DNA of 64,000 nt, taken from positions 558,001 to 622,000 of the forward strand of contig NC_016480.1 in the NCBI RefSeq assembly GCF_000227115.2. The letters run 5' to 3'. Every line of letters begins with the position of its first letter. The first letter of the stretch is position 1. Shown here in pieces: positions 1-64,000 of the stretch. Origin of the DNA: Naumovozyma dairenensis CBS 421 (taxonomy: Eukaryota; Ascomycota; Saccharomycetes; Saccharomycetales; Saccharomycetaceae). A program made the position numbers and the translations under genes. The notes under the pieces were generated by a model. That model saw nothing but the letters and a program-made list of their open reading frames with translations, was not told the DNA's origin and searched no databases.

Positions 1-5000
<5,000 letters not shown>

Positions 5001-5788
5001 AGGAATGTTGACCAATGAATGGTATTATATTATTATTATATTTTATTATTATCCTTTAAAACAATGGGCATGTGAGAGGAAATGATAAAGATTACTCAAT
5101 GAGTAATCTTAAGATTGAATTGTTTTCACGTTGCAAAAGGCTCTTTCGAAATATTTATAGATAACGAGATATCGGCAACGTATCATGCAAAGAAAACAGT
5201 GGGGGGGGGTTTCTGTTTTTCTACAGGTTTAAATTTATTTTGTTCCATATTCTATTTAGTTTAGTTTAAATTAGTTTAGTTTAGTTTAGTTATAAATTTA
5301 GTTAGGCAGGTAAGGCATACACTTTGACATTAATAATAAGGCCCCATTAATTGCATTTTTCAAGATAATTGTAGTCGACTATACCAAAAAATGGTTGCGT
5401 CTAAAAACCCACAACTGGCAAGAGTAGTGCTCTCTAGTGACATCAGCACACAAACCTGGGCATAATATGGCTGATATTAAATGCATTGTTATTCGAAACT
5501 CTTTCTTGTTCCTGTTCATAAAACGTCCGGGGGGGGGGGGAGCAAACTAAAATTTAATATCATTAGCCGCCAAGCAATTAGCACCGGCACCGCACCCGTT
5601 CTATTGGTAGAGTGGTCGATTTTATGTTGGCTACATAGACAAGACTATGACTCAAAGACCAGTAAGTCGCAATTTAATTAGGTTATCATCAGAAATAAAA
5701 GAGAGTACCGGTATCACCGTACTTTAATAGGAGAAGTAAGGATTAAATAGGATTAATTGGTACGAGAAAATAACACAAATATAGTACA
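5001..5788. other. RPH1-ADK2 intergenic region
   Basis: This holds the RPH1 3' region and the ADK2 promoter. It contains a perfect 11-bp-arm palindrome at 5088-5110, a run of nine G at 5201-5209, a TTTAG repeat at about 5255-5290 and a run of twelve G at 5529-5540. I see no gene: the 66-residue open frame at 5481-5681 has no recognisable features. Confidence 0.6.
5088..5110. repeat. perfect palindrome just downstream of RPH1
   Basis: An 11-base arm starting AAGATTAC is followed by one central base and its exact reverse complement. A partly overlapping AATCTTAAGATT palindrome follows. It begins 88 bases after the RPH1 stop, so it may form a hairpin in the RPH1 3' UTR. The function is unknown. 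Confidence 0.6.
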
Positions 5789-6514
5789 ATGAGGGATAAA
5801 GTGGCGTCAATAGCGACTCCAATAAGACTGGTGTTATTAGGTCCTCCAGGATCAGGGAAGGGCACTCAAACGAAAAAGTTAATGAATTTGATACCACAAT
5901 TTGATCATATATCATCGGGTGAACTTTTACGTCAACAAATCAATGCCAACACTAAACTTGGTCAAATAGCATCCAAATACATTCACGAAGGAAAATTAAT
6001 CCCGGATGATTTGATTACGAAACTGTTAACGAATCGTTTATTCAACCCACTCAGTCCGAACTCTAATAACAGTAATTCTAAATGGATTCTCGATGGTTTT
6101 CCAAGGACAATTATACAAGCTGAACACTTGGATCGGACGTTGCTTCAAAATCAAACCATGTTGGACCTTGTCGTTGAACTAAATGTCCCTGATAGTATTA
6201 TTCTTGGACGTATCGAAGAAAGATACATCCATCCATCAAGTGGAAGAGTTTATAACTTGAAATATAATCCCCCAAAAGTTCCAGGCAGGGATGATGTTAC
6301 AGGGGAGCGTCTAGTGAAAAGGGTAGATGATACATTGGCTGCATTCAAAGAAAGAATCAAAACCTATCATGAAACGGCAGACCCACTAAAAGAATATTAT
6401 GACAAACAAGGCGTTCTGAGTACTTTATCAGGAGAAACCTCCGATATTATATTCCCAAAGCTTGTTAGCTTATTGAATTCCAAATTCGGGCTGAAATTAG
6501 AAACAAGTTCGTAA
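5789..6514 (+). CDS. ADK2: mitochondrial GTP:AMP phosphotransferase (adenylate kinase 3 type)
   Basis: The 241-residue protein is a short-type nucleoside monophosphate kinase. It has a P-loop GPPGSGKGT at residues 18-26, the NMP-binding SSGELLR segment, the DGFPRT motif and a LID region that includes SGRVYNLKYNPPKVPG. The LID has no zinc-binding cysteines, as in eukaryotic AK3-like enzymes. Family knowledge: Adk2 transfers phosphate from GTP or ITP to AMP in the mitochondrial matrix, and its uncleaved N terminus acts as the import signal. The length is slightly above the 225 residues of the S. cerevisiae enzyme. Its position between RPH1 and RAD3 on the same strand matches the ADK2 locus. Confidence 0.93.
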   Translation: MRDKVASIATPIRLVLLGPPGSGKGTQTKKLMNLIPQFDHISSGELLRQQINANTKLGQIASKYIHEGKLIPDDLITKLLTNRLFNPLSPNSNNSNSKWILDGFPRTIIQAEHLDRTLLQNQTMLDLVVELNVPDSIILGRIEERYIHPSSGRVYNLKYNPPKVPGRDDVTGERLVKRVDDTLAAFKERIKTYHETADPLKEYYDKQGVLSTLSGETSDIIFPKLVSLLNSKFGLKLETSS

Positions 6515-6973
6515 TATCGAAGGGATATGTAAATTGTAATCCTTCAAAATACTCATTAATTCCGAAATTTGTTCTTCAATTCATCAATTCAAAACTATAT
6601 CACATGGTCGAGACTAAAACCATCGTTTTTTATGGTCACGTATATGGATAGTTTCAAATAATATCGTACAAATTATATATTCGCTAGTCATGTATAAAAA
6701 AGGGAGCAAACTCTACACTCCTACCTAACCTTCTGTTTTGTAGTTTAGTAATGATATCTATTACAGTATATAATAGGGCAACAAGCTTCATTTTCTGGCG
6801 CGCTTCGAGATTCCTACGTAGTCTAGCATTGAATATTTTTAAATACACTATATAGAATCTATACAATAAAATACTTGAAAAACGATTCCTTAAAAAAAGA
6901 CAAGAGCAAAAACATAGGATTCCTCCTGATAGAAAGAGTGGAACTAATTGACAGGTACTTAACGAAAAGAAGC
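6515..6973. other. ADK2-RAD3 intergenic region
   Basis: A 459-base spacer between tandem genes, holding the ADK2 3' region and the RAD3 promoter. An in-frame TTG at 6875 would extend RAD3, but the true start is the ATG at 6974. No other gene or clear motif is seen. Confidence 0.6.
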
Positions 6974-9289
6974 ATGAAGTTTTACATCGATGATTTGCCG
7001 GTACTCTTCCCTTACCCAAAGATCTATCCTGAACAATACCATTATATGTGTGATCTAAAGAAAACACTTGATGCAGGCGGGAATAGTATCTTGGAAATGC
7101 CATCTGGGACAGGTAAAACTGTCTCTTTGTTATCTTTGACAATATCATATCAGATGCATTATCCTGAACATCGTAAAATTATCTATTGTTCGCGTACTAT
7201 GTCAGAAATTGAAAAGGCATTGGTGGAATTGGAAAATTTAATGGCTTATAGAGCTAAAGAATTGGGTCATGTGGAAACATTCCGTGGCCTTGGCTTAACG
7301 TCAAGAAAGAATTTATGTTTGCATCCAGTAGTGAGTAAGGAAAGAAAAGGTTCTGTTGTCGATGAAAAATGTCGAAGGATGACAAATGGGATAGCAAAAA
7401 GGAAATTAGAACAAGATCCAAATGCGGATGCTGAATTATGTGAATATCATGAAAATCTATATAAAATGGAAGTAGATGAATACTTACCAAATGGTGTCTT
7501 TTCCTTCGAGAAATTGATTAAATATTGTGAAGAGAGAACAATCTGTCCATATTTTGTTGTTCGTCGTATGATCTCAATGTGTAATATAATGATTTATTCA
7601 TACCATTATTTACTTGATCCAAAAATCGCAGAAAGAGTTTCTAATGAAGTATCAAAAGACAGTATAGTTATTTTTGATGAAGCGCACAATATTGACAATG
7701 TTTGTATCGAGTCTCTATCTTTGGATTTAACCAATGATGTGCTAAGAAGAGCTACAAAGGGTGCACATGCGTTAGAAGAGAAAATCGATGATGTACGGAA
7801 AATAGATTCTCAAAGGTTACAAGACGAATATGATAAGTTGGTCGAAGGCCTTCATTCCTCTGATATTGTACCAGAACAAGAGGAACCCTTCGTGGAAACG
7901 CCTGTATTATCTAAAGATCTTTTAAAGGAGGCTATACCGGGGAATATAAGAAGAGCAGAACATTTCGTATCATTCTTGAAGAGGTTAATCGAATATTTGA
8001 AGACAAGAATGAAAGTTTTACATGTCATCTCAGAAACTCCTAAATCTTTCTTACAACATTTGAAACAGTTGACGTTCATCGATAGAAAACCATTAAGGTT
8101 TTGTTCGGAACGTCTCTCTTTACTTGTAAGAACATTGGAAGTTAATGATGTTGAAGATTTCAACTCCTTGAAGGACATCGCTACTTTTGCAACACTTATC
8201 TCTACTTATGAAGATGGATTTTTACTAATTATTGAACCATACGAAATTGAAAATGCAGCAGTCCCTAATCCAATCATGAGATTCACATGCCTTGATGCAT
8301 CTATAGCAATAAAACCTGTATTCGAAAAGTTTTCCTCTGTTATTATTACATCAGGTACCATTTCCCCGTTGGATATGTATCCAAGAATGTTGAATTTTGA
8401 AACCGTACTTCAAAAATCATATTCCATGACATTAGCTAAAAAATCTTTCTTACCAATGATTGTAACTAAAGGATCTGATCAAGTCGCTATATCATCTCGG
8501 TTTGAGATTCGTAATGATCCAAGTATTGTCCGTAACTATGGGTCAATGTTGGTGGAGTTTGCAAAGATTACTCCTGATGGAATGGTAGTGTTCTTCCCAT
8601 CGTATTTATATATGGAAAGTATTGTCTCAATGTGGCAAACGATGGGTATATTAGATGAAGTTTGGAAGCATAAGTTGATTCTTGTCGAAACACCAGATGC
8701 TCAAGAAACTTCTCTAGCATTGGAGACATATAGAAAGGCATGCTCGAATGGGAGAGGTGCTATATTATTGTCAGTTGCAAGAGGGAAAGTCTCGGAAGGT
8801 ATCGATTTTGATCATCAATACGGTAGAACTGTCCTGATGATTGGTATCCCATTCCAATATACAGAATCTCGTATATTAAAAGCGCGTCTAGAATTCTTAA
8901 GAGAGAATTACCAAATTAGAGAAAACGATTTCTTATCATTCGATGCAATGAGACATGCAGCTCAGTGTCTTGGTAGAGTTTTAAGAGGTAAAGATGATTA
9001 CGGTGTTATGGTGCTAGCAGATCGTAGGTTTTCGAGAAAGAGAACACAGTTGCCAAAATGGATTGCGCAGGGCCTATCAGATGCGGATTTGAATCTTTCT
9101 ACTGATATGGCAATCTCGAACGCTAAACAGTTTCTAAGAACCATGGCTCAACCGACAGATCCTAAAGATCAAGAAGGTGTTTCGGTATGGAGTTTTGAGG
9201 ATTTGACGAAACACCAAAACGAAAAGAAAAAGAAAAGCCAACCCATAGAAGTCTTAGGAGAAGAGGACGAAGATATCGAGATGGAGTAA
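6974..9289 (+). CDS. RAD3: TFIIH 5'-3' DNA helicase Rad3 (XPD)
   Basis: The 771-residue protein is an almost full-length match to Rad3/XPD (778 residues in S. cerevisiae). The start is placed at the ATG at 6974, which gives the highly conserved MKFYIDDLPVLFPYP N terminus; the frame is open further upstream only through non-ATG codons. Walker A (PSGTGKT, Lys48), the DEAH box (about 234-237) and four Fe-S cluster cysteines at about 115, 133, 156 and 191 are present, as is the C-terminal helicase motif QCLGRVLRGK. Family knowledge: Rad3 is the 5'-3' helicase of TFIIH, required for nucleotide excision repair and for transcription initiation. The C-terminal acidic tail is shorter than in S. cerevisiae. 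It is convergent with BRR2, with stop codons 163 bases apart. Confidence 0.97.
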   Translation: MKFYIDDLPVLFPYPKIYPEQYHYMCDLKKTLDAGGNSILEMPSGTGKTVSLLSLTISYQMHYPEHRKIIYCSRTMSEIEKALVELENLMAYRAKELGHVETFRGLGLTSRKNLCLHPVVSKERKGSVVDEKCRRMTNGIAKRKLEQDPNADAELCEYHENLYKMEVDEYLPNGVFSFEKLIKYCEERTICPYFVVRRMISMCNIMIYSYHYLLDPKIAERVSNEVSKDSIVIFDEAHNIDNVCIESLSLDLTNDVLRRATKGAHALEEKIDDVRKIDSQRLQDEYDKLVEGLHSSDIVPEQEEPFVETPVLSKDLLKEAIPGNIRRAEHFVSFLKRLIEYLKTRMKVLHVISETPKSFLQHLKQLTFIDRKPLRFCSERLSLLVRTLEVNDVEDFNSLKDIATFATLISTYEDGFLLIIEPYEIENAAVPNPIMRFTCLDASIAIKPVFEKFSSVIITSGTISPLDMYPRMLNFETVLQKSYSMTLAKKSFLPMIVTKGSDQVAISSRFEIRNDPSIVRNYGSMLVEFAKITPDGMVVFFPSYLYMESIVSMWQTMGILDEVWKHKLILVETPDAQETSLALETYRKACSNGRGAILLSVARGKVSEGIDFDHQYGRTVLMIGIPFQYTESRILKARLEFLRENYQIRENDFLSFDAMRHAAQCLGRVLRGKDDYGVMVLADRRFSRKRTQLPKWIAQGLSDADLNLSTDMAISNAKQFLRTMAQPTDPKDQEGVSVWSFEDLTKHQNEKKKKSQPIEVLGEEDEDIEME

Positions 9290-9452
9290 CATTAAGTACT
9301 AAAATGCATTTGCATAAATATGTAATATATGCTACTGTCTATATATTATATAAAGATAAAACTATCAATAGCTGGTGCGAATCCTGACGCTCGGTTTTAC
9401 GTAGATTGTCAATTTAAATACGAGACCGCCGGTCCTACGACCCTATTACCTT

Positions 9453-12400
9453 TCATTCAATGACTTCAAGCTTAAAAGAAACTTCCTTATCTGCATCGAG
9501 GTAAGAATCGCAAACACACCATATAGTTAATTCATGGTTCCCAGAACTCGACAAGGAGAATTCGAGATCATATTCTTGACTCTCTTTACTTAGGGAGACT
9601 TTCTTGATGGCATACAGTTCTCTTTTGGAAACTTCACCTATAACAAGCCACCAATTTTCTAATTTCTTGAATGGATATTGCTCTGTAATGACCTCTAGGG
9701 ACTCTGGTTCGTCATCTCTAGTTAATTTTACCGTAATGCTTATCAGTTGCTCAATAGCAATTTTCGAGTTGTTCAGAGGTGAATAAAGTAACGCTACATT
9801 AGGATAGCTATTAACAAAGTTCGCCACTCTAACAAGCTTCTTATTTTCCATCATCATAATCTCCATTCTTTCATCATCTTCTAGGGACATGATGTCATAC
9901 ACAGTCTCGACTTTCTTTTCGGCACATTTGGCCAAGATATTGTCATCAAAGAATGGGATTTGCCTTAAAGGATTGTCAACATCCCAAATAGCTTGAACGA
10001 TCATCTGGGATATATCCATGGCTGTAGTGGCGTTGAGACAACCTTCACCAGAAAGAATATCGATTATGCTATTAACAAGTTGAAGAGATTTGGTTAGAAT
10101 ATACCGTAAATCCTCTTTGAACTCGGGTTCAAGCGGTATCCTAGAGAAATGTGCCTGTAACAGTGTAAAAACTTTAAAGCTTGTGATATTCATGGTAGCA
10201 TCAAGAGAAAATGTTAGAGGTAGCTTCTTGCTTAATCTGACCAAATTACTGTAGTCGTTCTTTCTAATACGAATCTGTTCGAATTCTGTCGCACTCGAAA
10301 GAGTTTCAAGGATATCTTGAAGTGTCGAAGTTTTTGATAGTTTCTTAATAAATGTATCCATCGTAACAAAGTAAACATCGTTATGTGAACTAATTAAACA
10401 ACCATTCAAAGGAGAAATAACTTCATCAGTTTCATCTTCCGACGCCTTTAATTTATTTCTATCTTCTGATATATCAATCATAGAACTTTCTACTAAATCT
10501 TTCATAACATTTTCAATTAATTCAGTCAAATACGCTGAAATCCCAAATGACGAAATATCTTTAACACCGTAAAAGCTAGGGTTTGCATGAATTCTTCTGT
10601 AAAAATAGGAATACGTCATCCAATCTATACAATGTTGTTTATCTTGTATTATGTTGTTACCGATTTCACTAAGAAGGATGTCATGAAGATGATAGTAAAT
10701 AAAACTCTCTACCGGTAATGGCTCCACCAGAAATTTTCTATAGTAATTTTTTCTATTTGAATCTGTAAGGATTATAGCTTTTCCACTATCTACCAAAGCT
10801 CGCTTTCCAACAGAGCTTACCATTCCTAGAATTTCATATAACGTGTAATTAATGTAGCGGTGAGCATGACCATCGAAATATGAAGTTCCTAAGATAAAAA
10901 CCTGGTTTGATTTAGGGCAACAAAGATGGCATTCTTTCGATACCAACAAAAATGATAAAGCACCATAGTCATATAATTTCTGTACTACTTTTCTATCTTT
11001 TGGTTGCATGCCTTTATACATTACTCCTATACCGTGCATCAACGAACGTTTTATCCATGAATCATGGACTTTGCTCAAATAAGAATCAATTTGCTCAACA
11101 TTTGTATTTAATAAGTCCCATTCAGTAAGCTGGCTCCATGTTAGTAGCTGGGAACAAACCGATTTGCATTCCTCTAACCCAGCAACAAAAACCAATGAAG
11201 TATAATGAGCTGAAAAGGTCTTAAGCGCTATATCAAATACAGTTTTGAGCATCGATGGTGTGTATGACTGTCGGGAAGTGCCATCAAAGGATTGGATATG
11301 TATTTCTACAGGATCAACTCTTACTTCAGGAGAATAATTGAATATACCTTCTTTTTTTACATCTATCCATTCGGCCAAATCCCTAGCATTGGCAAGAGGC
11401 GTTGAAGTGGCAATAATCCTTACTTCTTTTTCCAATTGGGTAGACATAAATAAGATACGTGATATAGCTGATTCGTAAAGTGCTCCAGGGATCCCATTCC
11501 CAATCTGATCTATGCCATCACAAATAAAAAGCTCAATCTTCTGTATATTCTTCCTTTGCCTCCAACGCCGTGAAACAAGATTAAATTGTTCCGGTGTAGT
11601 TAAAATTAAGTGGTTCCTAGCTATGATACGTAGATTTAATGTGAGGTCAACATCTAGCTTGTTTATGTTCTTACCACCCGCAATGTTTGATAACTTCTTT
11701 TGCCATTTATCAAGAAGATAATCAATTTTTTCTTGTGATGGGCAAATGAAAAGTGCTCTTCCCTTATTCTGCCTCCAATGATTTAAGATTGCCAGTTCAA
11801 CTGATATTATTCTATTCGTTTCTTCTGCTGTGCATATTAAAATATTATCATTTGAGTTATATACACCATTGAACATCGAACTTTGGATCCTATTAAAATT
11901 GGTAAAATCGAAGACTTCGTTGAAACCTTCATTTTCTAAATCGGAAACAGGTATGAGCTCTGTATTAACAAGCTCTGTAGGCGCTGGGAATTTCTTTGGA
12001 AGTCTGACATCATCTAGTATAGCGGCAATTTGGTAATGGCAATGGAGCCATTTCTCTGAGATGACGTTTACGAAGAAATTTGGAGGAAGTCTTTTTTGTT
12101 GAGCTGGTGTCAGTTGAATTGAAAAATCAACGACGTATTCCTGGGAAATCAAGTCTGGTGTTATGAAAACACTTTCATAATATAATATACCGTTACCATC
12201 AATATCTTCCACCATGACTAAAAAGGGCTCACTATTTCCGTGTAAATTCTTATCCCATACCCAATCAGGTATTATTTCTAGATCAATGCGGAGAAGGCTT
12301 GGTGTTAAGGGCTGAATTGAACATTTAGCGGATACTTTAGGGAATCTTTTGATCAAGTCATATACGTGCTTACCATTTCTCTCTGATCTTATTGCACGTC

Positions 12401-15400
12401 CAACAGCCGCGGGTGACTCCAGATTTAAATAATCGTTCCATGGAAGAGTGGAGCTTTCTGTTCTCTTAATAACTTCTTGGGGACAATTAGGAAACTGTCT
12501 GAGCGGTGAATTTGTATACCATAGTCGTCTCTCAACTGACTTACAGAGATTTAAAAGTATCTTGGTTGAACGTGACCAGCCTTGCCTTAAACACAGTTCG
12601 TACATTGCTCTTAACAATCTACCGGCGTTCTGTTGAATAAAAATCATATCGGCCCTTAATGCAAACCCATCAAATCTTAACCGCGAAATATATGATTGAA
12701 GCAGAATATTTGTCTTGGCTTGAGGCTCATCGATCGTTTCTCGTATTGGTATCGGAACTTTTTCGAATAGTTCCTTAAGCTCTCTTCTTTCCTCTTGTCT
12801 AATCGATATATATTTGAATTCATCTGAAAGTGCAAATATCCTAAATATGTCGAATTGGGAACTATGTTCTGAGAGCTCGTTATTATAAACGTCGATAGAC
12901 GTATGTTTGATGTAAAAATACGAAGCAATACGTCCAAGTTCTGTAGATTTCATAGTATCATTGCCCATGTCATATATAATAAGCCCCTGTTTATTTAAAG
13001 TTTGAAGAGCTGAGTTCAAGAGAAGCCTTCTAAATTCCTTCAAATCATCATCACCATCTGCTTTCTGTACCTTGTATAGATCGGGAGATACTAACATTCG
13101 AACATATAGATAGGTGTACGATATCCATGTTAGAGCATCATTCATATTTTTGACTGAACCAAAGACAATTTCTGCATTTAAATTATCTATAAGTCGTGAA
13201 ATAAATTGAGATTCGATTGGCAGCTGTTGATTTAAAACAGCTAAGTAATATTGTACGTCTTGCTGGTTTGTAATAATTATGCCCTCACCGTGTGTATCAT
13301 ATCTTGGTCTACCTGCTCTACCAAGCATCTGAAGAATATCTTGTGGGGATAACTGTTCCCATATACCTTTTTCTGGAGAATATACTTCGGTACCTTTAAT
13401 TATCACTGTATGTGCCGGTAAATTCACACCCCATGCTAATGTAGCCGTGGAAACTAGGACCTGAAGCAAACCATCTGCAAATAAATCTTCTGAAAGTGAT
13501 CTGTCTGCCCTGGTTAAACCAGCATGATGGATCCCTATTCCTGACGTTAGTATGCTCTTCAAGCTTAGGTCTTGCACGGTTTCGGATTCTCTTTTTAGTA
13601 TTTCTACGGAACTAGTATCCGATTTTATTATTTTATTAATGTTATCACTTTCTGTAAATTGATTCTTTAGCCATTTTGCAGTTCTTGCAGTATCTTTCCT
13701 TGAATGGACAAAAACAATTACCTGATGCCCTTCTGAGACAGATTCAAGAACTTTATCATAGCATGCCTGGTTCATTGCACTTAGTCTCTTTACTGCATTT
13801 TGTTCTTTAATACCACAAAATTGTTGGGATAATGGACAAGGTCTAAATGATGAATCGAAATAAAACAGACCATCTGCGGGAACTCGTAGAAATTTCCCAA
13901 CATCTTTATAATTTGGTAATGTAGCTGAAAGTGCAACTATTCTTGGGCGTTCTCGTAATTGCTGAGACCATAGCGTACGAGCAACAATTGATTCAATAAC
14001 AGGTCCCCGCGCGTCGTGTAAAAGGTGTACTTCATCTATAATAATTAATCTAACTTCTTCAACAAAGGATGTGTCTTCAACTTTTCTTGTTATAATATCC
14101 CATTTCTCAGGAGTTGACACCAGAATATGAGTTTCTGATATTTCTCGTCTATTTAATCTCGTATCCCCCGTCAATTCGGAAACTTTGATACCTAAATAAC
14201 CCAACCTTCTTTGGAATTCCCTAACTTGTTCTTGAACTAAAGCTTTTAATGGAGCAATATAAACAACTTTGAAATGATTTAAATTCAGTTTTCCTGTTTG
14301 TTCGTTGTAATGATGGGAGAGGTTACGGAGTATTGCCAACAAGGCTACATTAGTCTTCCCTGCACCAGTAGGCGCACAAAGTAATATATTATAATCATTT
14401 TTGAAAGCTGCTGGAAATACTTTAGACTGTATAGGATTCAAACTATCTGTCTCACCAGCTGGAAAAGATTTTCTTGCCCATTGCGGAAGAGATGAGATTG
14501 GTATCAAATCGTAGTCTATCGTTGGTTTCGAAGGGGCAGGAATATGAATCTCATCATAATGTGGTTTAACTCTTTTGAAGGAGCCTTCGGGCAGCAATAC
14601 TTTTGATACAGTCATTAATTTTGAACCTTGGTCGAACTTTAAAGTAGCTAGATCTAATATATTATCTTCCATGGATTTCTTAGTTTTTTTTGTACCGGTT
14701 TTGACATTATCTTCTAATCTTCTTTTTGATACATTTGCTTTTCTAGATTTATACTGTTGGACAAGATCTTCGAGACCATTAGCAGTCATTTCTTCAAATA
14801 GTTTAGTAGCATTCTCTTCAGAGCTTTGCGATAGCCTATAACCCCAAATGATTGGAAGCCTATTACGTATAATATAGTTTATAAATGATGCATGGTCTTC
14901 TCCTAAGATTTTGGTTAGATTAATGTTCAGAGGTGTTGTATCGTATTCTGTATTCATAAGTTCATCAATTATTTGAGACTGTGTGTTTGATATTAACGAT
15001 ATATCTTGTGTGTCTAATACTTGCCATAGTTTCCTTTTTAAAAACGATTCATCAACTGCATATATTTGTATATCTTCATTCATAAAAGTACTACTCTCAC
15101 CTTTCATGATTACTATATCCTCGTTGTCTGTTGGGAGAAGACTTTTATTTTTTAGGTTCTTGTTATTCATCGGTTGTTTTTTACCATTTTCTTCCTCTTC
15201 TGCTTCTTCTTCGCCCTCTTCTTCACTAATTACCTGATCTAAGAGTTTTTGGTCTTCCTCGTCGGCCTCTTCTCCTTCAGAGTCATCGTCAGCGTTCGCC
15301 AAGACGTTTATGATATTATCTCGATCGTTCACTCCATTTTCAGTAATTATTTCCTCCTCACGTTCTTCGTCTTTGTTGAAATCAGTAATATTTTTAGTAA

Positions 15401-16025
15401 TCTTAACCAATTCAATAAATTTTGAAGGTTCAATATCGAACCCAATATCATTTTGCAGTTCAATTCTTTTCTTATCTATAAATCCATCTAGTTCGTCATC
15501 ATTTTCTTTCAAAGAACAAATCAAAACATCTGCAGTATCACTAATAATATCATGTGGTATATCATTCCCCAATAAGTCGATTACCCATTGGATAACATCA
15601 TCATAATGAGCTAAATTTTCATTTGTTGAAGGATAATATTTCAAAGGAGACACAGAATCCAGATCCAAAAGGGTAGACTCATTTTGTCTCTGCCTATTTA
15701 GCAAAAGATTATTATTATTGTTTACTTTCGTTTGTGTTATGATTGTAGCTTTTTCTTGTTGTCTTTTAACATTTTTCATAGCTTCCTCCTTTTCCTCATC
15801 AAGTAAGTCATGAGTCAAATTCGTACCCATGTCTTTCAAAGATATTCTCCCACTTAATGATTTAGGGTGTGATTTCTCTGCATCTTTAACGGGGTCATAT
15901 GTAGATATTTGGAACCTTTTGTCTGCTTTTAAGACTTTATTAGACATTTCATCGTAACGATAAATCTCTTTAATTTTTTGCTTGTCAGAGGCATCGTCAG
16001 TGGTTCTGCCATTTTCCATGCCCAT
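9453..16025 (-). CDS. BRR2: spliceosomal U5 snRNP RNA helicase Brr2
   Basis: The 2190-residue protein is a Ski2-like helicase with two helicase-Sec63 cassettes, close to the S. cerevisiae length of 2163. The N-terminal cassette is intact, with APTGAGKT near residue 550 and the DEVH box near 663. The C-terminal cassette is degenerate: TAEETNR stands near 1398 in place of a Walker A, and CDGI near 1503 in place of the DExH box. This matches the known inactive regulatory second cassette. The N-terminal region is acidic (about residues 215-290) with a PWI-like helical segment before it. Family knowledge: Brr2 unwinds U4/U6 to activate the spliceosome and also acts in its disassembly. It shares a 314-base divergent promoter with RAD24. 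Confidence 0.97.
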   Translation of the reverse strand: MGMENGRTTDDASDKQKIKEIYRYDEMSNKVLKADKRFQISTYDPVKDAEKSHPKSLSGRISLKDMGTNLTHDLLDEEKEEAMKNVKRQQEKATIITQTKVNNNNNLLLNRQRQNESTLLDLDSVSPLKYYPSTNENLAHYDDVIQWVIDLLGNDIPHDIISDTADVLICSLKENDDELDGFIDKKRIELQNDIGFDIEPSKFIELVKITKNITDFNKDEEREEEIITENGVNDRDNIINVLANADDDSEGEEADEEDQKLLDQVISEEEGEEEAEEEENGKKQPMNNKNLKNKSLLPTDNEDIVIMKGESSTFMNEDIQIYAVDESFLKRKLWQVLDTQDISLISNTQSQIIDELMNTEYDTTPLNINLTKILGEDHASFINYIIRNRLPIIWGYRLSQSSEENATKLFEEMTANGLEDLVQQYKSRKANVSKRRLEDNVKTGTKKTKKSMEDNILDLATLKFDQGSKLMTVSKVLLPEGSFKRVKPHYDEIHIPAPSKPTIDYDLIPISSLPQWARKSFPAGETDSLNPIQSKVFPAAFKNDYNILLCAPTGAGKTNVALLAILRNLSHHYNEQTGKLNLNHFKVVYIAPLKALVQEQVREFQRRLGYLGIKVSELTGDTRLNRREISETHILVSTPEKWDIITRKVEDTSFVEEVRLIIIDEVHLLHDARGPVIESIVARTLWSQQLRERPRIVALSATLPNYKDVGKFLRVPADGLFYFDSSFRPCPLSQQFCGIKEQNAVKRLSAMNQACYDKVLESVSEGHQVIVFVHSRKDTARTAKWLKNQFTESDNINKIIKSDTSSVEILKRESETVQDLSLKSILTSGIGIHHAGLTRADRSLSEDLFADGLLQVLVSTATLAWGVNLPAHTVIIKGTEVYSPEKGIWEQLSPQDILQMLGRAGRPRYDTHGEGIIITNQQDVQYYLAVLNQQLPIESQFISRLIDNLNAEIVFGSVKNMNDALTWISYTYLYVRMLVSPDLYKVQKADGDDDLKEFRRLLLNSALQTLNKQGLIIYDMGNDTMKSTELGRIASYFYIKHTSIDVYNNELSEHSSQFDIFRIFALSDEFKYISIRQEERRELKELFEKVPIPIRETIDEPQAKTNILLQSYISRLRFDGFALRADMIFIQQNAGRLLRAMYELCLRQGWSRSTKILLNLCKSVERRLWYTNSPLRQFPNCPQEVIKRTESSTLPWNDYLNLESPAAVGRAIRSERNGKHVYDLIKRFPKVSAKCSIQPLTPSLLRIDLEIIPDWVWDKNLHGNSEPFLVMVEDIDGNGILYYESVFITPDLISQEYVVDFSIQLTPAQQKRLPPNFFVNVISEKWLHCHYQIAAILDDVRLPKKFPAPTELVNTELIPVSDLENEGFNEVFDFTNFNRIQSSMFNGVYNSNDNILICTAEETNRIISVELAILNHWRQNKGRALFICPSQEKIDYLLDKWQKKLSNIAGGKNINKLDVDLTLNLRIIARNHLILTTPEQFNLVSRRWRQRKNIQKIELFICDGIDQIGNGIPGALYESAISRILFMSTQLEKEVRIIATSTPLANARDLAEWIDVKKEGIFNYSPEVRVDPVEIHIQSFDGTSRQSYTPSMLKTVFDIALKTFSAHYTSLVFVAGLEECKSVCSQLLTWSQLTEWDLLNTNVEQIDSYLSKVHDSWIKRSLMHGIGVMYKGMQPKDRKVVQKLYDYGALSFLLVSKECHLCCPKSNQVFILGTSYFDGHAHRYINYTLYEILGMVSSVGKRALVDSGKAIILTDSNRKNYYRKFLVEPLPVESFIYYHLHDILLSEIGNNIIQDKQHCIDWMTYSYFYRRIHANPSFYGVKDISSFGISAYLTELIENVMKDLVESSMIDISEDRNKLKASEDETDEVISPLNGCLISSHNDVYFVTMDTFIKKLSKTSTLQDILETLSSATEFEQIRIRKNDYSNLVRLSKKLPLTFSLDATMNITSFKVFTLLQAHFSRIPLEPEFKEDLRYILTKSLQLVNSIIDILSGEGCLNATTAMDISQMIVQAIWDVDNPLRQIPFFDDNILAKCAEKKVETVYDIMSLEDDERMEIMMMENKKLVRVANFVNSYPNVALLYSPLNNSKIAIEQLISITVKLTRDDEPESLEVITEQYPFKKLENWWLVIGEVSKRELYAIKKVSLSKESQEYDLEFSLSSSGNHELTIWCVCDSYLDADKEVSFKLEVIE

Positions 16026-16339
16026 TTTTCTTCGAAGAATATTCGTAACAGAATATGGAACAGTCGAATATGAAGCTTGATAAAATGATGTTCGCCTTGT
16101 ATACGAAATGGCAATCAGTGGTGTTTCTTCTTCCTCTTCTTCTTTGAGTCTGTGTGTATTCCTTTATTTATATGTTGAAGATGTTTAACATGAATATTTT
16201 CTGCGATCTCGTTTTAGGCGATGACAAAAAGACTTTATAATCCTGTATATCTTGTTAAAGAAGTAGTCTGCAATCCTAGGAAACGAAGATATCAGAAAGA
16301 GATGATGATATAATATGATATGATATGATATGATATGAT
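16026..16339. promoter_or_regulatory. bidirectional BRR2/RAD24 promoter with GATAT repeat
   Basis: A 314-base divergent spacer. Its RAD24-proximal end is a GATAT pentanucleotide repeat (about 16315-16342). The repeat supplies ATG codons at 16315, 16320, 16325, 16330 and 16335; those from 16320 to 16335 each read ATG ATA TGA, a two-codon ORF. The RAD24 start codon at 16340 is the last ATG of the repeat. Confidence 0.65.
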
Positions 16340-18586
16340 ATGGGCTCACAACAATTAAACAACAATAATAATACTCAGCCGCCGCCGCCGTTACGTCACT
16401 TCAGTTTGAGTTCATTAAGTTCACAGATAAACAAATGGGGTTCTACTTCAAGGTCAACATCTCCAGTCAAGAAGAGGTTGTTATCTCCAAGCCCTCCATC
16501 GTCTTCATCAATGTCGAAGAAAAGGAAGAAGAAGCAAGTTGAATTACAGTGTCAAGATAGCACCACTGTTGAAAAGGAAGAGGATGAAGCGGATGATTAT
16601 ATTCCTTGGTATAAGAAATATGAACCTGCAAGCCTAGATGAGGTAGTTGTTCACAAACAGAAATTGAAAGATGTTAAAGACGTCTTCGAATCAATGTTGC
16701 ATTCACACATTTCGAACGATGATGCTGATGGCTATCCTAGAATTTTGTTACTCACGGGACCTAGTGGTAGTTCTAAAAGTACGCTTATTAAACAATTAGC
16801 TAAAGAATTGATACCGAAATATAGAAATACCAACGGTCTCAATAGCAGTGGAACCATTTCATTGATGGGCAAAACGAGAAAACCGATGGAAGACGTTGAA
16901 ACTAACGATATAATCGAGTACAGTAATGATCTTTTACTCAATGGGATGAAAACGATGGACGCGTTTAGAGAATTTTTAAATCAATGTAAATATAAATGTG
17001 GCAATAATCTTTCTGTGATATTGATTGAAGATTTACCTAATGTTTTCCATGCAGAGACGAGGTATATTTTCCAAAAAAGTTTATTAGAATGGTTATACTC
17101 ATCTGACATAAAGTTGCCGCCTTTAGTTATATGTCTTACAGAATGTGAAATTGAAAGGGATAATTCGTATTCGTCATTTACAACAAGTAGTTTTAATATT
17201 GATTCCACGTTTACAGCAGAGACTGTGTTGGGGAGAGAAATATTATCTCATCCTAGATTGAAGCGTATAAAATTCAATTCAATAAATAGGACATTAATGA
17301 AGAGTCATTTAATGAAATTATGTGAAGTAAATAAAGAGCTTTTAATAAAGAATGATAAATGGAAAGACAGGATAAGATTCATTAAAGATTTGATCAGTTC
17401 AAACAGTACTACTGGTACCGGTGGTAATGGTGATATTAGATCAGGTATTGCGTCGTTAGAGATGTGGGCACGGTCGAAATCGAAAACAGATGATACTTCA
17501 TTACTGATTGACAGTACAAGAGAAAGTTCCATATCATATTTCCATGGAATAGGTAGAATTATTTATGGATCTAAAGATTATAAAGATGATAATGAAATGA
17601 TAAATGATTTGATACTGAATATGAAAGGTATGGTAGGTAATGATACATTTAAATTAGGATTATTAGAAAATTATGGCACATTCAATAAGAATAAATTTGA
17701 TATTAAATTAGCTAGTGAAATTATTAACTCATTAAGCGAGGGTGATACAATGAATGACGTAGAATTATTCGAATATACTTTAAGGAAAATTCGGTTTGAA
17801 TTTCATAAGATGAAGAAAAATGACGATTCGAGTTATCACCATGGTAAAGCTAATTTTCCTCGAGAATGGAAGATAAGAAGATTGATGAATGAATTTAAAA
17901 TAGAAAGTGAAGATTTCATTAATGTCTCATTATATAAATATAATGAAGTCCATCAAATGAATGATATAATTTATCAATATGGATATTACGGACCATTTAT
18001 TCGACGAATAAGGAATTATAAAAAGAAGGTTTTAATGCACTGTTTGAAAAATAACGGTTCATCTGAAATGATAAAGAATATGATGGATACCTTGAGTGTT
18101 GATGACAATATTGATTTATTGAGAAGAATTGGTGGGGACATTAAGGTGATTGATACAGAACATTACTTGATATCTGAAGATGATACAGAATCGCAAACAA
18201 GGAAATCTTTAGATTATCTGTTAAGACAGCGAGATTACAAACTACAAAAATTGATACATATGAAAGAGCACAATGAATTGAAGGCTTCTCATGATGGTGT
18301 TGATACCAGGGATGACGACACTGACAGGATTGATGAAAAAGAAAAAGAAGAAGAAGAAGAGTTACTTTTAAATGATCGAATAGAAGATAGTGATAGTGAC
18401 GAAACGGATATTGAGGTAGATTTTCATCGGAGTAACAACGCTGCTGATGATGATGCTGATGATGACGATGATGACGAGTCATTCTATGAAATGTTGTCAC
18501 AAAAGGCACCTCGAACCAACCATACTTCAAACATTCAGCATATTAATGATGAATCATTATCTGATTCTGATATAGAAAATTTATAG
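16340..18586 (+). CDS. RAD24: checkpoint clamp-loader subunit Rad24 (Rad17 family)
   Basis: The 748-residue protein is recognised by the N-terminal FSLSSLSSQI...TSPVKK segment, the AAA+ Walker A GPSGSSKST at residues 140-148, the LIEDLPNVFH Walker-B-like segment and the C-terminal SLSDSDIENL. Family knowledge: Rad24 replaces Rfc1 in an alternative RFC complex that loads the Ddc1-Mec3-Rad17 clamp at damaged DNA, activating Mec1 signalling; it also acts in the meiotic checkpoint. It is longer than S. cerevisiae Rad24 (659 residues), because of an Asn/Pro-rich N terminus and acidic Glu/Asp runs near the C terminus. The start at 16340 directly follows a pentanucleotide repeat full of short upstream ORFs, which could lower translation. 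It is convergent with GRX4. Confidence 0.94.
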   Translation: MGSQQLNNNNNTQPPPPLRHFSLSSLSSQINKWGSTSRSTSPVKKRLLSPSPPSSSSMSKKRKKKQVELQCQDSTTVEKEEDEADDYIPWYKKYEPASLDEVVVHKQKLKDVKDVFESMLHSHISNDDADGYPRILLLTGPSGSSKSTLIKQLAKELIPKYRNTNGLNSSGTISLMGKTRKPMEDVETNDIIEYSNDLLLNGMKTMDAFREFLNQCKYKCGNNLSVILIEDLPNVFHAETRYIFQKSLLEWLYSSDIKLPPLVICLTECEIERDNSYSSFTTSSFNIDSTFTAETVLGREILSHPRLKRIKFNSINRTLMKSHLMKLCEVNKELLIKNDKWKDRIRFIKDLISSNSTTGTGGNGDIRSGIASLEMWARSKSKTDDTSLLIDSTRESSISYFHGIGRIIYGSKDYKDDNEMINDLILNMKGMVGNDTFKLGLLENYGTFNKNKFDIKLASEIINSLSEGDTMNDVELFEYTLRKIRFEFHKMKKNDDSSYHHGKANFPREWKIRRLMNEFKIESEDFINVSLYKYNEVHQMNDIIYQYGYYGPFIRRIRNYKKKVLMHCLKNNGSSEMIKNMMDTLSVDDNIDLLRRIGGDIKVIDTEHYLISEDDTESQTRKSLDYLLRQRDYKLQKLIHMKEHNELKASHDGVDTRDDDTDRIDEKEKEEEEELLLNDRIEDSDSDETDIEVDFHRSNNAADDDADDDDDDESFYEMLSQKAPRTNHTSNIQHINDESLSDSDIENL

Positions 18587-18791
18587 GAATCAATAGATCT
18601 TGAAATCATATCAAAAATTATATATTCCCATAGACAACATAATGATAAAGATGTTGTTTTTATTGTATTTATTGATTTCAATATTATAAAGCTTATACAA
18701 ATCATAAAAACTTTCAAATGGTTGCAATAGTTGTACGATCGATTTAAAAATTTCCAGCAGATTGATAAATATAAAATTAAAACACTGTTTG

Positions 18792-19691
18792 TTACAAAGA
18801 TGATGGAATTTGGGGATTGATGGTTCCACCACCAGTTGGAGAACTTTGTAAAGTATGAAAAAAATAATCTGGGTCATCCAATAAAGTTTCCTTTATGATA
18901 TCTAATCCACCTTGGAATTCACCATTAATATATAATTGTGGGAAAGTTGGCCAATCTGAGAATTTCTTCATATTAATTCTAACGTTATTATCACTTAATA
19001 CATTAAAGAATCCGAATCTTATTTTATTTGCTCTTAATATTTTCACCATTTGTCTTGAATATCCACATTTGGGTTCTGATGGAGTACCTTTCAAGAAAAG
19101 CATCACGGGGGCAGCTTGAACTAATTTTGATAATTTCAGGTTGAACTCATCTTCATTCATCAAATGCTGCGTATCAACGTGATGCATATGGTTATGGAAA
19201 TGCTTCGTATGTTTTATATCATCTTCAGATGTATAATCACTGTCTATGGTATATTTACTATTGTTGCTATCAGCACTATTATCAGAATCGTATTCATAGA
19301 TGTTATTGTTATTATTTGATAGGGATAAATTTGATAACGATAGTGTGCTTGATATACAAAGGTATTGATCTAATATTTGGACGAATTTTTTTGGATCTTC
19401 GCCAGATAATTGTTCTAAGAGTTTCCCATTTTGAATAAATATAAAATAGGGTACAATAGAAACGTTTAAATTGCTTATAATGTCGTTATTTATATCAGCA
19501 TCGATGGCTAAGAACAGGGCGTTTTCATTACGGAATTCATCATTCAATGCATCAAACAGCTCATTTGTGGAATGGCATGGCTCAGCCCATTTAGTATAAA
19601 AATATAATACTATTAACTTATTATCTGGAGGAGAAGATGCCTCAGTTAGCTGGGTGAATTGTTCATTAGTTGTTATTTGCAAAGCAGGCAT
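18792..19691 (-). CDS. GRX4: monothiol glutaredoxin Grx3/Grx4 type
   Basis: The 299-residue protein has an N-terminal thioredoxin-like domain (about 1-113, WAEPC at 35-39) and a C-terminal glutaredoxin domain (about 182-290, WPTFPQLYINGEFQGG). Family knowledge: cytosolic/nuclear Grx3 and Grx4 bind a [2Fe-2S] cluster with glutathione, deliver iron, and inhibit the iron regulator Aft1 together with Fra2. The active site reads Cys209-Gly-Tyr-Ser rather than the near-universal CGFS, and the nucleotides are unambiguous (TGT GGA TAT TCA). The linker is about 50 residues longer than in S. cerevisiae, with an Asn/Ser/Asp-rich part and seven His between 161 and 176. The locus between RAD24 and TMT1 matches GRX4 rather than its paralogue GRX3. 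Confidence 0.9.
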   Translation of the reverse strand: MPALQITTNEQFTQLTEASSPPDNKLIVLYFYTKWAEPCHSTNELFDALNDEFRNENALFLAIDADINNDIISNLNVSIVPYFIFIQNGKLLEQLSGEDPKKFVQILDQYLCISSTLSLSNLSLSNNNNNIYEYDSDNSADSNNSKYTIDSDYTSEDDIKHTKHFHNHMHHVDTQHLMNEDEFNLKLSKLVQAAPVMLFLKGTPSEPKCGYSRQMVKILRANKIRFGFFNVLSDNNVRINMKKFSDWPTFPQLYINGEFQGGLDIIKETLLDDPDYFFHTLQSSPTGGGTINPQIPSSL

Positions 19692-20746
19692 TATTTTATT
19701 ATTCTTATTATTAGTGTTGGTGCTTTTTAAAGGAATTTTCAGATTGGTCAGTCTCTCTAGTATAGTTCAGTATCAACTGGATGATAGTTTATGTCTAAAG
19801 GTGATAAGAATGAAAACGATACGAAAGAACCGAACTTCTAAGAGAATTAAAATAAGTTATATACAATAAGTACAAGAGTGTATTACAAATCTAGCTGTGA
19901 ATTGAGACACCTGGAGTTATTTTGTGGACTGTCGGAATGTAATTAACTAATTCCCTCTCAGTACGGACTGTATTAATACACATGCATAGTCTATCATGGT
20001 TGCATATACCGTACGTACATACCTTCCTTTCTTCTCAAAAAAAAGTTGATAATAAATAACCGCATACTGTTGAACTGGGCTTATTATTGCAATTATTATT
20101 CCTTTCGATTGTTATTTTCTTTGCATCTTGAACTGTTTTTTTCGGGTGCAGGAGCTATTAGGTGGCAAAAGGGCTCTCCAAAAAGCTGGGCGGCAAAAAG
20201 TTTGGGACACCCTCGTTGGATAGACCAATCATATCAAACTCCCTTACTAAGTCGCACCCTCCCCGCTAAGTTTTTTTTCTCCCTTTTTTTTTTGTTTGTC
20301 AGAAGTCTATTTCCCACACCCAGACAACGCACCCTTTGAATCTCGAACAAAACATTTCGAATAAAGAGCTATCCGTATATATGAATACGGGTAATTGAGA
20401 GAGGACTAACAATTAACAGCAAGTCTCTGGGGGTGGGGGAGAAACGATAAGTCATACTATATTAACGTTATAGGAATATGCGAAAAGGTGTCTATATTCG
20501 TTTTCTCTTGTGTAATAATAGACACCATATTTACTTATTTAGATATGTTTTTTCTGACGTCCTGAGATATCGATTTTGATATAATCGACCTGGAACCACG
20601 CCCTATTGGGCTTCTAGTCTAGTTAGACTTTTTCCTTATTTTTCAAGTTTAGTCTTGTTCCGTTCAGCACTTAGACAGCTGTTGGATGATTATTCCCCGC
20701 TCGCATTCCAACATGATGTTGGAGAAACCATATAAATGATTTAGGT
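19692..20746. other. GRX4 upstream / TMT1 downstream intergenic region
   Basis: A spacer of about 1.05 kb between two minus-strand genes, so mostly GRX4 promoter. A GGTGGCAAA word lies at 20161-20169. Poly-T/C tracts near 20271-20290 and a G-rich run near 20429-20439 are present. The 97-residue open frame at 20046-20339 looks spurious. Confidence 0.55.
20161..20169 (+). promoter_or_regulatory. Rpn4 (PACE)-like site upstream of GRX4
   Basis: GGTGGCAAA is an exact match to the proteasome-associated control element bound by Rpn4. It lies about 470 bases upstream of GRX4, farther than is usual, so its use is uncertain. Rpn4 also drives stress and repair genes. Confidence 0.3.
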
Positions 20747-21554
20747 TCATAGTTTCTTCTTACCGACTTTATAAAAACTATTCCATACCACTTTCACTTT
20801 AGTTCCTAAAGTGAATTCAGGATGGATTTTGAGTAGCTCAGCAATAAATTGATCGCATACGTCTTTCTTTTTCGCATTCTTCGCGTCGTGCTTCCAAGAA
20901 TGATATGCACTAAAAGTTTTAGTATACCTACTGAATTCTTCTATGCTCATTTCTTTACAAATGGTTAATGGAAAATTACAATTATCATCCTCGATATTAT
21001 TACCTTTACGTAAATCCGCCGCATTAAAATACTCTTCCCGAATATCTTGAAATAAATCTACATCTAAATGTAAACCTCTCAATGAATCCCTTAGGATTGA
21101 TCTTCCAGGTTGTTCCCAATATGGACCCAATTGATCCTCCCCATACGGTAATTCCACCATTAATTTGTCAAATTCTGGATAATCAAGAAATATAGGATCA
21201 GCATATCCCCAAATGGCAAATACACTTTTATCATTTCGTAAATTATCATAAACTAAGCATTGAAACTTATTGAAATTAAACCAATGAGCGCATTCAACAG
21301 CTGTAATCATATCACATTTTACACCTTGTAGAAATTCAAAATCATAACATGATGAAACATGAAAGGCTAGTTCCCGATCATTTTCTTTAATATCATTAAT
21401 ATTAGTTTTCAAAAGGTTATTAGCTTGCTTAATCATACTAGATGAAAGATCACTACCAATAATTCTTTTATATTCAGGTAATTGTTTGAACATTTGAAAT
21501 GTAGCAATTCCTGTCCCACATCCAACATCAAGTANNNNNNNNNNNNNNNNNNNN

Positions 21555-21606
<52 letters not shown>

Positions 21607-21727
21607 TATCATTAACAGTATCTGAATGAAAATATCGTTGCAAAAATTTATAGAATTCTTCTGGATACTGAGGCCGTGATTTAAAATATTCACCTACATT
21701 GAAATCCTTTGAAGAAAATGTCGACAT
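20747..21727 (-). CDS. TMT1: trans-aconitate methyltransferase (interrupted by assembly gap)
   Basis: A class I SAM-dependent methyltransferase: the SAM-binding motif LDVGCGTG lies just after the gap, followed by acidic and aromatic motifs such as the AVECAHWF segment. Family knowledge: Tmt1 is cytosolic and methylates trans-aconitate and 3-isopropylmalate; S. cerevisiae Tmt1 has 299 residues. Its position between GRX4 and ECM32 favours TMT1 over the related CRG1. The N-terminal part contains a GAT-codon repeat giving a long Asp run that runs into twenty N (21535-21554). The apparent length (326) and frame continuity across the gap therefore cannot be trusted. The N terminus (MSTFSSKDF) matches the family start. 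Confidence 0.88.
21535..21554. other. assembly gap (20 N) inside TMT1
   Basis: Twenty N directly abut an uninterrupted ATC/GAT trinucleotide repeat. The gap is probably an unresolved repeat of unknown true length, so the Asp tract encoded here is only a minimum or arbitrary length. Confidence 0.95.
21555..21606. repeat. GAT/ATC trinucleotide repeat in TMT1
   Basis: About seventeen consecutive TCA units on the plus strand encode an Asp run on the minus strand, next to the assembly gap. Confidence 0.9.
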
Positions 21728-23328
21728 TTTTCTGTCTTTATCTAACTATGGAAACAAGTGCACCTGTTTACATGTGTGTGGTGCTCACGGTCTTCTTCTT
21801 TGGAAGCTTTATATACTTAATGCCATTTCTCTTTCATGAGTCAACATTCCCCTTATTTAGAAGACCTTCTTTCTGTCAAATCTATAAGCGGATAGAATTC
21901 TATCTACGTACGTACGTACGTACAAGTAATTCTAGAAGTTTTTCTCCGAGAAACCGGTCCTGTTTTCTCAACATCGCGGGTCTCCGAGACTTTGTAACTC
22001 AAAATAGAGAAAGTAACTTGAAATAGAAAATTATTCGATTATCGATAGCTACAGAACGTACGTAGGTACGTAAGTAGCTGAATTTTTTATTTTACAACTA
22101 GTCATTTTATAATTCCTAGGAATGACTAAAAATATATCAGTGAATAACTTTTTTCCTAAAAGTATGATGCAGAGATCAACGAGGATATTTACACTATCTT
22201 GTTAAATAGAAAAACCTAATAATAAAAATATATAGTAGCTTCTAACAAAACATGAAAATGTAAAGATGTCACCTCAAATTTTACCATGAACAGGCTAATG
22301 ACTAAACCTAATGAAATCGTAGTTTAGAAGTTATTGGCACTTTTCTAAGTTACTATTTTCCTCAGTACATACTTCAATGGTTTCAATGCTTCATGTGCAA
22401 TAGTAAATGAGTTAGGTTTATGTACTATTGCAACAAACTTTGAGCGAGCTTGTCTAAGTAATTTGTTGAAATTGTGAGGTTACAGTTTCAAAATTTATCT
22501 TCTCTTCTTTTATTCTAATTAATTCTTTTTCTTATTTGAAAATAAAATTTGAACAAGTAAAAATAAACAAATAATCCGTCGCCACTATTAATCAAAAATT
22601 CTTGAAACAAAAAAATATGATGGGCTCTTCAAGTGTTACTCATAGGATATCTTATTTTGCAGCTCTTTTTGTACATCTTTTATTCTTCGTTTAAGATTTC
22701 TTATAGGCCCTGAAAATAATTAGTTGTCATAAGAGGAGCATATTTTACAGACTATATTTAATCTGATTTGGCTTTGAATGAGGATCTAATTTAACCTAAC
22801 CTAAAGAAAAAAAAGATAGGAATGTGAAAAGAACAATGTTAAATAGTCCCAAATTTAAAATTTAAATATTTGGAATATTCACGATGACAGACACACTATA
22901 TCTTATATAATACACTGGTAACGCTTTACTCTGGCCATATTTTCAGGAATGCTATCGAAACTTGCATGTTGTGAAATGTAACACTTAGAAGCTGATTATT
23001 GGATGAATGGGAACAGACTAGTTTACAGGCATTTTATGCAATATGCCTATTGGCGTAGTTAACAGGAACGTTATTACTTATGTCATTAGACACATGTGCC
23101 ATTTCAATTTCAGGACCACGCGGAGTTTTTCTCAATATTTACATATATGAAAAATTTCATCTCGTCATCGATTCTAAGTAAGCTAACATTTTTACGTAAG
23201 TACTGTAGAGAAGGAACTTACTGAAATTTTACAGCATCGAGATTTGTCGATACGAATAACGTAGTTCATTGCTAAATATTAAATTAAGAAAAAAAGTTTC
23301 TGCACTCCTACATTGAATATCTCCGACA
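21728..23328. other. TMT1/ECM32 divergent intergenic region
   Basis: A 1.6-kb region between divergent genes. It contains an ACGT-type tetranucleotide repeat at 21905-21923 and related words near 22055-22075. There is a CCTAGG-centred palindrome near 22120 and a perfect 10-bp inverted repeat with a 17-base loop at 22396-22432. The 105-residue open frame at 21709-22026 has no recognisable domain. I find no tRNA, LTR or further gene, though the length is unusual for a yeast promoter. Confidence 0.5.
22396..22432. repeat. perfect 10-bp inverted repeat (hairpin)
   Basis: TGCAATAGTA and its exact reverse complement TACTATTGCA flank a 17-base spacer. It could fold as an RNA hairpin or be a paired protein site. 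The function is unknown. Confidence 0.6.
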
Positions 23329-26300
23329 ATGACGAAGTTTCAATGCACAACATGTCAAGAAACTCTGGATGCAGAATCCATGATGAAACATTTGAATTCA
23401 ACAAGACATAAGACAGTTAAATCCATTGAAGATGATGAAGAATTAAATTGTGAAGAATGTCAAGATAATAATAATATCCACCAATTACAGATAATTAGAA
23501 TAGGTGGTGAAGATATAATATTAATTTGTAATTCCTGCGTTGAAAAAAAATTTAACATAAACGAAAAACCGAAAACTTCTTATAGTCTATCGAATGGTGC
23601 CATTTTAAAATATTGGGATAATTATACTAAAGTTAGAGACTGTTCTTGTAAGAGATGTGGCAACGAATCAAATTTGAATGTTAACCTGACTAATAAGCAG
23701 CTAATACTTTGTGATAATTGTTTGAAAGATGATCCTAAGCAAGACAGTTCAAAATTTGTTTCTGAAAAAACAGGGAAGTTTTTATATACTTTTCTAGGTA
23801 TCAAGGAAACATCCTCGTCGTCCTCTTCGAAATTTAAGAGGAAAGGTGGGGGAAGGAAAATTGGGAGAGGAAAGAAACGTGGACGTGGTGGTGCTAAATC
23901 AGCCTCATCATCATCAGCTGGAAAGAAGAAAGAGAAAAAACCATTAACATTTTTACAAAAGCTAGATAAAGAAGCTCTCAAAACTAAAAAATTGAATAGT
24001 ACTATCGAAAGTGGAAGTAATTTGAGTTTAAAATCATTCAAAGGTTTCAAAGCAACGACAAAATCAGATTTCGCAGCTCAATTCTTGGCACCTTCAAATG
24101 AAAATGTCGCCTCTGTTGCAAGTACGGGGAACTTTTTATCATTAGGTAATACTAACTCATCCAAATCTTCTTCACCATCTCCAATAATTCAACATCCAGC
24201 TCAGAGAACTAACACAAGACAAAAGCCGAACCAGAAACAAACAAAATCTAATCCCACGTCGAGAGCTATCACCCCAGATATCAGTACTAAAGGCAGTAAG
24301 CATAAAGGGCCAAAAGTTACTGATAAGAAAAATGCCAAGCAACCAACTACAATAACATCTATGCCAACGAATCCTCAAAATAAGAACAGTAATACTACTA
24401 AGAGTACTGGATGGGCACAAGGTTTTGAAGCACCTAAAAAAGTTAAAAATATGCCCAAATCTATACTTGAGCCGACAGTTCAAAATACTAAGAATGCCAA
24501 GAAAAAAACATCAAAAGCTGTTGAAAAAACTAAGCAAATATCAAAGAAACATGTGAATCAGAAGGGCCATACGGAATCAAACCCTAAACCAGTTGTACCC
24601 ATAGATGAGGACTTTTGGAGTAGTGGATGGGATAATGCTCTTCCTGAAAAGGAAGGTGTTACTGCCTCAATTTCTAGTCCTCAACCAACAAGGATAAAGC
24701 AAAATGGTAACCAAAAGAAGGAATTAATTCCTATACCGTCAAATAAAGAAAAAGGTCAAAATAGAAAAAACCAAAATACGAGAAGTAATAAGAACAATAC
24801 GAAAGAAAAGACACCAATTCCTCCAATTCAACATAAGAAAGAAAGGAACCCAAAAGGGAAATCACCAACTCCTTCATATACAAATGAAGTTTTAGAGGAA
24901 GGTGTCCCCATTAAAAAATTTGTGAAATATACACCAAAATTAACATACCCTGATTTAAGGACATATTGTGACGAATTTTCGTATGCATTATTTTTAGAAC
25001 AAAAGTTAGAGAATGATTTTATTCAAAATTTTGATATTACATGGTCCAAGGATAAAAATGAAACAGTATTTGTTGTTAGTCTTGATAGACATAATAATCC
25101 AGAAATTGAAAAACTTATTCCACCGGCATTAGCTCAAGTAGTTAAAGTCCCATTCAATGAGAGACAACCTTTAATGTTATCATCTCATGATGAATCTCTT
25201 GTTTGGTATTCTTTCATCAAGGAAGTCGGATTACAAAAAAATAAAATTGTACTTTTATTAGAATTATTTTCATGGAATAAATTATCATTACCAACGCGAA
25301 GTGGATCTGATCAATTTAAACTATTACCTATATCAGCACAAGCGAATAGAATTCTTTTTGCCATGACAAGAATTAAGAATCCTAAATTTATTGACTTATT
25401 ACTAGGTTTAAAACCGATAAAACAACTTATTTTCAATAATAAATTGAAGTTTAATAGAAGTACGTTAAATGATTCTCAAAAGTTAGCAGTACAACATGTT
25501 TTAAATAATAGTATTACAGTTATCCAAGGTCCACCTGGGACAGGTAAAACGTCAACTATCGAAGAGATTATTTTACAATTAATTGAAAATTTCCATAGTT
25601 TCCCGATTTTATGTGTAGCTGCCTCAAATATTGCCATCGATAACATTGCTGAGAAAATTATGGAAAGTAGACCAAATATTAAGATCTTAAGAATTTTATC
25701 AGATAAAAAGGAAAGTCAGTATGGTCCCGATCATCCATTAGGTAAAATATGTTTACATAATAAGATTTATGAAAGATTATCACCAGAGATGAAAGATATT
25801 GCCAATAAATTTCGTTTTGGTAGAAGAGACGAAGTTTCTAAAAACCAAGATAATAAATATTATCAAGAAAAGACAAGTATTACGAATAAATTAGTTGCTC
25901 AAACTCAAATCATTTTCACTACAAACATTACAGCAGGTGGGCGTCAATTGAAAGTGATAAAAGAATTACCTGTGGTCATTATGGATGAATCAACACAATC
26001 ATCTGAAGCATCAACATTGGTCCCATTATCCTTACCTGGGATTAAAAAGTTTGTATTTGTTGGTGATGAAAAGCAATTATCAAGTTTTAGCAATATTCCT
26101 CATTTAGAAATGTCCTTATTCGAAAGAATTCTAGCGAATGGAACATATGAACAACCTCATATGCTAGATACACAATATAGAATGCATCCCCAAATTAGTA
26201 AGTTCCCAATTCACAAATTTTATTATGGTGAATTAAAAGATGGGGTCACAGCAGAACAAAAGCAATTACCAAATATCAAACACCCATTATTTTTTTACCA

Positions 26301-26886
26301 ATCTAATAATGGCTATGAAAGTACAGTTGAAAATAGACAAAATGGTATTAAAGCATTCACTTATAATAACAAGTATGAATGCCAAGATATCCTCAAGATC
26401 TTGTATAAGTTAATCCTGGAGAAAAATGTTAAACATGAAGAGATTGGTATTATTACACCATATTCAGCTCAACGTGACTTATTATCAGAGCTATTGGTTG
26501 CTGATCCCGTAGTGAATCCATATGGTAGATCCATGGAACAAGAAACAGATGAAGCAGAATTCTTAAACTCTAAACACACTTTAGGTAATGATATTCAATC
26601 ACATACGGTTAACATTATTAATGGGTTACATGTTGCGACTGTTGATTCGTTCCAAGGTCATGAAAAGAATTTCATTATCTTTTCATGTGTTAGAAACAAC
26701 CCAGAGAATAAGATTGGGTTTCTACGTGATAGAAGGAGATTGAATGTTGCATTGACGAGATCCAAGAATGGATTAATTTTAGTTGGCAACAAAGAAGTTC
26801 TTAAGAAGGGTGATAACTTATGGAGAGATTTCATGGTATTTTTGGAGAAAGAAAAGGTTATCTTTGATAGCCTAGATGATTATTGA
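23329..26886 (+). CDS. ECM32: Upf1-like superfamily 1 helicase Ecm32 (Mtt1)
   Basis: The 1185-residue protein begins with a zinc-binding segment (FQCTTC...HLNSTRH), then a second Cys-rich module within the first 150 residues. A long Lys/Asn/Ser-rich low-complexity linker follows (about 160-540), then a C-terminal SF1 helicase. Walker A GPPGTGKT is at about 734-741, the Walker B segment VIMDESTQ near 885, QYRMHP near 950, and VDSFQGHEK and RLNVALTRSK are close to the end. Family knowledge: Ecm32/Mtt1 is a polysome-associated DNA/RNA helicase that binds release factors and modulates translation termination. S. cerevisiae Ecm32 has 1121 residues. Its place upstream of BMH1 on the same strand matches the known order. 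Confidence 0.95.
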   Translation: MTKFQCTTCQETLDAESMMKHLNSTRHKTVKSIEDDEELNCEECQDNNNIHQLQIIRIGGEDIILICNSCVEKKFNINEKPKTSYSLSNGAILKYWDNYTKVRDCSCKRCGNESNLNVNLTNKQLILCDNCLKDDPKQDSSKFVSEKTGKFLYTFLGIKETSSSSSSKFKRKGGGRKIGRGKKRGRGGAKSASSSSAGKKKEKKPLTFLQKLDKEALKTKKLNSTIESGSNLSLKSFKGFKATTKSDFAAQFLAPSNENVASVASTGNFLSLGNTNSSKSSSPSPIIQHPAQRTNTRQKPNQKQTKSNPTSRAITPDISTKGSKHKGPKVTDKKNAKQPTTITSMPTNPQNKNSNTTKSTGWAQGFEAPKKVKNMPKSILEPTVQNTKNAKKKTSKAVEKTKQISKKHVNQKGHTESNPKPVVPIDEDFWSSGWDNALPEKEGVTASISSPQPTRIKQNGNQKKELIPIPSNKEKGQNRKNQNTRSNKNNTKEKTPIPPIQHKKERNPKGKSPTPSYTNEVLEEGVPIKKFVKYTPKLTYPDLRTYCDEFSYALFLEQKLENDFIQNFDITWSKDKNETVFVVSLDRHNNPEIEKLIPPALAQVVKVPFNERQPLMLSSHDESLVWYSFIKEVGLQKNKIVLLLELFSWNKLSLPTRSGSDQFKLLPISAQANRILFAMTRIKNPKFIDLLLGLKPIKQLIFNNKLKFNRSTLNDSQKLAVQHVLNNSITVIQGPPGTGKTSTIEEIILQLIENFHSFPILCVAASNIAIDNIAEKIMESRPNIKILRILSDKKESQYGPDHPLGKICLHNKIYERLSPEMKDIANKFRFGRRDEVSKNQDNKYYQEKTSITNKLVAQTQIIFTTNITAGGRQLKVIKELPVVIMDESTQSSEASTLVPLSLPGIKKFVFVGDEKQLSSFSNIPHLEMSLFERILANGTYEQPHMLDTQYRMHPQISKFPIHKFYYGELKDGVTAEQKQLPNIKHPLFFYQSNNGYESTVENRQNGIKAFTYNNKYECQDILKILYKLILEKNVKHEEIGIITPYSAQRDLLSELLVADPVVNPYGRSMEQETDEAEFLNSKHTLGNDIQSHTVNIINGLHVATVDSFQGHEKNFIIFSCVRNNPENKIGFLRDRRRLNVALTRSKNGLILVGNKEVLKKGDNLWRDFMVFLEKEKVIFDSLDDY

Positions 26887-27974
26887 AAGGGCTAGGAAGT
26901 GTCAATATTATCCAGTTCCTATTGTGACGTTATTATATATATTAGTACATACCAACTTTATAGACCAACATTTCCAACGTATCCAGGAGGGTTACCCTTA
27001 TGTGGTTAGACGGATATACTTTAGGAGAGATGGGCTTCCACTGTCTTTGTAGGGGTGACGGGTGTTTCATTAGTGGCGTGTTCGCATCCCTATTTTTTCT
27101 GGCTTCCACTTTTGTCAGTGGAAAAAAAGAAAAATCCGGGGCTCCAATGAAGGGGCGGGTCCCAGTTATTTCCAAAAGAAGAATAGTTACCCAATTGGGT
27201 CGGAAACTTTAAAATAGGCGGAATATATTGGAGGCTTGGTGGAACCGCACCTCCACCTGGTCAGGGGGGGGGGGGGCAGGAGGATTCCCTCGAATGCTTT
27301 TGCAGGAAAGGAGGGGAGGACACGTCTCTCTGCCTACAAAATTTGTCCGCAATACGCCAAAATATCTTCTTGTTCCAGGCCGTTTAAAGTTTAATCAGTG
27401 TTGAAAAGGATTTCGCGTAACACCTTGCTGATGATAACGCGGATAAACATGCAAAACAAACAAGAATGGGATATCTAACTTTATGACATCCTCAAGCTTT
27501 TCTTTCACTTGCACTGGATTGAATTTGATTTGAACTGAATTGATGTAAAGTTGAACTTCCTTGAATTTCCAAAGGCTTGCTTCTTTATTTATGTCCTGTA
27601 ATTTCTTACGTGCATGCAAGATTTTCATACACGTACATACGTACATTATATAAAAACAACTGGATTAGTTTCTGGAAGATTAATTGAACTTTATTAAATC
27701 TTTACGTACTCGTCTTTTATTATTTTAAAACGTGGATATTTTCAGGCTTTTGATAAGATAACTTTTTTTCTCACTCTGAATATAAATTAGATACTTTTGA
27801 TCGGAACATCTGTCTCGAACGTACGTATAAGATTCGGATAAAGAAAAATAAAGGAGATATTGATTTGCACAAATTGACAAGACAAGAATTTCAAACAAGA
27901 AAGTCAGCCAACTTAAACAATTCAAAACAAAAACAAACAAACAAACGAAGTTAATCAAGAAATAAAAATAAAAA
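26887..27974. other. ECM32-BMH1 intergenic region
   Basis: A spacer of about 1.1 kb that is mainly BMH1 promoter. It includes an unusually G-rich patch with thirteen consecutive G at 27264-27276, a GGTGGA/TCCACC inverted repeat just before it, ACGTAC-type words near 27630, and an A-rich leader right before BMH1. Small open frames here look spurious. Confidence 0.55.
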
Positions 27975-28781
27975 ATGTCTGCAAGTCGTGAAGATTCCGT
28001 TTATTTAGCTAAATTAGCTGAACAAGCAGAACGTTATGAAGAAATGGTTGAAAACATGAAAGATGTTGCATCTTCTGGTCAAGAATTATCTGTTGAAGAA
28101 CGTAATTTACTTTCTGTTGCCTACAAGAATGTCATTGGTGCTCGTCGTGCCTCTTGGAGAATTGTTTCATCAATTGAACAAAAGGAGGAATCCAAGGAAA
28201 AATCAGAACATCAAGTCGAATTGATTCGTTCTTATCGTTCTAAGATTGAAACTGAATTGACTAAGATCTCTGCCGATATCCTTTCAGTGTTAGATTCTCA
28301 TTTGATCCCATCTGCCAGTACTGGTGAATCCAAAGTGTTTTACTATAAGATGAAAGGTGATTACCACCGTTATTTAGCTGAATTCTCTAGCGGAGATGTC
28401 AGAGAAAATGCTACTACTTCTTCTTTGGAAGCTTATAAGAAGGCCTCTGAAATTGCTACTACTGATCTACCCCCAACACATCCAATTCGTCTAGGTTTAG
28501 CTTTGAATTTCTCTGTCTTTTACTATGAAATTCAAAACTCTCCAGATAAAGCTTGTCATTTGGCCAAGCAAGCCTTTGACGATGCTATTGCTGAATTAGA
28601 TACTCTATCAGAAGAATCCTACAAGGACAGTACTTTAATTATGCAATTGTTAAGAGACAATCTAACCTTATGGACTTCTGACATGTCAGAAGCTGGTCAG
28701 GAAGAAGAACAACAACAACAGCAACAGGCTCAACAACAACAACAAGATGCCCAAGCTAATGAAGACCAACCTCCAAAATAA
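27975..28781 (+). CDS. BMH1: 14-3-3 protein
   Basis: The 268-residue protein is a full 14-3-3 domain (nine helices), with the signature [13 protein letters not shown] near residues 43-55 and the [20 protein letters not shown] signature near 213-232. A Gln-rich tail follows. Family knowledge: Bmh1 and Bmh2 dimerise and bind phospho-Ser/Thr clients, controlling TORC1/PKA signalling, nuclear export and the checkpoint kinase Rad53. S. cerevisiae has two copies; the ECM32-BMH1-PDA1 order identifies this as BMH1. Codon use looks biased toward preferred codons, as expected for an abundant protein. Confidence 0.96.
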
Positions 28782-29642
28782 TCTTAATACTAATAACTGA
28801 ACACCCGTAAATTTTACTACTGAAAAATATTAATTCTAAAGAACCATGGTTTTTCTTTTACTTTTAATGAATAAATTCTAATAACTTATAACTCATTAAC
28901 CCACTCCCTTATTCACCAGCTCGATAACACCATACTTCCGCTATTTGCGTAGCGCACCATACATATATATATATATATATAGTTTTCTCTTACTTTCTCT
29001 ATTATCTTTATTATCTATCTCTATCTAACATGCTTTATCTATTCTAAAAAAAAAATAACTTGCCGTTATCCAGTTGTAATAGATTATCAATCGTATTTTA
29101 TCTTCCTGCCATATATTTTAATAGCGTTGACAAGATTACCATAATAGACGTATCTGTCGAAGGTTTGGACGTATGTAAATAATGACAGTATTTCATGCAA
29201 TTAAAGGAACGTTTTTTTTTCCAACATGAACTCGAGAAACAGCGTAAAAAAGTAAAGATTTTGTTTGTGCAATCTAGTCAAGTCAAGTAATCATCCGAAT
29301 CATTTATTCACTGAATCATTTCAACCATGGACCTCTGGCTCTCAGTGTCACCCATTGGATGTTCGCCCGTAAGTAGTTACAGATTCAGCTAAGATGTTAC
29401 CCTGGATAAAGTTTAACTTCACCATTTTAGAATATTTTATAGTGATTTCATATATATCAAACGATATTAATTAAGGCACAGATAAAAAATACAGGGGAAC
29501 ATCGTCTACCATATATAGCTTCGAAGGTTCAAGAAACATCAAATACTCAATTGCACTCGTCAGATAGTCTTGATCATATTACAAGGAGTATTGGTTCTAT
29601 ACGTACAGATATACATTAAGCACGAAGAGACTAGAAGAAACT
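28782..29642. other. BMH1-PDA1 intergenic region
   Basis: An 861-base spacer holding the BMH1 3' region and the PDA1 promoter. An AT dinucleotide run lies at about 28962-28981. No gene or clear transcription-factor site is recognised. Confidence 0.55.
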
Positions 29643-31010
29643 ATGCGTTCGTGGACTTCAAGGATCAGACCTTCCCTAATTAATAAGGGAAGATTATTCT
29701 CAGCATCAATACCCATCACACAATCGTCATCTTCCATTATGCTCAAAACAACTTATAATCAATACACTAGAAGAACAATGGCTTCCACCACCAACGCAGA
29801 CGAGTCAACGGCAACATCCGAGCAACAACAGCAAGATCAACCAGAACAAGAGGAAAACGAATCCATTGAACAAGACCAAGAACAACAATCTTCAAAAGAT
29901 AAAGTCACCATCAACTTATCTGAGAATTCATTCGAAGGATACATGTTAGATATCCCCAATTTATCGTTTGAAACCAACAAATCCACACTATTACAAATGT
30001 ATAAAGATATGATAATCATTAGAAGAATGGAAATGGCATGTGATGCCCTATATAAAGCCAAAAAAATTAGAGGATTTTGTCACTTATCAGTGGGTCAAGA
30101 AGCCATTGCTGTCGGTATTGAAAATGCCATTACTAAATTAGATTCTGTCATTACATCTTATAGATGTCATGGATTTACTTTCATGAGAGGTGCCTCCGTG
30201 AAGGCTGTCTTAGCGGAATTGATGGGGAGAAGAGCTGGTGTATCCTTTGGGAAAGGTGGGTCCATGCATTTGTATGCTCCAGGATTTTATGGAGGGAATG
30301 GGATTGTTGGTGCCCAGGTTCCCCTAGGTGCAGGATTAGCATTTGCTCATCAATATAAGAATGAAGATGCTTGTTCTTTCACTTTATATGGGGATGGGGC
30401 ATCAAATCAAGGTCAAGTTTTTGAATCATTTAATATGGCTAAATTATTCAATTTACCTGTCGTGTTTTGCTGTGAAAATAATAAATATGGTATGGGGACC
30501 TCTGCCTCAAGATCATCTGCCATGACTGAATATTTCAAACGTGGTCAATACATTCCTGGTATCAAAGTTAACGGGATGGATATTCTTGCTGTGTATCAAG
30601 CTTCTAGGTTTGCTAAAGATTGGTGCCTTTCTGGTAAAGGCCCATTATTATTAGAGTATGAAACTTATAGATATGGTGGCCATTCCATGTCTGATCCTGG
30701 TACCACTTATAGAACAAGAGATGAAATTCAACACATGAGATCAAAGAATGATCCCATTGCAGGTTTGAAAATGCATTTATTAGAATTAGATATTGCTACA
30801 GATGAAGAAATTAAAGCCTACGATAAATCTGCAAGAAAATATGTCGATGAACAAGTGGAATTGGCTGACGCTGCAGCTGCACCAGAACCAAAATTATCAA
30901 TATTATTTGAAGATGTGTATGTGAAAGGTACTGAAACTCCAACTTTGAGAGGTAGAATTCAAGAGGATACTTGGGATTTCAAGAAGCAAGATTTTGCCTT
31001 CAGAAATTGA
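29643..31010 (+). CDS. PDA1: pyruvate dehydrogenase E1 alpha subunit, mitochondrial
   Basis: The 455-residue protein is a near-exact E1-alpha match. It has an Arg/Ser-rich mitochondrial presequence (about 1-45), the thiamine-diphosphate motif GDGASNQGQVFESFNMAKL...ENN, and the phosphorylation loop YGGHSMSDPGTTYR whose Ser is the known Pkp1/Pkp2 target. Family knowledge: Pda1 with Pdb1 decarboxylates pyruvate in the matrix complex that makes acetyl-CoA. It is about 35 residues longer than S. cerevisiae Pda1, because a Gln/Glu-rich insert at about 58-85 follows the presequence, before the conserved domain. The ATG at 29643 supplies the import signal. Confidence 0.96.
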   Translation: MRSWTSRIRPSLINKGRLFSASIPITQSSSSIMLKTTYNQYTRRTMASTTNADESTATSEQQQQDQPEQEENESIEQDQEQQSSKDKVTINLSENSFEGYMLDIPNLSFETNKSTLLQMYKDMIIIRRMEMACDALYKAKKIRGFCHLSVGQEAIAVGIENAITKLDSVITSYRCHGFTFMRGASVKAVLAELMGRRAGVSFGKGGSMHLYAPGFYGGNGIVGAQVPLGAGLAFAHQYKNEDACSFTLYGDGASNQGQVFESFNMAKLFNLPVVFCCENNKYGMGTSASRSSAMTEYFKRGQYIPGIKVNGMDILAVYQASRFAKDWCLSGKGPLLLEYETYRYGGHSMSDPGTTYRTRDEIQHMRSKNDPIAGLKMHLLELDIATDEEIKAYDKSARKYVDEQVELADAAAAPEPKLSILFEDVYVKGTETPTLRGRIQEDTWDFKKQDFAFRN

Positions 31011-31422
31011 GACAAAAAATGAAGGTGAGAGAGAAAAGTAGAGTGTTTTTTTTTCAAATTTAATCCATGTATCTTGTTACCTATTTTATTTTATTTATTT
31101 ATTTACTAATTCACTGATCTATATTCTACATCTACATCTATATCTATCTATATATATATTCAGTCACATAGGTTGTTTGTGATACATTCAAATAACTTTT
31201 AACAAAGAAGATAAATATGGGGGGTGAAGACGCGTCAATGCAAATAGCCGCCCAGAGATGAGAGAATAAGAAGACGCGTAACATATAAACATTCATACAA
31301 ACTACCAAAACATAAGGGACAAGAGAAGTTAATACATTGTTAGTTCCGGATACTTTTGTTAGGGAGGAAAAAACCAATTAAGCTGGGATACTAGAAAACT
31401 GACCTCTTATTATCCAGGAAAA
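31011..31422. promoter_or_regulatory. PDA1-DMC1 intergenic region, DMC1 promoter
   Basis: A 412-base spacer. It carries two ACGCGT words (31230-31235 and 31274-31279), the core of the MluI cell-cycle box, and a URS1-like site at 31245-31254. The upstream part has TATC/TATA repeats near 31125-31160. Confidence 0.6.
31245..31254 (+). promoter_or_regulatory. URS1-like Ume6 site upstream of DMC1
   Basis: TAGCCGCCCA differs at one position from the URS1 consensus TAGCCGCCGA bound by Ume6, and lies about 170 bases upstream of the DMC1 start. In S. cerevisiae, URS1 represses early meiotic genes, DMC1 among them, in mitosis and activates them with Ime1. The position and gene identity fit that role. 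Confidence 0.6.
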
Positions 31423-32508
31423 ATGTCTGCAACCACTGAAATCGAAGAATCTGATTTAGATAAAACTGTTATTAGCGTAGATGAATTACAAAATCATGGA
31501 ATTAATGCCTCTGATTTACAAAAACTGAAAACAGGTGGCATCTTTACAGTTAATGTATGTATACCAATTATTTTTTTTTCTTCCTTAGTTGTTTTTGACA
31601 TAAAACTAACAAGAGCAATAGCAATAACCAATAGACCGTACTATCTACTACAAGAAGACATCTACTGTAAAATCAAGGGCCTTTCAGAAGTGAAAGTCGA
31701 AAAGATTAAGGAAGCGGCAAATAAGATAATTAAAGTTGGGTTCATTCCTGCAACGGTACAATTAGACATTAGACAGAAAGTATTTGCATTATCAACAGGT
31801 TCCAAACAATTAGATTCCATCTTAGGTGGAGGTATAATGTCAATGAGTATTACTGAAGTATTTGGAGAATTCCGTTGTGGTAAGACGCAAATGTCACATA
31901 CACTATGCGTTACTTCTCAATTACCTAGAGAAATGGGGGGTGCTGAAGGGAAAGTGGCATATATTGATACAGAAGGTACATTTAGACCTGAAAGAATCAA
32001 ACAAATTGCTCAAAATTATGATTTAGATCCTGATTCTTGTTTGGAAAATGTTTCATATGCAAGAGCTTTAAATAGTGAACATCAAATGGAATTAGTGGAA
32101 CAATTAGGTGAAGCATTAAGTTCCGGGGAATACAGATTAGTCATTATGGATTCTATAATGGCAAATTTTAGAGTTGATTATACTGGTCGAGGAGAATTAA
32201 ATGAACGTCAACAGAAATTAAACCAACATCTTTTTAGATTAAATAGAATGGCAGAAGAGTTTAATGTCGCTGTCTTTATGACTAATCAAGTCCAATCTGA
32301 TCCAGGTGCTTCTGCTTTATTTGCATCAGCTGATGGGAGGAAACCAGTTGGAGGTCATGTATTAGCACATGCATCTGCTACAAGAATTTTATTAAGGAAA
32401 GGTAGAGGTGATGAAAGAGTTGCCAAGTTGCAAGATTCTCCCGATATGCCAGAAAGGGAATGCGTCTATGTTATTGGAGAAAAGGGTATTACTGATTCAA
32501 ATGAATGA
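31423..32508 (+). CDS. DMC1: meiotic recombinase Dmc1, intron-containing with apparent frameshift
   Basis: This is a RecA/Rad51-family recombinase. Downstream of the intron it matches Dmc1 throughout: Walker [23 protein letters not shown], the Walker B segment ending VIMDS, and a C terminus of [10 protein letters not shown]. Family knowledge: Dmc1 catalyses interhomologue strand exchange in meiosis. Exon 1 is 31423-31554. A GTATGT donor, an AACTAAC branch point and a TAG acceptor define an intron at 31555-31634. After splicing, exon 2 begins with [10 protein letters not shown], the conserved Dmc1 sequence, but then meets a stop at 31668-31670, because one extra base lies between the CAT CTA codons and TGT AAA. 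The unspliced frame is open across the intron (361 codons) but replaces that conserved helix-hairpin-helix segment. This is either a sequencing or assembly error or a genuine lesion. Confidence 0.88.
31555..31634 (+). other. spliceosomal intron of DMC1
   Basis: The canonical yeast donor GTATGT is at 31555-31560, the branch-point sequence AACTAAC at 31604-31610 and the TAG acceptor at 31632-31634. The intron is 80 bases and phase 0. It lies after the codon for Asn44 (TVN), the same place as the S. cerevisiae DMC1 intron as I recall it. Confidence 0.85.
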
Positions 32509-32745
32509 GAGGATGAAAGCAAATTTTTATTTTTTGACATATCGAGTTGACATTCTTCTTATTGTCCTCATTGCATTTTAATTCTTACCGGCTGTAATTT
32601 TAAGACCGTATCTGGTCTTTTTCCCCACAAATCCTATATATTCATAACCCAAATAGCTTTAATGTTCAAAAATATATTTTGTTTTGTATAGTATATCATC
32701 AATTTTTCCTATTTTCTATTCTATCATATATTTGTTATATGTAAA

Positions 32746-33576
32746 CTAGACGCTTAGATTATTTCCTGATACATTCCGACCATGATTATTAGCGTTCTCG
32801 GTATTTAACATGGAGCTAATTGACGATAAGGTATCATCATTATCTAAAATATCATCTTCATTTTGTTGTTCTTCAGTATCCATATAAGCTAAAGAGGAGG
32901 TATGTGCCGTTATTGAAGAATTATAAAACAGAGATCTTTCTTCTTCCAATTCAAAAAATTTCGTTCTATCAATATTGAGAAAATAGTATAAAAAATAATC
33001 TATCCTTCTCAGTTTTTTTTCAACTCTTCTAAATTCTAATTCTCTGGGGAAAACAGGATAACATTCTTTAAACTCATCATCTATAATATTTTTCAAGATT
33101 CCAGTATAATCATCTTTACCTAATCTATTTTCATAATTGTAAGCATGGAAAAATGGAGCGCAATCATAAGTTCGATGAACAACTTCATGTATTGAATTAA
33201 GATTATTGTTAGTTTTCTTGGATTCAGCAATAACGTTAATTATAGATGTCAAACCGGAATCATTCTTGGGAATGGATAGTTTCCTTATGCTTGAATTTTG
33301 TTGATAATTTGGAAAAGTGTAGTTATATCTGGTTCTTCGTAAGCTTAAATTTTGATTTGGTTGAGGTTTCACGTTAGGTTCTCTGTTCTCCTCTTCGAGA
33401 TATTTAAATAATCTTTCTGTATTCTTTTTGAGAGTTATTAGTTTGAAAGAACTATCTACCTGTGAACGTATCTTACTTGTCTTGGAGGTTGGCACAACGC
33501 TACAACGTTGATTTTCGTTTTCATAATGATTCATGTCATGTAATTCGTTTCCATCTTGATTAATTAAGAAATTCAT
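32746..33576 (-). CDS. ISC10: meiosis-specific protein Isc10-like
   Basis: The 276-residue protein has no strong domain signature. It is basic and Asn/Ser-rich in the first half, with a more structured middle (about 130-220, rich in aromatic and charged residues: HAYNYENRLGKDDY, RRIDYFLYYFLNI) and an acidic C terminus. Its size (about 267 in S. cerevisiae), its minus-strand orientation convergent with DMC1 and its place beside SLO1 identify it as ISC10. Family knowledge: Isc10 is expressed in meiosis and needed for spore formation, as an inhibitor of the Smk1 kinase pathway. The identification rests mainly on gene order. Confidence 0.75.
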   Translation of the reverse strand: MNFLINQDGNELHDMNHYENENQRCSVVPTSKTSKIRSQVDSSFKLITLKKNTERLFKYLEEENREPNVKPQPNQNLSLRRTRYNYTFPNYQQNSSIRKLSIPKNDSGLTSIINVIAESKKTNNNLNSIHEVVHRTYDCAPFFHAYNYENRLGKDDYTGILKNIIDDEFKECYPVFPRELEFRRVEKKLRRIDYFLYYFLNIDRTKFFELEEERSLFYNSSITAHTSSLAYMDTEEQQNEDDILDNDDTLSSISSMLNTENANNHGRNVSGNNLSV

Positions 33577-33937
33577 TTTTAATTTTGTTAAAAACTAATA
33601 TGATTATCGACTTTCTTTTAGGCAGTAGTTGTATATTTACTGTTGTGAATTGGATTGTGATTGGATTGGGTTGAAATATGTATTTATTGAGGGACATGTT
33701 ATCATCTTAGAAGGATAGAGTATATTTTAGCTCCCCTGATACCTGTATGTTTGTGACATTTTGTCACTTTTGTCAAGAAAATATAAAAACATGACAAATT
33801 TGAGAAAATAGGAATAGAAACTAAGTGCAAAGAAAAAGAAAGAAGAAGCATCACTAATCCCTTACATGATATAGTTGAATGCAATTGAGGCAATTTGCAC
33901 AATCATGATGTTTATTTCTCCAAGACGTTGCTTGAGG
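33577..33937. other. ISC10 upstream / SLO1 downstream region
   Basis: A 361-base spacer between two minus-strand genes. No canonical URS1 core is seen, although ISC10 is expected to be meiotic. A short 66-residue open frame on the minus strand looks spurious. Confidence 0.5.
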
Positions 33938-34141
33938 TCATAAGATTGCTAATATATTTTTTAAGTATTCATTTTCCTGGTCTAATTTCTGGCAAACCTC
34001 CCTCTGTTCTAACATTTTATTCCAAAGAAGATCTAAAGTGTCTCTTAATAATTTTGTTTCTTCCAACAGTTTAACTTTATTTGGATCTTCCGCAATCGCT
34101 TCGACAAAAGCGTTCGATGGAGAGCCTTCAGTTGAATCCAT
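33938..34141 (-). CDS. SLO1: small coiled-coil protein Slo1 (SCOCO-like)
   Basis: The 67-residue protein has a predicted coiled coil over most of its length (about 22-63, with heptad-like Leu spacing in KLLEETKLLRDTLDLLWNKM). Family knowledge: Slo1 is the yeast relative of SCOCO/SLOC and interacts with the Arf-like GTPase Arl3 at the Golgi. The position next to ISC10 on the same strand fits YER180C-A. It is somewhat shorter than the 85-residue S. cerevisiae protein, and the first ATG in frame is used. Confidence 0.78.
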   Translation of the reverse strand: MDSTEGSPSNAFVEAIAEDPNKVKLLEETKLLRDTLDLLWNKMLEQREVCQKLDQENEYLKNILAIL

Positions 34142-34337
34142 AGTGTATATCTTGGTTTACCCCTTTCGTCGTGAATTCTACTTACCGTATGACGCAGATT
34201 TTTCACCAAAGAAGCAGTTTATTGTCACCTTTTGCAAAAAATATACCTCTTCAAAAAAACAGCAAAAGTAAATATCATCAACCTTTCACCTCGTTCAATT
34301 TCCAAATTTTTAGTGATTGTTATATGGATTTCAAATC

Positions 34338-34345
34338 AAAAAAAA
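34338..34345 (-). terminator. RNA polymerase III terminator of tRNA-Ile
   Basis: Eight consecutive A on the plus strand are a T8 run on the minus strand, starting four bases past the tRNA 3' end. This is a standard Pol III stop signal. Confidence 0.85.
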
Positions 34346-34349
34346 TAAT

Positions 34350-34422
34350 GGTCTCTAGCGGGATCGAACCGCTGATCCCCGNGTTATTAGCACGGTGCCT
34401 TAACCAACTGGGCCAAGAGACC
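34350..34422 (-). tRNA. tRNA-Ile, anticodon AAU
   Basis: The reverse complement folds as a tRNA. The acceptor stem pairs GGTCTCT with AGAGACC. The D-arm segment GGCCCAGTTGGTTAAGGC is box A and GGTTCGATCCC is box B. The anticodon loop CTAATAA carries AAT, which becomes inosine-AU. It appears identical to the common yeast tRNA-Ile(AAU), apart from one N at 34382, where G is expected. There is no intron. It sits exactly where the chromosome V-like gene order ends. Confidence 0.96.
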
Positions 34423-35011
34423 AATTTGTACATTTTTTTCGGAAATGATAATGCTCCACCACCTGCCTGTGGCAACAACGAAAAGTCTTATGAATGGTGC
34501 CGCAGCCAGTTGATCCCAATTGATACATAAACGGAATGAACATTATATTATTATTACCTCAGGAACTGAATCATTCTGGGCTTGAAATGGTTTCGAGTGC
34601 ACAGTTTCTGGTGGGGTGTTTTACCCTTAAATGAACTAAGGATTTCATTACTATAACTTCATACTGCGAAATAACGTTTTATCAGTCTAATTGGTGTTTC
34701 TCTACCAAGAAATATCTGTACGTATTCTATATACTTCCATATTGCTCATTGTAAATAATAATACAGTACCTTTTCTTCGAATCATTTGTTAGGAAGTTAT
34801 ACTTAATGTGTGATTATGTTTATCATATAAATAACGTGTCTACTTTATACAATTTAAAATACGTATATGAATACATGTATTGTTTTTATTTTTGTTTTAC
34901 AATAAAGGGAAGGTAGCTGTTTACATGAAGTGTTGTACTAGTTAGCATCATGATAGATACTTATTTGCATGGAGAGGCTACCTCTTCATAGATAACAACT
35001 GTATATGGCTT
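34423..35011. other. tRNA-Ile to EMP70 intergenic region
   Basis: A 589-base spacer covering the upstream flank of the minus-strand tRNA and the EMP70 3' region. tRNA flanks are common Ty insertion targets, but I find no clear LTR (no TG...CA-bounded repeat with a target duplication). No gene is seen. Confidence 0.5.
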
Positions 35012-37021
35012 CTATTCGACTTTAATCGATGAGTAAATTTTCCTAATGAAAAACATACTACTTAGGAAACCAATAGCACCAGTAACAATACAGAATAATA
35101 ATGAAATGATAGTAGAGTAACCGACGTATAGAACAATCGTCGTAAATCCACCTAGTTTAAACTTGGTGAATAAAATGGAATGAATGAAAACGTAAATAGC
35201 ACAACCAACACCACCAATAATGAAACCTCTCCATTGCCACATCCAATTTTCCAAACATAAGGAATGATAAGTAATTAGGATAGTCACTAGAGAAGTGGTT
35301 AATGTTAATAAGAAGAAGGAGAATAATAAGAATCCAAACATGTAGAAGATCTTATTAAACCATAAGCTGGAGTAAATGAAATAAAGTTCAACTGCAATAG
35401 ATCCGAATGGGAAGATACCTGCAATTAAAGTGGCAGGCCATGTTTTCAAATACCATGGTTGGAAAGGGATTTGTCTTGCAATTTGATTTGTCTTGGTTGG
35501 ATGTTCATCCCAATTACATTTTTTGTGTGCAATCAAAGAACCAGCTAAAGCTAATGGGATAGAGAAAACAAACCATAATAAAATCATAAAGAATAATGTT
35601 ACGGCTGGAATGACACCTGATGAATGCACAAACAGTAAGAAGATGTTCAGTGCTACAATACCACAGAAAATAAGACCAGGGACTAAAATTGGTGTCAAAA
35701 GCATATTAACTTTCCAGTATGGACCACCGAAGAATTTATATACACCCATTGATGTATAAGAACCAACAAACCCAAATAATGCATAAAGAATAAACATCAC
35801 AGTAGCCAATGAACCTCTTGAACTTGGAGACAAGAAACCTAATGCTGCAAAGAAGATACTACAGATAATCATTAAAAATAATTGGACACCAGAACCAACA
35901 AGGACAGAAAGCAGTAAAGATCTGTGTGGAATACGGAAAACATCACCGTGACCTAGTTTCCAGCCTGCTTCTTCTTGGAAATCATCATCTAGATTCAATT
36001 CATTATAACGTGCAAAATCACTTTTCAAAGCCTTTAATAAGGAATGAATGACGACGGACGATAATAACAATACAACAACAGAGAAATTAATTAATGAAAA
36101 CCATTGAATAGCTGGATCATAGATATGCAAATATTTATCCCACCTTGTTGCCCAAATGGTTTCTGATGGAATGAACTTAACAGAGTAAGTGAAATAGACA
36201 TCATTATCTTGATCTTCAGATAACATTAAAGGAGCACCACTGGTTTCACAAGTACCGGGAGTCGAACGTTTGATTGATACAGGATTAACTATAACACCAA
36301 CAACACGGTAATTATTTTCACCACGGTCATGGTATTCAACTTGGATATCAAAATGATTGGCAAAGTAAGGCAATTCAAAATTCTTTAACATTTGAACGTT
36401 CTTGGCATCACGTGTATCTAATTCCAAACCTTCATTGGTAGTTGGTTTCTTAGCAACAGTGTTGGCGTTATCCCCCGTAGTGGTACCTTGGACCACATCA
36501 ACAAAACCTAATTCGAAACCAGTACCATAGAATTCTGTCTTAGTTCTACTATCGTAAACTTGTCTTGCTGCTGGTAAACCATCAATCAACCAATTTTGGA
36601 AGAATCCATTCTTAATCAATTTGTTGATGAATTTAGCATCTTTCCCAGGTATGGTGGTTTTACAAAGTGAGACACAAGTTTTATCCTGTAACATATTGAT
36701 TTGGAATGGTGAGTTATAAATTCTGTCACCGAAGATAATAGATCCTAAGGATTCAGGTTGCTTTTCAATGTGTTCAGGTTGACAAAAATGAAATCTATCA
36801 TAGTAATAATCGTATGAATATAGGAAACGTTCTTTATCGCTTTTCATTGTCTTCCCATCCTCATTTTTATGTTGAAAATACATAGAAGGTGTCAAATGAT
36901 TCACTAGTAGTGGTATTTCATCATCGGGATGGTAAGTGGTAGGTGCAACACCAGGTAAATAGAATGCCCTCGTCAAGGAAAGACAGAACGCAAATAGAAG
37001 CACTAAAGATGGTGCTATCAT
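35012..37021 (-). CDS. EMP70: transmembrane 9 superfamily protein Emp70/Tmn1
   Basis: The start is placed at the ATG at 37021, giving 669 residues (667 in S. cerevisiae) with a signal peptide (MIAPSLVLLFAFCLSLTRAF). A large lumenal domain (about 24-330, starting FYLPGVAPTTY) and nine C-terminal membrane segments follow. The extreme C terminus SIKVE fits the KxD/E COPI-retrieval signal of the family. Family knowledge: TM9SF proteins reside in Golgi/endosomes and affect copper homeostasis, adhesion and membrane protein sorting. EMP70 and TMN2 are duplicates; the neighbouring RAX2 fits the EMP70 locus (YLR083C-YLR084C). The open frame continues 53 codons upstream with two more ATGs (37180, 37150), which would bury the signal peptide. 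Confidence 0.92.
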   Translation of the reverse strand: MIAPSLVLLFAFCLSLTRAFYLPGVAPTTYHPDDEIPLLVNHLTPSMYFQHKNEDGKTMKSDKERFLYSYDYYYDRFHFCQPEHIEKQPESLGSIIFGDRIYNSPFQINMLQDKTCVSLCKTTIPGKDAKFINKLIKNGFFQNWLIDGLPAARQVYDSRTKTEFYGTGFELGFVDVVQGTTTGDNANTVAKKPTTNEGLELDTRDAKNVQMLKNFELPYFANHFDIQVEYHDRGENNYRVVGVIVNPVSIKRSTPGTCETSGAPLMLSEDQDNDVYFTYSVKFIPSETIWATRWDKYLHIYDPAIQWFSLINFSVVVLLLSSVVIHSLLKALKSDFARYNELNLDDDFQEEAGWKLGHGDVFRIPHRSLLLSVLVGSGVQLFLMIICSIFFAALGFLSPSSRGSLATVMFILYALFGFVGSYTSMGVYKFFGGPYWKVNMLLTPILVPGLIFCGIVALNIFLLFVHSSGVIPAVTLFFMILLWFVFSIPLALAGSLIAHKKCNWDEHPTKTNQIARQIPFQPWYLKTWPATLIAGIFPFGSIAVELYFIYSSLWFNKIFYMFGFLLFSFFLLTLTTSLVTILITYHSLCLENWMWQWRGFIIGGVGCAIYVFIHSILFTKFKLGGFTTIVLYVGYSTIISLLFCIVTGAIGFLSSMFFIRKIYSSIKVE

Positions 37022-37443
37022 TGTTTTTCTCAGTTTGAATGGCAAGTAAAGAATGGAAGTGTGATAATCAATGCAATAACTGTAATTGGTTTCTATTTTT
37101 GGGACCACTTCAAAGAGATGAGCTGTTCTTATCGACGTTTTTAAAGACATGTATCTTTCTTCTTGACCTTGGTGTAACATAATATTTTCATTAACCGTAA
37201 TGACATTTTCCGAGGCAAAAAAAATCGATAAATGGCGTTTTTTGATATTATTGCGAAAAACGTCAATCTCAATAACAAGTGATAACTGGATGAAAGATTC
37301 GATAAGTTATAACTTTGTATGAGACCAAACTGTCTTGTTAATTCCAATTAATTCTTATTACTGTTTATTATTTTTTAAATTACTATTATTTAATGTCTAT
37401 ATAATACAACTTGAGTACAATCTAAATACTTTAGATAATCTAA
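37022..37443. other. EMP70 upstream / RAX2 downstream region
   Basis: A 422-base spacer between two minus-strand genes. The first 159 bases upstream of EMP70 are open in frame with it. No other gene is seen. Confidence 0.55.
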
Positions 37444-40400
37444 TCAAAGGAACTTCATCAATTTTTCTGGCGGGACAGTCTCTAGCATCTCATCTTCGTT
37501 AGTACGAGGGTTTAGAGCATCATGACTCCCATCGCCATCTTTAAAAATGTATGCTAGTACGAGTCCAATTATACCGAGTAAAGATACAGTTCCTAATGCC
37601 AATGCTAATCCGATAAGAACAACAAACCCACGGTCTATCTTCTTTCTTCCAACTTGCTTCTGATGGTGCGGTTGTGATGAATGTGTTGCTGACGGCGTCC
37701 CCGAAGAAGTGGATGAAGGTGTTGTGACAGTTGCATTGTTCGGGTTTTGTAGAACGGATTGTGAATTGTATAGTGCTGAATCATCACGGTTCATGAATAT
37801 TTGCCCTGCAATTTGAGAATTCGTAGAAGATATTATGTAATAGGGTCTCCATTCCTTAAAATTGTATATCATCGCTTGGATTGTACCGTATTCTGTATCA
37901 TAAATATTCCCGTTAATAATGAATCCATCGGCAGATCCTGTACCATCTCTTTTTTGAAGAGTTGGGCCAAAACCAATAGGTTCGATGGATCGAATTGTGG
38001 TAGATGAATTGAAATTACTCTGTATCGTACTCCAGGCTCCATTTTCATATGATTCCAACATAATACCATTCCATGTTATTATTTTATCACCAATTGTTGC
38101 AAATGATTGAAGAATATTGGCATCTCCCATCTTGATGGAAGAAACGGCATAGGTTGAAAGATCCATGATTGCCAGGTTTACTGAAGATATATTTTGCGCG
38201 TTGAAAAGACCTGATAACAACAGCTGGGTCCCATTTATTAATTCCATCTGTGCAATGGTACCATTGATTGAGTGGTTAGCAAAAGTCAACCATTCATTCG
38301 AATCATAGTTATACAGACAAAGGCCGGAGCAATTCGATTGTAGGATTGTAAAATTACCACCGACAATCAATGTTGAATTGTGCTCAAAATTAATTAAACC
38401 ATTGATTTTCGAGTTAACATTAAGTGTCTCGTTGGCAATAGTCTCGAAAGTCGTTAAATTTAATATTGAAAGTTCAGAATTTTTATTAAAGTCTGACGAA
38501 GCAACAGCCAGCATTGTCTGATGGCTGGAATATACCATGTAGTTAATGCCTTCAAAAAAACTCCAAGGAGCGCTGTAACCATTTGAAAACAAAAGTTCAG
38601 AATATGAATCTGTTTTGGAAGCGTAGATACTCAATGAATCATTTAAAAATAATCCAGTATATAATGAATTCGTACTTGAAACATTGTTCGTGATATTGGT
38701 AACTGTGAAATTATTACCAATAGCAATTGAACCATTTAAATCAGTGTAGTCTAATAGAGCTATTGCACCGGAGAATACAGTATCTCTATTAAGATTAGAC
38801 CCAGAAGACCATAACGATAGTTGAAGTGCAGACGAATTTGTTATCGTCGAGGAGGAAGAGACATTGTAGATAGCTTGATTATCGATTACTAGTAATTCAG
38901 TATCATGGATAGTTAGATTTACTACATTGGTAATTGATGAGTTTTTATTGAAGTTTGGTATTTCATTAAAGGTCCCATTATAGTTTACTAAATACGTAAT
39001 TTTTGAAGATAAGTTGTATTCACCATAGGCTAATATTCCACCAGAATATGATGAGAAGCCGGCGGTGTTACCTGTAAGACTCGCTTCGTTTGAGCTTTCT
39101 ATATCCATGTTCTCATTTAATTTAACAACCTTTATACCACCATTAGAATTACCTAAAAGCAACGTATTATCATCGTATAAATCAGCATACATAGATGTGT
39201 TTTTGGAGAATTGTTCTAAGGACAGCTGGTTCAATGAGGTGTTAGTAATTTTAACATCAGTTGTTTCCGACGAAGAAGTCGAGAAGTTAGATATTTGATA
39301 TTGTAATAACCCGTTTAGATTCATTATTTCAGTGTTATTCGTACCATTTGATGTCAATCCAGGCACTTCCAAGGAATCAATCAACACATTTAAACGATCT
39401 GCTACAACAGTGGCGACGGTATTCGATGCATATAAACCAGAAACATATTCAATAGTAACTCTTGGAGACGAACTTAAATAGCCTGAATATAGTTCGTCGT
39501 ATTTTAATTCTTTATTGTTTTGATAAATCAATTCGGTGGCTAAAATAGAAGTACCGTCACTATCCCAAACAGTTACATTAACAATTGCTCTTGATGAACA
39601 AGTGTCATCTTGTGTACATCCAGGTGTATATATGTTAATTGAATATTGACCTGGATACTTGATTTGTGGTGAAAAGGAAACATATGGGACTGGATCTTGA
39701 TTTGGAGTATATGTTGTACTGATATATGTTTGACCAGTTAATCCCATTTCCCAATCGTTTGCAGACAATGAGGATGAAGAGGATGATTCAATCGAATTAC
39801 AATTTGGTTCATTCAAAGTGTCATTTGCGAAGACAGCATAGGCATTTTGGTATAATTGAAAGCTTGATAATGCGACGTTGTTTCCATATGAATCTAAAGC
39901 CACAAATTGTACCGATGATACACTGATCTGATTGATGAAAGCAAATTCTTGAAACTCTTGAGTCCATTTAATATCAGTAGTGTTATCGGCTAATAAATGA
40001 ATTGTATCGGAAGGAGAAGTGGTATTGGCATATGCCTGCGAAAGTATTGCCTTGCTGTATAAGGGACAAAAAGCATCACAATGTTTTAGTTCATGGCTTA
40101 TTGGATCAATATAAGTCAAGTTCATAATACCTTGTGCCTCATTGGTAAGGATCCTGAATAATGAAACTTGATTGTCTTCATTTGGTGAGTTATAGATTCT
40201 AATTTTAGTTGGGGCTACCTCAAATGGCAACTTGCAAGTTAAAGAACCGGTTGTACCCGATTGAATCCAAGATTCTTCAGTGGTATCAGGACAAACAAAA
40301 GTATCAGAATCAAATGTGCTTTCACCTGTATCCCAAGTTGAGGCACTTAAAGGAACTAATTGTCCAATATCAACGGTCGTGCTGTTAAATATGTTATTTT

Positions 40401-41103
40401 GAGAAGAGGTGGTGTTCTGAATCAAAAAATCTGGTTCATCTAATGTATAGAATTCACCTGCGAACAAAATATTATCGTCATTCAATTTTACTATGGAGTT
40501 TATAATGGAATTTTCACCGAATCCTCCAAAATTCAAAAATTCCGTTGAAGAGCTTGTAGAGTCCCACATAATAAGACTATGGATATTTGAGGTGCCATTG
40601 AGAACAGTGAAATTACCACCAAAATATACTAACGAATCATCAATTAAAATTGTCTTGACTTCTTCTATGGAAGTGTTGAAAATTGGTTCGATTGATAACG
40701 TGGTCAAATTATAAAGGAGTTGATTGGTTAATGAGTACCCTGACAAAGATCCTGTACCTGATAGTATAAATGAGTCAGAGCCGAAAGGAGTAATCTTTGC
40801 TATATAAGTGTCGTTCGAAGGTTCTTCTAATTGAATAAGGGTATTGTTAGAGTAATATATTAAACCATTGGAATTGGAACCAGGTATTATTCCTGTTGTG
40901 AAGTTTTGTTGGCCCTTATATCGATAGAAGGATAATCCATCTATATCACCTAGTAGTTGAAAAGTGTCGTCGTTGCTGGCAGTCAAGTTTAATGTAGGAA
41001 TGTTAACATTTGTGACATTTAAAATATTCTTGATATTCGATAATTGTGATGCCTGCAGTATGTGTATCAGAAGTAAAAAATTAAATACCCAACTAAACAG
41101 CAT
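37444..41103 (-). CDS. RAX2: bud-site selection membrane protein Rax2
   Basis: The 1219-residue protein matches the length of S. cerevisiae Rax2 (1220). It has an N-terminal signal peptide (about 1-19), a long extracellular domain rich in Asn/Ser/Thr with many N-glycosylation sequons and kelch/beta-propeller-like repeats, a Ser/Thr/Gln-rich stalk (about 1120-1150), one membrane segment (about 1160-1188) and a short cytosolic tail. Family knowledge: Rax2 pairs with Rax1 at bud necks and cell poles as a persistent mark for bipolar budding. It lies directly upstream of EMP70 in the same orientation, as in S. cerevisiae chromosome XII. Confidence 0.93.
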   Translation of the reverse strand: MLFSWVFNFLLLIHILQASQLSNIKNILNVTNVNIPTLNLTASNDDTFQLLGDIDGLSFYRYKGQQNFTTGIIPGSNSNGLIYYSNNTLIQLEEPSNDTYIAKITPFGSDSFILSGTGSLSGYSLTNQLLYNLTTLSIEPIFNTSIEEVKTILIDDSLVYFGGNFTVLNGTSNIHSLIMWDSTSSSTEFLNFGGFGENSIINSIVKLNDDNILFAGEFYTLDEPDFLIQNTTSSQNNIFNSTTVDIGQLVPLSASTWDTGESTFDSDTFVCPDTTEESWIQSGTTGSLTCKLPFEVAPTKIRIYNSPNEDNQVSLFRILTNEAQGIMNLTYIDPISHELKHCDAFCPLYSKAILSQAYANTTSPSDTIHLLADNTTDIKWTQEFQEFAFINQISVSSVQFVALDSYGNNVALSSFQLYQNAYAVFANDTLNEPNCNSIESSSSSSLSANDWEMGLTGQTYISTTYTPNQDPVPYVSFSPQIKYPGQYSINIYTPGCTQDDTCSSRAIVNVTVWDSDGTSILATELIYQNNKELKYDELYSGYLSSSPRVTIEYVSGLYASNTVATVVADRLNVLIDSLEVPGLTSNGTNNTEIMNLNGLLQYQISNFSTSSSETTDVKITNTSLNQLSLEQFSKNTSMYADLYDDNTLLLGNSNGGIKVVKLNENMDIESSNEASLTGNTAGFSSYSGGILAYGEYNLSSKITYLVNYNGTFNEIPNFNKNSSITNVVNLTIHDTELLVIDNQAIYNVSSSSTITNSSALQLSLWSSGSNLNRDTVFSGAIALLDYTDLNGSIAIGNNFTVTNITNNVSSTNSLYTGLFLNDSLSIYASKTDSYSELLFSNGYSAPWSFFEGINYMVYSSHQTMLAVASSDFNKNSELSILNLTTFETIANETLNVNSKINGLINFEHNSTLIVGGNFTILQSNCSGLCLYNYDSNEWLTFANHSINGTIAQMELINGTQLLLSGLFNAQNISSVNLAIMDLSTYAVSSIKMGDANILQSFATIGDKIITWNGIMLESYENGAWSTIQSNFNSSTTIRSIEPIGFGPTLQKRDGTGSADGFIINGNIYDTEYGTIQAMIYNFKEWRPYYIISSTNSQIAGQIFMNRDDSALYNSQSVLQNPNNATVTTPSSTSSGTPSATHSSQPHHQKQVGRKKIDRGFVVLIGLALALGTVSLLGIIGLVLAYIFKDGDGSHDALNPRTNEDEMLETVPPEKLMKFL

Positions 41104-41600
41104 TTGTGCGTGGTATTTAACTCGGTCCTAGTCCCTTAATACTCGAAAATATCAAGTTGATGAGAAAAGCGTAATGGGATGATGCTCTCTTAATATATTC
41201 TTCAACGCCTGTTAAATGCCTGTTAAAAGAGTTTTGTGTTCGAGGAATATATAAAAAATGTTAACTGCGATTCCTCTGGTAGGGTTCAGTGTTCTTCTTC
41301 CTTTAGTAACCAGGCACTATCACTAATTGCTCTCAGAATTGACTGGCCTGTTTGTTGTCTTCATGCTGAAAAGTTTTAAATTTCCATTTTCGTGTTTAAT
41401 GTACACCATTTGATTTTTTGACGCGCATACCTTTTTTGGCTGTATATATTTGCATTGGATCATCTCTTTTTTAAGAATTACAAGTTTATATATATATATA
41501 TATATAGTCTAATATATTCTGTATACCATAAAACGTGGCTAGTATTTGACTTTAGATATCATATAAAGCTTTTTACGTTATATTATATACTGTCCTGTAA
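41104..41600. other. RAX2 upstream / SNU71 downstream region
   Basis: A 497-base spacer between minus-strand genes. It contains a run of AT dinucleotides near 41486-41507. No gene is seen. Confidence 0.5.
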
Positions 41601-43472
41601 TTAACTGCTTAATTCTTTTCTGCTCCATATCACGTCAACCATGGCAACACTATCTTCATCGAAGGTTTCCTTTAAATCTTCTACTAACATAGCTTTGCTT
41701 TTATGTTCCTTTATATTTTCGAATATGTACTCAACCAAATCATCCTCGTAAACGCCAAGATATTCCTTAACCAATTCGTCAACGGCACGAGATTCTTTCA
41801 ACTTGGCTAATCTTTCATCAAGTTCGTCGTCAGTAAAAGTCAACACTTGTTCTGCTGGAACACCTTCTTCGAGACGGTTAGATTCGAGAGATTGTTGGGC
41901 TTCTTTCTCTACTTCATGAGCAGACTCATCCTCACTGGAAGCCTCAACATGCTTATCAATAGCTTTCTTAAAGGAAAATTTAATATTGACTTCATCGACA
42001 GTTTCTTCCGGTTTACCTTCTTGTTCACCAGATATGGATCCAGTTGCGGCGCTTGGCTGGGAAGAAGATATATCATGTTTGACACGAATAGACTTACTGA
42101 CAGAGACTGGAACTGGGACTTCAGTACCATATTTCTCTCTGTTTATACTATCATCATACTCTTCTTTTTCCTTAAAAGACCGACGATGGTCGTAGTAAGA
42201 ATCTTCCGAATTATGGATTAAAGTTTTCAGGTTTATAGATTTCTGTTGTAATAACTCCTCTTCATAACTCTTGGAGGAGTCAATTTTACTTTTCAAAATT
42301 TCTAATCTAGGTCCAATTATAGAATTCAAATCATTCAGTAGTTTTCTATATCTATCATCAGCTTCTTCCTTCAGTGATTGCAAACGTTGATTTTCTAGTG
42401 TTAAATCCAAAGTTTTGTCACCTTCATTTGTGTTCAGGTCCACATCATCTTCAGCTTCGTCTTCTTCGTTCATAGATTGATTTTCCAAACTTGTGGGGTT
42501 CTTATCTTTAGTTCTTTTAATTTGAGCAAAAGTTTTTAACATCTGTTGCTTCCTTCTTCTAGATTCTTCAAGCGATTCTTTAACCCTTTTTTCATTTTCA
42601 TTCCTTACAACTTTGGTTCTGAACTCAATAATATCTTTACACAATTGGTCTAAGGAACTTCTAGGTAAATCACCCAGTGTATTCATATCGATTTTATATT
42701 GTAGCGCTGATTCACTATCATAATTTTCTAAGTCATTTTCATTCAGGATTTTCTTGTCTGATATCGATTTTTCCTTTAACCATGATAGCAACTCTTTGAA
42801 TTTATCACAAAGCTTCAGCAGCTCTGCATCTGATTCTAATTTCACTGCATGATCTTTGATAAATTTGCTAGTATTTGAATCATAGTGTAACTGGACATCC
42901 AGCCTCTCCTCTGTATCATCTTGCGATGCTTTCAATAAACCTTTCCAGCATTGTATAACTTTAACAAAATTATCTTCTTGTTCTTTATTAAATCTTATGA
43001 AAAGATCTTGCGCATCTAAACCAGGAAATAAAACATTACTCCAACATTCTAATACGAATTCTTTACCTCCTGCCAATAAAACCAGGTCTTTCAAGAATCG
43101 TTCGATATTTTTAGGCAACAATGTTGATGGGATACCTTTTAAAGATATGGTGAATAATTGTTGTTTCAAAGATATTGGTAAAAATTGTTTCAATGGTTGA
43201 TATAACGAAGGAGTGGAGTTATTATCTGAAAGTTGACCAGTTTCTTTACCTCCTATGACATTGGAGGTAATTCCATTCGTGTTATGATTTGATCTATCAT
43301 TTTTAGTTGAAGTTGTCAGCAGAATACCATTTTTAATTGAATTTAGATTATTTTGAAAACTTGCTAGATCATTTTTCAAAATTGGTATGAAACCTTTCTT
43401 TGAAGCTTCACTTTTCCAATCCTTTTGAGAAATTAAATACAGTTGAGGTGACACGTATATTATCTCACTCAT
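41601..43472 (-). CDS. SNU71: U1 snRNP component Snu71
   Basis: The 623-residue protein is recognised by its conserved N terminus (the IIYVSPQLYL...DWKSEASKKGFIPILKNDL region), the DLPRSSLDQLCKDIIEFRTKVV segment, a Glu/Lys/Arg-rich coiled-coil middle (about 295-440) and a C-terminal PWI-like module (about 540-623: VDELVKEYLGVYEDDLVEYI, WSRKEL). Family knowledge: Snu71 is the yeast RBM25-like U1 snRNP subunit; with Prp40 and Luc7 it helps 5' splice-site recognition. The length is almost identical to S. cerevisiae (620). The neighbours differ from S. cerevisiae chromosome VII, so the assignment rests on sequence. Confidence 0.93.
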   Translation of the reverse strand: MSEIIYVSPQLYLISQKDWKSEASKKGFIPILKNDLASFQNNLNSIKNGILLTTSTKNDRSNHNTNGITSNVIGGKETGQLSDNNSTPSLYQPLKQFLPISLKQQLFTISLKGIPSTLLPKNIERFLKDLVLLAGGKEFVLECWSNVLFPGLDAQDLFIRFNKEQEDNFVKVIQCWKGLLKASQDDTEERLDVQLHYDSNTSKFIKDHAVKLESDAELLKLCDKFKELLSWLKEKSISDKKILNENDLENYDSESALQYKIDMNTLGDLPRSSLDQLCKDIIEFRTKVVRNENEKRVKESLEESRRRKQQMLKTFAQIKRTKDKNPTSLENQSMNEEDEAEDDVDLNTNEGDKTLDLTLENQRLQSLKEEADDRYRKLLNDLNSIIGPRLEILKSKIDSSKSYEEELLQQKSINLKTLIHNSEDSYYDHRRSFKEKEEYDDSINREKYGTEVPVPVSVSKSIRVKHDISSSQPSAATGSISGEQEGKPEETVDEVNIKFSFKKAIDKHVEASSEDESAHEVEKEAQQSLESNRLEEGVPAEQVLTFTDDELDERLAKLKESRAVDELVKEYLGVYEDDLVEYIFENIKEHKSKAMLVEDLKETFDEDSVAMVDVIWSRKELSS

Positions 43473-43801
43473 ATCGTTGGGATTATTATTATTTAGTGGC
43501 CTAGTATGTTCTTTTTCCTACTGTACTTGACTTCGTTCTTTTTTTATGTTATGTTAATAAATGATGTTTCTTAGTACTATTAAATTTCTATTCCATATTA
43601 AAAATCTGCACTATGGACATCAGACAAGAAGACATTGAATCACCAAGTATTGTCCCCTGTGAGAACATGTTAATTGAAAACGTCTGAAGAACCAATATGT
43701 ATTAATTGTAAATATGCAAATAATAATAAAAAGAAAATTACACGCTGATGTGTTTGTCTATATATAGTTTATCTAAAGTCCAGAACTTCTAGACAGGGTT
43801 T
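43473..43801. other. SNU71 upstream / DSS4 downstream region
   Basis: A 329-base A/T-rich spacer with no recognised motif or gene. Confidence 0.5.
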
Positions 43802-44242
43802 TTACACTAATTGTAGACTACTTAAACTTAAAAGGTACACAACTTTTTCTTCACCTTTATCATTCTTAACTTGACAAACGATACCAATTGGACCCTTATC
43901 ACATTCAGCACAAATCAAGTATCTAGTACATTTTTCAATGGTCCATGTGTTTCCATTATGTTCGAAAGTGACAACTTCATCTAAATTTTCATCAGTAATT
44001 TCGATTCTAGGATCATCATCATTTTCAGGTCTGATGTTTCTTGAGACACCAATATTATCGAAGTCCCAAACATCTTCTACAATTAAAAAATCATGCTTTT
44101 CTTGTGATTGAGCACTTTTCTCTCTACGTTCTAATAATTGGAATTTTTCGAAAACAGTATTAGGTAAGGAAATGGTTCTAGTTTTAGAAGCTGTAGCAAT
44201 AGTACCTCTACAATCTTCAAATGAACAGATAGCTTTAACCAT
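43802..44242 (-). CDS. DSS4: Mss4-like Rab GTPase release factor Dss4
   Basis: The 146-residue protein is a Mss4/Dss4 fold. The zinc-binding pairs are Cys6-x4-Cys11 near the N terminus and the CAEC pair in YLICAECDKGPIG. The conserved VWDFDNIGVSR loop, which contacts the GTPase, is present. Family knowledge: Dss4 stabilises nucleotide-free Sec4 and promotes GDP release in post-Golgi exocytosis. The size matches S. cerevisiae (143). AGC1, also near DSS4 on S. cerevisiae chromosome XVI, lies two genes away here. Confidence 0.93.
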   Translation of the reverse strand: MVKAICSFEDCRGTIATASKTRTISLPNTVFEKFQLLERREKSAQSQEKHDFLIVEDVWDFDNIGVSRNIRPENDDDPRIEITDENLDEVVTFEHNGNTWTIEKCTRYLICAECDKGPIGIVCQVKNDKGEEKVVYLLSLSSLQLV

Positions 44243-44540
44243 GATTTAAACAGTGCTTAGGGTTTTGACGAGGGGATATGTTAATCAGAAGGTGATCCTT
44301 GACGTCAAAACTTTTTTGATGATGTTTGATGCTTAAAATTGTTTTTTTATCATTTTGATACCATCGCGTATTAGCAGTTTTTCACGATGTTTTGCATTAG
44401 GATTTTATATCAAAAACAATAACATTTTTGGGATATTCTTTTTAGTATTCCTTTATATATTTGTCTATAAGCTAGGTATATACATACCCACATCTGTAAT
44501 GATTTTACAATATATATAGTCTATATATAGCATTAGAGAT

Positions 44541-46256
44541 TCACTGGTGTTCTTCCAATTTTCTTCTCTTTGAAGCTTGAATCATTTCTTGTTTCCTCTT
44601 TTTCTTAAGAATATCGATTTTTGGGACCGTACTAATTTGTTTTCTTTCTGTATGACTTTTACCTCTCTTAATGGCTTCCTTTTCCTTTTTGGTAATCTTA
44701 GATATGTTATTCATCCATTCAGCAACTTCGCATCCACTTTGTTTCATGACATTTATGATAGGTTTAATTGCTAATGAATCTTGCTTGGTGTATAACGTGA
44801 TGGCTTTACCGGAACGACCACCTCTCCCTGTTCTACCGATTCTATGGACATAAGCTTGTGCGGTTCTTGGCACATCATAGTTAATGACTAAGTTAACACC
44901 TTTGAAATCAATACCTCTAGCAAGGACATCTGTACAAATTAAACACCAAAGGTCACCACTCTTAAATCTTTCAATGATTTTTTCTCTTTGTAACGCAGTC
45001 CTTTCTGCATGAATGACATCAACATTCATTCTATCATACATTAATTCATGATACAATGCCTTAGCTCTTGTAATTGACTCTAAGAAAATAATAATTGGTG
45101 GTTTGAATTCACCTTCTTGAACTAATTGTCTAATTGCAATCAGTTTCCCTTCTTCATTACCACAAAATACTAATTTTTGTTCAATATTCATATTTGCAGC
45201 TTCCTTATGACCAATAATGACTCTAATGGGATCTAACATTATTGAATTGGCAATTTCCTCGACATTCGATGGTATGGTAGCTGAAAACATTGCCTTACGA
45301 AGACTATTATCTGTACATGAACTCAAGATATCATCAGTTTGTTCTACAAAAGTCTTATCGAATAATTTATCTGCTTCATCAAATATTAAATGCTTTACTT
45401 TAGATAGATCTAATGCTTCATTCTTGACTACATCAATTAATCTTAATGGTGTGGAAATGATAATATCATATTTCTTTTCGTTTATAACTTTATTTTTCAA
45501 TTTTGCACTTAATGATTTTGATAATAATGCAATTTGTAATGGGCGTTTTTTATCAAGGAAAATTTTATTTGATAATTTAATACATTCAATAAATATTTGA
45601 TTTGCCAATTCCTTTGTTGGAGAAATGATTAACCCTTTTAAACCTAACGTTTCTTTATCATTGATGATTTGTTGTAATAATGGTATTAAGAATGCTAAAG
45701 TTTTACCAGAACCAGTTGGTGCACACGCAACTATATCACGAGAATTCAAAGCTAATGGGATACTTTCACATTGAATTGGCGTTGGTTCAGTGAAATGATT
45801 CTCAATTAAGTTGGTCAATAATCTTTTATCGAATGAAAACCTTGTTATAAGATCTTCAAATGATCCAATTGGTAACGGTATATCTTGACCTGTAACGTTC
45901 CCCTTATATGATTTACGTAATTCTAATGCATCTTTCGCATTTGTAATTTTCGGTTGTACATCGAATGTTTCCGTTTCATCTTCTTCGTTTCCATCTACTG
46001 CTGGTTCAGATTTCGATAAAGTTTCCTGATCACTGTCTCCTAGTTTAGAATCAGTAACTTTATGGAATATTTTTTTATTTCTGAAGAAATCCAATTCTCT
46101 ATCCATTTGTATATTTGCTAGTTTATCATTTTTCCCAGGAGTTTTCAAATTTGTATGATTCGATTTACTTAAACTATAATCAACAGAACTTTGCTTTTTA
46201 CTATTATCCTTCTTCTTGACAGAAGCACCTCTTGTTAGCACTCTAAAGATATCCAT
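44541..46256 (-). CDS. ROK1: DEAD-box RNA helicase Rok1 (ribosome biogenesis)
   Basis: The 571-residue protein starts with the Rok1 signature [15 protein letters not shown]. It contains the helicase motifs APTGSGKT (near 180), DEAD (near 293), SAT, and [10 protein letters not shown], and has a Lys/Arg-rich C-terminal tail. Family knowledge: Rok1 is an essential nucleolar ATPase needed for 18S rRNA processing; it releases snR30 from pre-ribosomes and works with Rrp5. The length is close to the 564 residues of S. cerevisiae. The promoter carries PAC and RRPE motifs, typical of the ribosome-biogenesis regulon. Confidence 0.96.
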
Positions 46257-46391
46257 ATTTACTTGTTATTATAATTTTTTTTTCTGACAATTCGAGTGCG
46301 TGTGCCCTTCTATCGATGGACGTTATTTATTATTGTTATTATTCCTTTTAGTCCTATATACTTCCAGTATAGAATTTTTTTACACAATAAG

Positions 46392-46416
46392 CTCATCGCA
46401 AATTTTCAAATTTTCA
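46392..46416 (-). promoter_or_regulatory. PAC plus RRPE elements of ROK1
   Basis: CTCATCGC at 46392-46399 is the exact PAC motif (GCGATGAG on the minus strand). It is followed directly by two overlapping AAATTTTC-type words that fit the RRPE motif (TGAAAATTT on the minus strand). They lie 136-160 bases upstream of the ROK1 start. PAC (Dot6/Tod6) and RRPE (Stb3) mark ribosome-biogenesis genes. Confidence 0.75.
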
Positions 46417-46499
46417 AACTTTCTTATTCTACATATAGCAATTATATTATATTAACTTGAAAAAGCTGAAAGATTTGAAATTTGAAAAAAGTTTCTCTA

Positions 46500-46507
46500 T
46501 TACCCGG
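46500..46507 (+). promoter_or_regulatory. Reb1-like site upstream of ROK1
   Basis: TTACCCGG matches the Reb1 consensus (TTACCCG) about 245 bases upstream of ROK1. Reb1 usually sets the nucleosome-free region. Confidence 0.55.
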
Positions 46508-46679
46508 CGAATGGATTTAAGCCCTAACTAGGTCTTAGAAAAACCAAGGGCTGGAAAACCCCTAAAATCGAATCATCGTTTTCATCCATCAATTTAGAAA
46601 TGAAAACCTTGACCTGCACTGAGTAAAAGTTGGTTGTTGGAAATACAATGGAAGCCAATAGGAACAAAATTGTTGACGG

Positions 46680-46703
46680 ACGTACGTACGTACGTACGTA
46701 CGT
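46680..46703. repeat. ACGT tetranucleotide microsatellite
   Basis: Six perfect ACGT units, preceded by GG and followed by AATG. Similar shorter arrays occur at 21905-21923 and elsewhere in intergenic DNA of this window. Confidence 0.9.
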
Positions 46704-46847
46704 AATGAATAGACTTTTTATTTTGAGGAAATAGTGGAAAAGCGCCTTTGTCTTATGTATTGGACAATGACAATTGAAGAGAGATTATAGTATAGATAAG
46801 GTCTTGAAAGTCATTATATTTTCCTTGCCTTTTGAGCGGGGAGGCGA

Positions 46848-49550
46848 TTAATTATTTAGACTATTTAAATAATCTCTGAATTTTTTATAAACTGAGTAAT
46901 CAAAATGTGCAAAATTATTATCCAAGTCAATAAAAGTCTTTGATATTTGACAACTTTTATAGTAATAATTTGGATAATAATTATCACTATAATATTGTCT
47001 ATTATTATTACTTGTATTTGCTTTCCTTCGCAGTTTGTCATTATTAGTATGTAATTCTTTATTTTCTTTTGATGTATAAGAAGAATTATCTAAGGATTTA
47101 AAATATGAATTGAACGGACCAGTTATTGGAGAAACGTTGTTACTTTTGGCAGATTGCAAACTTGGGTTGTCATTAAGATTGCCGCTACCAGTACCAGTAT
47201 CAATACCAGTATCAATACTTTGTCCCTGGAACAAATTTTTGAATATTTCATAAGCAGCCAAAGTGAAACCAAATTGTGGTGAACTTCTTAGTACCCTTGC
47301 ACCACCACCTTTGAAAAATGATTTAAAGCTTTCTTCCTCGAAAATAGTTTTAAATGCATGGAAAATACCCTTATAAGCAACTTCACCAGGTTTAGGTTCA
47401 ATTTGTAATCTTGTCTTAATAACATCAAATGGAGTTGTCAAAAATGCAGCTGGCATACCAGCTATTGCCCCCGCAGTTAATAGTTCCCATGTTTTCAATC
47501 TTTTCTTTTTAAATTTATCATTTGGATCGAATTTAAATAAATCTTTCTTCAAATGTGCATAAGTGGGGAAATAAATTGCGGAAAATGGTACATCTCTCAA
47601 TAAACATGCAGTGATTCCCTTATAAAGACCATTAAATTTTAAATGTTTAATAATTTTCCATGCATTAATTTCTGAATTAGAAGATTTTACTTGTAATCTA
47701 ATCTTAATAATTTCTAATGGATTGGTAACGATTGTTTGACAAAGTCCTGCAGTTGCGCCAGATAATATTTCATATGATAATTTCAAATTTCCTCTATTAT
47801 TCCTACCAGATAATTTATTTCTCATTAAATCATTGATTGTTAATTTTATTGCCTTTTCAGGAGCGACACCAATTAATTGTGGTGTTAAACCTGAATATAA
47901 TGATCTTATACCATTCTTTGAGACTATTTTAATTAAACAATCAACGGAATTTTTATATTTAGTTAGAGATCTTTGAGCTTGCATTCTTGTCTTGATGAAA
48001 TCAATTGGATATACTATTGTAGCACCAATACAACCAGCTATGGATCCCAATGAGAAATTGAAAATGGAATCAAAAATGGGATAAAAATAATAATTTATAT
48101 ATAATGATTGATCGATAAGATTGTTTAGTTCTAATTGATGAATTAAATCATTTAAATAATTAGGGTTTACAATTTTCATAAAATCATCAATGGTTAATTC
48201 ATTGTTTGATAAAAAATAATAAGGATATGTATCATTTGCTGTGGTAGTGTTGAAAAAGATCAATATCTTGAATAAAATTATTTGATTGATCATTATAATG
48301 TTCATTAAATTTTTCATGTAAGAAATGATTGTTTTGATTTTGTGAATTAATTGATTCAATTTGAATGAATTTATCAATATATTGATGATGATAAATATTT
48401 TTTTAAAATTTTCTACAATTGAAAATAAAAGATTGATTTGTGATGGAGAAAATTGAATTACATTATTAATTTTATTATGTTCAGAATTAAGAAAAGTGAT
48501 GAAATCATTTTTCGTTATGATTTGTTGTTGTTTTTGCTCTAATGTTGCATTTTTATTTTGTGGAATAGTTTTGGAATATTTAATTAGTAATTGATTTATG
48601 ATATCAAAATTTTGGAATAAATATAATATATCTTTAAAGACATTAAAAGTGATTGAATTATTATTTGATTTAATCAATTTTGTATTTGATAAATCCAATG
48701 AATCAAAAATATAACTGGAAACTTTATGAGAATAGAATAATTTCAAAAGGTAAGATAATTGGTATCTATTGATGGTTAATGCATTTTTCTCTGAATCAAA
48801 TCTTGCCAATTTTTCAAATCCTAAAAATAATTTTTCCTGTTTTAAATCATTTTGTAGTATAGTAATTAAAGAATTTAAAGTCAAATAAGGTTGATTTCTT
48901 TTAGTAATGTCGTCAGTAGCATCATTACTATTTCTATATGGGAAAAATTGATAAAATTTCAAAAATTTAAAATGATCCCAATTTAGATATAAATTCTTTT
49001 GTTTTAAAAATTCATCATTAACGACAGTTTCATGTAATAAATTGATTGTAAATTTTAAATTCTTTAAGTTTAAAAGTAATTGATCAAAACTTAGAAATTT
49101 ATTACTATAATTGATGAATTTATTTTTCCTTGATGACTTCGAGGGTATATTTGTGTTTATATTTGTATCAAATTTTCTTAAGAATTCATAAAGGATTAAA
49201 AATTGATAATTATTACATTGCAGAATGTTATTGAAATAAAACCAATCATTTAAAGTGAGATAAGATTTATTATTTTCATCCATTGCTAAAAAGATACAGC
49301 CGAATGATTCCTTGGGTATCAGATTCAAATTAAAGGCATTAGTATTATCATTTTTGGAATTTGTAATTAAGTTAATGAAATCATCATAAAATAGAACGAA
49401 TTGACCATTTTTAGTTCCTTTGTGTGCATGTTGGACTTTACGAAAGTCTTTAGATTCTTTTTCTTTTTGAAAATCAATAAAAGAAGCGTATTTGTTAAAG
49501 ATTTCTATTTGCTTTAAACGCTTACTATTATTAGAGTTGATTTGTTCCAT
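46848..49550 (-). CDS. AGC1: mitochondrial aspartate-glutamate carrier
   Basis: The 900-residue protein (902 in S. cerevisiae) has a long N-terminal EF-hand-like regulatory region (about 1-480). A C-terminal mitochondrial carrier domain follows, with three Solcar repeats marked by PxD/ExxK/R signatures: YPIDFIKTRMQ near 520, NPLEIIKIRLQ near 613 and TPFDVIKTRLQ near 710. A Ser/Asn/Tyr-rich tail follows. Family knowledge: Agc1 exchanges aspartate and glutamate across the inner membrane and supports nitrogen metabolism and the malate-aspartate shuttle. The N-terminal region is very Asn/Phe/Leu-rich. It is divergent from YCK3. Confidence 0.94.
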   Translation of the reverse strand: MEQINSNNSKRLKQIEIFNKYASFIDFQKEKESKDFRKVQHAHKGTKNGQFVLFYDDFINLITNSKNDNTNAFNLNLIPKESFGCIFLAMDENNKSYLTLNDWFYFNNILQCNNYQFLILYEFLRKFDTNINTNIPSKSSRKNKFINYSNKFLSFDQLLLNLKNLKFTINLLHETVVNDEFLKQKNLYLNWDHFKFLKFYQFFPYRNSNDATDDITKRNQPYLTLNSLITILQNDLKQEKLFLGFEKLARFDSEKNALTINRYQLSYLLKLFYSHKVSSYIFDSLDLSNTKLIKSNNNSITFNVFKDILYLFQNFDIINQLLIKYSKTIPQNKNATLEQKQQQIITKNDFITFLNSEHNKINNVIQFSPSQINLLFSIVENFKKIFIIINILINSFKLNQLIHKIKTIISYMKNLMNIIMINQIILFKILIFFNTTTANDTYPYYFLSNNELTIDDFMKIVNPNYLNDLIHQLELNNLIDQSLYINYYFYPIFDSIFNFSLGSIAGCIGATIVYPIDFIKTRMQAQRSLTKYKNSVDCLIKIVSKNGIRSLYSGLTPQLIGVAPEKAIKLTINDLMRNKLSGRNNRGNLKLSYEILSGATAGLCQTIVTNPLEIIKIRLQVKSSNSEINAWKIIKHLKFNGLYKGITACLLRDVPFSAIYFPTYAHLKKDLFKFDPNDKFKKKRLKTWELLTAGAIAGMPAAFLTTPFDVIKTRLQIEPKPGEVAYKGIFHAFKTIFEEESFKSFFKGGGARVLRSSPQFGFTLAAYEIFKNLFQGQSIDTGIDTGTGSGNLNDNPSLQSAKSNNVSPITGPFNSYFKSLDNSSYTSKENKELHTNNDKLRRKANTSNNNRQYYSDNYYPNYYYKSCQISKTFIDLDNNFAHFDYSVYKKFRDYLNSLNN

Positions 49551-50925
49551 TGTTGTTAGATAAAAATTAAAACCCTGTCTAGTCTAATCAAAGATTTAGG
49601 GGTTATAATATAGCGAAAGACTGGAGTTAATTGTCAGTGACTGTTCGTTTTGGTAATAGATAGAGGGGAGGTAATGTTATATGGGCGGCTTGTTGATAGA
49701 GCTATTCATTCCTTTTATTCTTTGGTAATAGCAATTAGAATGATTTTTGAATATAAGTAGAGACTTCAGGAGAAGAAATAATAAATAACTGAAAGGGAAT
49801 TGCTTTCGGCAATGGATCTTCGAGTCAAAAAATAAAAAATAGGTGTAACGAAAAGATTAGCGTAGTTGACGTGGCTACAGTAATGATGATGATATTTTGA
49901 TAGTAAATAATATATTGTCGACTACGATGATAGAAGGGGTCACCTCGATAGGAATTAGCAGCAGCAGAAGCCAATGTACGGTACAGGCTATGACTATATA
50001 TATATATATATATATTTCTTTACTAAAAAGGACTTTCCAGTTTCTCTTTTGAGATCTGATAGTGTATATATATGATGTTTACTCCCTTTTATGGAGTCGC
50101 CACCTGCACTATTGGATATATATTACTATATATATATCTATATAATCCCTGCTTATACATACGTACATATAATACATACAAATAATACAATACATACATA
50201 AACAACAATATTCGGTCCTATTATGCGGGGGAAGGGGAGGGGTGGGGGGGAATATTGCCACTTGAGCAAACACCCACACATACACACAAAGTAGTGGCGC
50301 TATCAAACGCTATCCCGCTCTTTTCCTCCACCTCGCGTCCGTTCTTTTTTTTTTTTTTTTTGTAAAATTTATTTGCCAACCGAAATCACGTGATCTGGAA
50401 AAGGGTTACCCTCACACGGCTGTTGTTCCTGCTTTTCAAAAAAAACAACCAGAATATGTTTAATATTATAGTCTTACTATACTACGTATAGTCTACTACA
50501 CTTTAATATACTCATGATATGGAAAGAAATTAGATCATTGATAGGAAGAGTCACGCAGGCATTTATTTTTGACTACAATTAACGGGTTATTACAACTGAG
50601 AACTGAATTGTCTCTTATATCAACTACCATAAAGCTCCCAGTAGGGTTGTATGCCTTTTAACTGTATCATTATCATTACTCTATCATTTTAATTCACTCC
50701 TTTCGTTGTCAATTACTCTACTGCGTGTCTTCCAGTACCATTGCAATCCCTTAGTTGTAGCACGGAATTATAATACCACAATCTTATATTCAACTCAGGA
50801 TTGGAATTTACAATTTACCCTAGCTCCCATCGTCATATACCATATACTCAAGAAAACCCATTGAATCCCTGTTACGAGCAAAACAGCACAATACACTTAA
50901 TATTAGTACAAAAGAACATATATAC
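49551..50925. other. AGC1/YCK3 divergent intergenic region
   Basis: A spacer of about 1.4 kb. It contains an AT-dinucleotide run near 49996-50016, TATA/TACATA-rich stretches near 50125-50200, a G-rich patch near 50225-50250, a long T run near 50346-50361 and a TCACGTGA site at 50386-50393. The 65-residue minus-strand open frame at 50109-50306 is low complexity. No gene is seen. Confidence 0.55.
50386..50393. promoter_or_regulatory. Cbf1-type E-box
   Basis: TCACGTGA, a palindromic CACGTG core with the Cbf1-favoured flanks, lies just after a poly-T tract about 530 bases upstream of YCK3. Confidence 0.45.
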
Positions 50926-52590
50926 ATGTCACAACAACAGCAACATATAGTGGGGATACATTATACTGTAGGTCCTAAGATAGGTGAAGGTTCATTCGGT
51001 GTCATTTTTGAAGGTGAAAATATACTCAATAATAAATTCAAACAAAAAAATGATAATAATGACGCTACTACTACCGGCAGTAATAGTAACAGTGACCCAG
51101 TGGCCATCAAATTTGAACCAAGACATTCTGATGCTCCTCAATTAAGAGATGAATTTAGAAGTTATAAAATATTAAATAAAGTGAAAGGAATACCTCATGT
51201 TTATTATTTCGGTCAAGAAGGTATGCATAATATATTAATCATTGATTTGTTAGGCCCTTCATTAGAAGACCTTTTCGAATGGTGTAATAGGAAATTTTCA
51301 ATAAAGACTACTTGTATGTTAGCTAAACAAATGATACAAAGAATTAAAGATATTCATAATCATGATTTGATTTATAGAGATATTAAACCTGATAATTTTT
51401 TAATTTCACAATATCAAAAGAAAAATAGCTCACAGAAAGGTATCACGAGGAGTGCGAATGGTGATCCAAATTTGATTTATTTAGTAGATTTTGGAATGGC
51501 TAAACAATATAGAGATCCAAAGACAAAACAACATATACCATATAGAGAAAGAAAATCATTATCTGGGACCGCACGTTATATGTCAATTAATACTCATTTT
51601 GGTAAAGAACAATCAAGAAGAGATGATTTGGAATCATTGGGTCATGTGTTTTTTTATTTCTTAAGAAGTTCTTTACCATGGCAAGGTTTAAAAGCTCCAA
51701 ATAATAAATTAAAATATGAAAAAATTGGATTAACAAAGCAAAAATTGAATCCAAATGATTTATTAGTTAATTATAATAATATACCAAGACAATTTGCCAC
51801 TTTTTTAAAATATGCAAGATCTTTGAAATTTGAACAAGATCCTGATTATGATTATTTAATTTCATTAATGGATGATGCATTATTGGAAAATGGTTTGAAA
51901 GATGATGGTCATTATGATTGGATGGATTTAAATAATGGTCATGGTTGGGACATCAATATAAATAAAAGAATTAACCTTCATGGATATGGTAATCCAAATC
52001 CAAATGCAAATGCAAATACCACAGGAACGCCGAATCAAAATTTAAACTTGAAAAATACTCACAAGAACAACAATAATATTAATAATAAAGCACAAGCAAA
52101 TTTGGATCAAAGTAATATCAATATGAAAATGTCAAGGATTATTCATTCAACAAATAGTTTCATGTATAGTAACGATGATCAACAACAAACAACAACTAAT
52201 AACAATAGGTCTGCATTATTAAGAAGTAAAGATTATAGTAACTCAAAAGATAATCTCCTGAAAAGTAGTAACCAAATGGAAAAAAATAAATATCAATCAT
52301 TAAAACAACCAATCTTACAATCAAGAAATAACAACAATAACAATTCCTATGATTCAATGAGTACACGAATAAAAAATAACAACAATTATTATAACGATAC
52401 TAGACGACAACAGCAACAACAACAACAAGCACAACAAAATTTATTCGATAATACATCTGCATCTCTACAAAATAATACTTGTAATAACAATGAGAATAAC
52501 AGAAGTACTATTTCACGTATATTTTCATATATATGTTGCGGTTATTGTTGTCTGTCTGATTCTTCTCCCTCATCATCATCTTCATATTAA
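50926..52590 (+). CDS. YCK3: vacuolar casein kinase I Yck3
   Basis: The 554-residue protein has a casein kinase 1 domain at about residues 14-330: GEGSFGVIFEG glycine loop, HDLIYRDIKPDNFLI catalytic loop, LVDFGMAKQYRDP, SLSGTARYMSIN. It matches Yck3 more closely than Yck1/2. A Gln/Asn-rich region and a Cys cluster near the C terminus (ICCGYCC at about 536-542) follow. Family knowledge: Yck3 is palmitoylated on C-terminal cysteines, sorted by AP-3 to the vacuole, and phosphorylates Vps41 and Mon1 to regulate fusion. In S. cerevisiae the Cys run ends the protein; here 12 Ser-rich residues follow it. The order YCK3-DSE1 matches chromosome V. Confidence 0.94.
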   Translation: MSQQQQHIVGIHYTVGPKIGEGSFGVIFEGENILNNKFKQKNDNNDATTTGSNSNSDPVAIKFEPRHSDAPQLRDEFRSYKILNKVKGIPHVYYFGQEGMHNILIIDLLGPSLEDLFEWCNRKFSIKTTCMLAKQMIQRIKDIHNHDLIYRDIKPDNFLISQYQKKNSSQKGITRSANGDPNLIYLVDFGMAKQYRDPKTKQHIPYRERKSLSGTARYMSINTHFGKEQSRRDDLESLGHVFFYFLRSSLPWQGLKAPNNKLKYEKIGLTKQKLNPNDLLVNYNNIPRQFATFLKYARSLKFEQDPDYDYLISLMDDALLENGLKDDGHYDWMDLNNGHGWDININKRINLHGYGNPNPNANANTTGTPNQNLNLKNTHKNNNNINNKAQANLDQSNINMKMSRIIHSTNSFMYSNDDQQQTTTNNNRSALLRSKDYSNSKDNLLKSSNQMEKNKYQSLKQPILQSRNNNNNNSYDSMSTRIKNNNNYYNDTRRQQQQQQQAQQNLFDNTSASLQNNTCNNNENNRSTISRIFSYICCGYCCLSDSSPSSSSSY

Positions 52591-53034
52591 TAACATTGAT
52601 ATTAATTTTAAATAGATATCTTAAACACAAAACGAAACAATAGCATTATTTTTTTTAAGAAAAGATACTACGCTTTAATTATATAATTTTCGTTAATTAA
52701 CATTCGTAGTAATAATGTGAGCTGCTGCCTTGTACTTAAACCGTTGATGTGCATCTGAAATGTCAGCGGCTATCAACCTGTGACCTGAAAAAGAGGTACA
52801 CTTACTGTTCTTTTTAATTTCCATTCCGTTTTGCGCTCCATTTTATTAATGATCAATTTACCTCGGTTTTTCAAATTGGAAACAGACGCCGCATTCATTA
52901 ACTATAATTATTAATATATATATATATAAATTATATATTCGTGTATTATTGTTAAAAAGATTCCATAGTTGATCCACTCAACTTATCTAAAGAATATAAA
53001 CCATTAGTATTGTTCTTATCGTTATCATTCGATA
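52591..53034. other. YCK3-DSE1 convergent intergenic region
   Basis: A 444-base spacer between convergent genes, A/T-rich with a TA-repeat near 52912-52930. It presumably holds both polyadenylation regions. No gene is seen. Confidence 0.55.
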
Positions 53035-54675
53035 TCAATACATCTTTTTTGTTACCATCATCGCATCATGATTATTATCTACGAGTCCTTCATAAGCTTC
53101 CATTGAAGAAACATCATATGATTCTGAGAATATTAAAGTCTCGTTCGACGAATCTGTAACATCTTCATCTTCGTCAATTTCTTGAATATTATATTCTCCT
53201 TCTAACTGTGGTTCAACTAATTCGTAACCCTCTTTATCATCTTGAATTGAACATTTAACGTCACAAATTTGATGCACACCTAATTCTTCAAAATCAACAG
53301 TAATTAACCCATTAATATCATAACAATAGTCCATCATCATATTACTATTATTTTTCCTTCCTTCTGATTTACCCATTGAAGAATTTAGAATAAAATTACC
53401 ACATTCACTTACTTCTTCAGACTCATATGGTATATTCTCGTAGGATGGTAATATACCATATGATAAGACACATTTTTTCACTTTTTCTAAATGCTGTAAA
53501 TTCCAACTAATTAAATTATTGAATTCATCACAAGAATATAATTTCTTCTCAATGGAATCATACTTAATTGATGTAATAATACCAGTTTTAAAATGAGAAT
53601 TTGGTTCAATTTCACAAATAGTTTCACCATTAGTTTGTCTAATATCCCATACTTTAATTATACCATTATGACTTTGGAATAATTTTGTTTCGTCCATCCA
53701 TTCACAACTCTTTGAATTGATCGCACATCTTGTAACTGGTTCCATTACCTTTGGTGTGAATAAATTGTTACTAGTATGATTATCATTATCCTTACGAAGA
53801 TCTAATAAGGAAATACCAGCGTTATCGAAATCAGATCCACAAAGTGCCAAGACATCATCATGGTAAGGATTAATTGCAAACGATTCAATCATTGGGAAAT
53901 TTTGTAAAAATTTAGGGGTCTTATTTTCGTTTATGTCATAAATAAACATGGAATCATTAATTAATGATATAAATTCGTTAGAATTCTTGAATTTTAAGTT
54001 GCGAATTGGTTTCGATTCAAACTTGTTTAATATATTGTCTAATTGTGATTTATAACATCGTGATGTGCTCCCTCTTGATGATATACTAGTTAAATACTTG
54101 CTATGGTTAAACCGTTTTATTATCTTGGCATTCCCTTCAGTGAGTGATGTGGAGATTAAATTCACTTGTCCATCTTGATGACCTGTTAAAATGAACGGGC
54201 TTTCGTTATTGTGAGGTAATGATATCGTAGCTGAAGTGGTGATTGGTGTACCTGGTACGGTAATGGATTGTAATGTTTGCAGTTTTATTTTGTTTTCATT
54301 CACATCATTATTCATACTGTTCAGATTGTATAGTTTGAGATTATCTTTAGAATCACCATTTGAAAGTATAATTGTAGAATCATTGATTGATAACGAATTT
54401 GGTATAGTTTTATTGAAATTTTCATTCGTATTATGATTAATATTCCAATAACTTGATTTTAATTTTTTAGTCGTATAATAATCATTAAAATCACCTGAAA
54501 CTTTTCTTAAATTTGAGGATCCGCCCATTTTTGATGTATTTGTCTGCCATGATTTATTATATTGAAATTTGTTATGACCAATACCATTTTGATAAGTGGA
54601 GTTTCTAAAATTTTTTTTGATGTTAATTGCTGGTTGACGGAATATCGTTACCGGTTCGTAATATTCAGTATTCAT
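53035..54675 (-). CDS. DSE1: daughter-cell-specific WD-repeat protein Dse1
   Basis: The 546-residue protein starts with the recognisable YYEPVTIFRQPAINIKKNFR segment, near that of S. cerevisiae Dse1 (573). Beta-propeller-like WD repeats follow (for example the segments around ILTGHQDGQVNLIS, LALCGSDFDNAGISLLDLR and IIKVWDIRQTNG). An acidic C-terminal tail follows. Family knowledge: Dse1 is expressed in daughter cells under Ace2, localises to the bud neck region and affects cell separation and wall metabolism. It is convergent with YCK3, as in S. cerevisiae. Two Ace2/Swi5-type sites lie upstream. Confidence 0.88.
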   Translation of the reverse strand: MNTEYYEPVTIFRQPAINIKKNFRNSTYQNGIGHNKFQYNKSWQTNTSKMGGSSNLRKVSGDFNDYYTTKKLKSSYWNINHNTNENFNKTIPNSLSINDSTIILSNGDSKDNLKLYNLNSMNNDVNENKIKLQTLQSITVPGTPITTSATISLPHNNESPFILTGHQDGQVNLISTSLTEGNAKIIKRFNHSKYLTSISSRGSTSRCYKSQLDNILNKFESKPIRNLKFKNSNEFISLINDSMFIYDINENKTPKFLQNFPMIESFAINPYHDDVLALCGSDFDNAGISLLDLRKDNDNHTSNNLFTPKVMEPVTRCAINSKSCEWMDETKLFQSHNGIIKVWDIRQTNGETICEIEPNSHFKTGIITSIKYDSIEKKLYSCDEFNNLISWNLQHLEKVKKCVLSYGILPSYENIPYESEEVSECGNFILNSSMGKSEGRKNNSNMMMDYCYDINGLITVDFEELGVHQICDVKCSIQDDKEGYELVEPQLEGEYNIQEIDEDEDVTDSSNETLIFSESYDVSSMEAYEGLVDNNHDAMMVTKKMY

Positions 54676-54936
54676 ATTTTGTGGTATGTAGTTATTATTT
54701 CCGTGATAGTTGTATAATAAGGATTTAATCTTAATTTATTGCGTTTTTTGATTGAAATGGTAAGAATACTTTTGATAGTATAAAAGGGATTGTCTTGGGG
54801 AGATAATAATGAAAGATGCATAAGCCGGTTAAAGATTCCGACGGATTTAGTTCAAGCAATTCCAATAAGACTTTGCACCACCTCTTAAATATAGTTCATA
54901 AAAAAGGCAAGGCATGATAATGAACTTTCGAATGAA

Positions 54937-54990
54937 CAAAAACAAAACAAAACAAAACAAAACAAAACAAAACAAAACAAAACAAAACAA
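54937..54990. repeat. AAAAC pentanucleotide repeat
   Basis: About ten tandem AAAAC units, lying about 265-315 bases upstream of DSE1 and directly abutting an ACCAGC site. Confidence 0.9.
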
Positions 54991-54996
54991 CCAGCA
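54989..54996 (+). promoter_or_regulatory. Ace2/Swi5-type site upstream of DSE1
   Basis: AACCAGCA fits the Ace2/Swi5 consensus RACCAGCR. It lies about 315 bases upstream of DSE1, a known Ace2-driven daughter-specific gene. Confidence 0.6.
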
Positions 54997-55296
54997 ACAG
55001 CATTAATACTTAATTAACAACATTTTGCAAAAGATGTTATGTCAAACCACAAGGAGAGATGACCTTCTATATTTAGTAACAATGTTAATCCTGTTAATTG
55101 TTTTCTAGCAACAAGCAGAATAATTACTGGCTATAATATATTAGCGATACACACATTCTCTATGTATCAGATGTGTTTAGCATATCAACAGATCTACTCC
55201 TTCCATTAATTCTATTTGTGAACAAAACACCGAACTTGCAAAGCAAGGTATGCTATCGGTAAGTGATTGTTTACATATTTTGATATTTCATAAGAT

Positions 55297-55304
55297 TGCT
55301 GGTT
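55297..55304 (-). promoter_or_regulatory. second Ace2/Swi5-type site upstream of DSE1
   Basis: TGCTGGTT on the plus strand is AACCAGCA on the minus strand, the same 8-mer as at 54989 in inverted orientation, about 625 bases upstream of DSE1. Confidence 0.5.
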
Positions 55305-55628
55305 AGTTTTTTTGTTTTTGTTTTTGTTTTCTCAAATTTTCCACTGGGCGCTGTTGGGCGGCAAACAAATTGGGTAAAGAATAAATACTATCCGTCAATA
55401 ATATGACGGATGAATTATTTTTACAATTCGCCATAATCACGTGTTGTTTTATAACATTCACGATCTGTTGTCTAATTCTCGGGCTGGAAAATTCCTCTGG
55501 GACTTCTAAAAAAAAAGGGGTAAGAGCATTTAATAACTTTTCGAGAGACCTATTGTTTATCTAAGCAAAATCCTTTTTTTTATCAGGAAAGAGTTCAAAA
55601 AAAGGTATGTTTCATTCTAATGTGTGCC

Positions 55629-55958
55629 GGCCTATGCAGACATGGGAGGGATAGAAAATATTCTCTACCCCCCCAAAAATGGGCCTACCCCCACCCGTTT
55701 TTAACACCAAAATAAAAATTTCAACCCCTCCCCAACCCCCATTTATAGAATGTTGAATATGTCTAATATGGTCTCATTTACCTTAATTACTAGTCATCAT
55801 AAAAATATTGGTTATTTACCCCCAATTCTTCCCCCCAAGTTTTCTGTTCTACCCCCCTCTGTGCCGCAATTGGAGGCATTCTAGCCCAGCTTCTACCCCC
55901 GAAATTTTTTAATCCAACCCAATCCCCCTACCCAACCCTTTCCATGTCTGGGCCTATG
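55629..55958. repeat. 8-bp direct repeat flanking the hAT-like element (target-site duplication)
   Basis: GGCCTATG at 55629-55636 and again at 55951-55958, abutting both termini of the element exactly. Eight base pairs is the target-duplication length of the hAT superfamily. Confidence 0.8.
55637..55950. mobile_element. non-autonomous hAT-like DNA transposon (MITE), 314 bp
   Basis: The left end reads CAGACATGGGAGGG and the right end, on the other strand, reads CAGACATGGAAAGGG. The terminal inverted repeat is nine perfect bases (13 of the first 16 match) and begins with CAG, as is usual in hAT elements. A perfect 8-bp direct repeat flanks it. The interior has no coding capacity. It is strikingly C-rich on the plus strand, with five TACCCCC copies (55666, 55686, 55817, 55850, 55894) that resemble the repeated subterminal transposase-binding motifs of hAT elements. 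Family knowledge: hAT transposons are known in Saccharomycetaceae. The element is probably immobile without a transposase supplied elsewhere in the genome. It lies 962 bases from DSE1 and 1.4 kb from FET4. Confidence 0.75.
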
Positions 55959-57038
55959 TGGATCCTGAGGCAATTTAGTTCAAACTTGAAATTCCGTTTA
56001 AACGACTCGGGCGGAGGGAAGATGAGATAAAACCTTAAAAAACCTTTAAGAATCCCAATTTGTGCGCAATTTTCACTATAAGTTACAGGAGAGATATTTG
56101 GGACCAGGTTCTTTATTGCAGGTCTACGTAGAACAATATACAACGTCACTTTCAAGAAATATTACGTTACCACGATATTTTCAATATGTAAACTTTCCCT
56201 CTGTTGGATTGGGACAAGATTTACTGTCGAGTCAAATAGGTGCTTCTCGAGGAATAGTCATGTCTCTATCCCTAACGAATGAAAATATTATTCTATTGAA
56301 CATTACCTGTTGTCTTATACGTATGTTAAAATAATTGCGCGAATTTAACATGTTTTGGCAACTATGCCCTTTTTATTTCCTCTTTCTCGAAATATATTAA
56401 TAGTCAGATAATTGATACATTTCTTCATTGAACACGACGATGAACTTCGGTGTCTATGCGCCATTCCAAATGATTTCATTTTGGTATTTTTGCCTGATAT
56501 TGATGTATAACATTCTATATATATAAATATATATATATTTTAGGTATATTGGTATTCTTCCATAAAAACCAATCATTTCTAAAGAATTGTAAAAAGTACT
56601 GCTTTGGGTATAAGCTGTGCACTCACAAACTAAGTTTGACTTTCGACATTGAATCATACCCTACTGTTATAGCACTTTTCAATAGGGTCTAGAAGAACGT
56701 CCTAGACTTTATTAAAAAAGAGAAAAAGAGGTAAAGAAATATTTTAGGGAGCCTTAATAAACGGAATGATAAAAGTATTTTCAGTAAAATCTATAGGTCT
56801 TTGTATGTACACAGAATATTTACAGCTCACATATATCTACTTTACTTTCATTGGCCCATTAAAAAAAAAAAATTTCAATTCCCATTGGATATGATGTAAA
56901 TATTTTTCCGACCCTTAGTTTCCACTACATCTCATCTGAATCTTTGAGATCTCGGGTTTGTGTCGGATCAAACCGTTTTTCTTCGAAGGATCCAAAGTCA
57001 TTCGGCAAAGGAGTGCTACGTAACTTTGCTTTTATTTT

Positions 57039-57097
57039 CAGGAAATTGCACCTGGAAAAAAATTGCATACGTACATACTATGCAGGAAACTGCACCT
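57039..57097 (+). promoter_or_regulatory. duplicated 15-bp word upstream of FET4
   Basis: CAGGAAATTGCACCT (57039-57053) and CAGGAAACTGCACCT (57083-57097) match at 14 of 15 positions, about 280-335 bases upstream of FET4. The TGCACC core resembles part of the Aft1 iron-response core but lacks the third C of CACCC. The function is not established. Confidence 0.4.
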
Positions 57098-57374
57098 CAA
57101 TAGTCATCGTAACCGCTAGCAACACGAAAAATCCTTTACGAAATAAGATATCAAGTTTAGTTTTCTAACAACCATGAATATATTTAAATAATGATACATA
57201 GAGTCTAGTTTATTCTATTATTATCTTAATATATCTTTCTTAGTAAGCAAATAGGCAAATAAAAGCCCTTCCAGAGAAACGGTAGTACAACAAGTAGATC
57301 ACATCTTTGGCGCGTACGTAATTTTCATTTTATGGGACTTTGTATAACGAAAAAGGGAAATACAAAATAATATA

Positions 57375-59249
57375 ATGGGTAGAATTCTAGCATTTTTTGG
57401 GAATCCTGGTCAACGTCCAACGATCCATCATCGTGCACCATTACCAATTTCACACGAGTGTGGTTCTGATCTGGATCATGTATGCACTGTCGAAGAAGGA
57501 GAAGAAGAGGAAGTCATAACGATAATAGATGAAAATGGTGAAAAGAAAGAGACACTCAAGCAAGATTTGCGTGCCATTTCTTCGAACAGTGATCAATCAA
57601 CTGCTGTTGAATTGAGTGATATGAATATCGAATCTGATGGGTCAATTATAACAAGTCACGGGTTTACTGGTCTTAATAAAGGTTACACAGATAAGGTATT
57701 GGATATTTTAGTTGATTTCGCCGGTGGACAAATTGTGTTTTGTTGTGTATGGATAATTTTAATTATTTGGATTGTAATCGGTATAGTTTATAACGGTTCT
57801 TATGTATGGCAAGTGGTAATGCAAGATGGTCAATCTATTCAATGTTATATTTGGGATACTCTGCTGATGAGACAACAATTAACTAGTACCCATGAACAAG
57901 TTCTTGTCTGTTGCCAATTACGATCCCGTATGTCTACTTTCAAAGACTTTCTAACTAGAACTCTAAATGTGCACAACCATGATAAAGATGATACTAATAA
58001 TAACATACCATTATCATGCTCAGCATCTTCCATTACATCTAACAATTGTAACGAATCTAATGATAAGACGACACAGGACAAGAGTAAAATAAATGAAGAC
58101 AATGAATATTGTCAAGAAAAGAACGCTGAGACCCCAGAAAATAGTTTACCAGAGTCATCCGATGCTATTATAAATCCAGAGATGGACATGAAGACTATTG
58201 CAGGAGAATTACCAATTGAGAATTGGTATGACCGATTTTCATCAATTTCATCCAACATTATTGGTTCTGTACCATGTATGATATTATTCTGGCTTGGTAT
58301 TATCGTTTGGATTATTTGTGGTGTTATTCCAAAGGATGCAGGTAATAGCCCACCATACACTGGTAGAACCACTGGTAGTAATCCTAAATTGAAAAAATTT
58401 AGTGATGCATGGCAAATGTATATTAATACTGCTGTAGCTGTCTCATTATTAATTTGTACCACGTTTTTACAAAATATTAGAGCAAGACATGATAAATTTA
58501 TTGCTAAATTTCTAGTTAACACTTTTGAAATTGATGATAAGATTGATATTAGATTAAGAACATATTTTAAAGATTTCAGGCTCGCTAACCCAGTTATTAC
58601 CGTTCCACCAGGTAAAAGAACTTGGGGTGAGAAATGTATTGATTGGTATGCTGATATTATTGGTACAGGTATTGGTGTCATGCTTGCCATTGCATTTTTT
58701 GGTGTTTGGATTGGTATTGGTTCACCGTTACATTGGGATGATAATTGGTGGTTGATTATTGGGACTTATACTGGTCTGGTCGGATTTTTGGATGGCTACG
58801 TTATTCGACAAGTGTATTTTAGAATTATTGAGCATGAAGAAGAAAATTATTCCAAAGTAGCAGAACAGGATTTAGAACTGTTTCAAGTATTAGGCATTGA
58901 TTGTCCTGAAGAGTTTACTGGGAAACCTCAGGGTAACGTAACCAAGACTTTAAATTATAAAATATCTTCCTTCGTCAACAGAATATGTTCCGATCAATTG
59001 AGTGTTCTTGCATCAATTTTGATTATTATTGGTCTAATCTGTGTATCATCTGGTTTGCGCTGGAGTACCACAGGTCAATTAATTGCTAATACACCAACTA
59101 TGATTATTGAAGAATTCTTCTTAATTGTATTGCTTCAGGCACATAATTGGGCAGATCAACAACGAAGAGTTGAAGTATCGGCCTTGTTAGCAAGAAGACA
59201 AATTTTACTTGCATATGTTGAAAACCATTTCCCAGTAATTAAATATTAG
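57375..59249 (+). CDS. FET4: low-affinity iron/metal transporter Fet4
   Basis: The 624-residue membrane protein matches S. cerevisiae Fet4 (552) throughout. It begins MGRILAFFGNPGQRP...HHRAP, then HGFTGLNKGYTDKVLD, a first membrane segment at about 115-135 and the cytosolic stretch VVMQDGQSIQCYIWDTLLMRQQ. Five or so further membrane segments and the C-terminal LQAHNWADQQRRVEVSALLARR follow. Family knowledge: Fet4 takes up Fe(II), Zn, Cu and Mn across the plasma membrane with low affinity. It is longer because the N-terminal region and the first cytosolic loop (about 205-285, Asn/Ser/Glu-rich) are expanded. In S. cerevisiae FET4 is subtelomeric on chromosome XIII; here it sits between DSE1 and RSP5, which are adjacent in S. 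cerevisiae. Confidence 0.94.
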   Translation: MGRILAFFGNPGQRPTIHHRAPLPISHECGSDLDHVCTVEEGEEEEVITIIDENGEKKETLKQDLRAISSNSDQSTAVELSDMNIESDGSIITSHGFTGLNKGYTDKVLDILVDFAGGQIVFCCVWIILIIWIVIGIVYNGSYVWQVVMQDGQSIQCYIWDTLLMRQQLTSTHEQVLVCCQLRSRMSTFKDFLTRTLNVHNHDKDDTNNNIPLSCSASSITSNNCNESNDKTTQDKSKINEDNEYCQEKNAETPENSLPESSDAIINPEMDMKTIAGELPIENWYDRFSSISSNIIGSVPCMILFWLGIIVWIICGVIPKDAGNSPPYTGRTTGSNPKLKKFSDAWQMYINTAVAVSLLICTTFLQNIRARHDKFIAKFLVNTFEIDDKIDIRLRTYFKDFRLANPVITVPPGKRTWGEKCIDWYADIIGTGIGVMLAIAFFGVWIGIGSPLHWDDNWWLIIGTYTGLVGFLDGYVIRQVYFRIIEHEEENYSKVAEQDLELFQVLGIDCPEEFTGKPQGNVTKTLNYKISSFVNRICSDQLSVLASILIIIGLICVSSGLRWSTTGQLIANTPTMIIEEFFLIVLLQAHNWADQQRRVEVSALLARRQILLAYVENHFPVIKY

Positions 59250-60294
59250 AATACTACGCAACAAACCCAGAAAAGATTATATATTAGCATACACATAGAA
59301 ACGTATATATACATACAAAACATTAAGCATTTAATATTTTTTTGGTAATCTTGCAAGCATATTTGCTAAATCGCCGCTGTGGATTAACGTGGAAGAATGT
59401 AGGCAGAGACCCTATTCATATTTTTACCGTCATCAAGTCGTCGCTCCGGGAAACTATTACTGTGGATAGAGAATATGTGACACTTCCAATAACAGCACGC
59501 GCAGTCGCAATTACAGTCTCAGGCTGTCAGGCTGTCGGGCTATAATAAGCGCCACAATAACCATCGTTTAGTACGGGTGCTTAACGCCGGGTAACGCTGG
59601 CTATATATTTCCCATTGGGAATTTCTTTTTAAACGTTTATAGTAATTGCCGCTCTCGCTACATACGTACCTATGTGCAGTGTATTATAGAAACTAGAAAT
59701 ATATATGGCCTTTCCCGTATTAATGCTTACTACAGGAAAGGCAAAATTTGTTACTAAACCATTACAAACTGTAGAGGTCACTATCAATTCTACCTTCATC
59801 TCGAGTTGTTAGGATAACAGGGTATTCCAATTCAAGATATAGATCTTTCATTAGAAACCTTTTGAATATTTCATTAAAGGAAACCGAGAAAAAAGCTCGT
59901 TCGGTAATCTTTTACACTAGTATCCTTCTGTTGTTTGTATTCCATCACAAACAAGATTTACATCCTAGTGGACAACAAAGAACAGAAAAGATTTTGGTCG
60001 CGGGCTACATTCAATCCAATTTATTAGTGGGAGTCAGTGGCAAATAACTATATTCATTGAAAATATACCCGGTGTCACATCTAACCTTTTAACGTAATTG
60101 AAAACAAGGTGATTTTTTCTTTAACCCCCAAAAGGCTAATAAATAAGAAGTAAACATTAAAGGGAACATCAGAATTTGAGTTACTCCATTATAGAAACAA
60201 AGGGATATATATTTAGAAACATCCGATTCTAGGAGGCAAGAAACGTGAGGAAAAGTTACAGTAAACAAACTTAATAAACAAACAATAAATAAGG
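59250..60294. other. FET4-RSP5 intergenic region
   Basis: A spacer of about 1.05 kb holding the FET4 3' region and the RSP5 promoter. A GGCTGTCAGGCTGTCGGGC stretch with a short internal repeat lies near 59522-59540, and a 13-base I-SceI-like word at 59812-59824. An A-rich leader precedes RSP5. No gene is seen. Confidence 0.55.
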
Positions 60295-62805
60295 ATGCCA
60301 ACCACAATATCGGTTAAATTAGTAGCTGCAGAATCTCTTTATAAAAGAGATGTTTTTAGATCTCCAGATCCATTTGCTGTCTTAACCATAGATGGTTATC
60401 AAACAAAATCTACTTCGGCAGCAAAGAAAACATTAAATCCATACTGGAATGAAACTTTCAAATTTAATGATATTAATGAAAATTCAATCTTAACCATTCA
60501 AGTGTTTGATCAAAAGAAATTTAAAAAAAAGGACCAGGGGTTCTTAGGTGTAGTCAATATCCGTTTAGGTGATGTATTGGGCCATCTAGATGAAGATTCT
60601 GCGGCATCTACAAGTAATTCAAGAGAAGAAACTATCACTAGGGAATTAAAAAGATCAAATGATGGAATGGCAGTTAGTGGGAGATTGATCGTAGTATTAT
60701 CTTCGAAATCTACTCCTGCAACTGGAACAGCAACAGGGGCTAATTCTGCAAGAACTGCCACTTCAACTGGAACAGCAGGATCAAACCGTAGATCTTCCGC
60801 AGCCACAGGCGGAAGTTCTAGTAGGATACAGGATTCTCATTTGAATAATGCAAATGCGCGTACTGCAAACACACCTGGAACTCATACTCCAAGACCAACT
60901 GCACAAGCGGTAGAATCTACTTTACAAAGTGGCCCAAATGCAGCGGCAGCAGCTGCTGCCGCTGCCTCTACAAGTGCTGCAACTGGTACTGGTGCCAACA
61001 CAAGACAATATTCATCATTTGAAGATCAATACGGTCGTTTACCACCAGGTTGGGAAAGAAGAACAGATAATTTTGGTAGAACTTATTATGTAGATCATAA
61101 CACAAGAACCACAACTTGGAAACGTCCAACTTTAGATCAAACTGAACAAGAACGTGGGAATCAAATGTCAGCAACTACAGAACTAGAAAGAAGACAACAT
61201 AGGGGAAGGACTTTACCTGGCTCCTCAACAAACAACAATGGTAGTGAGACAAATTCATCAAATTCATCAGTCACTGTTCAAGTGGGTAATTCTACCACAA
61301 CTCCTGCAATCAATGGTACTGCAGCAGCTGCGTTTGCAGCTACAGGTGCCACTACATCTGGATTGGGTGAATTACCATCTGGTTGGGAACAAAGATTCAC
61401 TCCTGAAGGTAGAGCATATTTTGTGGATCATAATACAAGAACAACTACATGGGTTGATCCAAGAAGACAACAATATATCAGAACTTATGGCCCAACAAAT
61501 ACTACAATCCAACAACAACCTGTATCGCAATTGGGTCCTCTACCATCAGGTTGGGAAATGAGATTGACTAATACTGCACGTGTTTATTTCGTAGATCATA
61601 ATACCAAGACGACAACATGGGATGATCCGAGATTACCATCGTCTTTGGATCAAAATGTTCCACAATATAAACGTGATTTTAGACGTAAAGTGATTTATTT
61701 CAGATCTCAACCGGCGTTAAGAATCTTACCTGGACAATGTCACATTAAAGTTCGTAGAAAGAATATTTTTGAAGATGCTTATCAAGAAATCATGAGACAA
61801 ACTCCAGAAGATTTAAAGAAAAGATTAATGATTAAATTTGATGGTGAAGAAGGGTTAGATTATGGTGGTGTTTCAAGAGAATTCTTCTTCTTGTTGTCAC
61901 ACGAAATGTTTAACCCATTCTATTGTCTTTTCGAATATTCAGCTCATGATAATTATACTATTCAAATTAATCCAAATAGTGGTATTAATCCTGAACATTT
62001 AAATTATTTCAAATTTATTGGTAGAGTTGTTGGTTTAGGTGTATTCCATAGAAGATTCTTGGATGCCTTTTTCGTTGGTGCACTATATAAGATGATGTTA
62101 AGGAAGAAAGTTATATTACAAGATATGGAAGGTGTTGATGCTGATGTTTATAATTCTTTGAATTGGATGCTTGAGAATAGTATAGATGGTGTTCTTGATT
62201 TAACGTTTAGTGCAGATGATGAAAGGTTTGGTGAAGTAGTTACAGTGGATTTGAAAGAGAATGGTAGAAATATTGAAGTAACAGATGAAAATAAAAAGGA
62301 ATATGTGGAATTATTTGCACAATGGAAGATCGTGGATAGAGTGCAAGAACAATTCAGAGCGTTCATGGACGGTTTCAATGAACTAATTCCTGAAGATTTA
62401 GTTACTGTTTTTGATGAACGTGAATTAGAATTATTGATTGGTGGTATTGCTGAAATTGATGTCGAGGATTGGAAAAAACATACAGATTATCGTGGATATC
62501 AAGAATCTGACGATGTTATTAAATGGTTTTGGAAATGTATCTCTTCATGGGATAATGAACAAAGAGCACGTCTTCTTCAATTTACTACCGGTACTTCTCG
62601 TATTCCAGTTAATGGGTTCAAAGATTTACAAGGTTCAGATGGTCCAAGAAGATTTACTATTGAAAAAGCAGGTGAAGTTCAACAATTACCGAAATCACAT
62701 ACATGTTTCAATAGAGTCGATTTGCCGCCATATGATGATTTTGATAACATGAAGCAAAAGCTAACGTTAGCTGTTGAAGAAACAATAGGTTTCGGTCAAG
62801 AATGA
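60295..62805 (+). CDS. RSP5: NEDD4-family HECT ubiquitin ligase Rsp5
   Basis: The 836-residue protein has an N-terminal C2 domain (about 1-115) and a Thr/Ala/Ser-rich linker with an Ala run near 214-222. Three WW domains follow (starting near 247, 359 and 415; each LP-x-GWE...TTTW-x-x-P), then a HECT domain from about 500 to the end. The catalytic Cys is at residue 804 ([13 protein letters not shown]). Family knowledge: Rsp5 is essential. It ubiquitylates plasma-membrane permeases through arrestin adaptors, as well as RNA polymerase II and Mga2/Spt23, and builds Lys63 chains. It is slightly longer than the 809-residue S. cerevisiae protein because of linker expansion. Confidence 0.98.
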
Positions 62806-63331
62806 TTTTATCAACAAACGAAGAAAAAAGAAGAAAAGTTTTAATGATAAAAAGGAATAAATTTTTTATTATGATGATTTCTATATAATTTTTTTGTCAA
62901 TATATTCTATAGAAAACTAAGCGAAGAACCAAGGAAGGATTCCAAAAAATTATACCTTGGGAACCTTCTTGGAAAATATATATATATATTATTACTATTA
63001 TTTAATGCCATATATTTATACCAGTGTGTGTTGTTTTTTTTTTTATTATTGTACCAATACCTTCCTAGAAAAGAATATATACATAATCTATACGAATATT
63101 TCACTTAAATACTAAGAGTGCTTTGGGAATTTAGGTATAACGCGGCCATGATATGAAAAAAAGTATTGAATCGATTAAATAAAACATTATATATTGAAGA
63201 ATGAAGATTATATCAAAATTTCAGAATAATAATAGTATACAGAATTTAGGGAAAGAGGAGAGTAGTGCAAATAATGAGAATATGGTTTTTAATATGCATA
63301 AGGGAACAAATAAAACAACGATTTGTTCTTT
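62806..63331. other. RSP5-NSA2 convergent intergenic region
   Basis: A 526-base A/T-rich spacer between convergent genes, with a TA repeat near 62975-62990 and poly-T near 63030-63042. The 101-residue plus-strand open frame starting at 63201 overlaps NSA2 antisense and looks spurious. Confidence 0.55.
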
Positions 63332-64000
63332 TTACACAAGAAGGACAGCGTTGACACAACCATCTCTATCAGGTTCGTTGGTAATTTGTGCATATTTACC
63401 CCAGACAACTTTACCACCTGCAGTAACCATCCCTAATTCCGAAACGTTAACTTCTATAATGGTACCCTTAGTTAAAACACCTAATTGGGTATACATTGGA
63501 GATTGAGGATTTTTCTTGACACTTAATATTGGTAAGAAAACTGTGACACCCAATTCAGGATGGGTAACATTTGCCTTTTTTTGTCTCAATGCACTTGGTC
63601 TAATAATTCTCTCCATCTTCACAGGTCTTCTTGTAAAACCTTCCCCAACAAACGTATGTTTCGTAATCATTCTCTTCCATGATTTAGTTTTAGATTTACC
63701 TGTCTTGACAACTTTAAACATTTCTTCTTCACTAATACCTCTAACTTTTGGTAAGGGCACAGAAAACTTATCAGCCTTTTCCAATCTTTTCTGTTTAATA
63801 GAAGAAGAGATAGCCTTAGCAGTATTAGTTTGTTCTCTATCCAATAAATAAGTAGGTAAAGCTTCACCATTTTCATCCAATGGTTTAGATCCAGTCTTAA
63901 TTTTAGACTGTTCATGAGCTTTGATTTTCTTCCTCATGGCCACTTTTTCAGCATAACGTTTCTTAGCAAATTGTTTACCCTTCCAACCAGTCAATGTTTG
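63332..64000 (-). CDS. NSA2: ribosome biogenesis factor Nsa2 (5' end beyond window)
   Basis: The visible 223 codons are nearly identical to the C-terminal part of Nsa2 (261 residues in S. cerevisiae), including [51 protein letters not shown] and the terminal beta-barrel ending [10 protein letters not shown] (ribosomal S8e-like fold). Family knowledge: Nsa2 is an essential nucleolar factor on pre-60S particles, needed for 27SB rRNA processing. The frame runs off the right edge: the codons at 63995-64000 are still open (Gln-Thr), and about 38 N-terminal residues are missing. The TTG at 63994 is internal and not a start. Confidence 0.96.

Follow-up and report, generated by a model that had tools for sequence, protein, structure and literature searches.

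A miniature hAT-type transposon family, MITE1, in Naumovozyma dairenensis, with a probable decayed relative of its parent in the same genome

A 314-bp non-coding element lies between a 546-aa open reading frame (ORF) and a FET4-like gene in N. dairenensis CBS 421, and is almost certainly a non-autonomous transposon of the hAT superfamily (a MITE); that this miniature element shares its ancestry with a decayed transposase gene on contig C7 is, in our judgement, probable. Budding yeasts have few DNA transposons, and their MITEs are rarer still. N. dairenensis CBS 421 has an older family (MITE1, to which the element belongs), a younger one (MITE2) and a likely relative of the MITE1 parent together in one genome.

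The window element and the MITE1 family

The window is the whole 64-kb stretch of DNA analysed; the element and its surroundings are laid out in it as follows.

53035..54675 (−): flanking gene, ORF of 546 aa, called DSE1 in the original prediction, a name that is unconfirmed
55629..55636: left target-site duplication GGCCTATG, identical to 55951-55958
55637..55950 (+): MITE1 element, 314 bp, non-coding, assigned to non-autonomous hAT; at least 33 related loci genome-wide
55637..55645 (+): left terminal inverted repeat (TIR) CAGACATGG, perfect over 9 bp; the MITE1 consensus begins CAGACATGGGAGGGG
55648..55671: imperfect subterminal palindrome, read directly from the sequence, of putative function
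55666..55900 (+): five subterminal TACCCCC repeats, starting at 55666, 55686, 55817, 55850 and 55894
55942..55950 (−): right TIR CCATGTCTG, the exact inverse of the left 9 bp
55951..55958: right target-site duplication GGCCTATG, identical to 55629-55636
57375..59249 (+): flanking gene, FET4-like low-affinity iron permease, ORF of 624 aa (PF04120, E 5.7e-25)

The original prediction had described 9-bp inverted termini, CAGACATGG and CCATGTCTG, abutted on both sides by GGCCTATG, and this arrangement is exact; the TIR of this copy is perfect over those 9 bp and degenerate beyond them. Among all 9-bp inverted pairs no more than 2 kb apart in the whole 64-kb window, this copy alone had identical 8-bp outer flanks. 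The interior, predicted to be non-coding, is overlapped by no listed ORF of at least 150 aa, nor is any such ORF listed in the 2.7-kb gap (54676-57374) in which the element lies. The predicted concentration of C on the plus strand was likewise confirmed: the 314 bp contain 101 C, 35 G, 87 A and 91 T (GC skew −0.49), in intergenic surroundings of 18% C and 16% G, and all five TACCCCC repeats are on the plus strand, with no occurrence of the reverse complement. The naming of one neighbour as FET4 is consistent with its match to the Pfam family Iron_permease, while a Pfam search with the 546-aa ORF gave no match. A perfect AAAAC tandem array of 10.4 copies lies at 54939-54990, upstream of the DSE1-like gene.

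MITE1 is a dispersed family with common ends, many copies of which have their own 8-bp duplications. In the 13,527,580 bases (11 contigs) of the genome, a DNA search with the window element gave at least 34 matches, while patterns for the left end (25 bases) and the right end (23 bases), each allowing up to 3 mismatches, were found at 18 and 19 sites, respectively, and their reversed controls at none. A divergent MITE1 copy used as the query brought further loci. Merged by hand, these amount to at least 33 loci, of which 29 have body sequence and the other 4 come from the right-end pattern alone; the copy numbers for MITE1 and MITE2 are lower bounds. The 17 copies that were aligned to a consensus are 201-368 bp long; one copy, L051, has a run of N inside it in the assembly. 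In these 17 copies, TACCCC occurs 61 times on the plus and 7 times on the minus strand, and CTACCC 57 and 8 times; in their consensus, the position of the window palindrome is taken by a perfect palindrome, GGGGTAGAAAATATTTTCTACCCC.

Both ends could be called in 19 copies, with the duplication itself having helped in the calling of L030, L032 and C11b, whose ends are degenerate; the duplications were perfect in 6, had up to one mismatch in 12 and up to two in 13, compared with 0, 2 and 10, respectively, of 342 non-self pairings. For a stricter set, in which both ends had at most one mismatch to the 9-mer (n = 12), a hand count gave 7 duplications with up to one mismatch, 4 of them perfect. The six copies without a matching duplication as called were L010, L012, L014, L017, L018 and L019, of which L010 is flanked on both sides by TGTGCAAT, offset by one base; L033 is situated within a short TTGCCAG tandem. 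Queries made from the flanks of 7 of the 13 copies with joined flanks gave no junction-spanning hit in the same genome, and thus no paralogous empty site.

The identification as a hAT-type MITE is upheld by these dispersed copies with their own duplications and by the hAT transposase genes described below. The original prediction had pointed to further copies with different 8-bp flanks, which occur genome-wide, and to a hAT transposase linked to such ends, genes for which are present in the genome. Its suggestion that the insertion was fairly recent is unsupported, since the window copy differs from the MITE1 consensus by 9.6% over 312 sites; by simple arithmetic, all 16 duplication bases would stay intact at that divergence with a chance of about 20%. 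Divergence from the consensus was 5.0-12.2% in 11 of the 17 copies and 17.8-24.4% in the remaining 6, which are the shorter ones.

The sister family MITE2 and the RSF domain

A second family, MITE2, with ends CAGGCCTGGGACGG and a length of about 355 bp, was found adjoining a MITE1 copy on C1. This first MITE2 (354 bp) has the duplication ATCTCTAG on both sides, and at least 37 loci were obtained genome-wide (from 42 hand-merged alignments, with 40 of 55 candidates scored). In 10 fetched loci, the duplications were perfect in 6 and had up to one mismatch in 8, compared with 0 and 4 of 90 non-self pairings. MITE2 is the younger family, as its copies diverge by 2.3-4.5% from their own consensus (11 aligned copies), against 5-24% for MITE1 (17 copies). 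Words over-represented in the 11 copies include CAATCC; AATCCA occurs 70 times on the plus and 0 times on the minus strand, and ATCCTA 52 and 11 times. The consensus interiors of the two families align with a score of 8, compared with −40 ± 14 for dinucleotide shuffles, of which 0 of 300 were as good.

Three longer relatives of MITE2 were located.

C1:1704285-1708302: L057, 4.0 kb, with TIRs and a duplication, GTTGTCGC/GTTGTCGT, with one mismatch
C5: L059, with both ends in common with MITE2 and a perfect duplication
C8: L058, with both ends in common, no matching duplication and an internal run of N

Because the 354-bp MITE2 matches L057 at both ends (1-142 and 164-354), MITE2 is a product of internal deletion in an element of the 4.0-kb L057 type, a hAT whose transposase is now broken. 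The broken L057 gene matches the RSF family (PF14876, E 8.6e-8) at its N-terminus and, below threshold, a hAT C-terminus (E 0.01); hAT-type DxW, TTDN, CxxH and RW motifs and C-terminal dimerisation motifs were recognised by eye. The N-terminus of L061, on C10, also matches PF14876 (E 5.1e-11). A search with the pieced-together L057 protein (7993 candidates scored) gave a Maudiozyma exigua protein of 900 aa (34% over 94%, E 9e-119) and a 558-aa relative. The M. exigua homologue (P0001) is without CxxH, its histidine missing; a PDB sequence search with it gave no match at E up to 1, and its AlphaFold model (mean pLDDT 29.9) was too low in confidence for use on the RNase H-like fold.

PF14876 also defines two host RSF-family genes with open frames (L072, C4:542204-542782, and L073, C6:1103551-1104207; E about 1e-83), and it matches transposase N-termini in both hAT groups, above the cut-off on C10 and C3 and below it in four others. 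Six RSF-type sequences, when aligned, have invariant Q, C, H, L and H columns, hinting at a divergent BED-like finger; passages of Gordon et al. 2009 (PMC2675101) report such a finger as not findable and RSF1 as a domesticated hAT. It could be supposed that MITE1 and MITE2 spread ready-made sites (one-strand CTACCCC; AATCC/ATCCTA) that host RSF-domain proteins still read, so that the decayed pair would have left a network of scattered regulatory sites, some of them upstream of genes like FET4. We consider this a long shot. The idea of inherited binding sites is testable because MITE2 belongs to the lineage from which, on the account in those passages (PMC2675101), the yeast regulator Rsf1 also came.

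A further open frame of about 1170 aa on C1 (NDAI_0A07090; L043:4810-8328) resembles the hAT dimerisation domain weakly, at 21.8 bits. It matched no Pfam family at E 1e-3, and of 7981 scored candidates only the protein itself was related to it; a search around it for TIR pairs of the MITE1 type, flanked by matching sequence, gave none. It may be a domesticated hAT gene.

Copies of MITE1 and MITE2 are close neighbours more often than random placement gives: 5 of the 33 MITE1 loci are within 500 bp of a MITE2 locus, compared with a random mean of 0.18 and maximum of 3 in 2000 trials, in a model that is uniform along the genome and uncontrolled for gene density. A sixth case, on C6 and outside the 33-locus list, was found by BLAST. 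The side-by-side pairs are these.

C1:1313434-1314518
C5:1092951-1095136
C6:1020724-1021042
C9:8231-9388
C11:390625-391003
C11:690528-691156

On C1, the MITE2 is placed at the extreme end of a MITE1. The order on C5 is ATTGGGAC, hAT2 element, ATTGGGAC, MITE1, GTTGGGAC, an order in which the same 8-bp target seems to have served for two insertions. Of the 33 MITE1 loci, 2 also have a remnant of another set of hAT elements (group A) within 500 bp, at distances of 22 and 74 bp, compared with 0.07 on average and at most 2 under random placement.

Descent of MITE1 and rival readings

The M. exigua protein gave 24 matches in this genome (on C1, C10 and C7, and in smaller fragments). Two loci bear on the descent of MITE1.

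C7:535176-537355: decayed hAT transposase gene with several stops and a stretch of N
C9:8231-9016: longer MITE1 member, with MITE1 ends outside, a perfect duplication GGTAAAGG and sequence of the C7 3' UTR inside

By eye, the C7 gene has SDDW, TTDN, CLAH and RWH motifs and a C-terminal SERSF; its C-terminus scored 16.6 bits against Pfam Dimer_Tnp_hAT, below the 21.4-bit cut-off, and it had no listed match to RSF PF14876. It matches P0001 from residue 219 onward only. The gene represents a separate branch, its DNA having one 95-bp match to L057 and none to L061.

Pairwise, the C9 copy matches the C7 3' UTR at 541-604 (81.5%, E 1.6e-12) and 213-271 (78.7%, E 2.8e-9), and in a genome-wide search with this UTR, at E up to 0.001, it was the only match besides the UTR itself (E 1.9e-8 and 3.4e-5). 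A second long copy, L052 on C1, matches the UTR pairwise (E 5.8e-5) and is absent from the genome-wide result. The window copy is matched by the C9 copy at its two ends (1-126 and 130-314). As the window copy has no direct match to the C7 locus, its link to C7 passes through the C9 copy, and that on C1. The C7 locus ends with CCATGTCTG, 59 bases past the shared UTR, and has no recognisable left TIR, no matching duplication and no C-rich block at its right end; over 23 bases, its right end agrees with that of MITE1 at 12, compared with 13 of 23 at the best chance positions. Because these features are missing, the C7 gene is taken as likely to be a close relative of the MITE1 parent, perhaps not the parent itself.

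The insert of the C9 copy was also considered as a transposase remnant and rejected, since about 252 bp of it belong to a repeat that occurs at 33 other places, with 85-95% identity and sometimes only in part. This repeat, within the UTR piece, looks like a solo LTR, and its nesting makes the C9 copy older than the insertion of the repeat.

We propose that an autonomous C7-type hAT element lost its coding region through internal deletion and that a second deletion gave the 314-bp form. This form would have been moved in trans by the parent transposase, with the hairpin-forming excision and 8-bp staggered insertion usual for hAT elements, until the parent decayed; putative binding sites for the transposase are the CTACCCC repeats on one strand and the palindrome near the left end.

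A MITE mobilised by another hAT, since lost, would make C7 merely a cousin and the UTR in C9 captured sequence. The C7 element does lack a matching left TIR and C-rich ends, and the better-preserved transposases (L057 on C1 and L061 on C10) are of a sister lineage; however, the UTR segments are colinear near the right end in C9, and more weakly in C1, as parental deletion predicts, and we consider capture unlikely. Group A (L045-L050) was rejected as the parent on account of its different TIR, TAGCGTTGTTACGCGCC: in BLAST against eight hAT loci, the window element matched only the MITE1 copies inside L048 and L050, and the MITE1 consensus shared nothing longer than 18 bp with L045 and L049. Group A itself comprises deletion derivatives of about 715 bp with one common breakpoint and a 2.7-kb decayed copy, and gave no protein homologue at E 1e-3 among 5604 candidates.

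Membership of another superfamily with 8-bp duplications, for instance P-like or Mutator-like, is scarcely credible. Such a duplication is not by itself unique to hAT, but a CAG-type TIR is usual in hAT, that of MITE1 resembles the TIR of L057, which encodes a broken hAT transposase, and the MITE1 and MITE2 interiors align above all 300 shuffles. Less credible still is the idea that a C-rich regulatory or G-quadruplex block of the host has come by chance to look like a transposon: the strand bias of the window element is strong and 8 of 19 MITE1 copies contain a simple C-tract motif of four runs, but the copies are dispersed, with their own duplications, and the motif is missing from the other 11, on which ground MITE1 was rejected as a G-quadruplex element. 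A hAT MITE with probable C7-type ancestry is the reading that we retain.

MITE1 among known yeast hAT elements

As MITEs, intermediates and broken parents are kept in one genome, the conversion of an autonomous element into a MITE can be followed stepwise. Sarilar et al. 2015 reportedly recorded MITEs in Lachancea and, in N. dairenensis, remote copies of Rover. Judged by titles and abstract openings, the papers that literature searches listed did not deal with the MITE1 or MITE2 families, which the survey of Sarilar et al. 2015 may include.

As far as passages of the published accounts go, Rover elements with MITEs occur in Torulaspora (PMC6025943), Kazachstania saulgeensis has pseudogenes of Rover and Roamer (PMC5501885), Dekkera has a MITE (PMC4999066), and Rover and Roamer have no target preference (PMC6710886). 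The Rover MITEs of Lachancea and Torulaspora are described, like MITE1, as Saccharomycetaceae hAT MITEs beside intact or degenerate parents; MITE1 would differ from these in its TIR, interior and parents, the sister parent being Rsf1-related, but may itself belong to Rover or Roamer. The L057/L061 lineage, with its PF14876 N-terminus, resembles the hAT transposases of N. castellii and Vanderwaltozyma polyspora, which are about 900 aa long and Rsf1-like at the N-terminus; their genes, and not MITEs, are described in the passages concerned (PMC2675101). The C7 gene is without a listed RSF match. The Kluyveromyces lactis element between MATa1 and a2, handled by Kat1, is likewise reported in excerpts as a short element with TIRs, subterminal repeats and a hAT transposase, in which roles of CxxH and W are discussed (PMC4763223), but its TIR starts GTATAC and its TGAATT repeats change polarity between the ends, whereas the MITE1 repeats are on one strand throughout. 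Group A of the same genome, too, is a hAT with short derivatives, and its TIR differs. Yeast hAT MITEs are thus already known and MITE1 is a new family among them; what it adds to them is the bridging C9 copy, the one-strand subterminal repeats and the clustering of two families with apparent target-site reuse.
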